A DNA stretch of 64,000 bases. It comes from Streptomyces albogriseolus. GTDB lineage: Bacteria > Actinomycetota > Actinomycetes > Streptomycetales > Streptomycetaceae. Both the position numbers and the translations under genes were made by a program. The stretch is from the NCBI GenBank assembly GCA_014650475.1, contig BMVA01000010.1, positions 163,394-227,393 of the forward strand, given 5' to 3'. The notes below the pieces were generated by a model. The model was not told the origin of the DNA and did no database searches. It was given only the letters and a program-made list of their open reading frames with translations. This document shows positions 1-64,000 of the stretch, in pieces. How positions within the stretch are numbered: position 1 is the first letter of the stretch; every line of letters starts with the position of its first letter.

Positions 1-737
1 AGGCCGGGCCCGCCCTCTTCGACGGCACCGCCTACGTCTGGCAGGACGCCCGGCTGCGCGCCCTGGACGCCCGCACCGGCGAGGAACGCTGGTCGTACCC
101 GATCGGCGACGCGGCCTCCTGCGGCGGCGTCCCGGTCCGCCTCACCTCCGCGCCCGACGGCTACGTCTACGTCTGCGCCGGCACCCGGGTGCTCGCCCTG
201 GAGGCCGCCTCAGGGCACGTCCGCTGGCACTTCGAGGCCCCGGCGGTCTTCCTGTGCCCGCCCGCCTTCGTGCCCGGCCCCGCGGTCACCGGCGGCGGGG
301 TGTACCTCGCCGACTATCTCGGCACGGTGTACGCCCTGGACGCCACCGACGGCCGCGACCGCTGGCGCATCGCCACCGAGGCCCGCTCCTCGGTCGAGCC
401 GGTGCTGGTCGCCGCGGGCCATGTCCACGTGGGCAGCGGCAAGGGCCTCTACACGCTGGACGCGGTCACCGGCACGCCCAAGTGGCGCTTCCAGTCCGGC
501 GGCGACATCGTGGGCGCGCCCGCGGTCGCCGAGGGGCGGATCCACTTCGGCTCCAGCGACCACCTGTTGTACACGCTGAAGGCCGACGACGGGCGGCTGC
601 GCTGGAAGCTCGCGACCGGCGGCGAGATCACCGGCTCGCCGGTGGTGCGCGACGGCGTGGTGTACGCGTGCAGCAAGGACCGCTGTGTGTACGCGCTGGA
701 CGCGGAGAAGGGCACGGGCACGGCGCGGACGGCGTGA
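1..737 (+). CDS. afsK: AfsK-type Ser/Thr protein kinase, C-terminal propeller (5' partial)
   Basis: The reading frame is open from the first bases and ends at 737, so only the last ~245 residues are present. They form PQQ-type beta-propeller blades: repeated units such as VYALDATDGRDRWRI, LYTLDAVTGTPKWRF and VYALDAEKGTG, each with an aromatic/LDA..G..W core. No kinase domain is inside the window. The name rests on context: an afsS-like gene and an afsR homologue follow directly, as in the S. coelicolor afsK-afsS-afsR locus. AfsK there is a membrane-associated kinase with a C-terminal propeller that phosphorylates AfsR. Any other PQQ-repeat protein is possible if the neighbourhood is ignored. 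Confidence 0.8.
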   Translation, partial: AGPALFDGTAYVWQDARLRALDARTGEERWSYPIGDAASCGGVPVRLTSAPDGYVYVCAGTRVLALEAASGHVRWHFEAPAVFLCPPAFVPGPAVTGGGVYLADYLGTVYALDATDGRDRWRIATEARSSVEPVLVAAGHVHVGSGKGLYTLDAVTGTPKWRFQSGGDIVGAPAVAEGRIHFGSSDHLLYTLKADDGRLRWKLATGGEITGSPVVRDGVVYACSKDRCVYALDAEKGTGTARTA

Positions 738-921
738 GACGCGCCGTCGCCGGCGTCCCCTGCGGGACGGCCGTCGTGCCGGCTGCACGGAAGGGGCCCG
801 GACGGCGGCCGCCGCTGCGGGCGGCGGTGTCCGCCGCCCTCGGGGCCGACGCTACGCCGCGTACGGGACGGTCGCCAGGTAGTGACATGGCCGTGACACA
901 AAGATCGCTAGTCTGACGGTC

Positions 922-1446
922 ATGACTTCTCGGGGGAAGACACTCAAGCTCACGGCTGTCTCGACGCTCGTCGTCCTCGCGCTCACCGGTTTCTCCACCG
1001 GCCGCGGACACGGAGGCAGCAGCGGCGACGGCGGGGGCGGCGGCGGATGCAGCAGCTCCAGCCAGAACCACGACTCGTCGAGCGGCGGTTCGCACCGCGA
1101 CGACGACGATGACGACTACGACGACGACTACGGCAGCGGGTCCGGCGGCTCCGGCGGCTCGGAGGCGTCGATGTCCCCGGACGCCGCCACGGTGACGCTG
1201 GTCGACTGCGCGTCCGAGGAGACGCCGTACGCCACCGTCGAGGTCGCCAACACCGACACGGTGGACGGCACCTTCTCGGTGACGGTGGTCTTCAGGGACG
1301 CCGCAGGCGAGGAACTGGTCCGCCGCACCGAGGAGGTCACCGTCCCGGCGGGCGGGACCACCCCGGCCAGGGTGCCGGTGGACGACGAGGCGAGCGTCCC
1401 GCTGATCGACGAGTGCGAGCTGGACTCCTACGCCCCGGCGGCCTGA
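922..1446 (+). CDS. Small secreted protein, Gly/Ser/Asp-rich linker
   Basis: 174 residues. A basic start (TSRGKTLK) and hydrophobic stretch (TAVSTLVVLALTGF) make a Sec-type signal peptide. There is no clear lipobox, because Phe sits where a lipoprotein Cys would be. Residues ~30-75 are low-complexity Gly/Ser followed by an Asp/Tyr run. The C-terminal ~95 residues look like a small beta-sandwich with two Cys (VDC and DEC) that could form a disulfide. It lies between afsK and afsS, matching the position of an uncharacterised secreted protein in the S. coelicolor locus. A strong hairpin follows the stop. Function unknown. Confidence 0.75.
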   Translation: MTSRGKTLKLTAVSTLVVLALTGFSTGRGHGGSSGDGGGGGGCSSSSQNHDSSSGGSHRDDDDDDYDDDYGSGSGGSGGSEASMSPDAATVTLVDCASEETPYATVEVANTDTVDGTFSVTVVFRDAAGEELVRRTEEVTVPAGGTTPARVPVDDEASVPLIDECELDSYAPAA

Positions 1447-1460
1447 CCGCGCCCCCACGT

Positions 1461-1508
1461 GAGAGGGGCCGTTTCCGGTGTCCTGCGACACCGGAAACGG
1501 CCCCTCTC
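1461..1508. terminator. Perfect 22-bp stem-loop terminator
   Basis: Arms 1461-1482 and 1487-1508 are exact inverted complements around a 4-nt loop. It lies 14 nt after the small secreted protein gene and 65 nt after the end of the convergent afsS gene, so it probably serves both. Streptomyces terminators often lack the U-run. Confidence 0.9.
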
Positions 1509-1573
1509 GACGATTCGGCCGCGGCGGCTCCCCCTCCGTGCCGCCGCGGCCGGTCCCCGTGCGGGAAGAAGGC

Positions 1574-1762
1574 TCAGCGGCCGTCCCGGTCCAGGGCGGG
1601 CGGCGCCGGGGCGTGCTGGTCCAGCGTGGTGACCTCGCCGATGCTCGGCGGGGCCGGCGCGTGCTGGTCGAGCGTGGTGACCTCCGGGTCGTCCTTGCTC
1701 GGCGGCGTCGGCGCGTGCTGGTCCTGCGTCGTGAACTCCGGCTCGTTCGTGGCTTCCGTCAT
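1574..1762 (-). CDS. afsS: AfsS-like sigma-factor-like activator peptide
   Basis: 62 residues, starting at the ATG whose complement is 1760-1762. The protein is almost entirely three tandem repeats of the form T-T-x-D-Q-H-A-P-x-P-P (residues ~11, ~29 and ~45 onward). S. coelicolor AfsS/AfsR2 is 63 residues with the same T-x-D-x-H-A-P repeats, and its transcription is activated by phosphorylated AfsR; it stimulates secondary metabolism by an unknown mechanism. The afsR homologue lies immediately upstream in the same direction, and a strong hairpin between them suggests afsS has its own promoter. A GTTCA motif occurs on the minus strand at 1802-1806, but one motif is weak evidence for an AfsR site. 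Confidence 0.88.
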   Translation of the reverse strand: MTEATNEPEFTTQDQHAPTPPSKDDPEVTTLDQHAPAPPSIGEVTTLDQHAPAPPALDRDGR

Positions 1763-1809
1763 GACGTGTACAACCCCCAACAAGTGGACTGGGACGTGCG
1801 GTTGAACGA

Positions 1810-1845
1810 CCCGTTCGGCGACTCCCCCGAAGGTCGCCGAACGGG
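1810..1845 (-). terminator. Stem-loop between afsR and afsS
   Basis: Exact 13-bp arms 1810-1822 and 1833-1845 around a 10-nt loop. Placed 127 nt beyond the afsR stop and 48 nt before the afsS ATG, it should separate the two transcripts and leave afsS to its own AfsR-dependent promoter. Confidence 0.75.
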
Positions 1846-1971
1846 CGCTCCAGCGGGTCTCAGAGCAGAGATGAGCCCCTCGGATCCGCCTGCCCCCCGA
1901 CGCGACGCATCCGTTCCACAAGAGTGGCAGCCCGCCATAAACGTTCGATGAACGCCTTCGGCGGGCCGCCC

Positions 1972-4929
1972 TCAGGCCACCGACAGCGGGGCGAGCAGCC
2001 GGCGCACCTGGGCGGCCTCGGCGGAGCCCGACTCGTCGTACAGGGTCAGCGCCTCGCGCCAGCAGGCGCGCGCCCGGTCGCCGTGGTCCAGGGTGTCCAG
2101 CGCCCGGCCGAGCAGGGTGAGGGCGTTGGCCCGCATCCAGTCGCCGCCGATGCAGCCCATCGCCAGGGCCTGTTCGGCGTGCCGGGCGGCCCGCGCCGGG
2201 CGTCCGGCCCGCAGGTGCACCTCGGCGATGCGGTAGTGGGTCGTGCCCTCCCACAGCGACTGACGGTTCTCCGCGAAGATGCACAGCGCCTCGTCGAGCT
2301 GGGCCAGCGCCTCCGAGGAGCGCCCCGCCTGGCTGAGCACGATCCCGGACGCGTACCGGGCGTTCGCCAGCCGCACCGACATCCCCAGCTCGTCGTAGAT
2401 CTCGACGCCGCGCCGGGCGAGTTCGACGGCCTCGCCGCTGCGGCCCATGGAGGCGAGGGTGCGGGAGAGGTTGCAGACGGCGCTGGCCTCACCGGGCCGG
2501 TTGCCGTCGGCGCGGAAGGCGTCGATCGCGCGGAGGAAGTACCCCTCGGCGTCCGCGTACCGGGCGGTGCACAGGGCGATGATGCCGAGCTGGTTCGGGG
2601 CGGTGCCGTTCGCCCACGGGTCGTCCGCCTCCCGCAGCAGCGCGTCCGCCCGCCGCGTCTCCTCCTCGGCGGCGTCGAACCGGCCCGCCTGGCTGAGCAC
2701 CTGGGCGACGGTGACACGGGCCCGCACCTCGGCGCGGGCGTCCCCGAGAGCGGCCGCCGCCTCGCACGCGGCCCGCGCGGTCTTGCGGTACTGGCGCGAG
2801 TCCACCCCGGACTCCGCGAGGTCGATGGCGGCGACCAGCAGGTCCACGGCCCGGCGCACCATGGCCGCGTCCAGCGACTGCTGCACGCAGGCCAGCAGCG
2901 GCCCGGCCTCGCTGTGCAGCCAGTCCAGCGCCTTCGCCGCGCCGCCGAACTCCTCGCCCTCGAAGCGGCCCTTCTCCAGATGGGCCACGGTCCGGTCGCC
3001 CGGCCGCTCGATGCCGTACACGCGCACCGCCGTCGCCAGGTAGTAGTCCAGCAGTCGCGACCGGGCGGCCTCCCGCTCGGCGGGCGGCTGCTCGTCCCGC
3101 TCGGCGCACGCACGCGCGTAGAGCCGTACGAGATCGTGGAAGCGGTAGCGGCCGGGGGCCGCCGACTCCAGCAGGGACGTGTCGACCAGGGACTCCAGCA
3201 GGTCCTCCGTCGCGTCCGCCGCCAGGTCCAGCAGGGCGGAGGCGGCGGCCAGCGAGATGTCGGGGCCGTCGGCCAGGCCCAGCAGCCGGAACGCGCGCGC
3301 CTGCGCCGCGTCCAGCGCGCCGTAGCCCAGCTCGAAGGTGGCCGCGACCGCCAGGTCGCCCGCCTGCAGCTCGTCCAGGCGGCGGCGCTCGTCGGCGAGC
3401 TTCGCCGCGAGGAACGACACCGTCCAGGTGCGGCGGGCGGCCAGCCGGGAGGCGGCGATGCGGATGGCCAGCGGCAGGAAGCCGCAGGCGGCCACCACGT
3501 CCAGGGCGGCCTCCCGCTCGGAGCGCACCCGCTCCTCGCCGACGATCTTCGTGAAGAGCGCCAGCGCCTCCTCCGGCGACATCACGTCCAGATCGACCAG
3601 GTGCGCCCCGGCCAGGCCCACCATCCGCACCCGGGACGTCACCAGCGCCGCGCAGCCCGCCGTGCCCGGCAGCAGCGGCCGTACCTGCGCCGCGTCGCGC
3701 GCGTTGTCCAGCAGCACCAGCACCCGGCGGCCGTCCAGCACCGAGCGGTACAGCGCAGCCCGCTCCTCCAGGGAGTCCGGGATCGCCGAGTCGGGGGTGC
3801 CGAGGGCGCGCAGGAAGGAACCGAGGACCGTCTCCGGCTCCGCGGCGCGGGCTCCGGCGCCCTGGAGGTCGACGTAGAGCTGGCCGTCCGGGAAGGCGTC
3901 CCGGGCGGTGTGCGCCACATGCACGGCGAGGGTGGTCTTGCCGACGCCGCCGATCCCGGCGAGGGCGGACACCGCCATCACCTGCCCCTGGTCGCCGGTG
4001 GCCGACGCGAGGACCTCGCCCAGCTCCCGCACGAACGCCGCGCGGCCGGTGAAGTCCGGCACGGTCGCGGGAAGCTGGGCCGGGCGCACGGGCGCGGGCT
4101 CCGACGCGGGCTGCCTGGCGGGCGGTTCGACGAGGGCCGGGTCGGCCTCCAGGATGCGCTGCTGCAACTCGCTCAGGCGCGGGCGCGGGTCGACGCCCAG
4201 CTCGTCGGCGAGCAGCCGGCGGGTGTCGGCGTACACCGCGAGCGCCTCCGCCTGGCGGCCGCTGCGGTACAGCGCCAGCATCAGCAGCTCGCGCAGCCGC
4301 TCCCGCAACGGGTGCGCGGCGGTCAGCGCGGTCAGCTCGGAGACGGCCTCCGCGTGACAGCCCTGCTCCAGGTCCATGTCCAGCCGCGTCTCCAGGAGTT
4401 GCAGCCGCCACTCCTCCAGGCGCACCCGCTGCGCCTCCGCGTACGGTCCTGGCACCCCGGCCAGCGTCTCGCCGTCCCACAGCGCCAGCGCCTGGCCGAG
4501 CAGGTCGCGGGCGCGGTACAGGTCGCCGGTGTTGCGGGCCTTCTCCGCCTCCGCCGCCAGCTCCTGCGCGGCCGCGAGGTCCAGCGCGCCCTCGCCGAGC
4601 CCGCGCACGGCGTACCCGCCGGACTCGCTGGCCAGGACGCCGGGGTCCAGCACCTTCCGCAGCCGGGACGCGTACGTGCGCACCGCGGCCAGCGCCTGCG
4701 AGGGCGGCTCCTCGCCCCACAGGGCGTCGATCAGCTCGGCGGCCGTCGCGGTGCGGCCCTCGCGCAGCAACAGTGCGGCCAGCAGGGCCCGTTGCTGCGG
4801 ACTGCCCGTGGCGACCGGGACGTCGCCACGCCAGGCGCGCACCGGACCCAGCACGCCGAACCGCAGCGCCACCGGCTCCGGGGAGGAGCCGGGACCCCGC
4901 CGCTCGGGTCCTCGCGGCACACCGTCCAT
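1972..4929 (-). CDS. afsR: AfsR, SARP-type pleiotropic regulator
   Basis: 985 residues, close to the 993 of S. coelicolor AfsR. Domains in order: OmpR-like winged-helix DNA-binding domain (~22-110, FGVLGPVRAWRGD start), bacterial transcriptional activation domain (~115-265), NB-ARC ATPase with P-loop GIGGVGKTT near residue 326 and Walker B VLVLLDNA, then TPR-like helices from ~620 to the C-terminus. In the known pathway AfsK phosphorylates AfsR, which binds the afsS promoter and hydrolyses ATP to assist transcription. It acts in the cytoplasm. The ATG at 4927-4929 gives the full domain set. The afsK and afsS homologues alongside support the identification. Confidence 0.93.
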   Translation of the reverse strand: MDGVPRGPERRGPGSSPEPVALRFGVLGPVRAWRGDVPVATGSPQQRALLAALLLREGRTATAAELIDALWGEEPPSQALAAVRTYASRLRKVLDPGVLASESGGYAVRGLGEGALDLAAAQELAAEAEKARNTGDLYRARDLLGQALALWDGETLAGVPGPYAEAQRVRLEEWRLQLLETRLDMDLEQGCHAEAVSELTALTAAHPLRERLRELLMLALYRSGRQAEALAVYADTRRLLADELGVDPRPRLSELQQRILEADPALVEPPARQPASEPAPVRPAQLPATVPDFTGRAAFVRELGEVLASATGDQGQVMAVSALAGIGGVGKTTLAVHVAHTARDAFPDGQLYVDLQGAGARAAEPETVLGSFLRALGTPDSAIPDSLEERAALYRSVLDGRRVLVLLDNARDAAQVRPLLPGTAGCAALVTSRVRMVGLAGAHLVDLDVMSPEEALALFTKIVGEERVRSEREAALDVVAACGFLPLAIRIAASRLAARRTWTVSFLAAKLADERRRLDELQAGDLAVAATFELGYGALDAAQARAFRLLGLADGPDISLAAASALLDLAADATEDLLESLVDTSLLESAAPGRYRFHDLVRLYARACAERDEQPPAEREAARSRLLDYYLATAVRVYGIERPGDRTVAHLEKGRFEGEEFGGAAKALDWLHSEAGPLLACVQQSLDAAMVRRAVDLLVAAIDLAESGVDSRQYRKTARAACEAAAALGDARAEVRARVTVAQVLSQAGRFDAAEEETRRADALLREADDPWANGTAPNQLGIIALCTARYADAEGYFLRAIDAFRADGNRPGEASAVCNLSRTLASMGRSGEAVELARRGVEIYDELGMSVRLANARYASGIVLSQAGRSSEALAQLDEALCIFAENRQSLWEGTTHYRIAEVHLRAGRPARAARHAEQALAMGCIGGDWMRANALTLLGRALDTLDHGDRARACWREALTLYDESGSAEAAQVRRLLAPLSVA

Positions 4930-5054
4930 GCAGTCCCCCTATGCATTCCGAGCAACTACGCCAGTTTGCCTTCTCCTGACGCAGGAGTCAGCCGTGCGAG
5001 ACACCGATCACACGGGGAGCGACGGGCCGCCACGGACTCCTCACATGTGCGACC

Positions 5055-5450
5055 TCATCCGTCCAGATCCACCCGTACCGTGAGCAGTTCGGCCCCGATC
5101 GCACGGACGGCGGCGCTGTTGAAGCGGGGGAGGGAGCGCAGCCGGGCAACCGGGTCGTCGTCGGGCATCAGGTGGGCGGTGCCGGTGTGCCAGCGGCCCC
5201 GGACGCGCACCCGCACCCGGGGGTCCGCCTTGATGTTCCGCACGTACTGCGAGCGTTCGCCGAACTCCGACACCAGCCAGAAGGCGTCGCCGACGCGCCG
5301 CCCGCCCACCGGGGTGGTGCGGGGCAGGCCCGACACGCGGCCGGTGGTCTCCAGCAGGGTCTGGAACGGCATCCGGCGCAGCAGGGGGTTCCCGACGCGG
5401 CGCTGGAGTGCCGTGGCGACGCGGTACTTGCGTTCGGCGCGAGAAGTCAT
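5055..5450 (-). CDS. Deazaflavin (F420)-dependent nitroreductase family protein
   Basis: 131 residues, typical for the DDN-like split-barrel family that uses reduced F420 to reduce quinones or nitro compounds. The signature stretch runs from TPVGGRR through FWLVSEFGERSQYVRNIKADPRVRVR, where family members bind the cofactor phosphate and form the barrel. It begins at an ATG only 14 bp beyond the stop of the codirectional metallohydrolase gene at 5464-6972, so the two are probably cotranscribed. The nearby F420 chromophore synthase fbiC gives supporting context. The substrate is not predictable. Confidence 0.82.
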   Translation of the reverse strand: MTSRAERKYRVATALQRRVGNPLLRRMPFQTLLETTGRVSGLPRTTPVGGRRVGDAFWLVSEFGERSQYVRNIKADPRVRVRVRGRWHTGTAHLMPDDDPVARLRSLPRFNSAAVRAIGAELLTVRVDLDG

Positions 5451-5463
5451 CGTGGCGCAGAGC

Positions 5464-6972
5464 CTACCGGCGTCCCAGGAAGACGGGGTTGGTGAAAGCG
5501 GCCAGGCTTCCGGGCAGCGGCCCGGCGACGGCCGCGTGCCGCACCTCCGCCCGCACGTACGCGGCGTACGCCGGGGTGGTCCGCCACTCCACGGCCCCTT
5601 CCCCGCTCGCCGGCAGCGGCGCGGAGGTGTGCAGCACGCCCTGGTCGGTGACGAGGCGGACGGTGCAGCCGGGGGCGCCGGTCACCTCGACGCGGACGGT
5701 GACGGGGGAGTCGTCCGCCACCCGCAGCCGCTCGCCGATCCCCGCGTGTTCGCCGCGCGGGCCGGACGCGGAGAGGGCGAGGGAGACGGCCGCGGACTCG
5801 GCGACGTAGCAGCGGCCGGCCCGGATGCCGTCCAGGACGGCGCGGCGGGAGAGGTCGTCGGCGAGGACGACGGTCTGCGGCAGGCCGACGGTGTCCGGGT
5901 CGCGGTGCGCGTCGCTGCTGCCCATGGCCGGAATCCAGTCGCGGCCGTCCCGCACGGACGCGACCAGCGTGCCGTCCCAGTCGGCCAGCGCCACCTCGTC
6001 GTCGGGCGTCCAGGGGCCGTTCCACACCTCGACCGCGTCGGCCTCGCCGAAGCCGAACTTCCAGTTGCAGCCGATGCAGGCGGCGTGCGGATGGGCGGGG
6101 ACGACCAGGCCGCCGGCCCGGCGGATCTGCCGGGCGAACCGGCCGAAGCGGTTGTCGCGGGCCCGGTAGCGCCAGTCGACGAAGGTGCCGGGGTCGGTGC
6201 CGAGCGCCACCACGTGCCCGTTGCGGGTGGTGACCTCCTCGCCGAGCAGCACCAGCAGGTCGTCGCCCGCCGCCTCGGCCCAGTGGGCGTGCGCGGAGTG
6301 GGTGTTGTGGTCGCTGGAGTTGACGAAGTCCAGCCCGGCGGCGCGGGCGAGCGCGGCGATCTCCTCGGGGGTGCGGCGGCCGTCGGAGTGCCAGGAGTGC
6401 AGATGGCAGTCGCCCCGGTACCAGTCCCGCCCCCGCCCCTTCGCCCGCTCCGGCGGATACACCGGCCTCGGCGTCCGGCTCTGCTCGCCGAACGTCAGCG
6501 TCACCGTGATCTCGTACGACAAACCCTGCGGGGCGACCGTGTAGGGGCCCAGCGCGATGTGCCAGGTGCCCGCGCGCACCGGGCCGGGAAGGTAGCCGGG
6601 GGTGGCCTCGTCGGCACGCAGGAAGAACTCGGTGCGCGCCCCGCCGGACCAGCCGCGGAAGCCCTCGCCGCCGAGGCCGGTGCCGCGCTCGTCGAAGACG
6701 CCGATGTCCAGGGCGTTGCCCGCGGTGCCGGCCGGGACCTGGGGTCTGTCGTAGGTGTAGGCGACCCTGATCTCGCGTACGCCGTGCGGCACTTCGACGG
6801 GAACGTACACGAAGTCGGGGGCGCCGGGCTCCAGGGTGCCCCGCACGGTCCTGGTCCGGCTGCGGCCCTCGGCCGCGGAGGCGAAGCTCACGCTCCCCAA
6901 CGTAACCGCGGCGGCGGCGCCGGTCAGGAAGACGGCGCGCCGTCCGACGCCGGCCTGATGCTCCTCGCACAT
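5464..6972 (-). CDS. Secreted CehA/McbA-type PHP metallohydrolase
   Basis: 502 residues. The N-terminus carries a Tat-like signal: twin Arg (GVGRRAVFLTG) before a hydrophobic Ala-rich stretch ending near SFASAAEG. A beta-rich region of ~150 residues precedes a PHP-type phosphoesterase domain with metal-ligand motifs DCHLHSWHSDG, SSDHN, HPHA and SSDAH. Relatives include carbaryl and carbofuran hydrolases, but most family members have unknown substrates. The ATG (complement 6970-6972) was chosen because upstream sequence codes no conserved residues and the Tat motif follows directly. It probably acts outside the membrane as a metal-dependent hydrolase, upstream in the operon of the F420 oxidoreductase gene. 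Confidence 0.82.
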   Translation of the reverse strand: MCEEHQAGVGRRAVFLTGAAAAVTLGSVSFASAAEGRSRTRTVRGTLEPGAPDFVYVPVEVPHGVREIRVAYTYDRPQVPAGTAGNALDIGVFDERGTGLGGEGFRGWSGGARTEFFLRADEATPGYLPGPVRAGTWHIALGPYTVAPQGLSYEITVTLTFGEQSRTPRPVYPPERAKGRGRDWYRGDCHLHSWHSDGRRTPEEIAALARAAGLDFVNSSDHNTHSAHAHWAEAAGDDLLVLLGEEVTTRNGHVVALGTDPGTFVDWRYRARDNRFGRFARQIRRAGGLVVPAHPHAACIGCNWKFGFGEADAVEVWNGPWTPDDEVALADWDGTLVASVRDGRDWIPAMGSSDAHRDPDTVGLPQTVVLADDLSRRAVLDGIRAGRCYVAESAAVSLALSASGPRGEHAGIGERLRVADDSPVTVRVEVTGAPGCTVRLVTDQGVLHTSAPLPASGEGAVEWRTTPAYAAYVRAEVRHAAVAGPLPGSLAAFTNPVFLGRR

Positions 6973-7192
6973 GCTGCTGCTCCCGGGTGTCGGTGAGGAC
7001 AGGGCTGGGTGACGCAGGGGTGGTGCGGTGCAACCTTTGTATTGAGCAGTGAACTCCCGTGGAAGGGAAGGGAATCGACGGATTTCGGGTCGGGTCCGTG
7101 GCCCGGGCGGGCGCAATGCCGACCGGTCGGTATGGACAGGAGGGGAGCGGGCGGGTATGCATGGGGCGTCGTCCGCGTACGAAAGGCCGCCC

Positions 7193-8053
7193 ATGCGCAT
7201 CGCCGTCACGATCTTCCTCACCGACGAGACGATCACCCCGGTCCGGCTGGCCCGGGAGCTGGAACAGCGGGGCTTCGCCGGGCTGTACCTGCCCGAGCAC
7301 ACGCACATCCCCGTCGAGCGCACCAGCCCCTACCCGGCGGGCGGCGAGCTGCCCCGCGAGTACGGCCGCACCCTCGACCCCTTCGTCGCGCTCGGCCAGG
7401 CCGCGGCCGTCACCGGGCTGCTCGGGCTCGGCACCGGCATCACGCTCGCCGCACAGCACGACCCGATCGACCTGGCCAAGCAGATCGCGACCCTGGACCA
7501 CCTCTCGGGCGGCCGGTTCACGCTGGGCGTCGGCTTCGGCTGGAACGTGGAGGAGGCCGCCGACCACGGCGTGGAGTGGCGCACCCGGCGCGCGCTCGTA
7601 CGCGACCGGATCGGCCTGATGCGCGCCCTGTGGGCCGACGAACCCACCGCCTACGAGGGCGAGTTCGGAAGCGTCCGGGCGAGCACCGCGTACCCCAAGC
7701 CGGTGCAGAAGCCGCGCGGCCCGGTGAGCGGCCCGCGCACCCTGGTCGGCGGGGCGGCCGGACCGAAGCTGTTCGCCGACATCTGCGCCTACGCCGACGG
7801 CTGGCTGCCGATCGGCGGGCGCGGCCTCACCGAGGCGCTGCCCGCGCTGCGCTCCGCCTGGGCCGACGCCGGCCGCGACCCGGCCGCCCTCCAGGTCGTC
7901 CCGTACGCGGTCCGTCCCAGCGCGGGCAAGCTGGAGCACTTCGCCGAGCTGGGCGTCGAGGAGGTCGTGGCGCAGCTGCCGCCGGCGGGGGAGACGGAGG
8001 TGCTGCGCGCGCTGGACGCCCTCCAGCCGTTCGTGGACGGACCGGGGTCCTGA
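7193..8053 (+). CDS. LLM-class F420-dependent oxidoreductase
   Basis: 286 residues with the luciferase-like monooxygenase TIM barrel: N-terminal MRIAVTIFLTD strand, GLYLPEH, LGLGTGITLAAQHDP, and the cofactor-binding segment LSGGRFTLGVGFGWNVEE. These are typical of actinobacterial F420-dependent enzymes rather than FMN luciferases. The ATG at 7193 follows a weak GAAAGG and begins exactly at the conserved first strand, so longer upstream forms are rejected. It ends 24 bp before fbiC, which makes the cofactor for such enzymes. Substrate unknown. Confidence 0.85.
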   Translation: MRIAVTIFLTDETITPVRLARELEQRGFAGLYLPEHTHIPVERTSPYPAGGELPREYGRTLDPFVALGQAAAVTGLLGLGTGITLAAQHDPIDLAKQIATLDHLSGGRFTLGVGFGWNVEEAADHGVEWRTRRALVRDRIGLMRALWADEPTAYEGEFGSVRASTAYPKPVQKPRGPVSGPRTLVGGAAGPKLFADICAYADGWLPIGGRGLTEALPALRSAWADAGRDPAALQVVPYAVRPSAGKLEHFAELGVEEVVAQLPPAGETEVLRALDALQPFVDGPGS

Positions 8054-8065
8054 TCACGCCGAACG

Positions 8066-8071
8066 TATGCT
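8066..8071 (+). promoter_or_regulatory. Putative -10 box giving a leaderless fbiC transcript
   Basis: TATGCT ends 6 nt before the fbiC ATG at 8078. No purine-rich ribosome site lies between, which is the usual geometry for leaderless start in Streptomyces. No clear -35 was seen. Confidence 0.4.
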
Positions 8072-8077
8072 CACAGC

Positions 8078-10666
8078 ATGACGACTTCCGCGACGTCCGG
8101 AACCGGCGGCCCGACCGAGAACTCCCTGCGCCGCGCGCTCAGGCGCGCCCGCGACGGCGTCTCCCTGGACGTCTCCGAGGCCGCGGTCCTGCTCCAGGCC
8201 CGCGGTGAGCATCTGACGGACCTCTCCGCCTCGGCCGCCCGGGTCCGCGACGCGGGCCTGGAGGCGGCGGGGCGGCCCGGCGTCATCACGTACTCCAAGA
8301 GCGTGTTCGTTCCACTGACACGGCTGTGCCGGGACACGTGCCACTACTGCACGTTCGTCACCGTGCCCGGCAAGCTGCGCCGCGCCGGGCACGGGATGTT
8401 CATGTCGCCGGACGAGGTGCTGGACATCGCCCGCAAGGGCGCCGCGCTCGGCTGCAAGGAAGCCCTCATCACCCTCGGCGACAAGCCCGAGGACCGCTGG
8501 CCCGAGGCCCGCGAGTGGCTCGACGCGCACGGCTACGACGACACGATCGCCTACGTCCGCGCCATCTCGATCCGCATCCTGGAGGAGACGGGACTCCTCC
8601 CGCACCTCAACCCCGGCGTCCTGACCTGGACGGACTTCCAGCGTCTGAAGCCGGTCGCCCCGTCCATGGGCATGATGCTGGAGACCACCGCGACCCGCCT
8701 GTGGTCCGAGCCCGGCGGCCCCCACCACGGCTCCCCGGACAAGGAACCGGCGGTGCGGCTGAGGGTCCTCGAGGACGCGGGCCGCTCCTCGGTCCCCTTC
8801 ACCTCCGGCATCCTCATCGGCATCGGCGAGACGTACGAGGAGCGCGCGGAGTCGTTGTTCGCCCTGCGGAAGATCTCCCGCGCCCACCACGGCATCCAGG
8901 AACTGATCATCCAGAACTTCCGCGCCAAGCCGGACACCGCCATGCGCGGCATGCCGGACGCGGAGCTGGACGAACTGGTCGCCACGGTCGCCGTCGCCCG
9001 CCTCGTCCTCGGCCCCGCCGCCTGCCTCCAGGCCCCGCCGAACCTGGTCGACGCCGAGTACGGGCGGCTGATCGCGGCCGGCATCGACGACTGGGGCGGC
9101 GTCTCCCCGCTCACCATCGACCACGTCAACCCCGAGCGGCCCTGGCCGCAGATCGAGGAACTGGCCGAGCAGTCCCGCGCGGCCGGCTTCGACCTGCGCG
9201 AACGCCTCTGCGTCTACCCGGAGTTCGTGCGGCGCGGCGAGCCCTGGCTGGACCCGCGGCTGCGCCCGCACGTCGCCGCGCTCGCCGACCCGGCCACCGG
9301 CCTCGCCCTCCCGGACGCGCTGCCCAAGGGGCTGCCCTGGCAGGAGCCGGACGAGGCGTTCACCGCCACCGGCCGCACCGATCTGCACCGCACCATCGAC
9401 ACCGAGGGCCGCACCGGCGACCGCCGCGAGGACTTCGACGAGGTGTACGGCGACTGGGACGCCCTGCGCGAGGCCGCCGCGCCCGGCATGGTCCCCGAGC
9501 GGATCGACACCGACGTGCGCGAGGCGCTGCGCACGGCCGCCGACGACCCGACGAAGCTCACCGACGCCGAGGCGCTGGCCCTGCTGCACGCAGACGGTCC
9601 CGCCCTGGACGCGCTGTGCCGGGTCGCGGACGACGTGCGCAAGTCGGCGGTCGGCGACGACGTGACGTACATCGTCACGCGCAACATCAACTTCACCAAC
9701 GTCTGTTACACCGGCTGCCGCTTCTGCGCCTTCGCCCAGCGCCGCACCGACGCCGACGCGTACACGCTGTCGCTGGAGCAGGTCGCCGACCGCGCCCAGC
9801 AGGCGTGGGACGTCGGCGCGGTGGAGGTCTGCATGCAGGGCGGCATCCACCCGGACCTGCCCGGCACCGCCTACTTCGACATCGCGCGGGCCGTGAAGGA
9901 ACGCGTCCCCGGGATGCACGTCCACGCCTTCTCCCCGATGGAGGTGGTCAACGGCGCGACGCGTACGGGCCTGTCCATCCGCGAGTGGCTGACCGCCGCC
10001 AAGGAAGCCGGCCTGGACACCATCCCGGGCACGGCCGCCGAGATCCTCGACGACGAGGTCCGCTGGATCCTCACCAAGGGCAAGCTGCCGGCGGCGACCT
10101 GGATCGAGGTCGTCGAGACGGCCCACGACCTGGGCATCCGCTCCTCGTCCACGATGATGTACGGCCATGTCGACCAGCCGCGCCACTGGCTCGGCCACCT
10201 GCGGACCCTGGCCGGCGTCCAGCAGCGGACCGGCGGCTTCACCGAGTTCGTGACGCTGCCCTTCGTGCACACCAACGCCCCCGTCTACCTGGCCGGCATC
10301 GCCCGCCCGGGCCCGACCGTCCGTGACAACCGCGCGGTCACGGCGATGGCCCGCCTGCTGCTCCACCCCTGGATCCCCCACATCCAGACGAGCTGGGTCA
10401 AACTGGGCGCGGAGGGCGCGGCGGAGATGCTGCGCTCCGGCGCGAACGACCTCGGCGGGACGCTGATGGAGGAGACCATCTCCCGTATGGCGGGCTCCTC
10501 CTACGGCTCCTACAAGTCGGTCAAGGACCTGATCGCGGTGGCGGAGGCGGCCGGCCGCCCGGCGAAGCCGCGCACGACCCTGTACGGCGAGGTCCCCGAG
10601 GAGCGCCGCCGCGCGGCGGAGGCCTCGGACGGCCATCTGCCGGAGCTGCTGCCGGTCCTCGACTGA
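8078..10666 (+). CDS. fbiC: FbiC, F420 chromophore (FO) synthase, CofG-CofH fusion
   Basis: 862 residues, the usual length of actinobacterial FbiC. It contains two radical-SAM domains. The N-terminal CofG half carries the Fe-S motif CRDTCHYC near residue 84, and the C-terminal CofH half carries CYTGCRFC near residue 543. The enzyme joins tyrosine and a 5-amino-6-ribitylamino-uracil to make FO, the 7,8-didemethyl-8-hydroxy-5-deazariboflavin core of F420. All six cluster Cys are present. No Shine-Dalgarno precedes the ATG. Flanking genes at 5055 and 7193 encode likely F420 users. Confidence 0.95.
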
Positions 10667-10734
10667 CTCAGCCCCGCCCCCTGCTGGCAGTAGGATGATC
10701 CGACCCGCTTTCGGTAGCTGAGGAGTGCGTACCG

Positions 10735-11304
10735 GTGTCTGCCCGTCTTCCTTCGTGGGCCTGGGTGACCGGGCTGACCACGGGGGCGATAGCCGTGGTG
10801 GCGGTCCTGGGCGTCCAGGCGGACCAGGGCACCAAGCCCGTCGCCGCCACCACGCCGCCGAAGGCCACGGCGACGGCGGACCCGAAGCCGTCCGCCGCCC
10901 CGCCGGAGAAGCCGTCGACGCCGGCCGTCCCCGCCGACTCCGGCACCGGCCGCCGCATCGTCTACTCCCTCGGCCAGAAGCGCGTCTGGCTGGTCGACGC
11001 CAGCGACGCCGCCCGCCGCTCCTTCCCGGTGTGGCCCGGCACGGTCTCCCCGGACCCCGGCTCCTACGCGATCGGCGCCCGCAACGAGGCCACCACCGGC
11101 AGCGACGGCGTACCGGTGGAGCACATCATGTACTTCGCCCAGAAGTCCGGCGTCTTCGTCGCCTTCTCCAACGCGGTCGACGGCTCCTCACCCCCGCCCG
11201 CCGACCCCGGCGCCCAGACCGGCGGCATCCGCGTCGCCAAACAGGACGGCAAGGCCCTCTGGACCTTCGGCACGGCGGGCACCACGGTCCACGTGGTGAA
11301 GTAG
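10735..11304 (+). CDS. Membrane-anchored L,D-transpeptidase-like protein lacking catalytic Cys
   Basis: 189 residues from a GTG preceded by TGAGGAG. One N-terminal membrane helix (WVTGLTTGAIAVVAVLGV) is followed by a Pro/Ala/Lys linker (~35-70) and a YkuD-like beta fold: VWLVDASDAA, the Gly/Pro turn PDPGSYAIG, and a C-terminal GTAGTTVHVV. In active L,D-transpeptidases a G-C-I/V-R motif carries the nucleophile; here it reads TGGIR (Gly164), and the preceding catalytic His region is FSNAVDG. I infer a non-catalytic, cell-wall-facing fold. The ATPase gene starts 17 bp downstream, so cotranscription is likely. Confidence 0.72.
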   Translation: MSARLPSWAWVTGLTTGAIAVVAVLGVQADQGTKPVAATTPPKATATADPKPSAAPPEKPSTPAVPADSGTGRRIVYSLGQKRVWLVDASDAARRSFPVWPGTVSPDPGSYAIGARNEATTGSDGVPVEHIMYFAQKSGVFVAFSNAVDGSSPPPADPGAQTGGIRVAKQDGKALWTFGTAGTTVHVVK

Positions 11305-11321
11305 CCGGGAAAGGCATACAC

Positions 11322-13841
11322 ATGGCGCGCGGGCGGGTTTCGCTCCAGGAGCTGGTGCGGCGGCGGACGCGTGCCGGGCTCGTCGCGCGCAGTGCCGAAC
11401 GGGAGCTGTTCCGGGGCAACTTCGACACCGCACCCGAGGACGGACGGCACCGCTTCCTGTTCCATGTGCACGGCACCGCGGGCGTCGGAAAGACACGCCT
11501 GGTCAAGGAGTTCGAGCATCTCGCCCGCGAACAGGGCGCGTTGACGGCGTACGTCAACGAGACCTCCGGCTCCGTCCCCGAGGCGCTGGAAGCGGTGTGC
11601 CGTCAGTTCGCCTTACGGGGGCACCGGTTGAAGGACCTGGAGCGGATGCTCGCGACGCACCGCGAGCGCCGCCACGAGGCGGAGACCGCCGCCCTCGCCG
11701 CCCTCGACCCCGCCCCGGACGGCGCCCCCTCCACGGGCGGCATGGCGCTCGCCCGCGCCGGACTCGCCGGACTCGGACTCGTCCCCGGCGTCGCCCCGTT
11801 CACGGCCGTCCTCGACCCCGCGCAGCTCGCCCACGGAGCCGACCGGCTGCGCTCGGTCCTCGCCGCCCGCTTCCGCAGCCACGAGGACGTCCGCCTGGTC
11901 CTCGACCCGGCGAGCGTCCTCACCCCCGTCCTCACCGACGAACTGAACGCGGTCGCCTCCGACGTCCCCTGGATCGTCCTCCTCCTCGACACCTACGAGC
12001 GCACCGGCCCCTTCCTCGACGCCTGGCTGCACGACCTGCTCACCACCGACCGCTACGGAGCCCTGCCCGACACGGTCGTCGTCGTCACCGCGGGACAGCA
12101 CCCCGCCGACCCGGCCCGCTGGGGCACGTTCGCCGACTTCATGACCTCCCTGCCGCTCCAGCCCTTCACCGAGGCGGAAGCACGCGGACTGCTCGCCGAA
12201 CGGGGCGTCACCGCCGAACCCGTCGTCGCCGAGGCGCTCCGCCTCACCGGCGGCCTCCCGGTGCTGCTCTCCACGATTGCCGGCACCCGCCCCGCAGGAC
12301 CCGAGGACGTCACCGACCCCAGCGCCACCGCCGTCGAACGTTTCCTGAAGTGGGAACAGGACCCCGGCCGCCGGTTCGCCGCCCTCGCGGGCGCGCTGCC
12401 CCGGCTGCTGGACGCGGACGTCTTCGCGGTCGCCGCCGACTGCGACCGCGACCGCGCCGAGGAGCTCTACGCCTGGGTGGAGACCCTGCCGTTCGCCGAC
12501 CGGCTCGGCGGCCGGATGCGCTACCACGACATCGTGCGCGCCCCCATGCTGCGGCTCCAGCGCGGCCGCTCCCCGCGCGGCTGGGCCGACGGCCACGACA
12601 GGCTCGCACAGGCCTTCCGCCGGTGGCGCGAACAGACGGAGAACGGCCGGGACACCGGCACGCTGTGGCTCGACGAGACCTGGTGCGAGCTGCGGCTCGG
12701 GGAGCTGTACCACCGTCTGTGCGCCGCCGGCCCCACGGCGGTCTCCGACACCCTGCGGGACCTGGTGGAGGCGTGCGACCAGGGGGAGGCGCTCGCCGCC
12801 CGCTGGGTCCGGGTGCTGGAGGACGCGGGGCGGGACGCGGGCGCGCCGGGCGTGAGCGCCTGGGGCGACCGGCTGTCGGCCGCGCTCGCCTCCGGCGGGA
12901 CGCGGGCGGTTCTCGACACCCTGCTGGACTGGGCGGGGCACACCCCGCTTCCCGTCCCGGGCCGGCTGCCCGTCCGGCGCGGCGGCGACGAGCCGTCGAC
13001 CACACCCGGCGGCGGCGTGCCGGCCGGCCCCCCCGACTTCCCCGGCGACCCCGTGGGGGCCGACCCCATGCTGTGGGACCTCGACCTGGCCGGGGCGCCG
13101 GCGGACGTCGACTGGATGTCACAGGAGCAGGCCCGCCTGACGACTCCCGCGGACGTCGCCCTCCCCGCCCCCCTCCTCGCCCGCATCCACCGCGACCGCG
13201 CCCTCGCGCACGCCGCGCGGGGGGACCACACCTCCGCCGTCACCGAACTGAGCGGGGCCCTCGCCCTCACCCCCGACGACGCCCGCACGCTCGCCCTGCG
13301 CGGCGAGTACCTGCGGGCCCTCGGCCTCCACGCGGAGGCCGTCGCCGACCTGGAGCAGGCCACCGCCCTCGACCCCGCCGACGCCTACGCCTGGGCCTCC
13401 CTCGGCGCCGCCCGCCTCACCCTCGGCCACCCGGAGGGAGCCCGTACCGCCCTGGACCACGCCCTCGCCCTGAGGCCCGACTACACCTGGGCGCTGGTCC
13501 GCCGCGCCCGGGTGGCCCGGGAGCTGGGCGACCCGGAGGGCCGCCTCGCCGCCCTCGACCGCGCCGTCGCCGCCGAACCCGACTCCGCGTGGGCGCACTG
13601 CGAACGCGGGGACGCCCTCCGCGCCGCCGACCGCGACCGGGAGGCCCTGGCCGCCTACGACCGGGCCCTCGCCCTCGACCCCGGGTACGCGTCGGCGTAC
13701 GCGAGCCGGGGCGTGGCCCATCACCGCCTGGGCCAACTCGACGAGGCCCTCGCCGACCTGGACCGCGCCCTGGAGCTGAACCCGTCGTACGCCTGGGCGC
13801 GCGAGCGGCGCGATGCGGTCGTACAGCACCGCGACGGCTGA
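11322..13841 (+). CDS. STAND-like P-loop ATPase with C-terminal TPR array
   Basis: 839 residues. A Walker A motif GTAGVGKT lies near residue 50, and a Walker B-like strand (WIVLLLDTYERTG) near residue 225. A helical region follows, and at least six TPR units run from ~620 to the end (A..LDPADAYAWASLG, A.DLDRALELNP and similar). The layout, AAA/STAND switch plus TPR sensor, suits a signal-transducing or scaffold ATPase. No effector domain such as TIR, nuclease or transmembrane segment is visible. It lies between the transpeptidase-like gene and an inactive-looking ADP-ribosylglycohydrolase. Specific role unknown. Confidence 0.75.
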   Translation: MARGRVSLQELVRRRTRAGLVARSAERELFRGNFDTAPEDGRHRFLFHVHGTAGVGKTRLVKEFEHLAREQGALTAYVNETSGSVPEALEAVCRQFALRGHRLKDLERMLATHRERRHEAETAALAALDPAPDGAPSTGGMALARAGLAGLGLVPGVAPFTAVLDPAQLAHGADRLRSVLAARFRSHEDVRLVLDPASVLTPVLTDELNAVASDVPWIVLLLDTYERTGPFLDAWLHDLLTTDRYGALPDTVVVVTAGQHPADPARWGTFADFMTSLPLQPFTEAEARGLLAERGVTAEPVVAEALRLTGGLPVLLSTIAGTRPAGPEDVTDPSATAVERFLKWEQDPGRRFAALAGALPRLLDADVFAVAADCDRDRAEELYAWVETLPFADRLGGRMRYHDIVRAPMLRLQRGRSPRGWADGHDRLAQAFRRWREQTENGRDTGTLWLDETWCELRLGELYHRLCAAGPTAVSDTLRDLVEACDQGEALAARWVRVLEDAGRDAGAPGVSAWGDRLSAALASGGTRAVLDTLLDWAGHTPLPVPGRLPVRRGGDEPSTTPGGGVPAGPPDFPGDPVGADPMLWDLDLAGAPADVDWMSQEQARLTTPADVALPAPLLARIHRDRALAHAARGDHTSAVTELSGALALTPDDARTLALRGEYLRALGLHAEAVADLEQATALDPADAYAWASLGAARLTLGHPEGARTALDHALALRPDYTWALVRRARVARELGDPEGRLAALDRAVAAEPDSAWAHCERGDALRAADRDREALAAYDRALALDPGYASAYASRGVAHHRLGQLDEALADLDRALELNPSYAWARERRDAVVQHRDG

Positions 13842-13975
13842 AACCGGGCGACTCCCGACCGTTCGGATCGCACTCCGCACAGCGAACCGGAGGGCGATCC
13901 GGCCTCGCAGCCGACCGTCCCCGTTCGATTACAGTGCAGGGCGTCGTACATGCGGACGGTCCCGGGGAGGTCTTG

Positions 13976-15094
13976 GTGGCTGGTACTGCCGGGCCCGTGT
14001 GGGGGCGCCGTGAGCAGCAGGATTTCCGCAGCCGGGTGCGCGGAACGCTGCTCGGGGTGGCCGTGGGCGACGCGCTGGGCGCGCCCGTGGACGGCCTGGA
14101 CGTCGACGCCATCCGCCGGACCCACGGCGCGGAGGGCCTGACCGACCTCGCCCCCGCCTACGGCCGGCGCGGCGCCGTCACCCACCACACCCAGCTCACC
14201 CTCTTCACCGTGGACGGCCTGATCCGCGCCCAGGTGCGGCGCGACACCGGCGCGTGGCACCCGCCGACTGACCTGCACCGGGCGTATCTGCGCTGGGCCA
14301 CCACGCAGCGCGACTGGGGCCCGGACGAGCGGCGCAAGGAGGACGGCTGGCTGGCCCGGGAGGAGTGGCTGTACGCCCGCCGCGACCCGGCCCGCCCTCT
14401 GCTCCTCGGCCTGGGCGACGCGACGATGGGCACGCTGGACGCGCCCAAGAACCCCGGCGAGGCCGGCCCGGAGGCGGCGGCCCGGTCGGCGCCGTTCGGG
14501 CTGCTGGTCGGCTGGGACCCGCAGCTGGTGGCGCAGCTCGCCGTGGAGTGCGCGGCGCAGACCCACGGCCACCCGGTCGCCTTCCTCGCGGCGGGCGCGT
14601 ACGCGGTGCTGGTGCACGCGCTGGCCCGGGGCGACAGCCTGGACACGGCGGTGCAGCGCACCCTCGCCCTGCTGGCCGCCCGGCCCGGCCACCAGCCGGT
14701 GACGGACGCCCTCCAGCGCGCCCTGGGCGCGGTACGGCAGGGGATGCCCGGCGCGGAGCGCGTCACGGAACTGGTCGGCGCCGCCACCGCCGAGGGCCTG
14801 CTGTCCGCCGCCGTGTACTGCGCGCTGGTGGGGGAGGACGTACGGCACGGGCTGTGTCTCGCCGTGAACCACAGCGGCCCCAGCGCCGCGGCCGGCGCGC
14901 TGACCGGCGGCCTGCTGGGCGCCCTGCACGGCGAGACGGCCCTCCCGCCGGCCTGGCTGGCCGAACTGGAGGGCCGTCCCACGGTCCTGGAACTGGCCGA
15001 CGACTTCGCGATGGAAATGACCCAGGGCCCCGCCCTCCACACCCCCGCCTCCGCGTCCCCGGCCTGGCTGACCCGCTACCCAAGAGGCGCCTAG
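13976..15094 (+). CDS. ADP-ribosylglycohydrolase homologue lacking metal-binding residues
   Basis: 372 residues from a GTG placed 5 nt after GGGGAGG. The fold is clear along the whole length: RVRGTLLGVAVGDALGAPV, RSAPFGLLVGW, ECAAQTHGHP, LADDFAMEMTQ. Active ARH/DraG enzymes bind Mg through T-D-D-T near residue 69 and G-D-S-D near residue 300. Here these read THHTQ and SGPSAAAG. A third conserved G-C-G-T-V-M-R segment reads GPEAAAR (~164). All Asp metal ligands are therefore missing while the scaffold is kept, so it is probably a pseudoenzyme that binds rather than cleaves ADP-ribose or a partner. It begins 134 bp after the TPR-ATPase. Confidence 0.85.
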   Translation: MAGTAGPVWGRREQQDFRSRVRGTLLGVAVGDALGAPVDGLDVDAIRRTHGAEGLTDLAPAYGRRGAVTHHTQLTLFTVDGLIRAQVRRDTGAWHPPTDLHRAYLRWATTQRDWGPDERRKEDGWLAREEWLYARRDPARPLLLGLGDATMGTLDAPKNPGEAGPEAAARSAPFGLLVGWDPQLVAQLAVECAAQTHGHPVAFLAAGAYAVLVHALARGDSLDTAVQRTLALLAARPGHQPVTDALQRALGAVRQGMPGAERVTELVGAATAEGLLSAAVYCALVGEDVRHGLCLAVNHSGPSAAAGALTGGLLGALHGETALPPAWLAELEGRPTVLELADDFAMEMTQGPALHTPASASPAWLTRYPRGA

Positions 15095-15139
15095 GGATCA
15101 CGCCCCTCAGGGGCGCGGGGAACTGCGCAAAGGGGGTCC

Positions 15140-15154
15140 GGGGGCGAAGCCCCC
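15140..15154. terminator. Short GC hairpin in a Streptomyces-type intergenic repeat
   Basis: GGGGGC-GAA-GCCCCC lies between the ends of the convergent ARH-like and symporter genes. The preceding GCGCGGGGAACTGCGC (15115-15130) is a sequence I recall as frequent between Streptomyces genes. It probably ends both transcripts. Confidence 0.6.
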
Positions 15155-15195
15155 GAGGGACGGGACGGGAAGGGGCGGAGGGGGCGAAAGAACCC

Positions 15196-16755
15196 CTAGT
15201 CCTTCACCGGAGCCCCGGCAACCTCCCCCGCAGGCGCGGGAACAGCCACCGCCTCCCCGTCCCCGTCGGAGTTCACCCGCTCGATAATCGCGACCCTCTC
15301 CTCCGTGTCCTCCGGCTTCACCCACCCGACCACGACATACAGCACCAGCGACACGGCCAGCGGAATGGACACCTGGTACTCCAGCGGCACCCCACCCTCC
15401 ACCGACCAGTGGACCGGGTAGTTCACCAGCCAGAACGCCACCAGCCCCATCCCCCAGCTGACCAGCGCGGCGGTGGGCCCGGAGCGCCGGAACGGCCGCA
15501 GCAGCCCCAGCATCATCGGAATGGCGATCGGCCCCATCAGCCCGGCCACCCACTTGATCACCACGGTGATGATGTCCTTGAACGTCGGCGAGTCGACCTG
15601 CGTGGCCACGGCCATGGACAGCCCCAGGAACACCACGGTCGTGACCCGCGCCGCGACCAGCCCGGACCGTTCGCCCCAGGCCCGCGCCCGGGCGGACAGC
15701 ACCGGCGCCACGTCCCGGGTGAACACCGCCGCGATCGCGTTGGCGTCCGAGGAGCACATGGCCATCGTGTGGGAGAAGAAGCCGACGATGACCAGCCCCA
15801 GCAGTCCGTGCGGCAGCAGCTGCTCGGTCATCAGGGCGTAGGAGTCGGACCCGTCGGCCTTCTGCGACTCCACGAGCAGCGGCGACATCCACATCGGGAA
15901 GAACAGCACCAGCGGCCAGACGAGCCACAGCACCGCCGACAGCCGCGCGGACCGTGCCGCCTCACGCGCGTCGGAGGTGGCCATGTACCGCTGGGCCTGG
16001 TTGAGCATCCCGCCGTTGTACTCGAACAGCTTGATGAAGAGGAACGCCAGCAGGAACACCGTGCCGTACGGCCCGACCAGCGGCTTCCCGTGCCCTTGGA
16101 GCTCCGGCTGGTCCCATGCGCCGAGGAAGCCGCCGTGGTCGCCGAGCTCCAGCACCACCGCGACGAACATCGTGATGCCGGCCAGCAGCTGGATGACGAA
16201 CTGTCCGAGTTCCGTCAGCGCGTCCGCCCACAACCCGCCGATGGTGCAGTAGACGGCGGTGACCGCGCCGGTGATGAGGATGCCCTGGTTCAGGGAGACC
16301 CCGGTGAACACCGACAGCAGGGTGGCGATGGCCGCCCACTTCGCGCCGACGTCCACGATCTTGAGCAGCATCCCTGACCAGGCCAGCGCCTGCTGGGTGC
16401 GCAGGTCGTAGCGGTTCTTGAGGTACTCCAGCGGCGAGGCCACGTGGAGCCGGGAGCGCAGCCGGTTGATCCGCGGGGCGAACAGCCTGGAGCCGATGGC
16501 GATGCCGAGAGCGATGGGGAAGGACCAGGTGACGAACGAGGTGACGCCGTAGGTGTAGGCGATGCCGGCGTACCCGGTGAACATCACCGCGCTGTAGCCC
16601 GACATGTGGTGGGAGATCCCGGAGAGCCACCAGGGCATCTTGCCGCCGGCCGTGAAGAAGTCGCTGACGTTGTCCACCCGCTTGTGCGACCAGACACCGA
16701 TGGCGACCATCACGGCGAAGTAGCCGATGAGCACCGCCCAGTCGAGACCGTTCAT
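15196..16755 (-). CDS. Sodium:solute symporter family transporter
   Basis: 519 residues, mostly hydrophobic, with ~13 predicted membrane helices and SSS-family landmarks: LIGYFAVMVAIGVWSHKRV at the start, then GGKMPWWLSGISHHMSGYSAVMFTG and later CSSDANAIAAVFTRD. These suggest Na+-coupled uptake of a small organic solute across the cytoplasmic membrane, but the substrate cannot be read from sequence. The ATG at 16755 starts directly at the first helix; the frame extends 33 codons upstream without conserved features. Two dyads lie upstream (16788-16817 and 16930-16949). Confidence 0.85.
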   Translation of the reverse strand: MNGLDWAVLIGYFAVMVAIGVWSHKRVDNVSDFFTAGGKMPWWLSGISHHMSGYSAVMFTGYAGIAYTYGVTSFVTWSFPIALGIAIGSRLFAPRINRLRSRLHVASPLEYLKNRYDLRTQQALAWSGMLLKIVDVGAKWAAIATLLSVFTGVSLNQGILITGAVTAVYCTIGGLWADALTELGQFVIQLLAGITMFVAVVLELGDHGGFLGAWDQPELQGHGKPLVGPYGTVFLLAFLFIKLFEYNGGMLNQAQRYMATSDAREAARSARLSAVLWLVWPLVLFFPMWMSPLLVESQKADGSDSYALMTEQLLPHGLLGLVIVGFFSHTMAMCSSDANAIAAVFTRDVAPVLSARARAWGERSGLVAARVTTVVFLGLSMAVATQVDSPTFKDIITVVIKWVAGLMGPIAIPMMLGLLRPFRRSGPTAALVSWGMGLVAFWLVNYPVHWSVEGGVPLEYQVSIPLAVSLVLYVVVGWVKPEDTEERVAIIERVNSDGDGEAVAVPAPAGEVAGAPVKD

Positions 16756-16787
16756 GTCCCCCCTTCCAGGGTCCGCCTTGTGAACAC

Positions 16788-16817
16788 CGCTCAGCTGGTT
16801 GGCACTTCGCCTGAGCG
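16788..16817. promoter_or_regulatory. Inverted repeat upstream of symporter gene
   Basis: CGCTCAG (16788-16794) and CTGAGCG (16811-16817) form a spaced dyad 33 nt before the symporter ATG, a plausible operator. The binding protein is unknown. Confidence 0.35.
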
Positions 16818-16929
16818 GGGCAGAAGCAGGGAAGGGTGCGAAGTGCCCGCTCATCGTGGGTGCTGTGGCGGGAGCACGACAAGAAAACTACAGACCAAGA
16901 CCAGGTAAAAATGTTCGTCAGGTTGACCG

Positions 16930-16949
16930 GCGTTCAGCTCACTGAACGC
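16930..16949. promoter_or_regulatory. Perfect 8-bp dyad, possible operator
   Basis: GCGTTCAG-CTCA-CTGAACGC sits 175 nt upstream of the symporter start and just past the terminator of the upstream membrane-protein gene. It could be an operator or part of that terminator region. Confidence 0.35.
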
Positions 16950-16966
16950 AATGGGGACATGAAGAA

Positions 16967-16991
16967 GCCCCGGGGAACCTCTCCCCGGGGC
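16967..16991 (-). terminator. Stem-loop after membrane-protein gene
   Basis: Exact 10-bp arms 16967-16976 and 16982-16991 with a 5-nt loop, beginning 5 nt beyond the stop of the minus-strand gene ending at 16997. Confidence 0.8.
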
Positions 16992-16996
16992 CTGTC

Positions 16997-18880
16997 TCAG
17001 CGCAGCTCTTCGGGGCAGGGCGTGCCCCGCTCACCCCACTTGTACGGGGCCGCCAGCCGGTACGTCCCCGCCTCGGGCGCCAGCAGCACCGTCCACTGGT
17101 CGCCGTTGGCGTCCTCCTCCGTCTCCATCAGACAGCCGTGCACGTTCTCGTACGTCTTCGGCTCGCCCTCCGGGCGGTTCTCGGACTCCTCCGTCTCCTG
17201 CGGCGGGTCCAGCGCCTTGCCCTCGGCGTCGACCAGGCCCAGCCACGGCGAGTACGGCACCCGGATCAGGATCCGGCCCGGCTTGTCCACCCGCAGCGTC
17301 CACTCGCCCTGCTCGGCGCGCTCCACGACCGTGTTCGGCTCCGCGAGCGGGGTCGGCGCCTGCACCTCGAACAGCTGCCAGTTGGCGTCGCCCCAGACCT
17401 GCTTCAGATACGGCAGCCCGCCCTGCACCAGCTCCCGCTCCCGCTGCCCGCCGTCGCCGTCCGGCTCGTCCTTCGGCAGCACCACGTAGTGCACGCCCCA
17501 GCGCTTCAGCCACTCGCGGTAGTTCGCCGCGTTGAGGGTGTCGTCGTAGAAGAGCGGGTTGCGCTCCATGTCCGCCTGCCGGTTCCAGCCGCGCGCCAGG
17601 TTCACGTACGGCGCCAGCGCCGACGCCTCGCGGTGCGAGCGGGCCGGGACGACCTCCACCCGGCCCTGCTCGGCGCCGACCTCCTGGAGCTCGTTCACCA
17701 GCGGCGCCAGCTCGCGCGCCCAGGACGCGGCGGGCGTCGTGTTCACCACGTCGTTCACCGACTTCACGCCGATCCAGCAGGTGAAGCCGACCACGGCGAC
17801 GACCAGCGCGTACCACTTGAGGGTCCGGGGCGCGGCGAACGGCAGCGCCGCCACCAGCACCACACCGCCGAACAGCATCGCCAGCCGGGTCATGTTGGAC
17901 CCGATCTGCGAGCTGATCAGCCAGACCAGCACCACCCCGAGCCCGTACACCGCCGCCGTGATCCGGACCGTCTTCCAGTCCTTCGGCACCAGGACGTACA
18001 CCAGCACCGAGTACGCCAGCGGCAGCACCACCGAGCCGAAGCCCATCGGCTGCGTGCCGGAGAACGGGAACAGCCACGCCGACACCGCGACCACCGCGCT
18101 GGGCGCGAGCCCCAGCGCCCACGCGCCCGGCCGGCGCTTCTGCAGGAACAGCGCCACCGCCACCAGGCCCACGAACAGGCCGGCGACCGGCGAGGCCATC
18201 GTCGCGAGCGCCGCCAGCGGGGCCGCGCACAGCGCCTTCGCCCAGCGCTTGTACCGCCACCGGTACGGCCAGCAGAAGACGACCGCGACGGCGCCGAGCC
18301 CGAACATCGTGCCCAGCCCGTACGTCACCCGGCCGGAGGCGGCGTTGCACAGCAGCGCGAACACACCCGCGAGCGCCGCCCACAGGGGGTTGCGTACCGA
18401 CCGGCTGCGCATCAGCACCAGTGTGAGCAGACCCGCCGACACCGTGCCGGCGATCATCATCGTGGTCCGCACGCCGAGCAGCGACATCAGGTACGGCGAC
18501 ACCACGCTGTACGACACCGGGTGCATCCCGCCGTACCAGGCGAGGTTGTACGCGGAGTCGGGGTGCCGGCCCACGAACTCCGCCCACGCGTCCTGCGCGG
18601 CGAGGTCGCCGCCGCTGTTCGCGAAGGTGAAGAACCAGACGACGTGCAGCAGCCCGGACAGCGCGGTGACGGACAGCACCGGGTGGCGCAGCATGCGGGC
18701 GCGCACGGCGAGGACGGCGGTCCTCGTCCGGCCCGGGCGGTCACCCCGAGGGGCGTCACCCTGAGGGGCGCCCCCGTCCGGCGCCTTGGCGGCGCGCTCC
18801 GCTCCGGATGCGGGTATTCGCGGGCCGGATCCCGGGCCCGGGTTCGCGTCGTCGGCGTGTGTCGGCTCCGCTGTCGCCAC
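16997..18880 (-). CDS. Polytopic integral membrane protein, unknown function
   Basis: 627 residues from a GTG (complement 18878-18880) that follows GGGGAG at good spacing. A short Pro/Gly/Asp-rich cytoplasmic N-terminus (~70 residues) is followed by about 12 hydrophobic helices (for example HPVLSVTALSGLLHVVWFF and WYALVVAVVGFTCWIGV) and a soluble C-terminal domain of ~230 residues that should face outside. The overall shape resembles GT-C-like or MFS-sized membrane proteins, but I see no diagnostic motif. It matches an uncharacterised membrane protein next to the D-Ala-D-Ala carboxypeptidase gene in Streptomyces, so a cell-envelope role is possible. Confidence 0.72.
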   Translation of the reverse strand: MATAEPTHADDANPGPGSGPRIPASGAERAAKAPDGGAPQGDAPRGDRPGRTRTAVLAVRARMLRHPVLSVTALSGLLHVVWFFTFANSGGDLAAQDAWAEFVGRHPDSAYNLAWYGGMHPVSYSVVSPYLMSLLGVRTTMMIAGTVSAGLLTLVLMRSRSVRNPLWAALAGVFALLCNAASGRVTYGLGTMFGLGAVAVVFCWPYRWRYKRWAKALCAAPLAALATMASPVAGLFVGLVAVALFLQKRRPGAWALGLAPSAVVAVSAWLFPFSGTQPMGFGSVVLPLAYSVLVYVLVPKDWKTVRITAAVYGLGVVLVWLISSQIGSNMTRLAMLFGGVVLVAALPFAAPRTLKWYALVVAVVGFTCWIGVKSVNDVVNTTPAASWARELAPLVNELQEVGAEQGRVEVVPARSHREASALAPYVNLARGWNRQADMERNPLFYDDTLNAANYREWLKRWGVHYVVLPKDEPDGDGGQRERELVQGGLPYLKQVWGDANWQLFEVQAPTPLAEPNTVVERAEQGEWTLRVDKPGRILIRVPYSPWLGLVDAEGKALDPPQETEESENRPEGEPKTYENVHGCLMETEEDANGDQWTVLLAPEAGTYRLAAPYKWGERGTPCPEELR

Positions 18881-19014
18881 CTGTCGGCACTCCCCGTGAT
18901 CCCGTTCCTCGCCCGTTTCCTGCCCGTTTCGTGACGCTAGCACGCACCCCGCGGACCGTCCGCCCGGGTGGGCGGCGGTCCGCGGGGCGCGGCCGTCGTC
19001 GATCCGCCGCCGGA

Positions 19015-21501
19015 TCAGGCGACGCGGGTCAGCTTGTCCGTGAAGCCGGGCTCCACGAGGTCGTCCTTCAGCGCGACCGGCACCTTGACGGCGCCGTTCT
19101 TGCCGTCACCCACGGTGAGCGTGCCGACCTCGGTCCCGGCCTTCGCGGTGTGCGGCAGCTCCGTCCCGGCGAACGTCAGCTTCACCTCGAGCCCCGCCCA
19201 GCCGACGGCCTTGACGTCCTCGGTGACGACGACCGGGGTGTGACCGCCGAGACCGTCGTCCGCGTACCCGACGACGGCGCCCTTCTTCAGAATGGTCTCC
19301 GCCCGCAGCGCGTCCTGGCCGGCCAGGATGAGCTGGTGCCCGGCGTCCAGGGCGCCCGACAGGATGGTGTTGTCCTCGCCGCCCTCGGGCTGGCGCAGCA
19401 CCGCGCCGACGATCCGGTACACCTCGCCGTCGACGTCCTTCTTCGCCGCGAAGGACAGGTTGCCGAGCGCGGAGGTGGTGGTGCCGGTCTTGATGCCGAC
19501 CACGTCGTCCCGGCCGACCAGACGGTTCCAGTTGCCGTGCTTCTCGCCCTTGTAGTCGACGTACTCCATCATCGCGGCGACCTCGCGGAACACGGGCTGT
19601 TCCATCGCGGCCCGGGCCAGCTTCACCTGGTCCACGGCGGTGCTCACGGTGGTGTCGTTCAGACCCGACGGGTCGGTGTACGTCGTGTCCGACATCCCGA
19701 GGTCCTCGGCGGCCTTATTCATCTTGTCGACGAACGCCTCCTCCGACCCCGCGTCCCAGCGGGCCAGCAGCCGCGCCACGTTGTTCGCGGACGCGATGAG
19801 GATCGCCTCGATCGCCTCCCGCTCGCTGATCGCGTCGCCCTCGGTGACGTTGACGGTCGACTCCTGCCCGGCGTCGGACTGCTGCTCGGCGAGCGCGTCG
19901 ACCGGGATCTTCGGACCCTCGGCGCCGCTCTTCAGCGGGTGGTCGCGCAGGATCACGTACGCGGTCATCACCTTGGCGACACTGGCGATCGGCACGGGCT
20001 TCTGCTCGCCGGAGGAGCCGAAGGTGCCGATGCCGTCGACGTCCAGCGCGGCCTGGCCGCTGTCCGGCCACGGGATCTGCGGCTTGCCGCCCTCGAAGGT
20101 GTAGCTGTCCTGGGCGGTCAGCACCAGCGTGGGCGTCGGCAGCGGCCGGACGTTCTGCACGACCGCGAAGACGATCACCAGCAGGAGGACCAGCGGCGTC
20201 CAGATCTTGATCCGCCGCACGGCCGTCCGCAGCGGGGTCTGCGGGGGCGGCGGGGTGTTGGTCAGCTCGGCCAGCAGGTCCAGCGGCGGCTTCGGCGGCA
20301 ACGGCTGCTGCGTCGTCCGCTCCGGGCCGACCTGCGGAAGGAACGTCGTCGACTCCGCCGCGGCGGGCCCGCCCTGACGCGGGGTCTTCCTTATGGCGGG
20401 GTCGTCCTTCAGCGCCACGAACTTGCTGGTCCGCTCGGCCTCGGCGGCACCGCCGCGCTCGCGGGCGGCCGCGTCGCCCAGCTTCAGCATGGTGGTCGGC
20501 TGGTCGACGCCCGGCTCGGCGGGCCGCGGCGCCCGGAACACGGCGGTGGGCTGATCGACGGGGGCGTCGGCGCCGCCGCGGTCTTCGCCGCCCTCGGTGT
20601 CGGCGGCCTTGCCGTCAGCCTTGCCGGTGCCCTTGCCGTCGTCGGCTTCGCCGTCGTCCTCGGTCGTGGCTGCCTTGCCGTCAGCGGCCTTGTCGTCGCC
20701 GGTCTTGCCGTCGTCCTTGCCGTCGCTCGCTTCGCCGTGGTCCTTGGCTGCGGCTGCGTTGCTGTCGGCGGCGTCGTCGTCCTGGGGCGTGGCTGCCTTG
20801 CCGTCAGCAGCCTTGTCGCTGCCCTTGTCGTCGCCGGTCTTGCCGTCGCTCGCTTCGTCGTCGTCCTTGAGCGCGGTCGCCTCGCCGTCGGTGGCCTCGG
20901 CCTCGCCGGCTTCGTCGGCGGCGTCCTTGCCGCTGGGGGTCTCGCCCTTCGGGGCGTCGCCCTGGTCCTCGTCCGAGGCGGCGTCGGCGGACGGCGCGGC
21001 GTCCTCGGCCGCGTCACCTGACGGGCCGTCGTCCTCGCCGGCGTCGGCGTCGGCCCCGGCATCGGCCTCACGAGGGCTCCCGCCCTCGTTCTCGTCGCCC
21101 GCGTCGGGCTTGACGTCCGCGTCGGCGCCGGAGGCCTCCTCGCCCCGCGAGGACTTCTCCTCGTCCTTCGGCTCCGCCGTGCGCACCCAGGCCGCGACGG
21201 CCTCCCGCAGGCGCCCCTCACCGCCCTCCGCACCGTCCTCCGCGCCGTCGTCACGGCTCTCGGCATCGACGTCGGCGTCGGCGTCATCCGAGGCCGGCGC
21301 CTCCTCCGGTGCGGAGGCCGAAGCCTCCCGTACCGACAGCACACGCGTGGCCGTGTCGGTCTTCCGGCTCTCCGAGCCGCCCGTCTCACGGGCCACCGCG
21401 AGGCGGGGATCCTGCCTCTCGGGAACCGGCCCGGCGCTCCCCGACGTCTGTTCTGCCGACGACTCGCGCTGCTTCGACCTGTCGGGGGACTCGCCCGCCA
21501 C
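19015..21501 (-). CDS. D-alanyl-D-alanine carboxypeptidase with long acidic N-terminal domain
   Basis: 828 residues. The C-terminal third is a peptidase S11/PBP5-type domain with all active-site motifs: S-V-A-K near residue 509, S-A-N near 572 and K-T-G near 674, so it should trim the terminal D-Ala of peptidoglycan stem peptides. A single membrane anchor (PLVLLLVIVFAVVQNV, ~428-446) precedes it. The first ~420 residues are cytoplasmic, acidic, Ala/Asp/Lys/Glu-rich and contain repeats such as DGKAAT and DDxxASDGK. The GTG at 21501 is preferred over the ATG at 21516 because GGAGGAGG sits 5 nt before the GTG. Confidence 0.9.
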   Translation of the reverse strand: MAGESPDRSKQRESSAEQTSGSAGPVPERQDPRLAVARETGGSESRKTDTATRVLSVREASASAPEEAPASDDADADVDAESRDDGAEDGAEGGEGRLREAVAAWVRTAEPKDEEKSSRGEEASGADADVKPDAGDENEGGSPREADAGADADAGEDDGPSGDAAEDAAPSADAASDEDQGDAPKGETPSGKDAADEAGEAEATDGEATALKDDDEASDGKTGDDKGSDKAADGKAATPQDDDAADSNAAAAKDHGEASDGKDDGKTGDDKAADGKAATTEDDGEADDGKGTGKADGKAADTEGGEDRGGADAPVDQPTAVFRAPRPAEPGVDQPTTMLKLGDAAARERGGAAEAERTSKFVALKDDPAIRKTPRQGGPAAAESTTFLPQVGPERTTQQPLPPKPPLDLLAELTNTPPPPQTPLRTAVRRIKIWTPLVLLLVIVFAVVQNVRPLPTPTLVLTAQDSYTFEGGKPQIPWPDSGQAALDVDGIGTFGSSGEQKPVPIASVAKVMTAYVILRDHPLKSGAEGPKIPVDALAEQQSDAGQESTVNVTEGDAISEREAIEAILIASANNVARLLARWDAGSEEAFVDKMNKAAEDLGMSDTTYTDPSGLNDTTVSTAVDQVKLARAAMEQPVFREVAAMMEYVDYKGEKHGNWNRLVGRDDVVGIKTGTTTSALGNLSFAAKKDVDGEVYRIVGAVLRQPEGGEDNTILSGALDAGHQLILAGQDALRAETILKKGAVVGYADDGLGGHTPVVVTEDVKAVGWAGLEVKLTFAGTELPHTAKAGTEVGTLTVGDGKNGAVKVPVALKDDLVEPGFTDKLTRVA

Positions 21502-21747
21502 CGATGCCTCCTCCATGTGCCGCACGCCCCGCGTGCGCCAACCGACCAACCGAACCGTGAACCGCCCGCCCGTGACAGCGCTCCGAAGCGCTGTCCGAAC
21601 CATGTACCAGTGTCCTGTGTGCGGGCTCGCCCCACGCGGTAGACGAGAACGACATACCTACTGGTTCCACTACGAACCGGTCACGCACCCTCGACAGACC
21701 AATGTGAGAGGGGTCACCCTGTCATTCATCCACGCGGGGAGGCATGG

Positions 21748-22497
21748 ATGGGCAGGAGCCGCAGAACACTTCCGGAGGAGCTTCTGCTGCTGGCACTGGA
21801 CCCGGCCACGGGTACCACTGCACAGCCGCAGTCGCTCGACCTCGGTCTGGCCGGAGCACAGCTAGTGGAGCTGGCGCTGGCCGGACGGATAGCCCCAGAC
21901 GGGGATCGTATCGCCGTGGTGGTGCCACGGCCGACTGGAGACCCAACACTGGACTGCGCACTGGAGTTGCTGCGAAGGCGTGGCGCTCCCGTGCGGGCCG
22001 TCCACTGGATCGGCGGGCCCCGACTCGGGCTCCGCCAGACCTACCTCTCGCATCTGGAGCGGTGCGGCATGGTGCACGCCGTGGCCGGCCAGATGTGCGG
22101 GGTCTTGCCGACGACCCGGTACCAGGCGACGGACACCGAGATCAGCCGGGAGATCAGGGCCCGGCTGGACTCCGCGATCCGCACCGGCGTCCCGCCGGAC
22201 CCGCGGACCGCGGCGCTCGCCGCGCTGGCGCACGCGGTCGGCCTCGGCAAGCACCTGTACCCGGGGAACGAGGGTCGCTCCTCGCGCTCCCGGTTGCGGG
22301 ACCTGATCCGGCACGACCCGATGGGCGGACTCGTCGCGCACGCGGTGATGGACGTCCAGAACGGCGCCGCGGCCCAGCCGCGCCGCAGCTCCGCACCGGC
22401 GGGCCGGCAGGCCCCCGGCAGGGGCGCACCGGAGCCCGCCCGCGGCGTTCCGGCGCAGCCACGCCGCGGTTCCATGGCGCGCGCCGCCGTCCACTGA
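21748..22497 (+). CDS. GPP34 (GOLPH3/Vps74-like) family protein
   Basis: 249 residues. The start LPEELLLLALDPATG and the following LDLGLAGAQLVELALAGRI match the GPP34 fold, whose eukaryotic members bind phosphatidylinositol-4-phosphate at the Golgi. Bacterial copies are common in Streptomyces and their role is unsettled. The first ~200 residues are the all-helical domain; the tail is Pro/Ala/Arg-rich. ATG 21748 follows GGGGAGG. It is divergent from the carboxypeptidase gene and is followed by a strong terminator, so it is probably a single-gene transcript. Confidence 0.82.
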   Translation: MGRSRRTLPEELLLLALDPATGTTAQPQSLDLGLAGAQLVELALAGRIAPDGDRIAVVVPRPTGDPTLDCALELLRRRGAPVRAVHWIGGPRLGLRQTYLSHLERCGMVHAVAGQMCGVLPTTRYQATDTEISREIRARLDSAIRTGVPPDPRTAALAALAHAVGLGKHLYPGNEGRSSRSRLRDLIRHDPMGGLVAHAVMDVQNGAAAQPRRSSAPAGRQAPGRGAPEPARGVPAQPRRGSMARAAVH

Positions 22498-22580
22498 GCC
22501 GTACGTCCCCCAGGCTCGGCAGGGCGCGGCACCACCACCGGATCCACGGCACCGCAGACCCGGTCACGGGAGCCGCTGTC

Positions 22581-22624
22581 CGAGCGGGGCGGAGAGAACA
22601 CACGGGCTCTCTCCGCCCCGCTCG
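22581..22624 (+). terminator. 16-bp stem-loop terminator
   Basis: Exact arms 22581-22596 and 22609-22624 around a 12-nt loop, 84 nt after the GPP34 gene and before the XRE regulator promoter. Confidence 0.85.
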
Positions 22625-22781
22625 GCATGCCCGCGGGCACGCCGGTCGTATATCCACCATTTCCCAGCGGTAGTACGCACGGTGGTGGCAGTCTGCTCAT
22701 CGAGCAGACACATGAAGTGACACGTACGAGGTCCCCGTACACAGTGCGAGTACGAGGCACGCAGCCGGAGGTGCACGTCCC

Positions 22782-23639
22782 GTGGCGTCCAATGTCAATC
22801 CCACCGTCCGGCGGCGCCGGCTCGGCCAGGAGCTGCGCCGGCTCCGTGAGCTGAAGGGCATGACGGCCGAGGAGGTCGCGGAGCGCCTGCTGGTGTCGCA
22901 GTCGAAGATCAGCCGGCTGGAGAACGGCCGCCGCAGCATCAGCCAGCGCGACGTGCGCGACCTGTGCGGGGTGTACGAGGTCGAGGACCAGCGGATCGTC
23001 GACTCGCTGATGCAGATGGCCAAGGACTCCCGCCAGCAGGGCTGGTGGCACGCGTTCGGCGACATCCCGTACAGCGTCTACATCGGTCTGGAGACGGACG
23101 CGGAGTCGCTGCGGGTGTACGAGCCGCAGATCATCACCGGCCTGCTGCAGACCCGCGCGTACGCCGAGGCGATCGTGCAGGGCGGTTCGCCGGAGTCCAG
23201 CGAGCAGGAGAACGACAAGCGGGTGGAGGTGCGGCTGCGCCGGCAGAGCCGGATCACCGCCGAACAGGACCCGCTGCGGCTGTGGGTGGTGCTCGACGAG
23301 GCCGCGCTGCACCGGGTCGTCGGCAGCCGCCAGGTGATGCGCGAACAGCTCGAGCACGTCCTGGAGCTGAGCCAGCTGCCGCACATCACCGTGCAGGTGC
23401 TGCCGTTCGAGGTCGGCGCGCACGCGGGCATCAACGGCCAGTACTCCATCCTGGAGTTCGCAGACGCGGCCGACTCCAGCGTGGTCTACATCGAGGGCGT
23501 CACCAGCGACCTGTACCTGGAGAAGCCGCACGACGTGCAGAAGTACACGGTGATGTACGAGCACCTGAGGGCGCAGTCGCTGAACGTGGAGCAGTCGCGG
23601 CGGCTGGTGGAGCGGCTCGCGAAGGACTACGCACGCTGA
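22782..23639 (+). CDS. scr1: XRE-family regulator with DUF5753 (Scr1 type)
   Basis: 285 residues from a GTG preceded by GGAGGTG. An N-terminal helix-turn-helix (~13-66, ending SKISRLENGRRSIS) is joined to a DUF5753 domain (~105-280; RLWVVLDEAALHRVVG, VQVLPFEVGAHAG). This architecture pairs with DUF397 proteins in Streptomyces, and a DUF397 gene follows here. From memory, the S. coelicolor pair SCO4441/SCO4442 (Scr1/Scr2) is a strong activator of antibiotic production and behaves in part like a toxin-antitoxin pair. It is a cytoplasmic DNA-binding protein, expected to regulate its own locus. Confidence 0.88.
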   Translation: MASNVNPTVRRRRLGQELRRLRELKGMTAEEVAERLLVSQSKISRLENGRRSISQRDVRDLCGVYEVEDQRIVDSLMQMAKDSRQQGWWHAFGDIPYSVYIGLETDAESLRVYEPQIITGLLQTRAYAEAIVQGGSPESSEQENDKRVEVRLRRQSRITAEQDPLRLWVVLDEAALHRVVGSRQVMREQLEHVLELSQLPHITVQVLPFEVGAHAGINGQYSILEFADAADSSVVYIEGVTSDLYLEKPHDVQKYTVMYEHLRAQSLNVEQSRRLVERLAKDYAR

Positions 23640-23864
23640 ACTCCCTTTACAGAAGCGCGGGATGATACACCGACGACCCGGACGACTGGAAGTCCCGGCC
23701 GGAATATGCCATCCGGTCGAGTGAACGACACCTCCGGACGCCGAGGGTGACGAGTAGCGTCGATCACGCCAACCAGCACCGACGGTTGGCGCAATCCGTT
23801 CTGCGGTCCACGCCGGAATGCGCAGGCCGGTGACAGCAACTCAGCATCTGGCTACGGAGCGAAC

Positions 23865-24056
23865 ATGGCAATTCGTCTGGGCGCCACGGACACGTGGACG
23901 ACGTCCTCCTACACCAACAACAACGGCGCGTGCGTGATGGTCAGGTCGACCACCGAGGAGGCGCTGGAGCTCGGGGACACCAAGATCCCCGAGGGTCCGA
24001 AGCTGGCGTTCCCGGCCGACGCGTGGAACGCCTTCGTGGCCTCGGTCACGTCCTAG
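23865..24056 (+). CDS. scr2: DUF397 protein (Scr2 type)
   Basis: 63 residues, the usual DUF397 size, with the family features W-x-x-S-S-Y-T-N-N-N-G-A-C-V near the start and a C-terminal FPADAWNAFVASV. It is the partner of the XRE/DUF5753 regulator 225 bp upstream. DUF397 proteins of this class are proposed to bind or counteract their cognate regulator. The gene is short but well supported by composition, start and neighbour. Confidence 0.88.
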   Translation: MAIRLGATDTWTTSSYTNNNGACVMVRSTTEEALELGDTKIPEGPKLAFPADAWNAFVASVTS

Positions 24057-24367
24057 CGCCCTCCGGCGCAGGCGGCAGCACCACCGACAGGCCCTCTCGA
24101 CGAGTCCGCCGTCCTTGCCGAGAGGGCCGGCTCGCGCCCGCCGGCTCTCACGGCCCGGCTCTCCCGCCCCCGGCTCCCACGGTCTCGGCTCTCACGCCCC
24201 CCGGCCGGCGGCGGCCCGGCGCACCCGCTCAGGACGGCACGCACCGCCCCCTCACCGGCACGACCCGCCGGAGCCGCCCGTCTCCCGCCTCCCGCCTCCC
24301 GCCGGAAGAGGGCACGGCCGGCCGCAGGAACCACCCGCGACCGGCCGCACACCACAGGGTCCGCCGC
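24057..24367. other. Non-coding gap with terminator and short repeats
   Basis: No gene is supported here. It holds the scr2 terminator (24091-24127) and a pyrimidine-rich stretch (24137-24203) in which CGGCTCTC/CGGCTCCC-like 8-12 base units recur about four times. The remainder is C-rich without codon bias, next to the end of the minus-strand MerR gene. Confidence 0.6.
24091..24127 (+). terminator. Stem-loop after the DUF397 gene
   Basis: Arms GCCCTCTCG (24091-24099) and CGAGAGGGC (24119-24127) pair exactly around a 19-nt loop, 34 nt past the stop. Confidence 0.65.
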
Positions 24368-25258
24368 TCAGCCCGCGGTAGCCCTCGCCTCCGCGACCGG
24401 GAAGGCGACGTCGCACACCGGGTCCTGCGGGCCCGCCGCGTCCCAGTCCGCGAAGTAGATTTCACGGCAGGGCCCCGCGTACGTCAGCCCCTGCTCCCGC
24501 ATCCACGCCTCCACCGCCTCGAAGGCGGCCAGGATCTGCGGGTGCGCGACCTGCGCCTTGGTGATCCTGGTCCGGGCCAGCCGCATCGCCGGCTCCACCC
24601 GCACCGCCGTCCCCCGCGCCCGGCCCCGCTCCGCGGCCCAGGCGCGGGCCGCCGCCCCGTCGGCGACCGGCACGCACGCCTCCGCGGGCCCGTCGCTCTC
24701 CACCGACACCTCGGAGTGGTACACGACGAACGGCGACCCGGCCACCCCGCCGCAGGCGCGGGCGCCCTCCTCCAGCCGTCCCAGCGACGCGCCGATCCAC
24801 GCCGGCAGCTCGTCCGCCAGGATGTGCCGCGACTCGGTGATCACCACCTGCTCCGGCACGTCCACCGTCTCCACCGTGAACTTCCCGTACATCTCGAGGC
24901 TCCTCCCCGACAACCGTCCACGGAGATAGTCGGCGAGCGTCCGCTGCGAGGCGTGCCGCGCCTCGACGTCGGCCCAGTACGCGTCCAGCCGGCGCGCCCG
25001 CGCCGCCCCGTCGCCCGCGTCCACCACCTCGGCGATCCGCGCCAGCGGCATGTCCAGCTGCCGCAACAGCGCCACCAGCCGGTCCTGTTCGACCTGGCCT
25101 GTCCGGTAGTACCGGTAGCCGGTGTCCGCGTCGACCCGCGCCGGCGCCAGCAGCCCCAGCCGGTCGTACAACCGCAGGGCCTTCGCCGACAGGCGGCTGC
25201 GGGCCGCGAACGCCCCGATGGAGAGCAGCTCCTCGTCCACGTCGACATTCTCCGTCAC
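24368..25258 (-). CDS. MerR-family regulator with GyrI-like effector domain
   Basis: 296 residues from a GTG (complement 25256-25258). An N-terminal MerR winged helix (~8-78; IGAFAARSRLSAKALRLYDRLGLL, then TGYRYYRTGQ) is followed by a coiled-coil linker and a GyrI/BmrR-type small-molecule-binding domain (~125-290). This architecture usually senses amphipathic compounds and activates by untwisting a promoter with a long spacer. A dyad of the MerR type lies 35 nt upstream, which suggests autoregulation. No adjacent efflux gene is present. The glutathione peroxidase gene ends 86 bp upstream in the same direction. Confidence 0.85.
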   Translation of the reverse strand: MTENVDVDEELLSIGAFAARSRLSAKALRLYDRLGLLAPARVDADTGYRYYRTGQVEQDRLVALLRQLDMPLARIAEVVDAGDGAARARRLDAYWADVEARHASQRTLADYLRGRLSGRSLEMYGKFTVETVDVPEQVVITESRHILADELPAWIGASLGRLEEGARACGGVAGSPFVVYHSEVSVESDGPAEACVPVADGAAARAWAAERGRARGTAVRVEPAMRLARTRITKAQVAHPQILAAFEAVEAWMREQGLTYAGPCREIYFADWDAAGPQDPVCDVAFPVAEARATAG

Positions 25259-25292
25259 CGGGCGGTCCCTCCGCCCGGTGACGCAGACCCTC

Positions 25293-25313
25293 GCCCTTGC
25301 CCCAAGGGCAAGG
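25293..25313 (-). promoter_or_regulatory. MerR-type operator in the promoter of the MerR gene
   Basis: On the minus strand CCTTGCC-CTTGG-GGCAAGG follows a TTGAC-like -35. An overlapping GCCCTTG/CAAGGGC dyad shares the same centre region. Its position between likely -35 and -10 elements fits MerR-family control. Confidence 0.5.
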
Positions 25314-25344
25314 TCAACGGCACGGCCCGCGGGTGGGCCGGAGG

Positions 25345-25854
25345 TCAGCCGAGGGCCTTCTCCACGGCCGTCACGACCTCCGCCGACTCCGGCTCGGTCT
25401 GCGGCGAGAAGCGGGCCACGACGGCGCCGTCCCGGCCGACGAGGAACTTCTCGAAGTTCCAGCGGATGTCCCCGCTGTGCCCCTCGGCGTCGGCGAAGCC
25501 CACCAGCCGCTCGTACAGCGGGTGCCGGCCGTCCCCGTTCACCTCGACCTTCTCGGTCATCGGGAACGTCACCCCGTACGTCGCCGAGCAGAACTCGGCG
25601 ATCTCCTCCGCGGATCCCGGCTCCTGCCCGAGGAACTGGTTGCAGGGCACGCCCAGCACGGTGAACCCGCGCTCCGCGTACCGCTCGTGCAGCCGCTCCA
25701 GACCCTCGTACTGCGGGGTCAGCCCGCACTTGGAGGCCACGTTCACGACGAGCACGGCACGGCCCGCGTACTGGGACAGGTCGGCCGGACCGCCGGTGAG
25801 GGCGCCGATCTCGACGTCGAGCGGCGAGGCGCTGGTGTTCTCGGTAGTCGTCAT
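25345..25854 (-). CDS. Glutathione peroxidase-family thiol peroxidase
   Basis: 169 residues with a complete Gpx thioredoxin fold. The peroxidatic Cys is in NVASKCGLT, Gln in PCNQFLGQEPG, and Trp in RWNFEKFLV, so the Cys-Gln-Trp triad is intact (Cys rather than selenocysteine). Streptomyces lack glutathione, so the physiological reductant is probably thioredoxin or mycothiol-linked. Cytoplasmic, reduces hydroperoxides. It starts at the ATG 25852-25854. The MerR regulator follows in the same direction after 86 bp. Confidence 0.92.
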   Translation of the reverse strand: MTTTENTSASPLDVEIGALTGGPADLSQYAGRAVLVVNVASKCGLTPQYEGLERLHERYAERGFTVLGVPCNQFLGQEPGSAEEIAEFCSATYGVTFPMTEKVEVNGDGRHPLYERLVGFADAEGHSGDIRWNFEKFLVGRDGAVVARFSPQTEPESAEVVTAVEKALG

Positions 25855-25937
25855 GGTGCCGACCCTAGCCCCGCCCCCTGACACCCTCCTGACCGCCCTG
25901 ACGAGAACCCGCCGCCGATCCGAGGCCCCCCTGCGCC

Positions 25938-26624
25938 CTACTCGTCGGGGTCCTCGCCCTCCGCCAGCCGCTCCGCGATGTCGTCCGCCCAGGCCAGCGC
26001 CCACCGCCGCAGCTCCTCGACCGCGGGCGCGTCCAGCCCCTGCGCGCGGAACTCACGGTCGTCGAGCCACTCCGTGCCGGTCAGCCGGGACTGCAGCTCG
26101 GCCAGGTCGAAGGTGTCGGGCGCGTGCCGGCGCCCCAGCTCCTCCAGCTCGGCCGGACTCCACCGGTCCGCGGCCGCGTGCACGTCCACCAGGTCACGCG
26201 GCAGCCCCCGGTCCGCCAGCGCCCGCACCCGCGTACCGACCAGGTCCTCCAGCGACAGCGCCGGACCGGCCCCGGTGGTCACCGGCGGCCGCCACAGCAC
26301 CTCCTTGCGGAGATCGACGCGCCACCGGCCCCCGGACGCCTCGTCCCCGACGACCAGCCGCGCCGCCAGCGGATCGACCGCCGGCGCCTCCACGGGCCAC
26401 CCGCGCTCCTCCAGCCCCGCCCGCACCGCCCCGGCGATCTCGGCCATGCCCGCGGGGTGCTCGGTGGCCAGATCCACGCCCTCGCTCACCCGGCCGTCCA
26501 CCAGCCCGTGCGCCCGCACGGCCTCACCGCCGGCCAGCACCAGGCCGTACGGCGCCCCGACGGCGAGCAGATCGCCCGCCAGCCGCTCGTGCACGGCGTC
26601 CACGCCGAGGGGAGGTGAGGTCAT
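25938..26624 (-). CDS. Nucleotidyltransferase-like AbiEii-family protein
   Basis: 228 residues from the ATG at 26624. The N-terminus (VHERLAGDLLAVGAPYGLVLAGGEAVRAHGL) has the V-L-A-G-G-x-A-x-x-x-H-G pattern of the nucleotidyltransferase AbiEii/AbiGii family, followed by D-L-A-T and a later VDLRKEV segment. AbiEii toxins work with an AbiEi antitoxin, but no such partner is adjacent, so it is probably an orphan or a housekeeping relative. The activity is not certain, since the catalytic Asp pair is only partly recognisable. Confidence 0.65.
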   Translation of the reverse strand: MTSPPLGVDAVHERLAGDLLAVGAPYGLVLAGGEAVRAHGLVDGRVSEGVDLATEHPAGMAEIAGAVRAGLEERGWPVEAPAVDPLAARLVVGDEASGGRWRVDLRKEVLWRPPVTTGAGPALSLEDLVGTRVRALADRGLPRDLVDVHAAADRWSPAELEELGRRHAPDTFDLAELQSRLTGTEWLDDREFRAQGLDAPAVEELRRWALAWADDIAERLAEGEDPDE

Positions 26625-26759
26625 GCCCCGATTATCGCGGCGGGGACGCTCCACCACGATCGGGTGAATCCGTCCGGTACGGGGCAACGAGTCGCATACC
26701 TCGCGGGTCACCTACGCGCACGACAGGAACGACCGGACCGCCAAGGGAGGCCCCGCACC

Positions 26760-27374
26760 ATGAACCAGCCGAACGACCCGAACCAGCAGCCGTATCCGCA
26801 GCCGCCGGGGTACGGCTTCCCCGGCACCCCGCCCCCGCCGCCCTCGAAGCGCGGCCGCTTCGCCAAGTTCGCGGGCTTCGGCTGCGCGGGCGTCCTCGGC
26901 CTCGTCGTCGTGATCGCCGCGCTGTCGGCGAGCGGCGGCGACTCCGACGACGGCGGGAACACGGCGGCCGACTCCTCCGCCACCGCCTCCGCGTCCGCCG
27001 GGGCGGAGGAGGACGGTCCGAAGAAGAAGGAGCCCGAGCAGGGCGGCGGCCAGGTGAAGCTCACCGCGGAACGCGCGGAGTTCAGCAAGAGCATCCTGGC
27101 CGACGGCAGCGACTACACCAGTGTGCGGGTCACCGTCGTCAACGACGGCGACGACGACGTGAGCGTCAACCCCCTCTACTTCACGATCACCGACACCGAC
27201 GGCACCAAGCACACGGTCGAACTCGGCGCGGACGAGCAGCAGATCGACACCGTGGACCTCGCCCCGGGAGAGAACATCTCCGGCACCGTCACCGGCAAGG
27301 GCCTCTTCACACCGAAGTACGTGACCTACACCGACGGCCTCCTGGGCGACCCGGTCCGGGTGAACGTGTCCTGA
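26760..27374 (+). CDS. Membrane-anchored DUF4352-like protein
   Basis: 204 residues. ATG 26760 follows AAGGGAGG, which rules out the earlier in-frame ATG at 26664. Residues 1-38 are Pro/Gln/Asn-rich and cytoplasmic. A hydrophobic helix (FGCAGVLGLVVVIAALSAS, ~40-58) anchors it. An acidic, Ser/Ala-rich linker leads to a beta-sandwich (~105-204; VRVTVVNDGDDDVSVNPLYFTITD) of the DUF4352/immunoglobulin-like type, outside the membrane. Such proteins are common in actinobacteria with unknown ligands. It stands alone between divergent and codirectional genes. Confidence 0.78.
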   Translation: MNQPNDPNQQPYPQPPGYGFPGTPPPPPSKRGRFAKFAGFGCAGVLGLVVVIAALSASGGDSDDGGNTAADSSATASASAGAEEDGPKKKEPEQGGGQVKLTAERAEFSKSILADGSDYTSVRVTVVNDGDDDVSVNPLYFTITDTDGTKHTVELGADEQQIDTVDLAPGENISGTVTGKGLFTPKYVTYTDGLLGDPVRVNVS

Positions 27375-27498
27375 GGCGTCACGTTCCGGGCGTACGGAGA
27401 CGTGCCGGTCCGGTGAGTCCGCAGGTCAGAGGCGTGCCGTGGTCGTGTCCCGGACAGCGGGCGGCGCGCCGGGGAGCGCCCCGCATAGAATCCGGCCC

Positions 27499-27858
27499 AT
27501 GGTGAAGCCCGACGAGCTGATCGTAGACATCGCCGCCCGCGTCGAATCGGGGCAGAGCAGTCAGATGTCTCTGACCGTGGTCACCGGTGGTGCCGTCATC
27601 ACCGGCCGGCTGGCTCCCGAAGCGGTGTGGCGGAAGAGGGTCGCGGAGGTGCTGAACGCCTCCGAGCGGCTCGGTGAGTTCGCCCCCGTCTTCGACGCCC
27701 CCGTGAAGAACGACGGCCCGCCCACCCACCTGCACTTCCACGTCGCCCGGATCATCCAGGGCACGGTCGGGGTCCCGGAGACGGGCGGGATGTACCGGGT
27801 GGCGATCGAGGACGTCAGCGCCTGGACCGTGGGGGACTTCAGCTACTCCGACCAGTGA
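27499..27858 (+). CDS. Conserved hypothetical protein, possibly GvpU-like
   Basis: 119 residues, ATG 27499. The central part (SLTVVTGGAVITGRLAPEAVW) weakly recalls GvpU-type gas-vesicle accessory proteins, which have a G-x-x-x-x-G-x-L-I pattern; no gas-vesicle genes are nearby, so this is only a hint. The C-terminal half is beta-rich (TGGMYRVAIEDVSAWTVGD) and begins HLHFHVARI. No signal peptide or membrane helix. Function unknown. Confidence 0.6.
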   Translation: MVKPDELIVDIAARVESGQSSQMSLTVVTGGAVITGRLAPEAVWRKRVAEVLNASERLGEFAPVFDAPVKNDGPPTHLHFHVARIIQGTVGVPETGGMYRVAIEDVSAWTVGDFSYSDQ

Positions 27859-27941
27859 GCGCGCGTCCCGCGGCTCTTGCGCCGTTCATCTGATGGCCTT
27901 AAGTTACCGACCAGTAGGCCACAGGTGAACGGAGCGCCGCC

Positions 27942-28613
27942 ATGCCCACGCTGGACCGCCACGAGAACGTCTTCGTCCTCGACCTGGGAGACGGCGAGAA
28001 CCGCTTCCACCCCGACTGGATCGCCGCGGTCGGGGCCGCGCTCGACGAGGTGGAGAAGGCGGAGGGCCCGCGCGCCCTGGTGACGGCGGCGACGGGCAAG
28101 TTCTGGTCCAACGGCCTCGACCTGGAGTGGCTGTTCGCCAACGCGGACCACTATCACGACTACGTGGTCTCCGTGCACGAGCTGTTCGCGCGGATGCTGT
28201 CGCTGCCGGTGATGACGGTGGCCGCGCTCCAGGGCCACACGTTCGCGGCCGGGGCGATGCTCTCCCTGGCCCACGACTTCCGCGTGATGCGCGCCGACCG
28301 CGGCTACTGGTGCCTCCCGGAGGCGGACATCGACATCCCGTTCACCCCGGGCATGTCGGCGCTCATCCGCGCCCGCCTGACCCCGCAGACGGCCCACGAG
28401 GCGATGACGACGGCCCGCCGCTACGGGGGCACGGACGCGGCCGCCGCGTCGATCGTCGACCGAGCGGTCCCGGAGGACGCGGTCCGCTCCACGGCTCTGG
28501 ACCTGGCCGCGTCCTTGGCCGGCAAGGCCGGCAACACCCTGGGCACCATCAAGTCCCGTCTGTACACGGAGGTCCTGACGACCCTGAGGGACACGACGAA
28601 CCCGCTGGGCTGA
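27942..28613 (+). CDS. Enoyl-CoA hydratase/isomerase family protein
   Basis: 223 residues of a crotonase fold. Oxyanion-hole strands are WSNGLDLEW and GHTFAAGAMLSLAHDFRVMR, and an acidic residue lies in CLPEADIDIPF. The set ENRF, SNGLDLEW, HDFRVMR and a single active Glu resembles delta3,delta2-enoyl-CoA isomerases better than hydratases, so isomerisation of unsaturated fatty acyl-CoA is the best guess. Cytoplasmic. It begins 83 bp after the previous gene, probably as its own unit. Confidence 0.8.
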   Translation: MPTLDRHENVFVLDLGDGENRFHPDWIAAVGAALDEVEKAEGPRALVTAATGKFWSNGLDLEWLFANADHYHDYVVSVHELFARMLSLPVMTVAALQGHTFAAGAMLSLAHDFRVMRADRGYWCLPEADIDIPFTPGMSALIRARLTPQTAHEAMTTARRYGGTDAAAASIVDRAVPEDAVRSTALDLAASLAGKAGNTLGTIKSRLYTEVLTTLRDTTNPLG

Positions 28614-28789
28614 CGCCGTCCCCTTCCCCCCTGTCCTCTGCTCCCCGCGAGATGCGGGCGCCGACCCATGCCGCCGACTCACCCGCCTGGATCTCCCGGA
28701 CTGGGCACGCGGTGCGATCCGCCGGAAGCTGGACCGAGACGCCATGACCGGGGCCGCCTCCGTGCTGCCCCTCTCCCAGGAGCGTGATG

Positions 28790-29236
28790 ATGGCCCGGAA
28801 CCGCTGCCTGATCCAGAGCTCGCCGTCCGAGGTCTGGAGCCTGCTGTCCGACGGCCACCGGTACGGGGAGTGGGTGACAGGAACGCAGCAGGTCCTCGCC
28901 GTGGACCCGCAGTGGCCGGAGGTCGGCGCCCGGCTGAATGTCCGCGTCGGCGCCGGTCGGCTGACCCTCGACGACACCTGCGTCGTCCGTATCTCCGAAC
29001 CGCGACGCCGCCTGCAACTGGAGGCGAAGGCGGGGCCGTTCGGCGCGGCTCGCATCGCCATGACGTTGCTTCCCTGGGGGGAGCACACCCTCTTCACCCT
29101 CGACTGGCACCCCCTCCGGGGCCCCGGCACACGGATGCACGGGCTCCCCGTCGACTACGTCGTCAGGGTCCGCAACGGCATGATGCTGACGAAGCTCGCC
29201 CGGATCGCGGTCCGCGAGCACACCGCGGCCGTTTGA
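28790..29236 (+). CDS. SRPBCC (START-like) family protein
   Basis: 148 residues. Three in-frame starts are stacked (GTG 28784, ATG 28787, ATG 28790). AGGAG at 28778-28782 gives the best spacing to the last one. The sequence NRCLIQSSPSEVWSLLSDGHRYGEWVTG and the later beta strands fit the SRPBCC helix-grip fold (polyketide cyclase/dehydrase-like family 2), which binds hydrophobic ligands. No catalytic residues can be assigned. Neighbours give no clear pathway. Confidence 0.75.
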   Translation: MARNRCLIQSSPSEVWSLLSDGHRYGEWVTGTQQVLAVDPQWPEVGARLNVRVGAGRLTLDDTCVVRISEPRRRLQLEAKAGPFGAARIAMTLLPWGEHTLFTLDWHPLRGPGTRMHGLPVDYVVRVRNGMMLTKLARIAVREHTAAV

Positions 29237-29415
29237 GGCGCCATGCGGAGACCGGGACGGGTCACCGAACGGCCGAAAGCGGGGCCGCAGCGCGGTCGGT
29301 GGGCTGGTAGACCGTGACGAACGGGCTGTGCCGCACCTGAGTAAGGCCTCCCCGGCGGGAGACCCGCACAGCCGAAGGACGCGGACACCGATGCCGACGG
29401 GACAGGGGCAGGGCG

Positions 29416-29976
29416 ATGGCGACCACCGCAAGCGAGGCCAGGGCGGACGCGGCTCCGGCGGGACTTCAGTCGCCGGGGATCGTGCTGGGGGTGGGGCTCG
29501 GCGGATTCGCCGACGGGATTCTCCTGCACCAGCTCCTCCAGTGGCACCACATGCTCACCAGCACCAACGACGACCGTATCGGAGTGAAGTACTACAACCC
29601 CGACACGGTCTCGGGTCTGGAGATGAACACCGTGTGGGACGGCGTCTTCCATGTGGTGTGCTGGCTCGCCGTCCTGACCGGGCTCGCGATCCTGTACTCC
29701 CGGGTCACCCACCACCGGCGCCGCGTGTGGACCTCCCGGGCGCTGTGGGGCTGGGTCCTGGTCGGCTGGGGGCTGTTCAACCTCGTCGAGGGCGTCCTGG
29801 ACCACCACATCCTGGGCATCCACCACGTCTACGCCGGTGACGGTCAGGTCTGGTGGGACCTGGGCTTCCTGCTGCTCGGCGCGCTGCTGGTGGCCGGCGG
29901 CTGGCTGCTCCAGCGCGGCGGGCAGCCCTTCGACCCCGAGGCACCCGCCGGCCGGCAGGCGCGGCGGACCGCCTGA
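29416..29976 (+). CDS. DUF2243 four-helix membrane protein
   Basis: 186 residues with four hydrophobic helices and many conserved His, as typical for DUF2243: LLHQLLQWHHML, WDGVFHVVCW, VLDHHILGIHHVY. His pairs at helix ends suggest heme or metal contact, but this is untested inference. Its stop shares a base with the next start (TGATG at 29974-29978), so it is translationally coupled to the CtaG-like gene. That points to a role in respiratory-chain or copper/heme handling. Confidence 0.85.
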   Translation: MATTASEARADAAPAGLQSPGIVLGVGLGGFADGILLHQLLQWHHMLTSTNDDRIGVKYYNPDTVSGLEMNTVWDGVFHVVCWLAVLTGLAILYSRVTHHRRRVWTSRALWGWVLVGWGLFNLVEGVLDHHILGIHHVYAGDGQVWWDLGFLLLGALLVAGGWLLQRGGQPFDPEAPAGRQARRTA

Positions 29977-30809
29977 TGGGGCACGAGCACCTCGTTCCCG
30001 GCCAGGAATCCGGCAGCAGTGTGCTGGAGACACTGGTGCCCGCGCTCGCCGCGCTGGTGTGCGCGCTCACATATCTGCGCCTCGCCCAGCGGGCACGGCA
30101 CCGGAATCCGGCACGAGGCTGGACCCACTGGCGCACCGCGAGTTTCCTCACCGGTCTGACGCTGCTGGCGACGGCACTCCTGCCGCCGGTCGCATCCTTC
30201 GCGCACGCCGATTTCCGCGGGCACATGGTGCAGCACCTGCTGGTCGGCATGTACGCCCCGCTCGCCCTGGTACTCGGCGCCCCCGTCACCCTGCTGCTGC
30301 GCACCCTGCCCGCCGTCCGCGCCCGCCGCCTCACCGCCGTCGTCCACAGCACCCCCGCGCGGCTGGTGGCCCACCCCGCCGTCGCCCTGCTGCTGTCCAC
30401 CGGCAGCCTCGCGGTCCTCTACTTCACCCCGCTCTACAACGCCGCCGGCGCCCACCCGGCCGGGCACTGGCTGCTGCACCTGCACTTCCTGCTGTCGGGG
30501 TGCCTCTTCGCCTACGTGATCGCCGGGGTCGACCCGGCGCCGGCCCGGCCCGGCGTCCGCACCCGCCTGGTCTGGCTCGGCGTGGCCATCGCCGCCCACG
30601 CGGTGGTCTCGCAGTTGATGTACGGCGGCTTCTGGACCCACATCCACGCGCCCATCTCCGAAGTCCAGGGCGGTGCGGAGATCATGTACTACGGCGGTGA
30701 CATCGCCGAACTGCTCCTCGCCGCGGCCCTCGTCGCGACCTGGCGCCCACAGCCCCGCACCCGCCCGTCACCGGACGCCTCACCTGCCCGAGGCGCCGCC
30801 CCGGCCTGA
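29976..30809 (+). CDS. CtaG-like (caa3-type) cytochrome c oxidase assembly protein
   Basis: 277 residues with about seven helices and the family features HMVQHLLVGMYAPLALVLGAPVTLLLR and HWLLHLHFLLSGCLFAYVIAG. CtaG proteins of this family help deliver copper to or mature the caa3-type terminal oxidase. The ATG at 29976 overlaps the DUF2243 stop. No oxidase genes lie in the window, so the pair probably acts on an oxidase encoded elsewhere. The C-terminus is a short Pro/Arg/Ala tail. Confidence 0.83.
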   Translation: MGHEHLVPGQESGSSVLETLVPALAALVCALTYLRLAQRARHRNPARGWTHWRTASFLTGLTLLATALLPPVASFAHADFRGHMVQHLLVGMYAPLALVLGAPVTLLLRTLPAVRARRLTAVVHSTPARLVAHPAVALLLSTGSLAVLYFTPLYNAAGAHPAGHWLLHLHFLLSGCLFAYVIAGVDPAPARPGVRTRLVWLGVAIAAHAVVSQLMYGGFWTHIHAPISEVQGGAEIMYYGGDIAELLLAAALVATWRPQPRTRPSPDASPARGAAPA

Positions 30810-30863
30810 GGGCCCGGACGGCGCGCGGCCGACGTCGCACGGCGGTTCATCGTCGTGTCACCT

Positions 30864-30882
30864 GGTAGCACCGAGTGCTACC
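30864..30882. promoter_or_regulatory. Operator and promoter of the toxin-antitoxin operon
   Basis: GGTAGCAC-CGA-GTGCTACC is a perfect dyad. It fills the spacer between a likely -35 (GTGTCA, 30855-30860) and -10 (TACCTT, 30879-30884). The antitoxin ATG at 30892 lies 7 nt beyond the -10 with no ribosome site, so the transcript is probably leaderless and repressed by the antitoxin complex. Confidence 0.6.
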
Positions 30883-30891
30883 TTGGTTGTT

Positions 30892-31161
30892 ATGAGCGTT
30901 CAGCCCGAAATCACCCAACGGGATCTACGCAGCCGGTCCCGAGAGATCATGGATGCCATACAGGGCGGTCAGTCGTTCACCGTCACTCGCGACGGGCATC
31001 CGATCGGCCAGCTCGTTCCGCTGCGTCGGCGCCGTCGGTTCGTCTCCCGCCAGGAGTTCGCCGCGATGTCCAGGACCGCTCCCGGCATCGACCTCGACAG
31101 GTTCCGCGCCGATCAAGACGCCACGGCCGACGCCTATCCGGACGACCCCTATGCCCGTTGA
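30892..31161 (+). CDS. vapB: Phd/YefM-type antitoxin
   Basis: 89 residues. The N-terminal half (TQRDLRSRSREIMDAIQGGQSFTVTRDGHPIGQLVPL) matches the Phd/YefM DNA-binding antitoxin fold; the C-terminal half is acidic and likely disordered until bound to the toxin. It overlaps the PIN toxin gene by 11 bp, the usual coupled arrangement. A perfect dyad sits in its promoter, so autoregulation is expected. Functionally it neutralises the ribonuclease downstream. Confidence 0.9.
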   Translation: MSVQPEITQRDLRSRSREIMDAIQGGQSFTVTRDGHPIGQLVPLRRRRRFVSRQEFAAMSRTAPGIDLDRFRADQDATADAYPDDPYAR

Positions 31162-31618
31162 CCGCTCGACGCACGCACAGGGACTCCTCGACACCAACAT
31201 CATGATTCTGCGCCGGTGGGTGGCTCCCGAGGAACTGCCGGACGAAATGGCGATTACCGCCGTCACCCTGGCCGAGTTGTCCGCCGGTCCGCACGAGGTC
31301 CGTCGCAACGACGAACAGAGCGCTTACGACGAACATGCCGAACGTGCCCGCAGGCTGGACGTCCTGCAACGCGCCGAGAACGAGTTCGACCCCATCCCCT
31401 TCGACGCCGAAGCGGCACGCATCTACGGCCGTATCTGTGCCGCAGTGATCGGCGCCGGACGCAAGCCGCGCCGCCGGGTTGCCGACCTGATGATCGCTGC
31501 CATCGCCGTGGCCGAGGACCTTCCCCTCTTCACCACCAACCCCGACGATTTCAAAGGACTGGACGACCTCCTCACCGTCGTACCGGTCACCCGCCCGAGG
31601 GTGCCCCACGACGGCTGA
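31151..31618 (+). CDS. vapC: VapC-type PIN-domain toxin ribonuclease
   Basis: 155 residues, ATG 31151 inside the antitoxin gene. PIN acidic residues are visible: LLDTNIMI near the start, VTLAELSAG, RRVADLMIAAIA and LFTTNPDDF. These are the four-Asp/Glu metal-binding set of VapC nucleases, which typically cut tRNA or rRNA when free of antitoxin. Length is slightly above the typical 130-140. The module is compact and looks horizontally acquired. Confidence 0.9.
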   Translation: MPVDRSTHAQGLLDTNIMILRRWVAPEELPDEMAITAVTLAELSAGPHEVRRNDEQSAYDEHAERARRLDVLQRAENEFDPIPFDAEAARIYGRICAAVIGAGRKPRRRVADLMIAAIAVAEDLPLFTTNPDDFKGLDDLLTVVPVTRPRVPHDG

Positions 31619-31963
31619 CGGCAGAGCACTGGTGCGGTGGGGAGCGCACCGGACCTCATCGTCCGTGCGTGGCGCGGATGTGATCACGCGGCAGGGCGGG
31701 TTCAAGGGACCCCTCCCGAGCCGGCCCTTCCGCCTGTGCCCCGGCCCCTCGGCGCGAACTCCGGGGAGGTCGGCCGACGGCCATGGACGCGAAGGATCTC
31801 TCTGAGCGAAGAGCGTGCCGCCCGCGGAAGGGCGGCGAGCGGGGTCGGCCGGATCCGGCGGACGCCGGTTGAGAAGACGATCACCTTCCCGGAAGGACCG
31901 CACCCATGGCGGGCGCCGAACCACCGGAAGCTGACGGGCCGACCCCGCCACCACCCATGCTGA

Positions 31964-31984
31964 TGCAACAGTCATGCTGTTGCA
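31964..31984. promoter_or_regulatory. Upstream dyad of the sodF control region
   Basis: TGCAACAG-N5-CTGTTGCA is a perfect 8-bp inverted repeat with 5-nt spacing. Its half-sites resemble the Nur motif TTGCAA, and it shares bases with the next box. Confidence 0.5.
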
Positions 31985-31996
31985 AGTAAGTCGCAA
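31980..31996. promoter_or_regulatory. Nur-box-like operator over the sodF -35
   Basis: TTGCAA-N5-TCGCAA matches the Streptomyces nickel-uptake-regulator box TTGCAA-N5-TTGCAA at 11 of 12 positions. A -10-like TAGGCT lies at 32005-32010, 19 nt downstream of the first half-site, so binding would block RNA polymerase. This fits Ni-dependent repression of Fe-SOD. Confidence 0.6.
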
Positions 31997-32048
31997 TAAC
32001 GCCGTAGGCTGTGCCTGGACGATCAACCCATGGAAGGAGACGTGCCAG

Positions 32049-32657
32049 ATGGGCACCTACGCGCTTCCCGATTTGCCCTACGACTACTCAGCGCTCGCGC
32101 CGGCCATCACACCGGAGATCCTGGAGCTGCACCACGCCAAGCACCACGCCGCCTACGTCAAGGGAGCCAACGACACGCTGGAGCAGATCGCGGAGCTCCG
32201 TGACAAGGACCAGGTCACGCCCACCAGCCTCGTCGGCCTGGAGAAGACCTACGCCTTCAATCTCTCCGGGCACGTCCTGCACTCGATCTTCTGGCAGAAC
32301 CTCTCTCCGGACGGCGGCGACCGCCCCGACGGAGCGCTGGCGACCGCCATCGACGAGCACCTGGGCGGCTTCGAGGCCTTCAAGAAGCAGCTCACCGTGG
32401 CCACCACGTCCGTGCAGGGCTCGGGCTGGGGCGTGCTCGCGTGGGAACCCCTGGGCAAGCGCCTGATCGTGGAGCAGGTCTACGACCACCACGGCAACGT
32501 CGGCCAGGGCAGCACCCCGCTGCTCGTCTTCGACGCCTGGGAGCACGCCTACTACCTGCAGTACAAGAACGTCCGACCGGACTACGTCACCAAGCTCTGG
32601 GACCTGGTCAACTGGGAAGACGTCGCAGCCCGCTACGCCGCGGTCGCCGGCGCCTGA
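32049..32657 (+). CDS. sodF: Fe/Mn-family superoxide dismutase (SodF)
   Basis: 202 residues. Metal ligands are all present: [11 protein letters not shown] (first and second His), the [11 protein letters not shown] segment (Asp and His). The sequence ends at a normal length. Streptomyces carry a Ni-SOD (SodN) and an Fe-SOD (SodF) regulated oppositely by nickel through Nur; the upstream Nur-like box supports naming it SodF. ATG 32049 follows AAGGAG at 9 nt. It dismutates superoxide in the cytoplasm. A terminator-like hairpin follows. Confidence 0.92.
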
Positions 32658-32700
32658 CGGGCGTCACCAGTCCTGATCAGGTCTGCGGGAGTCTGAGTCC

Positions 32701-32738
32701 GGGGTGGGGGTGTTGAGGCATCGCCGACACCCCACCCC
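32701..32738 (+). terminator. Terminator-like hairpin after sodF
   Basis: GGGGTGGGGGTGT (32701-32713) pairs with ACACCCCACCCC (32726-32737) with one bulged G, 43 nt after the sodF stop. Confidence 0.6.
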
Positions 32739-32914
32739 CTCCTTGTCGCGAGTCGTGCTGCTCTTGCGCCGGCCCGCCCGCCGCGACGCGCGTGTGAGCC
32801 GTGGCCCCCCTTGAGAGCCTACGCAACTTCCATCGGCCGCAGGCCAGGAGCGGCTGCTCCGCCGACGTGCCCACAACCGCCCACGACAGAGCGACCAGCG
32901 GGCAGGATGGCCCC

Positions 32915-33292
32915 ATGACAAAACCGTCCGTACGGTCAGTCCGACGCGCCTCCTCTGGTTCAGTGCTGTCCTTGTGGTCACAGGACTCCGTGTTGTCGAT
33001 CGGTTCGGTGGGATCTGTGCTGTCCGTGGGGTCCGTCGGTTCGGCCTTGTCCGTGGGCTCGATCGGAAGCGCCCTGTCGGTCGGCTCGATCGGTTCCGCC
33101 CTGTCGCTGATCTCAACCGGGTCGTGGCTGAGTACAGGATCGTTGTTCTCCGCGCAGTCACGGTGGTCGGTGCTGTCCTGGCGTTCCTCTCGCGGCTTCC
33201 TGGCCGCGGGAGCGGTAGGGGCAGCGACCGGAGGCGCCCTGCTGTTGGCCCAGATGCTGCACAAGGCTGATACCGGCACCGGACGACCCTGA
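32915..33292 (+). CDS. Serine-triplet (S-x-x) repeat protein with C-terminal membrane segment
   Basis: 125 residues. From residue 13 to 91 a serine occurs at exactly every third position, 27 times in a row. Within this, residues 28-63 form a 9-residue unit G-S-(V/I)-G-S-(A/V)-L-S-V. Serine codons are mixed (TCG, TCC, TCT, AGC), so the pattern is kept at protein level rather than by recent DNA slippage. A hydrophobic Gly/Ala/Leu segment (~95-112) and short polar tail suggest a tail anchor. I recall similar unnamed Streptomyces proteins. The periodicity could build a beta-solenoid or extended fibre. The opposite strand is also open but lacks a good start. Function unknown. Confidence 0.65.
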   Translation: MTKPSVRSVRRASSGSVLSLWSQDSVLSIGSVGSVLSVGSVGSALSVGSIGSALSVGSIGSALSLISTGSWLSTGSLFSAQSRWSVLSWRSSRGFLAAGAVGAATGGALLLAQMLHKADTGTGRP

Positions 33293-33338
33293 TCAGGTCG
33301 AGGGGGCATCCCGGCCGGTTCAAAGCCGGATGTCAAAG

Positions 33339-33364
33339 GCCCCGGGCCATGACCGGCCCGGGGC
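33339..33364. terminator. Bidirectional stem-loop between convergent genes
   Basis: Exact arms 33339-33348 and 33355-33364 with a 6-nt loop, between the S-x-x protein gene (+) and the ArsR-type regulator gene (-). Confidence 0.8.
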
Positions 33365-33446
33365 TGCGCAGCCCGGCCGCGCCGTGGCCGCGAGGCGCGC
33401 TCGTGCCGTTCGCCGGGGGCGGTCCGAGGATCCTGCCCCGCCCCGG

Positions 33447-34445
33447 CTACCGGTTCCCCGCCAGCCGGGACCCCTCCGATGTACGGCGGTAGAGCACCGA
33501 TCGGCCGGACCGGGCGCGGGCGACGAGGCCGGCGCGGTGCAGTACGCCAAGGTGGTAGGAGACCGTGGCGGCACTGAGGAAGTGACGTGCCGCCAGCTGC
33601 GCGGTGGAGGCCGGCTGTGCCAGCGCAGCGAGCAGCCCGGCGCGAGTGGGGCCGAGCAACTGCGCCACCTCGGCGGAGGGCGCTGCCGGGGCCATGGGGT
33701 GTGCACGGGCTTCGTTACGCACGGGATAGATCAGCATGGGGGGCCTGTCTCCGTCGCGCGTCGGGTCCAGCGCCACCCCCGGCCCAGGCGCGACGAGTGA
33801 CGGCACGACGATCACCAGCGGCACGGGCAGCGCGATCTGGAACCGGCTCTCGACGCGCAGGACGCCCTCGGCCCACCGGATGCCGGGGTGCAGGGAGTTC
33901 AGGAGCCGGGCCGCTCCATGCCGGGCCTGCACGGCGGCGCATCGGTCGACCTCCGCGTCGAGGGTGGCTTTGGCGGCTTCCCAGTGCGGGGCGAACGCCA
34001 GCTCCCAGTAGCGCCGCATCTCGTCCGCCAACTGCCGGGCCACGTGCGTCCCGCCCAGCGCCACGGCCCGCCGCACCCCCGCCGGCAGCTCGGAACCGGC
34101 GAGGCCGGTCCGCGGCCGCCCGTCACGCAACGCCTCCAGCTCGCTCAGGACACGTCCGGGCGGAGTGCACCGGACCCGCTCCAGTTCCTCCTCGACGGTG
34201 GGGGAGGGCCCGGACGGGTGTGGGCTGAGAAAGTCGGGCACGTACCCGCCCTCGTCCAGGGCCAGTTCGGACAGCAGCGGCAGCCGGGCCCGGCGCAGCA
34301 CGCGCCGTGCACGTGCGACCCACGGATCGGCATCCGGGACCGGTCGCAGGCCCCAGGGCAGCAGCGTCGCGGCGACCTCGTGCAACGGCGAGACCGCGAA
34401 GCGGGAGCGGGCGAGCCCGGCAGCGTCCACGGTGAGCTCGATCAT
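33447..34445 (-). CDS. ArsR-type winged-helix regulator with N-terminal DUF5937-like domain
   Basis: 332 residues. The last ~80 form an ArsR-like winged helix (LLGPTRAGLLAALAQPASTAQLAARHFLSAATVSYHLGVLHRAGLV). The first ~230 residues are a helical domain common in actinobacterial ArsR-like regulators (DUF5937), with MIELTVDAAGLARSRFAVSPLHEV at the start. No cysteine metal site is seen, so it is probably not a metal sensor. No adjacent target is obvious; the divergent gene encodes a secreted Cys-rich protein 320 bp away. Confidence 0.8.
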   Translation of the reverse strand: MIELTVDAAGLARSRFAVSPLHEVAATLLPWGLRPVPDADPWVARARRVLRRARLPLLSELALDEGGYVPDFLSPHPSGPSPTVEEELERVRCTPPGRVLSELEALRDGRPRTGLAGSELPAGVRRAVALGGTHVARQLADEMRRYWELAFAPHWEAAKATLDAEVDRCAAVQARHGAARLLNSLHPGIRWAEGVLRVESRFQIALPVPLVIVVPSLVAPGPGVALDPTRDGDRPPMLIYPVRNEARAHPMAPAAPSAEVAQLLGPTRAGLLAALAQPASTAQLAARHFLSAATVSYHLGVLHRAGLVARARSGRSVLYRRTSEGSRLAGNR

Positions 34446-34765
34446 GATCCTCCCGCTGTCTGATCCCGCCGGTCCCGTGGCCGTCCGTTCGAACCTGCTC
34501 GAATCGTCGCACGTGACGTCGCGGTGGCAGACGTGATCGGCCCAGACTGGTGGTCCGCGGCCCGCGGTCCGCAGGCCGACGGAGCCGAGGGGGACGCGGG
34601 TGTGCGAGGGACGCGAGGGGTCCGTCGAGACGATGCCACGGGGCGACCTGCGGCCCTTCGTCCAGCACCAGTTGAACGGCGCTCATGCTCACACGACCTC
34701 GTGCCCGTCATGCCCGACGCCGAAGGAACCGCGGCAACGCACGACCGACAACTCCAGGAGGACCC
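34446..34765. other. Divergent promoter region
   Basis: 320 bp between the ArsR-type gene (-) and the secreted protein gene (+). An 81-codon frame at 34524-34769 lacks a plausible start and codon use and is not called. AGGAG at 34756-34760 is the ribosome site of the next gene. I see no strong dyad. Confidence 0.55.
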
Positions 34766-35125
34766 ATGAAGATGACCAAAAAGTTGGGCACTGCGCTGTC
34801 GCTCGCCGGCACGCTCACCCTCGGCAGCATGGTGATGGCGGCTCCGGCCGAGGCCAGCAGCTACTGCGCCTACCAAGGCTCCGACAGGGCCTGCGGCGTC
34901 ACGTACAGCACCTACGACGTTCACGAGGTCTGCGACAACGAGGCGGACGGGAACGGGGTCTACGCCTACTTCTACGACAAGTGGGGCGGCATCAACCGTG
35001 TGAACGACGGCAACGGAAGCGCTTCGGGCTGCGGTCGTGAGACGTGGGACCACAACGGCATCTACGCCATAGAGATCTGCGAAGACGACTGGGGCGATGA
35101 CACCTGTGTCTACAAGCGCTACTGA
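34766..35125 (+). CDS. Small secreted Cys-rich protein
   Basis: 119 residues, ATG 34766 with AGGAG 5 nt upstream. A signal peptide (TKKLGTALSLAGTLTLGSMVMAAPAEA) ends near residue 30. The mature ~89 residues contain six Cys, enough for three disulfides, and many Tyr/Asp/Trp/Gly (YCAYQGSDRACG, CEDDWGDDTCVYKRY). This resembles small extracellular inhibitors or binding proteins of Streptomyces, but I recognise no family. It stands alone at the edge of the integrated element and ends in a strong hairpin. Confidence 0.7.
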   Translation: MKMTKKLGTALSLAGTLTLGSMVMAAPAEASSYCAYQGSDRACGVTYSTYDVHEVCDNEADGNGVYAYFYDKWGGINRVNDGNGSASGCGRETWDHNGIYAIEICEDDWGDDTCVYKRY

Positions 35126-35251
35126 ACGGTCTGCGTTGCCTGTCCGTCGGAAGTCGGTCACCTTGCGGACCACTTGGCGGGGAAGCCGTAACAGCCGTCG
35201 CCTGTGTACTGCCGTAACGCAGACTCCGCGCAGCAGCTGAACGTGGATGTC

Positions 35252-35284
35252 AGAGGCCCCGAACCCTGATGGTCCGGGGCCTCT
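35252..35284. terminator. Hairpin left of attL, possibly the original tRNA-Arg terminator
   Basis: AGAGGCCCCG (35252-35261) pairs with CGGGGCCTCT (35275-35284). It ends the secreted-protein gene and lies 8 nt from the tRNA 3'-end duplicate on the side where tRNA-Arg transcription would have stopped before integration. Confidence 0.75.
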
Positions 35285-35292
35285 CCGCTGGC

Positions 35293-35334
35293 GCCCCCGG
35301 CAGGATTCGAACCTGCGACACTCGCTTGAGGAGA
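35293..35334 (-). repeat. attL: partial copy of tRNA-Arg(CCT) 3' half
   Basis: 42 bp matching 38045-38086 with two mismatches (29 identical, then 5, then 6). It covers the anticodon loop to the 3' end of the tRNA. Sequence to the right diverges and cannot form a cloverleaf, so it is an attachment-site scar, not a second tRNA gene. Confidence 0.85.
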
Positions 35335-35641
35335 TCGACAGTTCCTCGGTACGGCCAAGGAACCACCCGGTTACACCGGCCATATCGGATCACCTGAGGG
35401 CTGTCCCGCTACTCAACCCTGGGCAGGCCCAGGGTTGAGTGCTGGGACGGCAGGCCCCGATATCGGGCGCGGCTGCCTGGCCGTCATCGGACAGCAGATG
35501 CTGGCATGATGATGCTCATGACCTTGTACCGAAAGGCCGATGCCGCGTAGACGGCCCGGCGCGCTACGCGCTGAAGAGTCTCCTCGTGTCCCTTGGAGCT
35601 TGCCCCCAGACCGGATCCACGGCGTCTCGTCCCGAACCAGC
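35335..35641. other. Left interior of the element, no supported gene
   Basis: 307 bp from attL to the first element gene. Open frames here have no credible start or codon use. A short dyad CAACCCTGGGCAGGCCCAGGGTTG (two 9-base arms, around 35414-35437) could act as a hairpin. Confidence 0.5.
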
Positions 35642-36007
35642 GTGGCGATAGATCGGGTAGAGAGACTCTCGGACGACTACTACCTCTACCCCGGCGCTAC
35701 CGACCGCGCGCTGCGGCGATATAGAGCGTTTCTGCAACCACCGGGCCGACGACCCCTGTATCCGCAGGAGACGGGGTGTTCATGCCGTGGCTGTTCCTTC
35801 GAGGACGTCCGACACGCCCGCGATGTGCTTGAGGAAGTCTTGCGGCAGTTGCCACCCAGGCCACAGGCCGACCTCAAAGACCGAGTGCATGCCCTGGACG
35901 TCAGGTATGTCGAGCGCACACTGCCGGATCAGTTCGCGGCTCATCGTCAGTGGCGTTCCGACCGCTGGTGGCGGCGCCGCCTGGCCGACGGTCCGGAAGG
36001 TCGGTGA
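35642..36007 (+). CDS. Hypothetical element protein with Cys cluster
   Basis: 121 residues from GTG 35642 (VAIDRVERLSDDYYLYPG). Acidic/aromatic start, a TGCSCRGCSFED cluster with three closely spaced Cys (~44-50) that could bind metal, then helical Arg/Leu-rich sequence (ARDVLEEVLRQLPPRPQADLKDRVHALDVRYVERTLPDQF). Codon use is Streptomyces-like. It lies between attL and the transposase remnant. I recall similar unnamed proteins in actinomycete integrated elements. The start is uncertain, since the frame is open upstream. Confidence 0.5.
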   Translation: MAIDRVERLSDDYYLYPGATDRALRRYRAFLQPPGRRPLYPQETGCSCRGCSFEDVRHARDVLEEVLRQLPPRPQADLKDRVHALDVRYVERTLPDQFAAHRQWRSDRWWRRRLADGPEGR

Positions 36008-36050
36008 GGAGTTCTGCCCTGGCCTTTAAGCAGCGGTGGAATGATCAACA

Positions 36051-36839
36051 CGTGGCTGGTGTGATCACGGCGTCGCAGCGTCCTGGATAGGGCGGTCCAC
36101 CGGGCTGAGCCCGCGCTGCTTCGGCAAGCTTGTGACCGCCATGCGCCGCGAGGGAGCGGACATGGCCCGCCGAGGCCGGCCGTGGAGCCTGCCCTTGGAG
36201 GACCGCGTTTTGCTTGTCGCGGCTTAGTATCGCACCAAATTGACGCTGCGCCAGCTCGCGCCGCTGTTCGGAATCTCGAAGTCCGTAGCCGGTCGCATCC
36301 TTCACCGTCTCGGGCCGCTGCTCGCATTGCAGCCGCGCCAACGGTTCCACAAGGGCACCGTGCACATCGTGGACGGTGCCTTGGTGCCCACACGTGACCA
36401 CATGGTGGCTGAGCAGTCGAAGAACTACCGGTACTCCACCAATCACCAGGTCGTGATCGACGCAGATACCCGGTTGGTGGTCGCAGTGGGCCGTCCCCTG
36501 CCCGGCAACCGCAACGACTGCAGGGCATAGGAGCTGTCCGGAACGAAGGCAGCTGTCGGCAACACCACGGTGATCGGCGACGGCGGCTCCTGCGGCACCG
36601 GCCTGGCGATACCGCACCGCCGCGACCGCGGCCAGGCCGAACTTCCGGCCTGGAAAGAGGAACACAATCGCTCACACCGCAAGGTCCGGGCCCGCGTGGA
36701 GCACACCTTTGCCCGCATGGAGAGCTGGAAGATCCTTCGCGACTGCCGTCTGAAAGGCGACGGCGTGCATTACGCCATGCTTGGCATCGCCCGTCTATAC
36801 AACCTCGCTCTTGTGGGACCAGGAGCGTGGCCGACGTGA
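36051..36839 (+). pseudogene. IS5-type transposase remnant (frameshift plus two stop codons)
   Basis: The reading frame encodes a typical DDE transposase in pieces: an N-terminus readable from GTG 36052 in one frame (VAGVITASQRP), then a shift near 36083 into the frame SWIGRSTGLSPRCFGKLV. That frame is broken by TAG at 36225-36227 and TAG at 36528-36530. Recognisable blocks are TLRQLAPLFGISKS, HIVDGALVPTRDH, NYRYSTNHQVVIDAD and RARVEHTFARMESWKILRDCR. The second TAG sits where relatives have Trp, so TGG to TAG. No terminal repeats could be found; the right end runs into the integrase near 36825. Confidence 0.82.
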
Positions 36840-37624
36840 CGACGGCCCGGGTGCGCAGCTGGCGCGGAAAGCTCCTCGCGGTCGGCGTCGGTGAGCCGTC
36901 GGTCGTCAAGGCGTACCAGCTGCTGCGTGCCCTGATGAACACCGCCGTGGACGACGAGCTGATCCGGCGCAACCCGTGCCGGATCAAGGGCGCGGACCGT
37001 TACGACGTGCCCGAGCGGCCGGTCCTCACGGTGGCGGAGGTCTTCGCCGTCGCCGACTCCATCGCGCCGCGCTACCGACTGCTCGTGCTCCTGGCGGCCT
37101 TCACCACCCTGCGGTTCGGGGAGCTGGCGGCTCTGCGGCGACGGGATATCGACCTGGAGGGGCTGACCGTCATCGTGCACCGTGCTCAGGCCGAGTTGCA
37201 GGACGGCCGGCTCTTTGACAAGGCGCCGAAATCCGCGGCCGGGGTGCGCTCCGTCTCCTTCCCGGCCGAACTGCTCGACGCGGTCACGCACCACCTGGAG
37301 CACTTCGCCGCTCCTGGCCGCGACGGGCACGTTTTCGTCGGGCCGCAGGGCGGGCAACTGCGGCGCAGCAACTTCCGCGACGACTGGGTCAAGGCCCGGA
37401 AGGCTGCGGGCGTCACGGCCGAGCTGCACTTCCACGATCTTCGGCACACGGGCAACACGTTGGCTTCGACGGCCGGGGCCAGTACGCGGGAGCTGATGAC
37501 CCGCATGGGGCACAGCAGCTCCCGGGCCGCGCTGATCTACCAGCACATGACCAGCGACCGTGACCGGGCCATCGCTGACCGGCTCGGGGCCATGATCCGT
37601 GAGGTCGGAGGAGAGGTCTCCTAG
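36827..37624 (+). pseudogene. Tyrosine recombinase (integrase), N-terminally truncated
   Basis: 265 residues of a phage/AICE-type integrase. The catalytic domain is complete: Arg in TLRFGELAALR, the H-x-x-R box HDLRHTG, GHSS, and the nucleophile Tyr in ALIYQHMTSD. The first ~110-130 residues (arm-binding and most of the core-binding domain) are missing and replaced by the IS end at ~36825. The GTG at 36827 is only a chance start. It is oriented toward the tRNA, whose 3' half it presumably targeted. Confidence 0.85.
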
Positions 37625-37677
37625 GTCTTGGACCTAACGGCCTTGCTGCGCTCTCGGAAGCCAGCGATGCTGGGCCG

Positions 37678-37962
37678 ATGCCAGGGCAGCGCAAAAGAAG
37701 ACATCGGCAGCAGGAACAAGCGCGGCGGGCCGCTGCTCGTTTCGCCCCTGACGCGGGTCGCTGGGAGGTACTTTTCGAGACCCAGGACGAGTCGGAATGG
37801 CACGCTCATATCCGCCGGCTCCGAGCGTCGGACCCACAGATCGACTGGGCGGCGACGCGGGTGGACAGATTCTGCGGGCGCCTGACGCAGCCGACCACCT
37901 TCCGGCTGAGCCACTTCGTGCCCAAGGCCACGCCCGTCCCGGACCATGACTCCTGCACGTAG
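37678..37962 (+). CDS. Small basic hypothetical protein of the element
   Basis: 94 residues, ATG 37678, 53 bp after the integrase. The N-terminus is very basic (RKRRHRQQEQARRAAARF); the rest is mixed with WEVLFETQDESEWHAHIRRLRASDP and a Trp/Phe-rich end. The composition fits a small DNA-binding or recombination-directionality-like protein, but no helix-turn-helix is evident. No ribosome site is clear. I recall similar short proteins downstream of integrases in Streptomyces. Confidence 0.5.
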   Translation: MPGQRKRRHRQQEQARRAAARFAPDAGRWEVLFETQDESEWHAHIRRLRASDPQIDWAATRVDRFCGRLTQPTTFRLSHFVPKATPVPDHDSCT

Positions 37963-37994
37963 TGGCACGCGTGTGGCACGACCCCGGACACGAC

Positions 37995-38037
37995 GAAGGG
38001 CCAGACCGGGAGTTAACCCCTCCCGAGCTGGCCCTTC
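37995..38037. terminator. Element-side hairpin next to tRNA 3' end
   Basis: GAAGGGCCAG (37995-38004) pairs with CTGGCCCTTC (38028-38037), with an inner CGGGAG/CTCCCG pair. It lies 8 nt beyond the tRNA-Arg 3' end and can end tRNA transcription, replacing the host hairpin displaced to 35252-35284. Confidence 0.75.
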
Positions 38038-38044
38038 TCGCTGT

Positions 38045-38086
38045 GCCCCCGGCAGGATTCGAACCTGCGACACCCGCTTTAGGAGA
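38045..38086 (-). repeat. attR: 3' half of tRNA-Arg(CCT)
   Basis: The tRNA-overlapping copy of the 42-bp attachment repeat, paired with 35293-35334. Integration kept the tRNA intact by supplying this sequence. Confidence 0.85.
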
Positions 38087-38116
38087 GCGGTGCTCTATCC
38101 CCTGAGCTACGAAGGC
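38045..38116 (-). tRNA. tRNA-Arg (anticodon CCT)
   Basis: 72 nt forming a full cloverleaf on the minus strand: 7-bp acceptor stem (GCCTTCG with CGGGGGC, including two G-U pairs), D-arm GCTC/GAGC, anticodon stem CCGCT/AGCGG with loop CTCCTAA (anticodon CCT), and T-arm GCAGG-TTCGAAT-CCTGC. CCA is not encoded. It decodes AGG. It is the integration site of the adjacent element. Confidence 0.95.
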
Positions 38117-38312
38117 GTGGTCGGCGGTCAAGCCGTGAGCGTCCTGGGTGGTGGCCGCGGGCCCGGTTACGGGGACAGCGGTGACCGCCGGGGCGCTCGA
38201 TCCACAGGGTACCGGATCGGAGTCCGGGCGGGCGGGGGACGGGGAGGGGAGAGCCGCCTCGGGCCGCCGACGGCCCCCCCCACCCCTCGACCTCCAGCCC
38301 TCCCGAGCAGCC

Positions 38313-39125
38313 TCAGGCCTTCCGCCCCACCCCTCCGAACATCGCCACCTCCGCCGGAACCTCACTGGAGTCCGGGCGCCACCGGTTGCAGGAGACCACG
38401 CCCGGCTCCAGCAGCTCGAGCCCCTCGAAGAAGCGGGACACCGCCCCCGGTGTCCGCTGCGTCAGCTTCGGGGTGCCGTTCTCGTTCCAGAAGGCGACCG
38501 CCGCGTCCACGTCCGGCATGTCCGGGCGGGTGATCGTGTGGGAGAGGACCAGGTGGCTGCCGGACGGGAGCCGGTCCATCAGGCTGCGCACCACCCCGTA
38601 CGCCTCCTCGTCGTCCTCGATGAAGATGACCACGCCCAGCAGGACCAGGGCGACCGGCTTGCTGAAGTCCAGGGTCTTCGCGGCCTGTTCGAGGATGGCG
38701 TCGATGTTGCGCAGGTCCTCGTCGAGGTACGCCGTGCTGCCCTCCGGCGTGCTGGTGAGCAGGGCCTCGGCGTGGGCCAGCACGATGGGGTCGTTGTCGA
38801 CGTAGACGACGCGGGAGTCGGGGGCGACGCGCTGGGCGACCTCGTGGGTGTTGTCGGCGGTGGGCAGACCCGTGCCGATGTCGAGGAACTGCCGGATCCC
38901 GCACTGTCCGGCCAGGTGCCGCACCGCACGGCCGAGGAACTGCCGGTCGGCGAGGGCGTAGTCGCCGATGCCGGGGTGCAGTGCGCGGATCTGGTCGCCG
39001 GCGGCCTGGTCGACCGGGTAGTTGTCCTTGCCGCCCAGCCAGTAGTTCCAGATGCGGGCGGTGTGCGGCTGGTCGGTCCTGATGCGCTTGCGCGCCTCGA
39101 GCGATGCCGCGGATATCTCCGTCAC
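38313..39125 (-). CDS. SAM-dependent methyltransferase (PF04672/DUF574 type)
   Basis: 270 residues, GTG start (complement 39123-39125) just ahead of TEISAASLEARKR. Conserved blocks are IWNYWLGGKDNYPVD, the SAM-binding FLDIGTGLPTADNTH, VVYVDNDPIVLAHA and LVLLGVVIFIEDDEEAY. This family is greatly expanded in Streptomyces; its substrates are mostly unknown. Cytoplasmic. It is the first gene of the right block next to the tRNA. The following gene on the same strand (39211-40503) is 85 bp away but unrelated. Confidence 0.87.
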   Translation of the reverse strand: MTEISAASLEARKRIRTDQPHTARIWNYWLGGKDNYPVDQAAGDQIRALHPGIGDYALADRQFLGRAVRHLAGQCGIRQFLDIGTGLPTADNTHEVAQRVAPDSRVVYVDNDPIVLAHAEALLTSTPEGSTAYLDEDLRNIDAILEQAAKTLDFSKPVALVLLGVVIFIEDDEEAYGVVRSLMDRLPSGSHLVLSHTITRPDMPDVDAAVAFWNENGTPKLTQRTPGAVSRFFEGLELLEPGVVSCNRWRPDSSEVPAEVAMFGGVGRKA

Positions 39126-39210
39126 TACGTCCTCCCAGAGCTGGCCGGCAGCTGTCAAGGAGCAACCTAGCGGGGTGAGTTGGGGGAGGGGGCCGCACCC
39201 CGGCGAGCGT

Positions 39211-40503
39211 TCACCGCGCCGACGTGCGTGTGACCCTCACCCGGTACTCGTCCTCGTCCCCCGCCAGCACCGCCACCCGTACCCCCTCCGCACGGTCCAC
39301 GAAGCTCTGCCCCGGCCTGAACGTCGCGTCCGACAGTTCCGCGTGCACATTGGGGGCCCGGGTGCAGCCGCCGCTGTCCCGGGTCGCGTCGTGCACGGTG
39401 ATCGGACCCATGCCCGTGTCCACGTCCGCGTCGACCCGGTAGACCAGGACGCCCGGCCGGCACACCGCCTCGTCGTTCCCGTCGCGCGTGCGCAGTTCGA
39501 CCGCGTACCCGGAGTGCGCGTCGAGCGGGACGAAGAGCAGCTTGGGGCCGCCCGCGCGGGCCAGCGGCGTCAGGACGTACTCCCGTGAGCCGCGCTGGGC
39601 CACGCAGCTCACCTGGGACGTGTCCAGCCAGCCCAGCTTCCACTTGTGCCAGGCGAGGAAGTCGTTGTTGGCGCCCCAGTCCTCGCTCATGATGTCCCAG
39701 TGGCCGACGGCGCCGCCGCCGTCGGCGGTGTAGAGGTCGGGCAGGCCGAAGACGTGGCCGTTCTCGTGGGGCAGGACGCGGTAGCCGGTGCGGTCGTAGG
39801 AGCCGGAGCCGTCGTCCTGGCGGGAGTAGACGAAGGACGCGTTGGAGAGGGGGGCGCCGTCCGCGGTGGGGGCCTCCTCGTTGCCGGCGAAGGTGACGGA
39901 CAGGACGGTGTCCAGGGCGGCGGGGCCCGCGTTGGGGGTGACGAGGACGTTGACCAGGTCGTACGCCTGGAAGTCCACCTCCGTGTCGGCCTCGGAGACG
40001 ATGTCGCGGATCAGCTCCCGGTAGCCGGGGTCGAAGGGGGCGCCGCGCTCTATGCCGTACTGGCGGAAGGACTTGGGCATGCGCAGCCACTCGGGGACGG
40101 GCAGTTCGGGGCGGTAGTCGAGGCGGCCGTAGGAGCTGGTGGTGAACCACTCGCGGGTCTGCGGGAAGAACTCGCGGTAGCGGTCCAGGGCGTCGCCCTC
40201 GCCGGGTGCGTCCGAGAAGTCGATCATCAGGGTGAGGGCGCGGACCGTGCCGGTGGAGCGGGTGTAGCCGGGGTCCGTGGGGATGCCCTCGGACATCTGG
40301 ACGTCGCGGTCGCTGCCGATCATGCAGGGTCCGTGGGCGGAGCTGCGGGAGAGGGCGCTCGGGCCGGCGCCGGGGGCGGTGGTCGTCGGGGAGAGGTGGC
40401 CGTTCCCGGCCGAGCTGCAGACCGCGAGGGTGAGGGCGGCGACGGAGCCCAGGGCGGCCAGGCGGCGCGGGGATATCCGGCCTCGGCTCGGCTGCGGCTG
40501 CAT
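39211..40503 (-). CDS. Secreted M6-family zinc metalloprotease
   Basis: 430 residues. A signal peptide (RRLAALGSVAALTLAVCSSAG) may include a lipobox-like Cys. The catalytic zinc motif is HENGHVFGLPD, that is H-E-x-x-H with a third ligand after G-x-x, followed by GHWDIMSEDWG with the Met-turn. M6 peptidases include immune inhibitor A and many streptomycete extracellular proteases. The ATG at 40503 sits directly before the signal; the 64 codons upstream in frame are not conserved. A CRP-like palindrome lies 197 bp upstream in the shared divergent region. Confidence 0.87.
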   Translation of the reverse strand: MQPQPSRGRISPRRLAALGSVAALTLAVCSSAGNGHLSPTTTAPGAGPSALSRSSAHGPCMIGSDRDVQMSEGIPTDPGYTRSTGTVRALTLMIDFSDAPGEGDALDRYREFFPQTREWFTTSSYGRLDYRPELPVPEWLRMPKSFRQYGIERGAPFDPGYRELIRDIVSEADTEVDFQAYDLVNVLVTPNAGPAALDTVLSVTFAGNEEAPTADGAPLSNASFVYSRQDDGSGSYDRTGYRVLPHENGHVFGLPDLYTADGGGAVGHWDIMSEDWGANNDFLAWHKWKLGWLDTSQVSCVAQRGSREYVLTPLARAGGPKLLFVPLDAHSGYAVELRTRDGNDEAVCRPGVLVYRVDADVDTGMGPITVHDATRDSGGCTRAPNVHAELSDATFRPGQSFVDRAEGVRVAVLAGDEDEYRVRVTRTSAR

Positions 40504-40699
40504 GGGGGACCTCCGCTCCGCACGGCAGCCGCCGTCTCCGACTGCACCCTCGTGATCACCCTGCGTCACGGGTCGGGGGTGCGCTCGCCGGGTGGTCCGA
40601 TCGAGTCCGGTGCCGCCCGGCGGCGGGGGCGCTGTCGTCGGGGCCGTCGACCTCGGCGATCGTCCGCCGGGCCGGCGCGTTGACCGGCCTTCCACATGG

Positions 40700-40717
40700 A
40701 TGTGACCTGGGTCACAT
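40700..40717. promoter_or_regulatory. Perfect CRP-like palindrome
   Basis: ATGTGACC-TG-GGTCACAT contains TGTGA-N6-TCACA, the classic Crp-family site; Streptomyces Crp is reported to recognise GTG-N6-CAC. It is 136 nt before the TetR start and 197 nt from the protease ATG. Confidence 0.5.
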
Positions 40718-40743
40718 GGAAAACTTCCCGTCCGGGAAATAAC

Positions 40744-40800
40744 CGGGGATCGTTTCCCCGTTTACGCCTGTGTCCGCACGATCCGGGGACGGAATCCCCG
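40744..40800. promoter_or_regulatory. Twin palindromes, probable TetR operators
   Basis: CGGGGA-N5-TCCCCG occurs at 40744-40760 and again at 40784-40800. The second extends to an 11-bp perfect arm (40779-40805). Centres are 40 bp apart, about four helical turns. They lie 53-93 nt before the TetR start and suit autorepression by the encoded regulator. Confidence 0.6.
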
Positions 40801-40852
40801 GATCGCCGCAGACGCAGCACACACGTCAGAGCAACACCCGGAGGAGTGCACC

Positions 40853-41500
40853 GTGACCGCGACGACCGAGACCCCCGTGACGCGCAAGGCGCCCCGGCCC
40901 CGCGCCGACGCCCTGCGCAACCGGGAGCGGATCGTCGCCGCCGCCCGCGAGATGTTCGTCGAGTTCGGGTGTGAGGTGCCCCTCGACGAGGTCGCCCGCC
41001 GGGCCGGCGTCGGCAATGCCACGGTGTACCGCAACTTCCCCGACCGCGACGCGCTCGTGCGCGAGGTCGTCTGCTCCGTCATGGACCGTACGGTGCGGGC
41101 GGCCGAGCAGGCGCTGAACGAGACCGGGGACGCCTTCGAGGCGCTGGAGCGCTTCGCGCACGCGGCCGCCGACGAGCGGATCAGCGCGCTCTGCCCGATG
41201 ATCTCCAGCACCTTCGACCAGAGCCATCCCGACCTGGAGGATGCGCGGCGGCGCGTCGAGAGCCTCGTCGTCCAGCTGATGGACCGTGCCCGGGCGGCCG
41301 GCCAGCTGCGGGACGACGTGGAGTACGGCGACCTGCTGGTGGGCGTCGCGCAGCTGAGCCGGCCCCCGGCCGGCACCGGCTGCATGAGCGCCGACCGCTT
41401 CGTCCACCGCCATCTCCAGCTGTTCCTGGACGGGATGCGGGCGCCTGCCCGGTCCGTTCTGCCGGGTTCGGCCGTGACCGTGGAGGATCTGCGCCGCTGA
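40853..41500 (+). CDS. TetR-family repressor of the adjacent efflux gene
   Basis: 215 residues from GTG after GGAGGAG. The helix-turn-helix (~25-70) reads RERIVAAAREMFVEFGCEVPLDEVARRAGVGNATVYRNFPDRDAL. The C-terminal half is the ligand/dimer domain. It precedes a DHA2-type multidrug exporter by 147 bp in the same direction, the usual repressor-pump pair. Two identical palindromes upstream are candidate operators. Confidence 0.88.
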   Translation: MTATTETPVTRKAPRPRADALRNRERIVAAAREMFVEFGCEVPLDEVARRAGVGNATVYRNFPDRDALVREVVCSVMDRTVRAAEQALNETGDAFEALERFAHAAADERISALCPMISSTFDQSHPDLEDARRRVESLVVQLMDRARAAGQLRDDVEYGDLLVGVAQLSRPPAGTGCMSADRFVHRHLQLFLDGMRAPARSVLPGSAVTVEDLRR

Positions 41501-41647
41501 GCCACTCCTGACTCCCTCAGGCCGCCCGTCCTGATCACGGGCAACGGTGTGGACGGCCGTCGACGGGGACGCGCCGTTACCCGAACACGCCCGATTTTTC
41601 GTTACTCACACGTTCATTCCCTTACAAGTCCCGAAGTGGGTACCCCC

Positions 41648-43204
41648 ATGTCTGAAACAGTCTCTCCGGCCGGAAAGGCCCCGGGCCGCGCCGATGCCGG
41701 CGGTCCGGACGCCAACCGCTGGAAAGCGCTCGTCTTCATCGCGATCGCCCAGCTGATGGTCGTCCTGGACGCCACCATCGTGAACATCGCCCTGCCCTCG
41801 GCCCAGCAGGACCTCGGCATCTCGGACGGCAACCGCCAGTGGGTGGTCACCGCCTACGCCCTGGCCTTCGGCGGTCTGCTGCTGTTCGGCGGCCGGATAG
41901 CCGATCTGTGGGGGCGCAAGCGGGCCTTCGTGGTCGGTCTTGGCGGCTTCGCGCTGGCGTCCGCGCTGGGCGGCGCGGCCACCAACGAGGCCATGATGTT
42001 CGGCGCCCGCGCACTCCAGGGCGCGTTCGGCGCGCTGCTCGCGCCCGCCGCGCTGTCGCTGCTCGCGGTGATGTTCACCGACGGCAAGGAGCGCGCCAAG
42101 GCGTTCGGCATCTACGGCGCGATCGCCGGTGGCGGCGGCGCCGTCGGCCTGATCCTCGGCGGCTTCCTCACCGAGTACCTGGACTGGCGCTGGACGTTCT
42201 TCGTGAACATCCCGTTCGCCGTCGTCGCCGCGGCCGGCGCGTACTTCGTCGTCCGTGAGCCCGCGGGCGGCCGCAACCGCTCCCCGCTGGACGTCCCCGG
42301 CGTGGTCCTGTCCACCCTGGGCCTGGTCGCGCTGGTCTACGGCTTCACCCGCGCCGAGTCCGAGGGCTGGAGCGACTCCGTCACGATCGCCATGTTCGTC
42401 GCCTCGGCCGTGCTGCTCGCCGCGTTCGTGGCCGTCGAGGCGCGGGTCAAGGCGCCGCTGCTGCCGCTGCGCGTGATCACCGAGCGCAACCGCGGCGGGG
42501 TCTATCTGTCGCTGGGTCTGGCGATCATCGCGATGTTCGGCCTGTTCCTCTTCCTCACCTACTACCTCCAGGTCGTGAAGGGGTACTCGCCGGTGAAGAC
42601 CGGCTTCGCCTTCCTGCCGATGATCGCGGGCATGATCACGGGCTCCACCCAGATCGGCACCCGGCTGATGACCCGGGTCGCGCCCCGTCTGCTGATGGGC
42701 CCCGGCTTCCTGGTCGCGGCGCTCGGCATGCTGCTGCTGACCCAGCTGGAGATCGGCACCTCGTACGCGGCCGTGCTGCTGCCGGGCATGCTGCTGCTCG
42801 GCCTCGGTATGGGTACGGCGTTCATGCCGGCCATGTCGCTGGCCACCCTGGGCGTCGAGCCGCGTGACTCCGGTGTCGCCTCCGCGATGGTCAACACCTC
42901 GCAGCAGGTGGGCGGCGCGATCGGCACGGCCCTGCTGAACACGATCGCCGCCTCCGCCACCACCGCCTACGTCGCCGACCACATCGGCGGCGCCTCGGGC
43001 CGGGCCCAGCAGCAGCTGGTCCAGCTCCAGGGACAGGTGCAGGGCTACACCAGCGCCATCTGGTTCGCGGTCGGGATCCTGGTGGCGGCCGCGGTCATCG
43101 CCCTGACCCTGATCAACGCGGGCCGTCCGGGCACCACGGCGGTCGCCGGGTCCTCCGACGCGGCCATGGAGAACGAGGCCGCCGTGCCGGTGGCCATGCA
43201 CTGA
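41648..43204 (+). CDS. DHA2-family (EmrB/QacA-like) MFS drug exporter
   Basis: 518 residues with ~14 membrane helices. Motifs are LDATIVNIALPSAQQDL (helix 1), DLWGRKRAFVVG (motif A), LQGAFGALLAPAALSLL (motif B), and a motif-C-like GAIAGGGGAVGLILGGFLTE. It probably exports a drug or secondary metabolite by proton antiport across the cytoplasmic membrane. ATG 41648. Likely controlled by the TetR gene upstream. Ends at a hairpin facing the convergent MarR gene. Confidence 0.9.
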   Translation: MSETVSPAGKAPGRADAGGPDANRWKALVFIAIAQLMVVLDATIVNIALPSAQQDLGISDGNRQWVVTAYALAFGGLLLFGGRIADLWGRKRAFVVGLGGFALASALGGAATNEAMMFGARALQGAFGALLAPAALSLLAVMFTDGKERAKAFGIYGAIAGGGGAVGLILGGFLTEYLDWRWTFFVNIPFAVVAAAGAYFVVREPAGGRNRSPLDVPGVVLSTLGLVALVYGFTRAESEGWSDSVTIAMFVASAVLLAAFVAVEARVKAPLLPLRVITERNRGGVYLSLGLAIIAMFGLFLFLTYYLQVVKGYSPVKTGFAFLPMIAGMITGSTQIGTRLMTRVAPRLLMGPGFLVAALGMLLLTQLEIGTSYAAVLLPGMLLLGLGMGTAFMPAMSLATLGVEPRDSGVASAMVNTSQQVGGAIGTALLNTIAASATTAYVADHIGGASGRAQQQLVQLQGQVQGYTSAIWFAVGILVAAAVIALTLINAGRPGTTAVAGSSDAAMENEAAVPVAMH

Positions 43205-43238
43205 CCTGGCCCGCCTCCCCGGCCACCCGTGCGGGAGG

Positions 43239-43257
43239 GGAAGGGGACGCCCCTTCC
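43239..43257. terminator. Short hairpin between MFS and MarR genes
   Basis: GGAAGGGG-ACG-CCCCTTCC lies between the ends of two convergent genes. Confidence 0.65.
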
Positions 43258-43292
43258 GTACGGCTCCCCGGACCTGCCCCGGCTTCGCGGCG

Positions 43293-43811
43293 TCAGCGGA
43301 GCCAGGGCAGGTCCGCACCCGCTTCGCTCGGCTGAAGTCCCTCGGCGACGATCCCCATGATCTCGCCGAGGGACTTCTGCTGTTCCGGGGTGAGCCGGTC
43401 GAACACCGCCTGCCGTACGGCGTCGACGTGGCCCGGCGCGTGGCGGCGCAGCACGTCCACGCCCTCGTCGGTGAGCACGGCGAACTGGCCGCGCTTGTCG
43501 GAGGGGCAGTCCTCCCGGCGCACCCAGCCGTTCTTCTCCAGGCGCGCGACCGCGTGCGACAGGCGCGAGCGGGTGATCTTGGCGTCCTTCGCCAGCTCCG
43601 TCATCCGCAGCCGCCGGCGCGGCGCCTCGGCCAGCTTGACCAGCAGGCCGTAGTAGACGTGCGGCATGCCCGCGTCCCGCTGGAGCTGACGGTCGAGGTG
43701 GTCCTCCAGGAGCGTGGTGGCGTCGACGTACGCACGCCAGACGCGCTGTTCCTCGTCGGTGAGCCAGCGGGGCTCCCCGGCGGCTGCCGATGATGCGGGT
43801 GCCGTGTTCAT
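43293..43811 (-). CDS. MarR-family regulator
   Basis: 172 residues, ATG 43809-43811. The winged helix is clear (LLVKLAEAPRRRLRMTELAKDAKITRSRLSHAVARLEKNGWVRRE, then the wing CPSDKRGQFAVLTDEG). It is divergent from an extradiol dioxygenase gene. MarR proteins beside such enzymes usually respond to aromatic or quinone ligands. Two similar TTGA-N-G-N-TT-N-AA motifs sit in the 140-bp gap and may be its sites. Confidence 0.88.
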   Translation of the reverse strand: MNTAPASSAAAGEPRWLTDEEQRVWRAYVDATTLLEDHLDRQLQRDAGMPHVYYGLLVKLAEAPRRRLRMTELAKDAKITRSRLSHAVARLEKNGWVRREDCPSDKRGQFAVLTDEGVDVLRRHAPGHVDAVRQAVFDRLTPEQQKSLGEIMGIVAEGLQPSEAGADLPWLR

Positions 43812-43836
43812 GCACTCCACTGTACGGGCGCTCTCC

Positions 43837-43889
43837 TTGAAGGTTAAACAAATGAGGCGTACAGTCGTCAGTGAAAGTTGAGAGTTCAA
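43837..43889. promoter_or_regulatory. Candidate MarR boxes between divergent genes
   Basis: TTGAAGGTTAAA (43837-43848) and TTGAGAGTTCAA (43878-43889) share a TTGA-xGx-TTxAA pattern; the second is palindromic at its ends. They lie between the MarR gene and the dioxygenase gene. Confidence 0.4.
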
Positions 43890-43951
43890 GTATGGTGCCC
43901 GCGTGAGACGCCCAGGGCGCGTCGCGAGAGCCGCAGGAAGGAGTCGCCGTC

Positions 43952-44737
43952 ATGACCGCCGCCACTCAGGAGCGCATGCCGGCGCTCTACCTCAGCCACG
44001 GCGCCCCGCCCCTGGCCGACGACCCCGTCTGGCCCGGCGAGCTGGCCGCCTGGTCCGCGGACCTGCCCCGCCCCAAGGCGATCCTCGTCGTCTCCGCCCA
44101 CTGGGAGGAGGCCCCGCTCGCCCTCGGCGCCACGGAGACCGTCCCGCTGGTCTACGACTTCTGGGGCTTCCCCGAGCACTACTACCGGGTGACCTACCCC
44201 GCCCCCGGCGCCCCCGAGCTCGCCGAGTCCGTGCGCAAGCTGCTGCGCGCCCCCGGCACCCCCGTCCAGGACGTCCCCGACCGGGGCCTGGACCACGGCG
44301 CCTACGTCCCGCTCGTCGAGATGTACCCGGACGCCGACGTCCCCGTCCTCCAGGTGTCCATGCCGACCCTCGACCCCGTGAAGCTGATGGAAATCGGCCG
44401 CCGCCTCGCGCCGCTGCGCGACGAGGGCGTGCTGATCCTCGGTTCCGGCTTCTTCACCCACAACCTCGCCGCGCTGCGCCAGGGCGGCATCCCCGCCTGG
44501 TCGGCCGAGTTCGACGCGTGGGGCAGGGAGGCGCTTCAGGCGCGGGACGTGGACGCGCTGCTCGACTTCACCCGCAAGTCCCCGGCCGGCCGGCTCGCCC
44601 ACCCGCGCACCGAGCACTTCGCCCCGCTCTTCGTCACCATGGGCGCCGCCGACGCGGCCGGCGAGCTCGGGGAACAGAAGTCCGTGATCGACGGGTTCTG
44701 GATGGGGCTGGCCAAGCGGTCGGTGCAGTTCGGCTGA
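43952..44737 (+). CDS. DODA/LigB-type extradiol ring-cleavage dioxygenase
   Basis: 261 residues. Conserved LigB-superfamily blocks are LYLSHGAPPLADDP, VVSAHWEEAP, EHYYRVTYPAPGAPELA and DHGAYVPLVEMYPDADVPVLQVSMP, whose His residues ligate the active-site metal. DODA-type enzymes open catechol rings; bacterial YgiD-like members use DOPA-like or unknown substrates. ATG 43952. It is divergently paired with a MarR regulator, which suggests induction by an aromatic compound. Confidence 0.88.
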   Translation: MTAATQERMPALYLSHGAPPLADDPVWPGELAAWSADLPRPKAILVVSAHWEEAPLALGATETVPLVYDFWGFPEHYYRVTYPAPGAPELAESVRKLLRAPGTPVQDVPDRGLDHGAYVPLVEMYPDADVPVLQVSMPTLDPVKLMEIGRRLAPLRDEGVLILGSGFFTHNLAALRQGGIPAWSAEFDAWGREALQARDVDALLDFTRKSPAGRLAHPRTEHFAPLFVTMGAADAAGELGEQKSVIDGFWMGLAKRSVQFG

Positions 44738-44753
44738 GGGCCGCCGCGGGTCC

Positions 44754-44797
44754 GGAGCTGTGACCGGAGGCTGCGCCCCCCCCCGCGTCACAGCTCC
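44754..44797. terminator. Stem-loop overlapping the 3' end of the GNAT gene
   Basis: GGAGCTGTGAC (44754-44764) pairs with GTCACAGCTCC (44787-44797). The right arm includes the acetyltransferase stop and last codons. It separates convergent genes. Confidence 0.8.
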
Positions 44798-45306
44798 TTC
44801 TCGTGCCAGGCCACGTCCCACCAGCGGCCGAACTTGTGACCCACCTCGCGGTACGTGCCGACGTGCCGGAAGCCGAACCGCTCGTGCAGCCGCGTCGAGG
44901 CGGCGTTCGGCTGGGCGACGCCCGCGTAGGCGCGGTGCAGGCCCTCGTCCGCCAGGGCGTCGAAAAGGGCCTGGTAGAGCAGGGTGCCGATGCCGCGCCG
45001 GCCGGCGTCCGGGGCGACGTACACCGTCGTCTCCACGGACGTCGCGTACGCGGGCTTGGGGCGGAACGGGCTGGACGTGGCGTACCCCAGGACGCGGCCC
45101 GTCCCGGCGGCCGTGGCAACCATCAGGCGGTGGGGGCCGTCTACCGGGTGGGAGAGCAGCCAGGGGCGTCGCTCCGTCGGAGTGAACGGCTCGGTGTCGA
45201 ACGTGACGGCCGTCTCACGTACGTAGTGGTTGTAGAGGTCGGTGAGGGCCACGAGGTCGCCCTCGCCTCCCGGCCTGACCTGCACCTCTGCATGCTCCGA
45301 CGGCAT
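44788..45306 (-). CDS. GNAT acetyltransferase, phosphinothricin-acetyltransferase-like
   Basis: 172 residues. It has a PAT/Bar-like layout: VRPGGEGDLVALTDLYNHYVRETAVTFDTEP at the start, acetyl-CoA loop APDAGRRGIGTLLYQALFDALADEGLHRAYAGVAQPNAAS, then HERFGFRHVGTYREVGHKFGRWWDVAWHEKEL. Such enzymes acetylate phosphinothricin, methionine sulfone/sulfoximine or related amines. The true substrate is not certain. ATG 45306. Divergent from hrdD. Confidence 0.85.
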   Translation of the reverse strand: MPSEHAEVQVRPGGEGDLVALTDLYNHYVRETAVTFDTEPFTPTERRPWLLSHPVDGPHRLMVATAAGTGRVLGYATSSPFRPKPAYATSVETTVYVAPDAGRRGIGTLLYQALFDALADEGLHRAYAGVAQPNAASTRLHERFGFRHVGTYREVGHKFGRWWDVAWHEKEL

Positions 45307-45500
45307 CGCACCTCCCTGCGTGGCCGGACAGGGTACTGCATGATCAGAAAAATCGGGGGACGGGTTGGGAATTCTGTCCTGATTCCAGTCGTTGTTTCCT
45401 ACGGATGCGGGCACCCGAGCAGAGTCCGGAAGGGACCCTGAACACCGTGCCGAGTGTCCACAGGACCACCCGCTGACCTCACCATCGCAAGGGAGCACGC

Positions 45501-46499
45501 ATGGCAACCCGTGCCGTCGCCCGTCGTCAGTCCGCCTCCGGCGAGACGGCCGACGCGGCAAGCAGTGTTCGCGCCCATGGCGGCGAGATCGCCGATCGCG
45601 ACCTGGTCGGCATGTACCTCGACGAAATCGCGCGCACGCCGCTGCTCGACGCCGCCAAGGAGGTCGAGCTGTCCCAGATCATCGAAGCGGGTGTGTTCGC
45701 ACGACAGATCCTCGACGGCCTCGAGGAGAACAAGGCCGGAGCCACCCCCGAGGAGCTCCAGGCCCTGGTCGACGAGAGCGAGCGGGCGAAGGACGTCTTC
45801 ATCCGTTCCAACCTCCGCCTGGTCGTCGCCGTCGCCCGCCGGTACCCGCGCAGCGGCCTGCCGCTGCTCGACCTGATCCAGGAGGGCAACGCCGGCCTGG
45901 TCCGCGCGGTCGAGAAGTTCGACTACCGCAAGGGCTTCAAGTTCTCGACGTACGCCACCTGGTGGATCCGGCAGGCCATCACCCGGTCCATAGCCGACCA
46001 GTCGCGCACCATCCGTCTGCCCGTCCACCTGGTGGAGGAGCTGGGCCGGATACGCCGTGTGCAGCGCGAGTTCAACCGTGAGCACGGCCGTGACGCCGAG
46101 CCCGCGGAGATCGCCGCCGAGCTCGGCTCCACGCCGGAGCGCGTCACCGACGTGCTCGACTGGGCGCGTGACCCGGTCTCGCTGAACATGTCGGTGGACG
46201 ACGAGGGCGAGACCCAGTTCGGCGACCTCCTGGAGGACACCTCCGCGGTGTCGCCGGAGCAGTCCGTGATGACGCTGCTGCGCAGCGAGGAGCTGGACGA
46301 CCTGATCGGCCGCCTCGACCAGCGCACGGCCTCCATCATCAAGATGCGTTACGGCATCGAGGACGGCCGGGAGCGCACGCTGACCGAGGTCGGCAAGGAG
46401 CACGGCCTGACGCGCGAGCGCATCCGCCAGATCGAGAAGCACGCGTTGCTGGAGCTGAAGAAGCTGGCCCGCTCCACCGGGTTCGACGCGGCGGCGTGA
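45501..46499 (+). CDS. hrdD: Sigma factor HrdD (sigma-70 family, group 2)
   Basis: 332 residues, the same length as HrdD of S. coelicolor, and the start MATRAVARRQSASGETAD matches what I recall. Region 1.2 (DLVGMYLDEIARTPLLDA), regions 2.3-2.4 (FSTYATWWIRQAITRSIADQ), region 3 (LPVHLVEELGRIRRV) and region 4.2 (LTEVGKEHGLTRERIRQIEKHAL) are complete. It lacks the long N-terminal domain of HrdB. HrdD is a non-essential principal-like sigma factor. RBS AAGGGAG precedes the ATG. Two hairpins follow. Confidence 0.93.
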   Translation: MATRAVARRQSASGETADAASSVRAHGGEIADRDLVGMYLDEIARTPLLDAAKEVELSQIIEAGVFARQILDGLEENKAGATPEELQALVDESERAKDVFIRSNLRLVVAVARRYPRSGLPLLDLIQEGNAGLVRAVEKFDYRKGFKFSTYATWWIRQAITRSIADQSRTIRLPVHLVEELGRIRRVQREFNREHGRDAEPAEIAAELGSTPERVTDVLDWARDPVSLNMSVDDEGETQFGDLLEDTSAVSPEQSVMTLLRSEELDDLIGRLDQRTASIIKMRYGIEDGRERTLTEVGKEHGLTRERIRQIEKHALLELKKLARSTGFDAAA

Positions 46500-46510
46500 C
46501 GGGAGCTTCC

Positions 46511-46529
46511 GTCCGCCGGCGCGGCGGAC
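46511..46529 (+). terminator. First hairpin after hrdD
   Basis: GTCCGCC-GGCGC-GGCGGAC, 11 nt after the hrdD stop. Confidence 0.6.
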
Positions 46530-46572
46530 CGCCCCCATGGGCGCGCACCGGCCGTCCCGCGTGACGGCCGGG

Positions 46573-46601
46573 GCCCGCGCCGTCGGATGAGAGGCGCGGG
46601 C
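46573..46601 (+). terminator. Second hairpin after hrdD
   Basis: GCCCGCGCC (46573-46581) pairs with GGCGCGGGC (46593-46601) around an 11-nt loop. Confidence 0.65.
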
Positions 46602-46917
46602 CGCGTGCGCCGGGTGGCGGAAGACCGTGCAAACATGGCCGTTCCCCGCCGCTTCAACCCGCTGGGGCCAGGGAACAAGACGTGAGAACCCAGTAGTCGG
46701 AAGGCCTCGGGGCCCTGTGCCCCCGGGCCGGCCCACGCGCCACGTCCCGACGCACCACCCCCCCGGCGCCGGGACTTCCCAGGCCGGGTCCGGCGCCTGT
46801 CCCCCCGGGCGCCGGGCCCGGCTCTTTCCGTGCCCGGTACGGTCTCCCGACCCGAGGACGCGGGGCCGCGCCGACAGCGGGTCACCCCGGACCTGAACCC
46901 CGGGGTGGCCCGCCAGA

Positions 46918-46932
46918 TGGCAGATTGTGCCA
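46918..46932. promoter_or_regulatory. Small dyad upstream of TetR gene
   Basis: TGGCA-N5-TGCCA lies 21 nt before the likely GTG start at 46954, a plausible autoregulatory site. Confidence 0.35.
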
Positions 46933-46953
46933 CATGGGCATAGCCTGCCGAAG

Positions 46954-47667
46954 GTGAGCAGCACCACCCCGACGCCGCCCCCGCCGTTTCCCGAAGACCC
47001 GGCTGCCGACGGCTCGTTGACCGAACGGCGCAAGGCGCAGACCCGCCTCCACATCGCCCGCACCGCCGCCGGGCTCTTCATCCGTAACGGCCTGCGCGCC
47101 ACCCGCGCCGAGGACATCGCCCACGCGGCAGGCGTCGCCCCGCGCACCTTCTACCGGTACTTCCCCACCAAGGAGGAGGCCATCGGCCCCCTCTACGCGC
47201 TCGGCGCCCGGCGCTGGGTGGACAGGGTCCGCACCGCCCCCGCCGTCACACCCCTGCCGCGCGTGCTGGAGGAGGCCGCCCGGCACACCCTCACCCCCGG
47301 CCTCGGGGTCGCCGAGGAGTCCTGGAACTGGGTCCGCACCCTCATCCGGCTCGCGGCGGACAACCCCGCGCTCGGCAGGGTGTGGGCGGAGGCCTGCCGC
47401 GCCTCGGAACGGGAGCTGGCGGAGGCGCTGGCCCACCGCCTGACCGGCGGCCGGCCCCCGCGGCCGGACGGCGACGTCGCCGCCCGCAGCCGCCTGTGCT
47501 TCGCCGCGGCCGTCGCCGGCGCCGCCGTCCGCACCGCCATGGAGAGCTGGGCGGCGGGCGACGGCCCCGCGGAGGGCCCGGACGGCCCCGCCGAGCTGGC
47601 GGCCGCCAACCTGGCCGCACTGCGGGACTTCCCGTGGGACACGGTGGTGCCGACGCGGGAGGGGTGA
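46954..47667 (+). CDS. TetR-family regulator (SCO3201-like position)
   Basis: 237 residues from GTG 46954; an in-frame TTG at 46927 would add nine residues. The helix-turn-helix is ERRKAQTRLHIARTAAGLFIRNGLRATRAEDIAHAAGVAPRTFYRYFPTKEEAI. The C-terminal ligand domain is Ala/Glu-rich. It follows hrdD and precedes a WYL regulator and MFS gene, the order I recall for S. coelicolor SCO3202-SCO3199, where SCO3201 affects antibiotic production and development when overexpressed. The target here is unknown. Confidence 0.83.
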   Translation: MSSTTPTPPPPFPEDPAADGSLTERRKAQTRLHIARTAAGLFIRNGLRATRAEDIAHAAGVAPRTFYRYFPTKEEAIGPLYALGARRWVDRVRTAPAVTPLPRVLEEAARHTLTPGLGVAEESWNWVRTLIRLAADNPALGRVWAEACRASERELAEALAHRLTGGRPPRPDGDVAARSRLCFAAAVAGAAVRTAMESWAAGDGPAEGPDGPAELAAANLAALRDFPWDTVVPTREG

Positions 47668-47737
47668 GGGACGCACCTCAGGTGAGGGACGCGTCTCAAG
47701 GGACGCGCCTCGAGGAACACGCCCCAAGGGACACGCC

Positions 47738-48721
47738 TCAAGGGGACGCTTCCCCGGCGGCGCCCGCCGCGTCGGTCAGCCGGGCGCCCAACGCCCGTGC
47801 CGCCTCCGCCAGTTCCGGCGGCTCCTGGACGGTGAAGGCGTGGCCCATCATGGCCAGGCGCACCGCCGTCCAGTCCTTCGGACCGCTCACCGTCGCACGC
47901 AGCCGGCAGGAGCCCTCGTCCAGCGGCTCGGGCGCGCCCATCCAGTGCGGGAGCCGCGCCGCGACCGTCGCGGCGGGCGCGGCGAACGTGACGACGACCT
48001 CGTACGACTCGTGCGCGCGGTTCATGGACCGGCGCAGGAACTCCGCGGCGCTGCCCGTCGGCAGTTCGCGCGGCGCGAAGCGGGCGCCGGTGGCGAAGGG
48101 GTCGCTGACCCGGTCGACGCGGAAGGTGCGCCAGTCCGCGCGGTCGAGGTCGTAGGCGACCAGGTACCAGCGGCGGCCGGTGGACACCAGCCGGTGCGGT
48201 TCCGTCAGGCGCCGGGACTCGGTGCCGTCGGCGGCGCGGTAGGAGAACCGCAGCCGCTCGTGCCCGGCCACCGTGGACGCCATCGCCGTGAGCGTCTCCG
48301 GGGCGATGGTCGCACCGTCCCCGCTGGTCAGCGGCGTCGTCGCGGCCTGGAGCACGCTGACGCGGTGACGCAGCCTGCCGGGCAGCACCTGCTCCAGTTT
48401 CGCCAGGGCCCGCACCGATGCCTCGTCCACGCCCTCCAGGGCGTGTCCGGCGCCGGCCCGCAGGCCGACCGCGATCGCGACCGCCTCCTCGTCGTCCAGC
48501 ACCAGCGGCGGCATCGCCTTCCCCGCGACCAGCCGGTAGCCGCCGTCCGATCCCATCGTGGCCTGCACGGGATAGCCGAGGTCCCGCAGCCGCTCGATGT
48601 CCCGGCGGACCGTGCGCCGGGAGACACCGAGCCGGTCGGCCAGCTCGCCGCCGGGCCATTCGCGGGGCGTCTGGAGGAGGGAGAGCAACTGGAGCAGCCG
48701 TGCCGGGGTGTCCGTCGTCAT
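47738..48721 (-). CDS. YafY-type regulator with HTH and WYL domains
   Basis: 327 residues. The N-terminal HTH_11 (ARLLQLLSLLQTPREWPGGELADRLGVSRRTVRRDIERLRDLGY) is followed by a WYL domain (~135-220) with RRWYLVAYDLDRADWRTFRVDRV and a WCX-like C-terminal extension. WYL proteins sense ligands or nucleic acid and control nearby genes. It is divergent from an MFS exporter with a 62-bp shared gap, so it probably regulates that pump. ATG 48721. Confidence 0.87.
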   Translation of the reverse strand: MTTDTPARLLQLLSLLQTPREWPGGELADRLGVSRRTVRRDIERLRDLGYPVQATMGSDGGYRLVAGKAMPPLVLDDEEAVAIAVGLRAGAGHALEGVDEASVRALAKLEQVLPGRLRHRVSVLQAATTPLTSGDGATIAPETLTAMASTVAGHERLRFSYRAADGTESRRLTEPHRLVSTGRRWYLVAYDLDRADWRTFRVDRVSDPFATGARFAPRELPTGSAAEFLRRSMNRAHESYEVVVTFAAPAATVAARLPHWMGAPEPLDEGSCRLRATVSGPKDWTAVRLAMMGHAFTVQEPPELAEAARALGARLTDAAGAAGEASP

Positions 48722-48783
48722 GCACCGAGCATGCCTCACCACTAGGACCGGATCTGACCTACTGGGGTTCTAGCGTCACGGAC

Positions 48784-50313
48784 ATGCACTCCACCGACAT
48801 CGCTCACGCACGGACGCCGGAGCCCGCCACGGGCGACCGCCGGCGCTGGTTCGCGCTGGCCATCGTGATGACCGCGGCCTTCATGGACCTCGTCGACGTC
48901 ACCATCGTCAACATCGCCGTCCCGTCGATCCAGCGCGACGAGGGCGCCACCTTCAGCCAGATCCAGTGGATCACCGCCGGCTACGCGCTCGCCTTCGCCG
49001 CCGGGCTGGTCACCGGCGGACGCCTCGGCGACATCCACGGGCGCAAGCGCGTCTTCCTCGTCGGCATAGGCGGCTTCACCGTCGCCTCGGCCCTGTGCGG
49101 CCTCGCCGTGAACCCCGAGATGCTGGTCGCCTCCCGCATCCTCCAGGGCGCCATGGCCGCGCTGATGGTGCCGCAGGTGCTCTCGATCGTGCACGCCACC
49201 TTCCCGGCGCACGAACGCGGCAAGGTCTTCGGCCTGTTCGGCGCGATCGTCGGCCTCGGCGCGGTCTCCGGACCGCTGCTCGGCGCGCTGCTGACGGAAG
49301 GGAACCTCTTCGGGTTGGAGTGGCGGCCCATCTTCCTGATCAACCTGCCCGTCGGCGTCGCCGCCCTCGTCCTCGGCAGCCGCTTCATCACCGAGTCCAA
49401 GGCGCCCCGCGCCCTGAAACTCGACCTGCCCGGCGTCGCCCTCGTCACCCTCGCCCTGCTCATGCTGCTCTACCCGCTCACCCGCGGCCGCGAGCTGGGC
49501 TGGCCGGTGTGGGGCTATGTGTCGATGGCCGGCGCGCTCGTCGTGTTCGCGGCCCTGGTGGCCTACGAACGGGCCAAGGGCGCCCGGGACGGGTCCCCGC
49601 TGATCGAGCTGTCCCTGTTCCGGGTGAAGAGCTTCGCGGCGGGCATCGCCGTCCAGACGGTGTTCGGCGTCGGCCTCGGCGTGTTCTTCCTGGTCTGGAC
49701 GCTCTACATGCAGATCGGGCTCGGCTGGAGCGCCCTGCGCGCCGGACTGACGGGCGTGCCGTTCTCCGTCGCGGTGTCGGTGGCCGCCGGGATGTCCGTG
49801 CAGCAGCTCGTCCCGCGCTTCGGCCGCAAGGTGCTCCAGGCGGGCGCCCTGGTCATGGCGGCCGGCGTGCTGATCTACCTGGCGGAGGCCGAACGGTACG
49901 GACTCGGCATCACCTCCTGGCAGATGGCGCTCCCGCTGGTGGTCATGGGCGCCGGCATGGGCCTCATCGTGGCTCCGCTGACCGACGCGGTGCTGTCCGA
50001 GGTGCCGCGCGAGCACGCCGGATCGGCGTCGGGACTCATCAACACCGTGCAGCAGATGGGCCACGCGCTCGGCCTCGGCCTGGTCTCCGTGGTGTTCTTC
50101 GGCGTCATCGACGAGCGACTCGCGCCCGCGGAGGTGGGCCCCGCCTTCGTGGACGGCTTCACCCACGCGCTGGGCTGGGTGGCCGCGGTGCTCGGCGCGA
50201 TCTTCCTGCTGATGTTCGCCCTGCCGAAGCGGCCGGCGCAGCACGTCGAGGGTGCCGCGGACGCCGAGGAGGCGCCGGCGGCGGGGGAGAAGGAGCCGGA
50301 GCTGGTGCCCTGA
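48784..50313 (+). CDS. DHA2-family MFS exporter
   Basis: 509 residues, ~14 helices. Landmarks are MDLVDVTIVNIAVPSIQRDEG (helix 1), DIHGRKRVFLVG (motif A), LQGAMAALMVPQVLSIV (motif B) and GLGAVSGPLLGALLTEG (motif C). The last ~30 residues are acidic and cytoplasmic. It is likely a proton-coupled drug or metabolite pump. Divergent WYL regulator suggests its control. The ATG at 48784 fits the hydrophobic pattern; upstream in-frame sequence overlaps the regulator gene. Confidence 0.88.
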   Translation: MHSTDIAHARTPEPATGDRRRWFALAIVMTAAFMDLVDVTIVNIAVPSIQRDEGATFSQIQWITAGYALAFAAGLVTGGRLGDIHGRKRVFLVGIGGFTVASALCGLAVNPEMLVASRILQGAMAALMVPQVLSIVHATFPAHERGKVFGLFGAIVGLGAVSGPLLGALLTEGNLFGLEWRPIFLINLPVGVAALVLGSRFITESKAPRALKLDLPGVALVTLALLMLLYPLTRGRELGWPVWGYVSMAGALVVFAALVAYERAKGARDGSPLIELSLFRVKSFAAGIAVQTVFGVGLGVFFLVWTLYMQIGLGWSALRAGLTGVPFSVAVSVAAGMSVQQLVPRFGRKVLQAGALVMAAGVLIYLAEAERYGLGITSWQMALPLVVMGAGMGLIVAPLTDAVLSEVPREHAGSASGLINTVQQMGHALGLGLVSVVFFGVIDERLAPAEVGPAFVDGFTHALGWVAAVLGAIFLLMFALPKRPAQHVEGAADAEEAPAAGEKEPELVP

Positions 50314-50343
50314 CGGGCCCCGTCGCTCCCTGGTCGTTACTTG

Positions 50344-50402
50344 CCGAAGCCCCGGAAGCAGACATGATCGGACGCCCGGTCATGCCCGTTTCCGGGCTTC
50401 GG
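50344..50402 (+). terminator. Long imperfect hairpin after the MFS gene
   Basis: CCGAAGCCCCGGAA (50344-50357) pairs with TTTCCGGGCTTCGG (50389-50402) with one bulge, 30 nt past the stop. Confidence 0.5.
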
Positions 50403-50453
50403 CTGTTTACTTTCCGGACATCCCGCCGTAGCCTCCCAGCGAAATCACACGTT

Positions 50454-50489
50454 CGGACACGGATACGGATACGGACACGGACGCGGCCA
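50454..50489. repeat. Six tandem CGGAYA-like hexamers in the fruR leader
   Basis: CGGACA, CGGATA, CGGATA, CGGACA, CGGACG, CGGCCA run in series 44-79 nt before the fruR ATG. The repeats are direct rather than palindromic and may be a binding array or simple-sequence tract. Confidence 0.6.
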
Positions 50490-50532
50490 TGCGACGCGTG
50501 CGGACGCGGACGGAACCGGGAGGCAGTCGGTC

Positions 50533-51294
50533 ATGTACGCACCGGAACGGCAGCAGGAGATCCTGCGCCTCGCACGCGACGGCGGACGCGTCGACGTGGT
50601 CTCGCTCGCCGAGGAGTTCCAGGTGACCGCCGAGACCATCCGCCGGGACCTCAAGGCCCTCGACCGCGCCGGACTCGTGCGCCGGGTCCACGGCGGCGCC
50701 ATCCCCGCCGGACGCCTGGACTTCGAACCCGACCTCGCCGAACGCGAGACCACCGCCGCCGACGAGAAGGACCGCATCGCCCGCGCCGCCCTCGCCGAGG
50801 TCCCCGCCGACGGCACCATGATCGTCGACGCCGGCTCGACCGCCGCCCGCCTCGCCGGCTTCCTGACCCCGGACCTCACCCTCACCGTCGTCACCCACAG
50901 CCTGCCCATCGCGGCCCGCCTCGCCGACCACCCCGGCATCCAGCTCCACCTCGTCGGCGGACGCGTACGGCACCGCACCCGCGCCGCCGTCGACGCCTGG
51001 GCGCTCCGGGCGTACGCCGAGATCCGCGCCGACGTGCTGTTCCTCGCCGCCAACGGGTTCTCCGCCGAGCACGGGCTCACCACCCCCGACCTCGCCGAGG
51101 CCGCCGTGAAACGCGCCGCGATGGCCGCCGCCCGGCGCGTCGTGCTGCTCGCCGACTCCTCCAAGCACGGCAAGGAACACTTCGCCCGCTTCGGCGGCCT
51201 CGACGACGTCGACCTGCTCATCACCGACACCGGGCTCGGCCCGCAGGACGCCGCCGCCATCGAGGCCGGCGGCACGGAAGTGGTACGCGCATGA
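50533..51294 (+). CDS. fruR: DeoR-family regulator of the fructose operon
   Basis: 253 residues. The DeoR helix-turn-helix (RQQEILRLARDGGRVDVVSLAEEFQVTAETIRRDLKALDRAGLVRRVHGGA) is followed by the sugar-phosphate-binding ISOCOT domain (DGTMIVDAGSTAARLAG, LTVVTHSLPIAARLA, ADVLFLAANGF). Its stop overlaps the fruK start by four bases (ATGA), so the genes are coupled. DeoR members here usually repress until fructose-1-phosphate or a similar effector binds. Confidence 0.92.
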   Translation: MYAPERQQEILRLARDGGRVDVVSLAEEFQVTAETIRRDLKALDRAGLVRRVHGGAIPAGRLDFEPDLAERETTAADEKDRIARAALAEVPADGTMIVDAGSTAARLAGFLTPDLTLTVVTHSLPIAARLADHPGIQLHLVGGRVRHRTRAAVDAWALRAYAEIRADVLFLAANGFSAEHGLTTPDLAEAAVKRAAMAAARRVVLLADSSKHGKEHFARFGGLDDVDLLITDTGLGPQDAAAIEAGGTEVVRA

Positions 51295-52238
51295 TCCTCA
51301 CCGTCACCCCCAACCCGTCCCTGGACCGCACCTACGAGGTGCCGTCCCTGGACCGCGGCGAGGTCGTCCGCGCCACCGGCGAACGCGTCGACCCCGGCGG
51401 CAAGGGAGTCAACGTCTCCCGCGCCGTCGCCGCCGCAGGCCGCCGCACCGTCGCCGTCCTGCCGCTCGGCGGCGCCCCCGGCGCCCTGGTCGCCGATCTC
51501 CTCGACGCCCAGGGCATCGAGGTCGCCCCCGTCCCGGTCGCCGGCGCCACCCGCTCCAACATCGCCCTCGCCGAGGCCGACGGCGTCCTCACGAAGATCA
51601 ACGCACCCGGCCCTGACCTCACCCCCGCCGAGCAGGAGAACCTCCTCGACACCGTCCGCCGCCACTCCGCCGGCGCCGACTGGATCGTCTGCTGCGGCAG
51701 CCTCCCCCGCGGCCTCGGCCCCTCCTGGTACGCCGAACTCGTCGCCCGCGTCCACGCCGCCGGCCTCCGCATCGCCCTCGACACCTCGGGACCCGCCCTG
51801 CTCGCCGCCCTCCGCGAACACCCCGACGTGGTCAAACCCAACGCCGAGGAACTCGCCGAGGCCGTGGGCCGGCCCCTCGCCACCGTCGGCGACGCCCTCA
51901 AGGCCGCCGAGGACCTGCGCGAGACGGGCGCCCGTGCCGTCCTCGCCAGCCTCGGCGCCGCCGGCCAGCTCCTCGTCGACGACGACGGCGCCTGGTACGG
52001 CACCGCCCCCGTCGACGCCGTCCGCAGCAACGTCGGCGCCGGCGACGCCTCCCTCGCCGGGTTCCTCGTCGCCGGCGGACGCGGACCGGAGGCGCTCGCC
52101 TCCGCCGTCGCCCACGGCGCCGCGGCCGTACGCCTCCCCGGCAGCGTCATGCCGTCCCCCGACGACCTCGACCCCGCCGCCGTGACCGTCACCGCCGGCA
52201 TCCCCGTCGACCGGCCGCTGAACGGAGCGGCCGGATGA
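51291..52238 (+). CDS. fruK: 1-phosphofructokinase
   Basis: 315 residues of the PfkB ribokinase fold. Signatures are LTVTPNPSLDRTYEVP at the start, DPGGKGVNVSRAVAAAG, the nucleotide/catalytic GAGDASLAGFLVAG with its base Asp, and KPNAEELAEAVG. It phosphorylates fructose-1-phosphate made by the PTS to fructose-1,6-bisphosphate. It overlaps fruR by 4 bp and lies 109 bp before fruA. Confidence 0.94.
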   Translation: MILTVTPNPSLDRTYEVPSLDRGEVVRATGERVDPGGKGVNVSRAVAAAGRRTVAVLPLGGAPGALVADLLDAQGIEVAPVPVAGATRSNIALAEADGVLTKINAPGPDLTPAEQENLLDTVRRHSAGADWIVCCGSLPRGLGPSWYAELVARVHAAGLRIALDTSGPALLAALREHPDVVKPNAEELAEAVGRPLATVGDALKAAEDLRETGARAVLASLGAAGQLLVDDDGAWYGTAPVDAVRSNVGAGDASLAGFLVAGGRGPEALASAVAHGAAAVRLPGSVMPSPDDLDPAAVTVTAGIPVDRPLNGAAG

Positions 52239-52347
52239 CCCCCACCGCCCCCCGTCCGTACGAGCGCCCCCGTCCCCCTCTCGTCCCCACCCCCGCCCGC
52301 CCCGCCGTACGGGCCACCCGGGCGATACGCGTGCGAAGGAGCCCGCG

Positions 52348-54456
52348 ATGAGCGACACCATCACCGCGGACCTGGTCGACCTCGACCTGTCCGCCGACAC
52401 CAAGGAAGCGGCGGCCCGCGCCCTCGCGGAACGCATGGCGGCCCGGGGCCGGGTCACCGACCTGGAGGGCTTCCTGGCCGACGTCGCCGCCCGTGAGGCG
52501 CAGATGCCCACCGGCCTCGACGGCGGCATCGGCATCCCGCACTGCCGCAGCGCACACGTCACCGAGCCGACCCTCGCCTTCGGCCGCAGCGCCGCCGGCA
52601 TCGACTTCGGCGCCCCCGACGGACCCGCCGACCTGATCTTCCTCATCGCGGCCCCGGCCGGCGCCGACGACGCCCACCTCACCCTTCTGTCCGCCCTCGC
52701 CCGGCGCCTGATGAACACCGGGTTCACCGACGCCCTCCGCGCCGCCACCGACGCGGAGCACGCGGCGGCGCTGATCAGAGGGGAGGAGACGGCTCCCGGA
52801 GGCCCGGAGGCGGCTCCGGGCGACACCGGCGCCGACGAGGGTGAGGCGGATTCCGAAGACACCGCCTCCGACGACTCCGTGGCGGCGCCGGCGGCGGCCT
52901 CCGCCGGCGCCGCCACGGGCCCCACCGACGGCGACCGCCCCTTCCGGATCGTCGCCGTCACCTCCTGCCCCACCGGCATCGCCCACACCTACATGGCCGC
53001 CGAGTCCCTGGAGAACGCCGGCCGCGAGGCGGGCGTCGAGATCGTCGTCGAGACCCAGGGCTCCGCCGGCTTCACCCGGCTCGACCCGGCCCTGATCGCC
53101 GCCGCGGACGGCGTCATCCTCGCCCACGACGTCCCCGTACGGGACAAGCAGCGATTCGCCGGGAAGCCCACCGTCGACACCGGCGTCAAGGCCGCCGTCA
53201 ACCGCCCCGCCGCCCTGATCACCGAGGTCCGCGACAAGGCCGCCCGCGGAGAGACCACCGAGGCCGCCCCCGCCTCCACCCCCGTGGAACGCGCCGGCGC
53301 CGACGGCGAGGGCTACGGCACTCTGCTGCGCCGATGGCTGATGTCCGGCGTCAGCTACATGGTCCCGTTCGTCGCCGCCGGCGGACTGCTCATCGCCCTC
53401 GGCTTCGCGATCGGCGGCTACGAGATCAACGAGGCCCCGTCGGTCATGGACCACTTCGTGTGGACCCAGGCCGACAGCTGGGGCGCGCTGCTCTTCCAGA
53501 TCGGCGGCGTCGCCTTCGGCTTCCTCGTCCCCGTCCTCGCCGGATACATCGCCTACGGCATGGCCGACCGGCCCGGACTCGTCCCCGGCTTCGTCGGCGG
53601 CGCCATCTCCCTCACGATCAACGCCGGCTTCCTCGGCGGCCTCGCCGCCGGACTGATCGCCGGCGGCGTGGTGCTCGCCATCCAGAAGGTGAACATCCCC
53701 GCGGCCCTGCGCGGCATCATGCCGGTGGTGGTGATCCCGCTGATCTCCTCGGCGGTCGTCGGCTTCCTGATGTTCGTCGTCATCGGCAAGCCCATCGCCG
53801 AGGCGCAGAAGGGCATGACCGACTGGCTGGCCGGCCTCACCGGCGCCAACGCCGTCCTGCTGGGCGCCCTGCTCGGCCTGATGATGTGCTTCGACCTCGG
53901 CGGCCCCGTCAACAAGGTCGCCTACACCTTCGCCACCGCCGGCATCGCCGTCGCCGACCCCGGCGACTCCGCGATGAAGGTCATGGCCGCGGTGATGGCC
54001 GCCGGCATGGTCCCGCCGCTCGCGATGGCCCTCGCCACCACCGTGCGCGGCCGGCTCTTCAACCGCGCCGAGCGCGAGAACGGCAAGGCCGCCTGGGTCC
54101 TCGGCGCCTCCTTCATCTCCGAGGGCGCCATCCCCTTCGCCGCCGCCGACCCGCTCCGCGTCATCCCCGCCTCGATGGCCGGCGGCGCGGTCACCGGCGC
54201 CCTGTCCATGGCGTCCGGCGCCACCCTGCGCGCACCCCACGGCGGCATCTTCGTCGTGCCCCTCATCGGCAACCCGCTGCTCTACCTCGTCGCCATCGCC
54301 GCCGGCGTCGGCGTCACCACCGCCCTCGTGATCGTGCTCAAGGGCCTGCGCGGCACGACGGATCCGGCCGGCCCGGCGACGGGCGAGGACACCGCCCCGG
54401 CACCGGCGGCCGGGGGAGCGGGAACGAGCAAGGAAACGGTCGCCGCGCAGCCGTGA
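52348..54456 (+). CDS. fruA: Fructose-specific PTS transporter, IIABC
   Basis: 702 residues in A-B-C order. The IIA domain has phospho-His in GIPHCRSAH (~65). An acidic Ala/Glu linker follows. The IIB domain has phospho-Cys in VTSCPTGIAHTYMAAE (~207), and the IIC membrane domain spans ~325-690 with SGVSYMVPFVAAGG and SEGAIPFAAADP. It imports fructose with phosphorylation at C1, using general PTS proteins encoded elsewhere. ATG 52348. Followed by a strong terminator. The gene completes the fruR-fruK-fruA operon. Confidence 0.95.
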   Translation: MSDTITADLVDLDLSADTKEAAARALAERMAARGRVTDLEGFLADVAAREAQMPTGLDGGIGIPHCRSAHVTEPTLAFGRSAAGIDFGAPDGPADLIFLIAAPAGADDAHLTLLSALARRLMNTGFTDALRAATDAEHAAALIRGEETAPGGPEAAPGDTGADEGEADSEDTASDDSVAAPAAASAGAATGPTDGDRPFRIVAVTSCPTGIAHTYMAAESLENAGREAGVEIVVETQGSAGFTRLDPALIAAADGVILAHDVPVRDKQRFAGKPTVDTGVKAAVNRPAALITEVRDKAARGETTEAAPASTPVERAGADGEGYGTLLRRWLMSGVSYMVPFVAAGGLLIALGFAIGGYEINEAPSVMDHFVWTQADSWGALLFQIGGVAFGFLVPVLAGYIAYGMADRPGLVPGFVGGAISLTINAGFLGGLAAGLIAGGVVLAIQKVNIPAALRGIMPVVVIPLISSAVVGFLMFVVIGKPIAEAQKGMTDWLAGLTGANAVLLGALLGLMMCFDLGGPVNKVAYTFATAGIAVADPGDSAMKVMAAVMAAGMVPPLAMALATTVRGRLFNRAERENGKAAWVLGASFISEGAIPFAAADPLRVIPASMAGGAVTGALSMASGATLRAPHGGIFVVPLIGNPLLYLVAIAAGVGVTTALVIVLKGLRGTTDPAGPATGEDTAPAPAAGGAGTSKETVAAQP

Positions 54457-54521
54457 TGACGATGCGTCCGTTTGGGGGTGTGTGGGCAGTTCATGCCTAG
54501 TGCGATATAGATCACGATCGT

Positions 54522-54552
54522 CACGGTCCGGGGTACAACTCCCCGGACCGTG
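54522..54552 (+). terminator. Terminator of the fru operon
   Basis: CACGGTCCGGGG (54522-54533) pairs exactly with CCCCGGACCGTG (54541-54552) around a 7-nt loop, 65 nt after the fruA stop. Confidence 0.88.
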
Positions 54553-54568
54553 GTGTGTACTGGGCGGC

Positions 54569-54868
54569 ATGGCTGAGCACGAGACCCAATCGCGGACGAC
54601 GGGTGCCACCGTCCTCACCCTGGTGGTTGTGGCCTGCGCGGCCGGTCTGGCCGACGCCCTCCGGCGCCGCGTACGCCTCCGCAGGCGCGCGCACCACCAC
54701 GCCGGGGCGGAGCCCACCCCGGCGCACACCCACACCCACACCCACCACGGCACCCCGACCGTCCCGCGTCAGCGGGCCACAGGCCCGAGCGTGGAGACCG
54801 TACGCCTCACCGAGGCCGAACGCGACGCGTTCGCCGTCCTCGTACGGCGCCTCTCCGAAGGGGACTAG
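54569..54868 (+). CDS. Small membrane protein, His-rich middle
   Basis: 99 residues from ATG 54569. A membrane helix (GATVLTLVVVACAAGLADALR) is followed by Arg-rich sequence and a His/Thr run (HTHTHTHHG) near residue 52 that could bind metal. The C-terminal ~30 residues are soluble helix (VRLTEAERDAFAVLVRRLSEGD). No family recognised. It sits just beyond the fru terminator, so it is probably a separate transcript. Confidence 0.6.
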   Translation: MAEHETQSRTTGATVLTLVVVACAAGLADALRRRVRLRRRAHHHAGAEPTPAHTHTHTHHGTPTVPRQRATGPSVETVRLTEAERDAFAVLVRRLSEGD

Positions 54869-54894
54869 ACCGGCTCCGCACCCCGCTCAGGGGT

Positions 54895-55641
54895 TCAGCG
54901 GCCCTGCGCGGCCCGGCGCTCCATCGCCCGCCGCGCGGCGTCCTCACTCGCGTACACCTCGCACATGTGCCGCCCGTCCGGCGTCACCGTGTGCTCGACC
55001 TCCCACAGCGAGACCTCCCCGCCGTCACCCAGCAGGAAGGCGTGCTCGTACAGCGAGAAGCACAGCGCCGGACGGCCCGCCCGCGACGGGCGGCCGAACG
55101 CCTGCGTGATGCGGTGCGCGCACGCCGTCGACAGCAGCGCCGCCGTCTCGGCGCCCGGCCGGTCCGCGTTCTCCGCCCGGCGGAGTAAACGCCGCGCGTG
55201 ATCAGGGGAGTCGTCCGGGACGTACACATGCCGCACCGCGGGCAGCGGGAACGCGGGCGCCGTCACCGGCAGTTCGAAGTCCGGGGCCTCCGGCGGCAAC
55301 GGCAGCCGCGCCGTCGCCGTGCGCAACTCCTCCTCGTCCACGTACACCTCGTGCTGCGGCTCGCTGCCCGGAGCGGTGTTGTGCACCAACTCCCAGAGCG
55401 TCAGCGCCGAACCGTCCGCCAGCAGCCACGTGTGCCGGTACGTCTCCCGGTGCAGACCCGCGCTGTGGTGCGCCGAATGCAGGGAACCGTCGTGCGCCAG
55501 CGCGCAGTCCAGCCGGCGGATCGTCTCGTCCGGCAGCTCGAAGGAGTTCAGGGCGCGGCCCAGGAGGCGCGCGAGATGCTCCTCCGGCGAGTCGGACGAG
55601 TCAGGTGGTTCGCACGCTGCCGTCTCGTACGGAACGCTCAA
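54895..55641 (-). CDS. DUF6227-type conserved Streptomyces protein
   Basis: 248 residues without signal or membrane helix. It contains two related halves: GSALTLWELVHNTAPGSEPQHEVYVDEE (~80-105) and GGEVSLWEVEHTVTPDGRHMCEVYASEDAA (~205-232), an internal duplication of a W-E-x-x-H-x-x pattern ending in -EVY. I recall this as a Streptomyces-specific family (DUF6227) of unknown function. The duplication suggests two copies of a small binding fold. The gene ends close to the hypothetical membrane gene on the opposite strand. Confidence 0.75.
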   Translation of the reverse strand: MSVPYETAACEPPDSSDSPEEHLARLLGRALNSFELPDETIRRLDCALAHDGSLHSAHHSAGLHRETYRHTWLLADGSALTLWELVHNTAPGSEPQHEVYVDEEELRTATARLPLPPEAPDFELPVTAPAFPLPAVRHVYVPDDSPDHARRLLRRAENADRPGAETAALLSTACAHRITQAFGRPSRAGRPALCFSLYEHAFLLGDGGEVSLWEVEHTVTPDGRHMCEVYASEDAARRAMERRAAQGR

Positions 55642-55974
55642 GGTTTCTCCCGGCGTTGCTGCATGTCACCTAGTGGGTGCATACCGTAGCCCCTCGGCCG
55701 GACGTCGTGTCCGGGAACCGAGAAAACGTATGCCCGAACGACGAGCGGAACACACGAGAAGTTCCCGAGGAACCCTGCCCCGGCATGAATTGTTCCTGGT
55801 CAAACGGTACTTCAGGGGTGCGTGGGGGAGGGGATGCGACCCGTTGCGCGCCGGACCGCGCACGCCGGGGGCCCCGTCCCGCCGTTCGACCCCCTGGGAC
55901 ACGCCGCCTCGGTGGTGACGTAAGTTGCGGAGCGCTTTCTTCCGCACCCTACGCACGAGAAAAGAGGCCCCGGA
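55642..55974. other. Divergent gap before mscL
   Basis: 333 bp between the DUF6227 gene (-) and mscL (+). The two starts diverge. GAAAAGAGG ahead of the mscL GTG is its ribosome site. No credible gene or strong dyad is seen. Confidence 0.55.
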
Positions 55975-56463
55975 GTGAGCGATCAGGAGAAGACGAGCCT
56001 GTGGCAGGGCTTCAAAGCCTTCCTGATGCGCGGGAACGTGGTCGATCTGGCGGTGGCGGTCGTCATCGGCGCCGCCTTCACCAACATCGTCAACTCGGTC
56101 GTCGAAGGGATCATCAACCCGCTGGTGGGTGCGTTCGGCACCCAGAACCTCGACAGCTACACGTCCTGCCTGAAGGGCCCCTGCGAGGGCACCGGGGACG
56201 CGGCGACCGGCGTGCGGATCCTGTGGGGTTCGGTGCTGGGGGCGACGCTGCAGTTCGTGATCACGGCGGCCGTCGTCTACTTCCTGATGGTGCTGCCCAT
56301 GGCCAAGTACCTGGCCCGTCTGGAGGCCCGCCGCAAGGCGAAGGAAGGCGCCCACGAGGTCGTCCAGGTGACCGAGCTGGAGGTCCTGAAGGACATCCGC
56401 GACGCCCTGCTGGCCCAGCGTGCGGAGAACGAGGGCACGACTCCGCCGCCCGGTCAGAGGTGA
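55975..56463 (+). CDS. mscL: Large-conductance mechanosensitive channel MscL
   Basis: 162 residues from GTG. The N-terminal helix is FKAFLMRGNVVDLAVAVVIGAAFTNIVNSVV with the hydrophobic gate (A/V, G) of MscL, followed by a periplasmic loop with two Cys (SCLKGPCEG) and TM2 (LQFVITAAVVYFLMVLPMAKY). The cytoplasmic C-terminal helix is longer than in E. coli, as in actinobacteria. It is a membrane channel that opens at high tension to release solutes in hypo-osmotic shock. Confidence 0.94.
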   Translation: MSDQEKTSLWQGFKAFLMRGNVVDLAVAVVIGAAFTNIVNSVVEGIINPLVGAFGTQNLDSYTSCLKGPCEGTGDAATGVRILWGSVLGATLQFVITAAVVYFLMVLPMAKYLARLEARRKAKEGAHEVVQVTELEVLKDIRDALLAQRAENEGTTPPPGQR

Positions 56464-56627
56464 TGCGGCGGCTTCTCGTCGAGGAAGCGCCTCAGGTCGG
56501 CGGCACTGTCGCCGGACGGGCGCTCGCCCCATCCGCGGTCGGTGTCGTCGGAGGCCGGCTGGTCCAGCGGGTCGTCGAAGACCAGCGCGGGCTTCGGCTC
56601 GCGCGAGGGCTCGGGGGCGGTACTCAT
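56454..56627 (-). CDS. Short conserved protein convergent with mscL
   Basis: 57 residues, Pro/Asp/Arg-rich, starting MSTAPEPSREPKPALVFDDP and ending in LRRFLDEKPPHHL. It overlaps the last 10 bases of mscL on the opposite strand. No signal or helix. It reads like a small conserved Streptomyces protein, but it could be a chance frame. Its start is 32 nt from the divergent P1 peptidase start. Confidence 0.5.
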   Translation of the reverse strand: MSTAPEPSREPKPALVFDDPLDQPASDDTDRGWGERPSGDSAADLRRFLDEKPPHHL

Positions 56628-56658
56628 GCGTCCAGGGTACGGCCGGGGCCGCGGGGGC

Positions 56659-57699
56659 ATGACTGCCTCCATGAAGGCTGACGCTCTGACGGATGTGGCC
56701 GGCATGCGCGTGGGACACGCGACGCGGACCGGCGACGGATGGCTCACCGGGACCACGGTGGTGCTCGCCCCCGAGGGAGGCGCGGTCGCCGCGGTGGACG
56801 TACGCGGCGGCGGGCCCGGCACGAAGGAGACCGACGCGCTCGACCCGCGCAACGTGGTGCAGCGCGTGGACGCGGTCACCCTGACCGGCGGCAGCGCCTT
56901 CGGCCTGGACGCGGCGTCCGGGGTGATGGCCTGGCTGGAGGGGCGGGGCCGCGGGGTGCGGGTCGGTCCGGAACCGACGCACGTGGTGCCGGTCGTGCCG
57001 GCCGCCTGCGTCTTCGACCTGCGCCGCGGCGGCGACTTCCGGGCCCGGCCGGACGCCGCCCTGGGCCGAGAGGCGGTCGAGGCGGCAGCGGCCACCGATC
57101 CCGGGGCGCCGGTGCCGCAGGGCTGCGTGGGCGCCGGGACGGGCGCCGTGGTGGGCACGCTGAAGGGCGGGGTCGGCTCGGCGAGCACGGTCCTGCCGTC
57201 GGGGATCACCGTGGCCGCGCTGGTGGTGGCCAACGCGGTGGGGTCGGCGGTGGACCTGGAGACGGGGGTGCTCTACGGGGAGTACTTCGGCGGGCGCCCG
57301 CGTCTGCCCGACCCGGAGGTGCACCGGGCCGCACGGCGCCGACTGGCGGAGGCGGCCGAGCGCAACGCCCCTCCGCCGATGAACACCACGCTGGCCGTGG
57401 TCGCCACCGACGCCGCCCTGACCCGCGCGCAGGCGCAGAAGGTGGCCGGCACCGCGCACGACGGCATCGCGCGCGCCGTACGCCCGGTGCATCTGCTGAA
57501 CGACGGCGACACCGTCTTCGCCCTCGCCACCGGCACGCGCCCGCTGGACGCGAAGGACCCGCTCGCGCTGAACGAGGTGCTCGCGGCGGGCGCGGACCTG
57601 GTGACCCGGGCGATCGTCCGCGCCGTGCGGGCCGCCGCCCCGGTGGACGGTCCCGGCGGTGCGTGGCCGTCGTACGGCGAGCTGTACGGGGGAAGCTGA
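56659..57699 (+). CDS. P1/S58 (DmpA-type) aminopeptidase-like hydrolase
   Basis: 346 residues from ATG 56659; ATG 56671 is equally possible and no strong ribosome site decides. The N-terminus ALTDVAGMRVGHATRTGDGWLTGTTVVLAPEG and the later DAVTLTGGSAFGLDAASGVM, GTLKGGVGSAS and PPPMNTTLAVVATDA are the P1/DmpA signatures. Family precursors self-cleave at a conserved Ser or Thr; NTTLAVV (~242-248) is the likely cleavage region. It may hydrolyse peptides or D-amino-acid amides. Cytoplasmic, no signal peptide. Confidence 0.87.
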   Translation: MTASMKADALTDVAGMRVGHATRTGDGWLTGTTVVLAPEGGAVAAVDVRGGGPGTKETDALDPRNVVQRVDAVTLTGGSAFGLDAASGVMAWLEGRGRGVRVGPEPTHVVPVVPAACVFDLRRGGDFRARPDAALGREAVEAAAATDPGAPVPQGCVGAGTGAVVGTLKGGVGSASTVLPSGITVAALVVANAVGSAVDLETGVLYGEYFGGRPRLPDPEVHRAARRRLAEAAERNAPPPMNTTLAVVATDAALTRAQAQKVAGTAHDGIARAVRPVHLLNDGDTVFALATGTRPLDAKDPLALNEVLAAGADLVTRAIVRAVRAAAPVDGPGGAWPSYGELYGGS

Positions 57700-57749
57700 G
57701 GGCAGGCGGGGACGAGCGCAGACCGGGGACACCGCCGTCGTCGCGCGCC

Positions 57750-58406
57750 TCACCACACCGTCACCGCCAGCCGTGCCGTGGCGCTCGCGCCCGCCAGCCC
57801 GGCCGCCGTGTCACGCGGCACCGACAGGACGACCAGCGCGCCCCCGTCACCGTCCGGTGGCTCCGGCACCTCCGTGACCCGCGCCCCGCGCGCGACCACT
57901 CTCGCCTCACCGCCGGACACCGTCTCCTCGGCCGCGATCACGTCCACCCGGTCGCCGGGCCGCAGCAGCCGGACCGTGGCCGCGTCGGCGATCCGCACCG
58001 GCGCGGTGACCGTCGCGCCCGCGCGCCGCTGCCGTACGGGACGGTCGTCGCCGCCGGACGCCACGGGGGTCCCGGCCGACGTGGCGGGGTCGGGATGCCC
58101 GCGCGACCGGTCGGTGTCCCTCGGGCCCGCCGCGACGAGCGCCGCCGCGGTCACCGCGAGACCGACCGCCACCGCGCGCCTGCGGTGCCGCACCAGCCGG
58201 CCCGCGAACGGCAGCGCACCGCGCACCCGCACCGGATCGAAGTGCGGCACCTCGCACGGCGGCGGCACATCGGCGCCGTGCGGACGCGGGAACGCGGAAC
58301 GACGGTACGGAGACGACGCGGACGACACGGACGGTGCGGACGGCATGGACGGTGCAGATGACACGGACGACATGGACGACAGGGACGACATGGACGACAC
58401 GGACAC
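57750..58406 (-). CDS. SAF-domain protein (CpaB/RcpC-like) with low-complexity N-terminus
   Basis: 218 residues if started at GTG 58406 (after AGGTGG). The C-terminal part (~110-218) is a SAF fold: TVTAPVRIADAATVRLLRPGDRVDVIAAEETVSGGEARVVARGARV, as in Flp pilus assembly protein CpaB. A membrane helix (RRAVAVGLAVTAAALVAAG) precedes it. The first ~35 residues come from a tandem GAC/GGAC-type DNA tract and read S-x-x-S-like (SSMSSLSSMSSVSS), so the true start may lie farther in, near MPSAP or the Arg/Pro region. No pilus genes are adjacent. Confidence 0.72.
   Translation of the reverse strand: MSVSSMSSLSSMSSVSSAPSMPSAPSVSSASSPYRRSAFPRPHGADVPPPCEVPHFDPVRVRGALPFAGRLVRHRRRAVAVGLAVTAAALVAAGPRDTDRSRGHPDPATSAGTPVASGGDDRPVRQRRAGATVTAPVRIADAATVRLLRPGDRVDVIAAEETVSGGEARVVARGARVTEVPEPPDGDGGALVVLSVPRDTAAGLAGASATARLAVTVW
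58313..58405. repeat. Tandem GAC-rich tract in the 5' end of the SAF gene
   Basis: Units GACGACACGGAC, GGTGCGGAC, GGCATGGAC, GACGACATGGAC and similar recur for about 90 bp with 3- and 6/9-base periodicity. It encodes the Ser-rich start of the minus-strand SAF protein. Confidence 0.7.
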
Positions 58407-58453
58407 GGGACCACCACCTGGGACGCGGGAACGGCTTGCGCACCCCACGATGA

Positions 58454-58481
58454 AGCCCCCGACGGGATCCCGCCGGGGGCT
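58454..58481 (-). terminator. Hairpin after MTA phosphorylase gene
   Basis: AGCCCCCGACGGG (58454-58466) pairs with CCCGCCGGGGGCT (58469-58481) with one mismatch, 70 nt beyond the stop of the minus-strand gene. Confidence 0.75.
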
Positions 58482-58550
58482 GTGAACGCATCCTCGGTTG
58501 TGGAAAACCGCGCCACCCGAACGAGCGCCTCCGCGGCGCCGGCCCGCCGC

Positions 58551-59393
58551 CTACGGCAGCGCGAACCCCGGATCCATCCCCCCGAGCGCCGACGCGCACA
58601 GACAGTCCCGTTCCTCCGTCGACGGCAGCGCCGCCACCGCGTCGAACAGCACCCCCCGCAGCCGGTCCACGTTGGCCGCGAACACCCGCAGCACCTCGTC
58701 GTGCGAGACGCCCTCGCCCGTCTCGGCGCCCGCGTCCAGGTCCGTGACCAGCGTCAACGACGTGTAGCAGAGCTCCAGCTCACGGGCGAGCGCCGCCTCC
58801 GGGTGCCCGGTCATGCCCACCACCGACCAGCCCTGCGCCTGGTGCCACAGCGACTCGGCGCGGGTGGAGAAGCGCGGACCCTCGACGACGGCCAGCGTGC
58901 CGCCGTCCACCGCCTCCCAGTCCCGGTCACGCGCCGCCTTCAGCGCGGACGCCCGCCCGGTGGGGCAGTAGGGGTCGGCCAGGGACACATGGACGACGTT
59001 CGGCACGGTGCCGTCGGGCAGGGGCAGCCCGTCGAAGTAGGTGCCCACCCGGGACTTGGTGCGGTCCACGAGCTGGTCAGGCACCAGCAGCGTGCCCGGG
59101 CCGTACTCGGGGCGCAGGCCGCCCACCGCGCACGGGCCGAGGACCTGGCGCACGCCGACCGACCGCAGCGCCCACAGGTTGGCGCGGTAGTTGATGCGGT
59201 GCGGAGGCAGGTGGTGGCCGCGTCCGTGCCGGGGCAGGAAGGCGACCCGCCGGCCGGCCACCTCGCCGAGGAAGAGGGAGTCGCTGGGCGCCCCGTAGGG
59301 GGTGTCGACCTGGACCTCGGTCACATCGTCGAGGAAGGAGTAGAAGCCGGATCCGCCGATCACGCCGATCTCGGCGTTCGCCATGTTCGCCAT
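58551..59393 (-). CDS. S-methyl-5'-thioadenosine phosphorylase
   Basis: 280 residues. PNP/MTAP signatures are IGVIGGSGFYSFLDDV at the start, LPRHGRGHHLPPHRINYRANLWAL, GPRFSTRAESLWHQAQGWSVVGMTGHPEAALARELELCY and TDLDAG. It phosphorolyses methylthioadenosine to adenine and methylthioribose-1-phosphate in methionine salvage; bacterial members can act on related nucleosides. Two Met codons (MANMAN) are stacked at the start. It follows the FmdB gene on the same strand after 125 bp, with a hairpin between. Confidence 0.93.
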   Translation of the reverse strand: MANMANAEIGVIGGSGFYSFLDDVTEVQVDTPYGAPSDSLFLGEVAGRRVAFLPRHGRGHHLPPHRINYRANLWALRSVGVRQVLGPCAVGGLRPEYGPGTLLVPDQLVDRTKSRVGTYFDGLPLPDGTVPNVVHVSLADPYCPTGRASALKAARDRDWEAVDGGTLAVVEGPRFSTRAESLWHQAQGWSVVGMTGHPEAALARELELCYTSLTLVTDLDAGAETGEGVSHDEVLRVFAANVDRLRGVLFDAVAALPSTEERDCLCASALGGMDPGFALP

Positions 59394-59466
59394 GGCCCGA
59401 CCCTAACGGCACCCGGAAACGCCGGGAGAGAGCCCCGTCGGCCGCCCCCGGGGGCCCGGAACGCCG

Positions 59467-59498
59467 AGGACCCCGCCGTCGGGAGACGACAGGGTCCT
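59467..59498 (-). terminator. Hairpin between FmdB and MTAP genes
   Basis: AGGACCC (59467-59473) pairs with GGGTCCT (59492-59498) with extra inner pairs, so the FmdB transcript probably ends here before the MTAP gene. Confidence 0.6.
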
Positions 59499-59518
59499 GC
59501 GAAGCGCGCGTGAGGCGG

Positions 59519-59830
59519 TTACGCCGCCGTGGTGCTCGTCGAGCTGCCGGAGGAGCCGGACGAGGACGAGCCGGAACCGGAGTCCGACGACGAGGAGCTC
59601 GACGACGAGGATCCGGAGGACTTCGACGACGCCGGCGAGGAGCTCGACGAGGAGCCGCGGCTGTCGTTGCGGTAGAAACCGGAACCCTTGAAGACGATGC
59701 CGACCGCGGAGAAGACCTTCTTCAGTCGGCCCTGGCATGCGGGGCACTCGGTCAGGGCGTCGTCGGTGAACTTCTGCACCGCCTCGAGGCCCTCGCCGCA
59801 CTCGGTGCACTGGTACTGGTAGGTCGGCAC
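59519..59830 (-). CDS. FmdB-family zinc-ribbon protein with Ser-rich tail
   Basis: 103 residues from GTG 59828-59830, preceded by GGAGGAAG. The FmdB/CxxC zinc ribbon is VPTYQYQCTECGEGLEAVQ (C-x-x-C) and LTECPACQGRLKKVF (C-x-x-C), followed by a GSGFYRND strand. The last ~45 residues are nearly all Ser/Gly/Asp and likely disordered. The role of FmdB proteins is unclear. A CIRCE-like operator overlaps its ribosome site, which would place it under HrcA heat-shock control. Confidence 0.88.
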   Translation of the reverse strand: MPTYQYQCTECGEGLEAVQKFTDDALTECPACQGRLKKVFSAVGIVFKGSGFYRNDSRGSSSSSSPASSKSSGSSSSSSSSSDSGSGSSSSGSSGSSTSTTAA

Positions 59831-59840
59831 TGTCTTCCTC

Positions 59841-59867
59841 CTGGCACTCTCACTCAATGAGTGCTAA
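59841..59867 (-). promoter_or_regulatory. CIRCE-like HrcA operator ahead of the FmdB gene
   Basis: CTGGCACTC-N9-GAGTGCTAA matches the CIRCE consensus TTAGCACTC-N9-GAGTGCTAA at 16 of 18 bases, with the exact 9-nt spacer. It starts 10 nt before the FmdB GTG and overlaps its Shine-Dalgarno. HrcA represses groE-type genes through this element in Streptomyces. Confidence 0.75.
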
Positions 59868-59897
59868 CGACGGTCCATAGTGACGCATTCCGCGGGC

Positions 59898-61190
59898 CTA
59901 GTCCACTGCGACGGGCTCGCGGTGACCCATGCCACGTGCGACGGTACGCCCGCGCGGAGCACCCGCGAGCCGCGAGCGCAGGGCCAGCAGGGTCGCCAGG
60001 GCCAGCAGGGTGCCGCCCATCGGCACCAGGAATCCGGCGCCGTCCCAGAGCCGGTCCTCGAACTGCCCGGCGACGGTGACGGCGGCGGCCTGGCCCAGCG
60101 CGACGGCGCCGGTCAGCCAGGTGAACGCCTCGGTGCGGGCGCCCGCCGGGACCAGGCTCTCCACCAGCGTGTAGCCGGTGATCAGCGCCGGGGCGATGCA
60201 CATGCCGACCAGCAGGCCGAGCGCGCCCAGCAGCAGGGCCGAGTCGGCCGTCCACAGCGCGGACGCGGCCAGCGCGAGGGCGGCGTAGGCGACGATCAGG
60301 CGGCGCTGCGGGGCGACCTTCCAGGCGATCGCGCCGCAGACCAGGCCCGCGAGCATGTTGCCCGCGGCGAAGACGCCGTAGAGGACGCCGTTGAGGCCCG
60401 GTTCGCCGATGGACTCGGTGAACGCGGCCAGGGAGACCTGCATGCCGCCGAAGACGGAGCCGATGCCGAGGAAGGTCACGATCAGCACGCGCACGCCGGG
60501 CACGCGCAGCGCGGAGGCGTGCCGTACGCGCGTGTGGCCGTCGCCCGACGTGGCGACCGGCGGCTGGGTGCCCTTCTGCGCGGCGAACAGCAGACCGCCG
60601 ACCAGGGTGAGCGCGGCCTCGGTGACCAGGCCGGCGGACGGGTCGACCGTCGTGCACAGGGCGGTGGCGAGCAGCGGGCCGACGACGAAGGTGAACTCGT
60701 CGGTGACGGACTCGAAGGCCGCGGCGGTCGCCATCAGCGGGGAGCCCTTCAGGCGGACGCCCCAGCGGGCGCGCACCATCGGCCCGACCTGCGGCACGGA
60801 GGCGCCGGTGGGGACGGCGGCGGCGAACAGCGCCCACAGGGGCGCGCCGTTCAGCGCGAGGGCGGTGAGGCCGAGTCCGGCCGCCGCGTGCACCAGCACG
60901 CCGGGCACCAGGACGGCGCGCTGGCCGTGGCGGTCGGCGAGCCGGCCGGTGTACGGGGCGAACAGCGCCATGGAGACGCCGGTGACGGCCGCGACGGCGC
61001 CGGCCGCGCCGTAGGAGCCGGTGGTGTGCTGGACGAGCAGCACGATGGACAGGGTGAGCATCGCGAACGGCTGACGCGCCGCGAAGCCGGGGAGCAGGAA
61101 CGTCCACGCGCCGCGAGTGCGCAGCAGGCGGCCGTATCCCGGTCGGGAGGTGGCCGCCGAGTCCTTCGACGTGGTGACCGTGGATGCCAC
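59898..61190 (-). CDS. MFS transporter (12 helices)
   Basis: 430 residues from a GTG (complement 61188-61190) preceded by AAAGGCACGGGCC. The first helix is WTFLLPGFAARQPFAMLTLSIVLLV; motif-A-like GRLADRHGQRAVLVPG and APALITGYTLVESLVP follow, with two six-helix halves. The frame remains open 41 codons upstream without conserved sequence. Likely drug or metabolite efflux; the substrate is unknown. It lies upstream of the FmdB gene on the same strand but the CIRCE element suggests a separate start for the latter. Confidence 0.87.
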   Translation of the reverse strand: MASTVTTSKDSAATSRPGYGRLLRTRGAWTFLLPGFAARQPFAMLTLSIVLLVQHTTGSYGAAGAVAAVTGVSMALFAPYTGRLADRHGQRAVLVPGVLVHAAAGLGLTALALNGAPLWALFAAAVPTGASVPQVGPMVRARWGVRLKGSPLMATAAAFESVTDEFTFVVGPLLATALCTTVDPSAGLVTEAALTLVGGLLFAAQKGTQPPVATSGDGHTRVRHASALRVPGVRVLIVTFLGIGSVFGGMQVSLAAFTESIGEPGLNGVLYGVFAAGNMLAGLVCGAIAWKVAPQRRLIVAYAALALAASALWTADSALLLGALGLLVGMCIAPALITGYTLVESLVPAGARTEAFTWLTGAVALGQAAAVTVAGQFEDRLWDGAGFLVPMGGTLLALATLLALRSRLAGAPRGRTVARGMGHREPVAVD

Positions 61191-61414
61191 GGCCCGTGCC
61201 TTTCCGCCACCTGGTAGCGCCCCGCGCGAGGCCGCGCGGGCACGCCGAGAGCTGTCCTCTTGCGCTGACTGCGGTAGATACCGGCGCCACAGCTCAGGGC
61301 GCCCGGCCGCCATACGGTCGCGCCAGCTCTGCGTCAGGCAGAGTTGGTTCGATCTGGGGTCGGTTCATGATACAGGGGGTAAGGGCGTGCACGCCTGTGA
61401 AAGTGAGCACCCTC

Positions 61415-62929
61415 TCAGTGTCCGGCCTGCGATCCTTCGGCGCCGCCGTCGGTGCCCAGCCAGCCGGCGAGCTTGCCGCCCCGGGCGACCGCGCGCAGCC
61501 GGCGCTCCGCCGCGTCCCGTACCGGGTCGGTCGCGACGACGAGGAGTTCGTCCCCGCGGCGCAGCATCGTCTCCGGGGACGGCACGAAGGACGTCCCGTC
61601 CCGCACCACCAGGGTGACGCCGGACCCGGCGGGCAGCCGCAGTTCGCCGACCTCGACGCCGTGCATCCGCGACCCCTCGGGGACGGTGACCGACAGCAGG
61701 TGGCCGCGCAGCCGCTCCAGGGGCGCCGACTCGACGCCCAGGTCGGCGGCGCCGGACTCGCCGAGCCGCAGCAGCCGGGCGAGAGCGGGCAGCGTCGGGC
61801 CCTGCACCAGGGTGTAGACGACGACCAGCAGGAAGACGATGTTGAAGACGCGTTCGCTGCCGTCGACGCCCCGCACCATCGGGATGGTCGCCAGGATGAT
61901 GGGCACGGCGCCGCGCAGGCCCGCCCAGGACATCAGGGTCTGCTCCTGCCAGGGCACCCGGAACGGCGTCAGGCACAGGACGACGCCGAGCGGGCGGGCC
62001 ACCATCGTGAGCACCAGTCCGACGACCAGCGCGGGCACGATGTCGTCGCCGAGTTCGTGCGGGGTGACCAGCAGGCCGAGCAGCACGAACATGCCGATCT
62101 GGGCGATCCAGCCGAGCCCCTCGGCGAAGCCGCGGGTGGCGGGCCAGTGCGGCAGCTTGGCGTTGCCGAGCAGCATCGAGGCGAGGTAGACGGCGAGGAA
62201 GCCGCTGCCGTGGGCGAGCGCGCCCGCCGCGTAGGCGGTGACCGCGATGGCCATGACGGCGATCGGGTAGAGGCCGGAGGCGGGCAGCGCCACGTGCCGC
62301 AGGCCCCAGGCGCCGAGCCAGCCGACGGCGAGGCCGATGGCGGCGCCGATGGCCAGCTCCAGGAGGATCTCGCCGAGCAGCACGTACCAGTGCTCGACCG
62401 GACCGGCCGTCGAGAAGGCCACCACGAGGATCACGACGGGGGCGTCGTTGAAGCCGGATTCCGCCTCCAGGGTGCCCCGTACCCGCGCGGGCAGCGGCAC
62501 CTTCCGCAGCACCGAGAAGACGGCCGCCGCGTCCGTCGAGGAGACGACCGCGCCGATGATCAGCGCCTGCCGCCATTCCAGCCCGATCAGCAGGCGCGCC
62601 GCCGTGGCCGTCACCCCGACGCTCACCGCGACGCCGGCCAGCGCCAGCGCGGAGGCGGCGGGCAGGACCGGTCTGATTTCGGTCCACTTCGTGCCCAGAC
62701 CGCCCTCGGCGAGGATCACGACCAGCGCCGCGTACCCGATGACCTGGGTCAACTCGGCGTTGTCGAACTGGATGCCGCCGATGCCGTCCTGGCCGATGGC
62801 GATGCCGATGCCCAGGTAGACGAGCAGGCTGGGGAGCCCGCTGCGCGAGGAGACCCGGACCGCCGCCACGGCGACGAGCAGGACGAGCGAGCAGACGAGC
62901 AGGAGCTGGTTGAGGTGGTGGACAGTCAG
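61415..62929 (-). CDS. K+(Na+)/H+ antiporter of the CPA1 family with RCK_C domain
   Basis: 504 residues if the rare CTG at 62929 is the start; it follows GGGAAGGGAA. An ATG at 63025 adds 32 residues with no conservation. About 12 helices include ESGFNDAPVVILVVAF, STDAAAVFSVLRKVPL and WAGLRGAVPIILATIP, the CPA ion-site segments. The C-terminal ~110 residues form an RCK_C (TrkA-C) domain (LRLPAGSGVTLVVRDGTSFVPSPETMLRRGDELLVVATDP). It exports K+ or Na+ in exchange for protons. Divergent from the penicillin acylase gene. Confidence 0.88.
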   Translation of the reverse strand: MTVHHLNQLLLVCSLVLLVAVAAVRVSSRSGLPSLLVYLGIGIAIGQDGIGGIQFDNAELTQVIGYAALVVILAEGGLGTKWTEIRPVLPAASALALAGVAVSVGVTATAARLLIGLEWRQALIIGAVVSSTDAAAVFSVLRKVPLPARVRGTLEAESGFNDAPVVILVVAFSTAGPVEHWYVLLGEILLELAIGAAIGLAVGWLGAWGLRHVALPASGLYPIAVMAIAVTAYAAGALAHGSGFLAVYLASMLLGNAKLPHWPATRGFAEGLGWIAQIGMFVLLGLLVTPHELGDDIVPALVVGLVLTMVARPLGVVLCLTPFRVPWQEQTLMSWAGLRGAVPIILATIPMVRGVDGSERVFNIVFLLVVVYTLVQGPTLPALARLLRLGESGAADLGVESAPLERLRGHLLSVTVPEGSRMHGVEVGELRLPAGSGVTLVVRDGTSFVPSPETMLRRGDELLVVATDPVRDAAERRLRAVARGGKLAGWLGTDGGAEGSQAGH

Positions 62930-63038
62930 CGGCGTTCCCTTCCCCGGCCCAGCGCACCCGTGAGGGAGCGCGCGTCCGTCGCGGGCGATGCGCCCGCTTT
63001 CTGGGCGAACCGCATCGATGGTCACGGCGAACTACTTC

Positions 63039-63052
63039 GTTACCTTACCTAA
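63039..63052. promoter_or_regulatory. Iron-box-like half-site in divergent gap
   Basis: On the minus strand TTAGGTAAGG matches the first ten positions of the DmdR/IdeR iron box, but the second half does not. Weak candidate only. Confidence 0.2.
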
Positions 63053-63053
63053 C

Positions 63054-63074
63054 TCTTGACGCGTTCTTGACGCG
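63054..63074. repeat. Direct repeat of TCTTGACGCG
   Basis: The 10-mer occurs at 63054-63063 and 63065-63074, exactly one helical turn (11 bp) apart, within the divergent gap and ~144 nt before the acylase ATG. It could be a regulator or sigma binding tandem. Confidence 0.45.
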
Positions 63075-63217
63075 AAAGGCGGCAAGATCGAACGCCCGTC
63101 CGGGCTGGTTCCCCACTCCGCGTCAAGGGGCGCGGGGCCCTGCGCCTATCGTTGCTCCAGCGCTCAGTTAAAAGCACAGCCCGACCTGCCGCTCGCGTTA
63201 GGACAGCAAGGACAGCG

Positions 63218-64000
63218 ATGCCCACCGACACCACCGCCGCCTCCACGGGTCAGCAGGCCGCCGGCACGTCCGGCAGGAAGAAGGGGCGCAAAGGCCGTCT
63301 CATCGTGCTCGTCCTGGTGCTGGCCCTGATCGGAGGCGTCGCCTACGGGGCGTACTGGTCCGTCAGTACCGTGCGCGCCTCCTTCCCCCAGACCAAGGGG
63401 TCGATCACCCTCGAGGGACTGTCGGGACCCGTCGACGTCAGACGCGACGGCTACGGCATCCCGCAGATCTACGCCTCCTCCGACGAGGACCTGTTCATGG
63501 CGCAGGGCTACGTCCAGGCGCAGGACCGGTTCTACGAGATGGACGTGCGCCGGCACATGACGTCCGGCCGGCTGTCGGAGATGTTCGGCGCGGGCCAGGT
63601 CGACAACGACGCGTTCCTGCGCACCCTCGGCTGGGACCGCGTCGCGAAGCAGGAGTACGAGGAGAAGCTCTCCCCCGCCACCAAGAAGTACCTCCAGGCG
63701 TACGCCAAGGGCGTCAACGCCTACCTGGAGGGCAAGGAGGGCAAGGACATCTCCCTCGAGTACGCGGCGCTGGGCTTCGAGAACGACTACGCGCCGGGCG
63801 CGTGGACGCCGGTCGACTCCGTGGCCTGGCTGAAGGCGATGGCCTGGGACCTGCGCGGCAACATGCAGGACGAGATCGACCGGGCGCTGCTGACCAGCCG
63901 CCTCGGCCCGAAGCAGATCGCCGACCTGTACCCGTCGTACCCGTACAGCCGGAACAAGCCGGTCGTCCAGGAGGGCGGCTACGACGAGGGCAGCGGCACC
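63218..64000 (+). CDS. Penicillin acylase family protein (3' partial)
   Basis: The first 261 residues are in the window, ATG 63218 with AAGGA upstream. A short cytoplasmic Lys/Arg-rich start, one membrane or signal helix (RLIVLVLVLALIGGVAYGAYW), then the alpha-chain of a penicillin-acylase/AHL-acylase precursor: VDVRRDGYGIPQIYASSDEDLFMAQGYVQAQDRFYEMDVRRH. The autocatalytic Ser that starts the beta-chain lies beyond the window. From memory it matches SCO3184. It may cleave beta-lactam side chains, acyl-homoserine lactones or other amides outside the cell. Confidence 0.92.
   Translation, partial: MPTDTTAASTGQQAAGTSGRKKGRKGRLIVLVLVLALIGGVAYGAYWSVSTVRASFPQTKGSITLEGLSGPVDVRRDGYGIPQIYASSDEDLFMAQGYVQAQDRFYEMDVRRHMTSGRLSEMFGAGQVDNDAFLRTLGWDRVAKQEYEEKLSPATKKYLQAYAKGVNAYLEGKEGKDISLEYAALGFENDYAPGAWTPVDSVAWLKAMAWDLRGNMQDEIDRALLTSRLGPKQIADLYPSYPYSRNKPVVQEGGYDEGSGT

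Follow-up and report, generated by a model that had tools for sequence, protein, structure and literature searches.

The window analysed here is a stretch of 64,000 nucleotides from Streptomyces albogriseolus, and the features considered are collected in Table 1. The gene under study encodes a protein of the ADP-ribosylglycohydrolase (ARH)/DraG superfamily. Its coordinates and sequence were confirmed exactly from the start codon to the last base of the stop codon, and the GTG start aligns with the ATG of an orthologue (L112). A single domain, PF03747, spans profile positions 1-286 of 287 with 198.6 bits, above the curated cut-off of 26.2, which places the protein in the superfamily. The predicted structure shows the all-helical ARH fold, with pLDDT below 50 at residues 112-130 and 352-372, and agrees with the profile match in suggesting that the fold is preserved from end to end, as the sequence-only reading had proposed. 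The DraG equivalog model TIGR02662 gives 68.3 bits and falls short of the 337.05 needed. The same genome carries seven more PF03747 loci, none of them on the contig of the window. Four PF03747 genes lie in tandem within 4.6 kb (L003, L006, L007 and L008; G000:C2:105248-109833), a row that seems to resemble the SCO2028-SCO2031 set mentioned in an excerpt of PMC9411070.

Table 1. Features of the locus; positions are those of the window and residues those of the encoded protein.
Feature	Position	Strand	Remarks
Two-domain radical SAM/CofH_C protein (putative fbiC, FO synthase)	8078..10666	+	Conserved upstream neighbour
Conserved 13-bp element TCGATTACAGTGC	13925..13937	+	About 40 bp before the start; candidate promoter
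ARH/DraG-fold pseudoenzyme gene	13976..15094	+	372 aa plus stop; GTG start
N-terminal segment WGRREQQDFRSRVRG	14000..14044	+	Residues 9-23; kept in active and dead orthologues; mean entropy 0.20 bits (dead rows)
Asp39 for the Glu-flap glutamate	14090..14092	+	Glu in 55/55 intact and 4/161 dead orthologues
THHT for metal-binding TDDT	14180..14191	+	T69-H70-H71-T72 (P0001 numbering)
Segments RAQVRRDTGAWHPPTD and RWATTQRDWGPDERRKEDGWLAREEWLYARR	14225..14383	+	Within residues 84-136; mean entropy 0.12 and 0.37 bits
EAGPEAAAR for SKGCG(T/A)VMR ligand loop	14459..14485	+	Residues 162-170; from alignment with orthologues
SGPSAAAG for metal-binding (S/G)GDSDSTG	14873..14896	+	S300-G307
C-terminal tail ELADDFAMEMTQGPALH...WLTRYPR	14990..15085	+	Residues 339-370; conserved in active as well as dead orthologues

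The residues required for catalysis in this family are missing from the protein. The four Asp of the binuclear metal site, which we take to be supplied by the TDDT and GDSDS motifs, are replaced by H70, H71, P302 and A304. The segment GPEAAAR (G164-R170, 14465-14485) stands for GCG(T/A)VMR and is preceded by E162-A163, where the intact orthologues have Ser-Lys, the SKGCG-VMR ligand loop of those orthologues being read here as EAGPEAAAR. When the protein is aligned with the intact orthologues and with DraG, Asp39 also falls at the position of the Glu flap, opposite a Glu of DraG. The loss of metal-binding Asp from a set of three altered motifs had been noticed in the sequence-only reading and is exact in the sequence, whereas Asp39 and E162-A163 were absent from its list. 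All four changed sites fall on DraG counterparts in the alignment. The metal, flap and ligand roles that we attribute to the changed positions are in part presumed as well. An excerpt of PMC7050489 describes the two-metal, flap and ligand roles, with the Glu flap at Glu41 in hARH3 and at Glu28 in RruDraG, in which its mutation had a minor effect.

Orthologues are widespread in Streptomyces. Matches at E <= 1e-30 were found in 291 of 295 Streptomyces genomes, some of them with an in-frame stop. When 21 weak or empty genomes were rechecked, the 17 from Streptomyces included four that were empty (G035, G050, G051, G272), three with paralogue-level matches only (G139, G219, G258), one with a fragment and such a match (G017) and four with the gene in pieces (G008, G062, G112, G224). 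In G062 (L073/L082) and G224 (L074/L085) the orthologue of the dead gene lies in adjoining pieces, a sign of either decay or sequence error. The family-level search, at E <= 1e-20, gave matches in 96 of 101 genomes and in 16 of 17 genera, of which g3 and g15 matched at paralogue level only. From 243 extracted loci, 7 fragments were dropped to leave 236 full-length frames, and the removal of 13 paralogue rows gave 223 orthologues. Judged by the four Asp alone, 56 of these keep all four (active), 6 keep two or three (intermediate) and 161 keep none or one (dead). When the Glu is counted as the fifth catalytic acid, 55 are intact and 168 are not; the difference is L187, which is active by its four Asp in the dN/dS and earlier analyses and lost once the Glu is considered. 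The intact rows comprise all 15 from 13 other genera and 40 of the 208 from Streptomyces. A further 77 genomes (about 80-85% identical) were left out of the orthologue set and are probably dead, so that 168/208 is likely a low estimate of the share for Streptomyces; G056 was left out of the trees.

A second, named set consists of the closest 80 of 487 relatives found (79.7-92.5% identical, all Streptomyces), which is a selection by similarity and not a random sample. In these best 80 of 487, all four Asp are absent from 75 and a single one survives in 5; examples are S. griseoflavus, S. viridochromogenes, S. tricolor, S. olivaceoviridis and S. antibioticus. The substitutions are consequently shared across species. 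The sequence-only reading had held that orthologues with the usual Asp residues would speak against it, and 55 of the 223 do have them; yet they sit in other genera and in other Streptomyces lineages and represent the ancestral enzyme, for which reason the original observation is not a mistake.

The changes are concentrated in the catalytic motifs. The motif spans (residues 39, 69-72, 162-170 and 301-307) were set from known motifs, and a column conserved at 95% or more in the 55 active orthologues was called lost when its residue fell below 50% in the 161 dead ones. Thirteen of 19 such columns were lost inside the spans, against 15 of 168 elsewhere (Fisher 1.7e-8). The S-K-G-C-G-x-V-M-R loop has lost 7 of its 8 conserved residues, and six motif residues are kept in the dead rows, namely T69, T72, R170, G301, S303 and T306. 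Mean entropy in the dead rows is 1.18 bits over all 21 motif-span columns and 0.72 elsewhere; the 13 lost columns, which were picked as lost, reach 1.72 bits with many different replacements.

Outside the motifs the protein is well conserved, as the sequence-only reading had stated. The same residue occurs at 97% or more in both active and dead groups in 99 columns, and of the 187 columns that are conserved among active rows, 140 retain their residue in at least 90% of the dead ones. The median dN/dS is 0.299 for 8394 dead pairs and 0.252 for 1300 active pairs (L187 as active), obtained by simple NG86 counting on pairs with dS of 0.1-0.7 in DNA of more than 70% G+C. Scaled to rpoBC, sequence change is quicker in the dead proteins than in the active ones (median ratios of 3.63 and 2.14), which indicates that some constraint was lost. 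The dead proteins are under purifying selection, somewhat relaxed, and the frames are open in all 161 dead rows across a deep clade. The loss of the catalytic residues in a protein conserved over a clade marks it, by its sequence, as a putative pseudoenzyme; its fold is predicted and its expression is presumed.

Several conserved segments set the orthogroup apart: WGRxEQQDFRSRVRG, RRDTGAWHPPTD, TQRDWGPDERRKxDGWLAREEWLY and the C-terminal tail EMTQGPALH...WLxRYPR. Specificity was judged against three paralogues and three more distant homologues. The segment at residues 9-23 differs in part in the compared paralogues, while RAQVRRDTGAWHPPTD and RWATTQRDWGPDERRKEDGWLAREEWLYARR are kept in active and dead orthologues, are largely specific to the orthogroup and delimit a candidate binding surface. 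Part of the candidate surface (112-130 and the C-tail, 352-372) falls in the zones where the model has pLDDT below 50.

According to the trees, the binuclear metal site and the Glu flap, together with most of the ADP-ribose loop, disappeared a single time in the common ancestor of a large Streptomyces clade. An ARH tree inferred after removal of the motif columns unites the 161 dead rows in a single clade (SH-aLRT 86), with the L187/L191 pair beside it. An rpoB-rpoC DNA tree of 60 genomes, chosen to span the motif types, groups the 39 dead genomes in one clade (SH-aLRT 99) and needs one change. A first fbiC tree, covering 94 of the 157 rows with 330 aa or more (the 57 dead, 36 active and 1 intermediate row that also appear in the state table), split the dead rows and so spoke against a single origin; it required 5 changes for active versus not active, or 4 for dead versus not dead. 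When the odd dead row L111 was left out, the clade test arrived at a better-scoring tree (lnL 16 higher) in which the dead rows are united, and the dead clade was not rejected. Replacement by a different paralogue, or by transfer, is not supported, since the locus, the gene tree and the rpoBC tree agree on one dead clade.

For intact against lost, 4 changes are needed on the rpoBC tree and 3 on the ARH tree. On the rpoBC tree, three further lineages lost the site separately from the main dead clade. The first (G086 and G263) has TDAT and GGGAVMR; the second (G047 and G105, with G184 beside them on the ARH tree) has TDDT or TDGT and DPGAVVR; the third (G198 and G288) has TDDT or TDET and DCGAVMR or GHGALVR. 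All seven rows of these younger lineages lack the Glu, while L187 holds four Asp and L179 and L217 hold three. Because rows without the Glu still hold Asp, the Glu may go before the Asp, an order suggested by these seven rows.

The ARH gene sits downstream of fbiC across much of the family. Among loci in which the two genes lie on one strand and their distance could be measured, fewer than 400 bp separate them in 29 of 42 active loci (12-260 bp), 19 of 75 dead loci, none of 5 intermediate loci and none of the 52 dead loci of the named set. In 27 other dead loci and 22 other named ones, all with at least 1.5 kb of upstream sequence, no end of fbiC turned up within reach. By these gap counts the active pair often looks operon-like and the dead loci often have genes in between, a difference that is confounded with descent. 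The linkage hints at a tie of the ancestral protein to F420 metabolism. Over 17 kb around 59 named loci, the neighbours are a symporter (54), a carboxypeptidase (50), fbiC (45), a membrane protein (45), a small upstream protein (44), an oxidoreductase (23) and an AAA-TPR protein (20), and this survey pointed to no partner. In the window, the AAA-domain and TPR-repeat protein is encoded directly upstream (11319-13841), and it is a variable neighbour.

The element upstream of the gene is also conserved. With one mismatch at most, it occurs once in the 8.07-Mb assembly, which implies only that no gene set shares it, and it occurs in 71 of the best 80 of 487 relatives. When a 12-base version was sought in the 350 bp upstream with one mismatch allowed, it turned up at 132 of 160 dead loci, 5 of 6 intermediate ones and 21 of 55 active ones; control windows inside genes never came closer to it than 4 mismatches (0/221). 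The TACAGT within it presumably corresponds to a -10 box of the TANNNT kind, and a sigma-70 consensus scan found no promoter. It is a possible single-gene promoter or operator, and its conservation suggests that an expression unit was kept after catalysis was lost. A site within 2 mismatches is present in 155 of the 167 rows scored as lost and in 29 of the 54 scored as intact. On the rpoBC tree the link between loss and element rests on only 4 independent pairs; on average 2 of these agree and the other 2 show no difference (median p 0.5). The site itself changes 8 times on this tree, and for these reasons no association, and no order of loss and element, is claimed.

Two simple explanations can be set aside. 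A chance match or a misread frame is ruled out by the exact sequence, the full-length domain match and the motifs of the orthologues, and decay in a single species by the losses shared across orthologues together with purifying selection. We consider it probable that the protein is a pseudoenzyme kept for a protein-binding task likely already present in its active ancestor, and that it would now serve for binding or scaffolding only. The ancestral fbiC-linked ADP-ribosylglycohydrolase would have bound a partner in addition to its catalysis, by way of the orthogroup-specific surfaces that have hardly changed (residues 9-23, the C-tail and parts of 84-136); after the single loss of the metal site, the Glu flap and most of the ADP-ribose loop in the large clade, the dead protein would work solely as a binding or scaffold protein. 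The losses in other lineages would fit an enzyme activity that is dispensable and a binding function that is not. A fuller version is more tentative, with slightly less than an even chance: the fbiC-linked ancestor gained both the binding function and an upstream element of its own, and catalysis was lost four times, once long ago and in three younger lineages that keep 2-4 Asp, all without the Glu flap.

The dead protein might instead regulate an active ARH paralogue in the same cell, by hetero-oligomer formation or by competition for targets. Five of the seven other PF03747 loci, those that were aligned, keep TDDT and could provide such a partner, but all seven lie on other contigs and the conserved segments are largely unlike those of the compared paralogues, so that this reading appears improbable. 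Somewhat less probable still is that ADP-ribose, or an ADP-ribosylated target, continues to be bound by a reader or protector that does not cut. The predicted fold and the six motif residues are kept, and on account of these residues some use of the old pocket may persist. Judged from sequence, the protein may also have some residual activity without the metal site. A reader would, however, be expected to retain its pocket; here the four Asp of the ligand-holding metals have all disappeared along with most of the ligand loop, and the positions in question drift in the dead proteins, which makes ADP-ribose binding less likely. The non-catalytic ADP-ribose or protein-binding role put forward in the sequence-only reading therefore stands as to selection, the protein being kept and conserved without its site, and fits protein binding better than ADP-ribose binding.

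Decay under relaxed selection, after the need for the enzyme was lost and before the pseudogene stage, would account for the faster evolution of the dead clade, the genes in adjoining pieces in G062 and G224 and the occasional in-frame stops. It sits poorly with a dN/dS of about 0.3, the 99 near-invariant sites, the open frames over a deep clade and the conserved upstream element, and we regard it as quite unlikely. Hardly credible is a site rebuilt for a different chemistry, such as a His-bound metal in THHT: this motif is found in 12 of the 161 dead rows, that of the window included, but in the majority of dead orthologues Ala, Leu or Val occupies at least one of the two Asp places of TDDT, the third motif offers no ligands and no new set of residues has become fixed.

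Known members of the DraG/ARH family (PF03747; R. rubrum DraG, 2woc, and human ARH3) resemble the window protein in the whole-length profile match and in the predicted fold, and its orthologues from 13 other genera carry the complete catalytic set, whereas the protein itself has none of the four metal Asp, no Glu flap and little of the ligand loop. A vertebrate comparison is offered by ADPRHL1, a paralogue of ARH1. Excerpts of PMC10601310, PMC4990356 and PMC7390403 describe ADPRHL1 (ARH2) as a cardiac ARH pseudoenzyme with a developmental role; it is likewise an ARH-family protein kept without catalytic residues, but in vertebrates, whereas the active and dead forms considered here are orthologous and share a single locus in bacteria. 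Further ARH-fold chains are 8xks_Q and 8xqw_G, of Orf2971/Ycf2-FtsHi motor complexes, and 9hny_FP and 6sga_FP, of mitoribosome small-subunit assemblies. By their entry titles, these chains may be a precedent for ARH folds as structural parts, although they belong to complexes of eukaryotic organelles (8xqw and 6sga by organism, the others presumably). A literature search on the FtsHi and mitoribosome chains returned nothing useful.

We take the fbiC of S. coelicolor to be SCO4429, close in number to SCO4435. Excerpts of PMC5087735 and PMC9411070 place SCO4435 among the DraG-like putative or uncharacterised ADP-ribosyl hydrolases, and PMC9411070, in the part seen, lists eight DraG/ARH homologues in S. 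coelicolor, as many as the PF03747 loci found here. On this basis SCO4435 is probably the counterpart of the window gene. It would then be expected to be dead, and in that case its listing as a hydrolase would be doubtful. The ARH-like protein assayed in a third S. coelicolor paper is, in the excerpt available, SCO5809. Among the matches listed from the open-access literature, there was no paper on a bacterial pseudo-ARH.

Pseudo-ARH are known from vertebrates, and a dead one across a large Streptomyces branch alters how lists of hydrolases are to be read. If the fuller version with repeated loss of catalysis is true, part of the published list of Streptomyces 'hydrolases' would be a structural protein, and the dead and intact versions in related species would constitute a natural experiment on the origin of pseudoenzymes. 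Since the locus carries orthologues that are intact, half-lost or dead, the sequence of steps by which a pseudoenzyme is born becomes testable.
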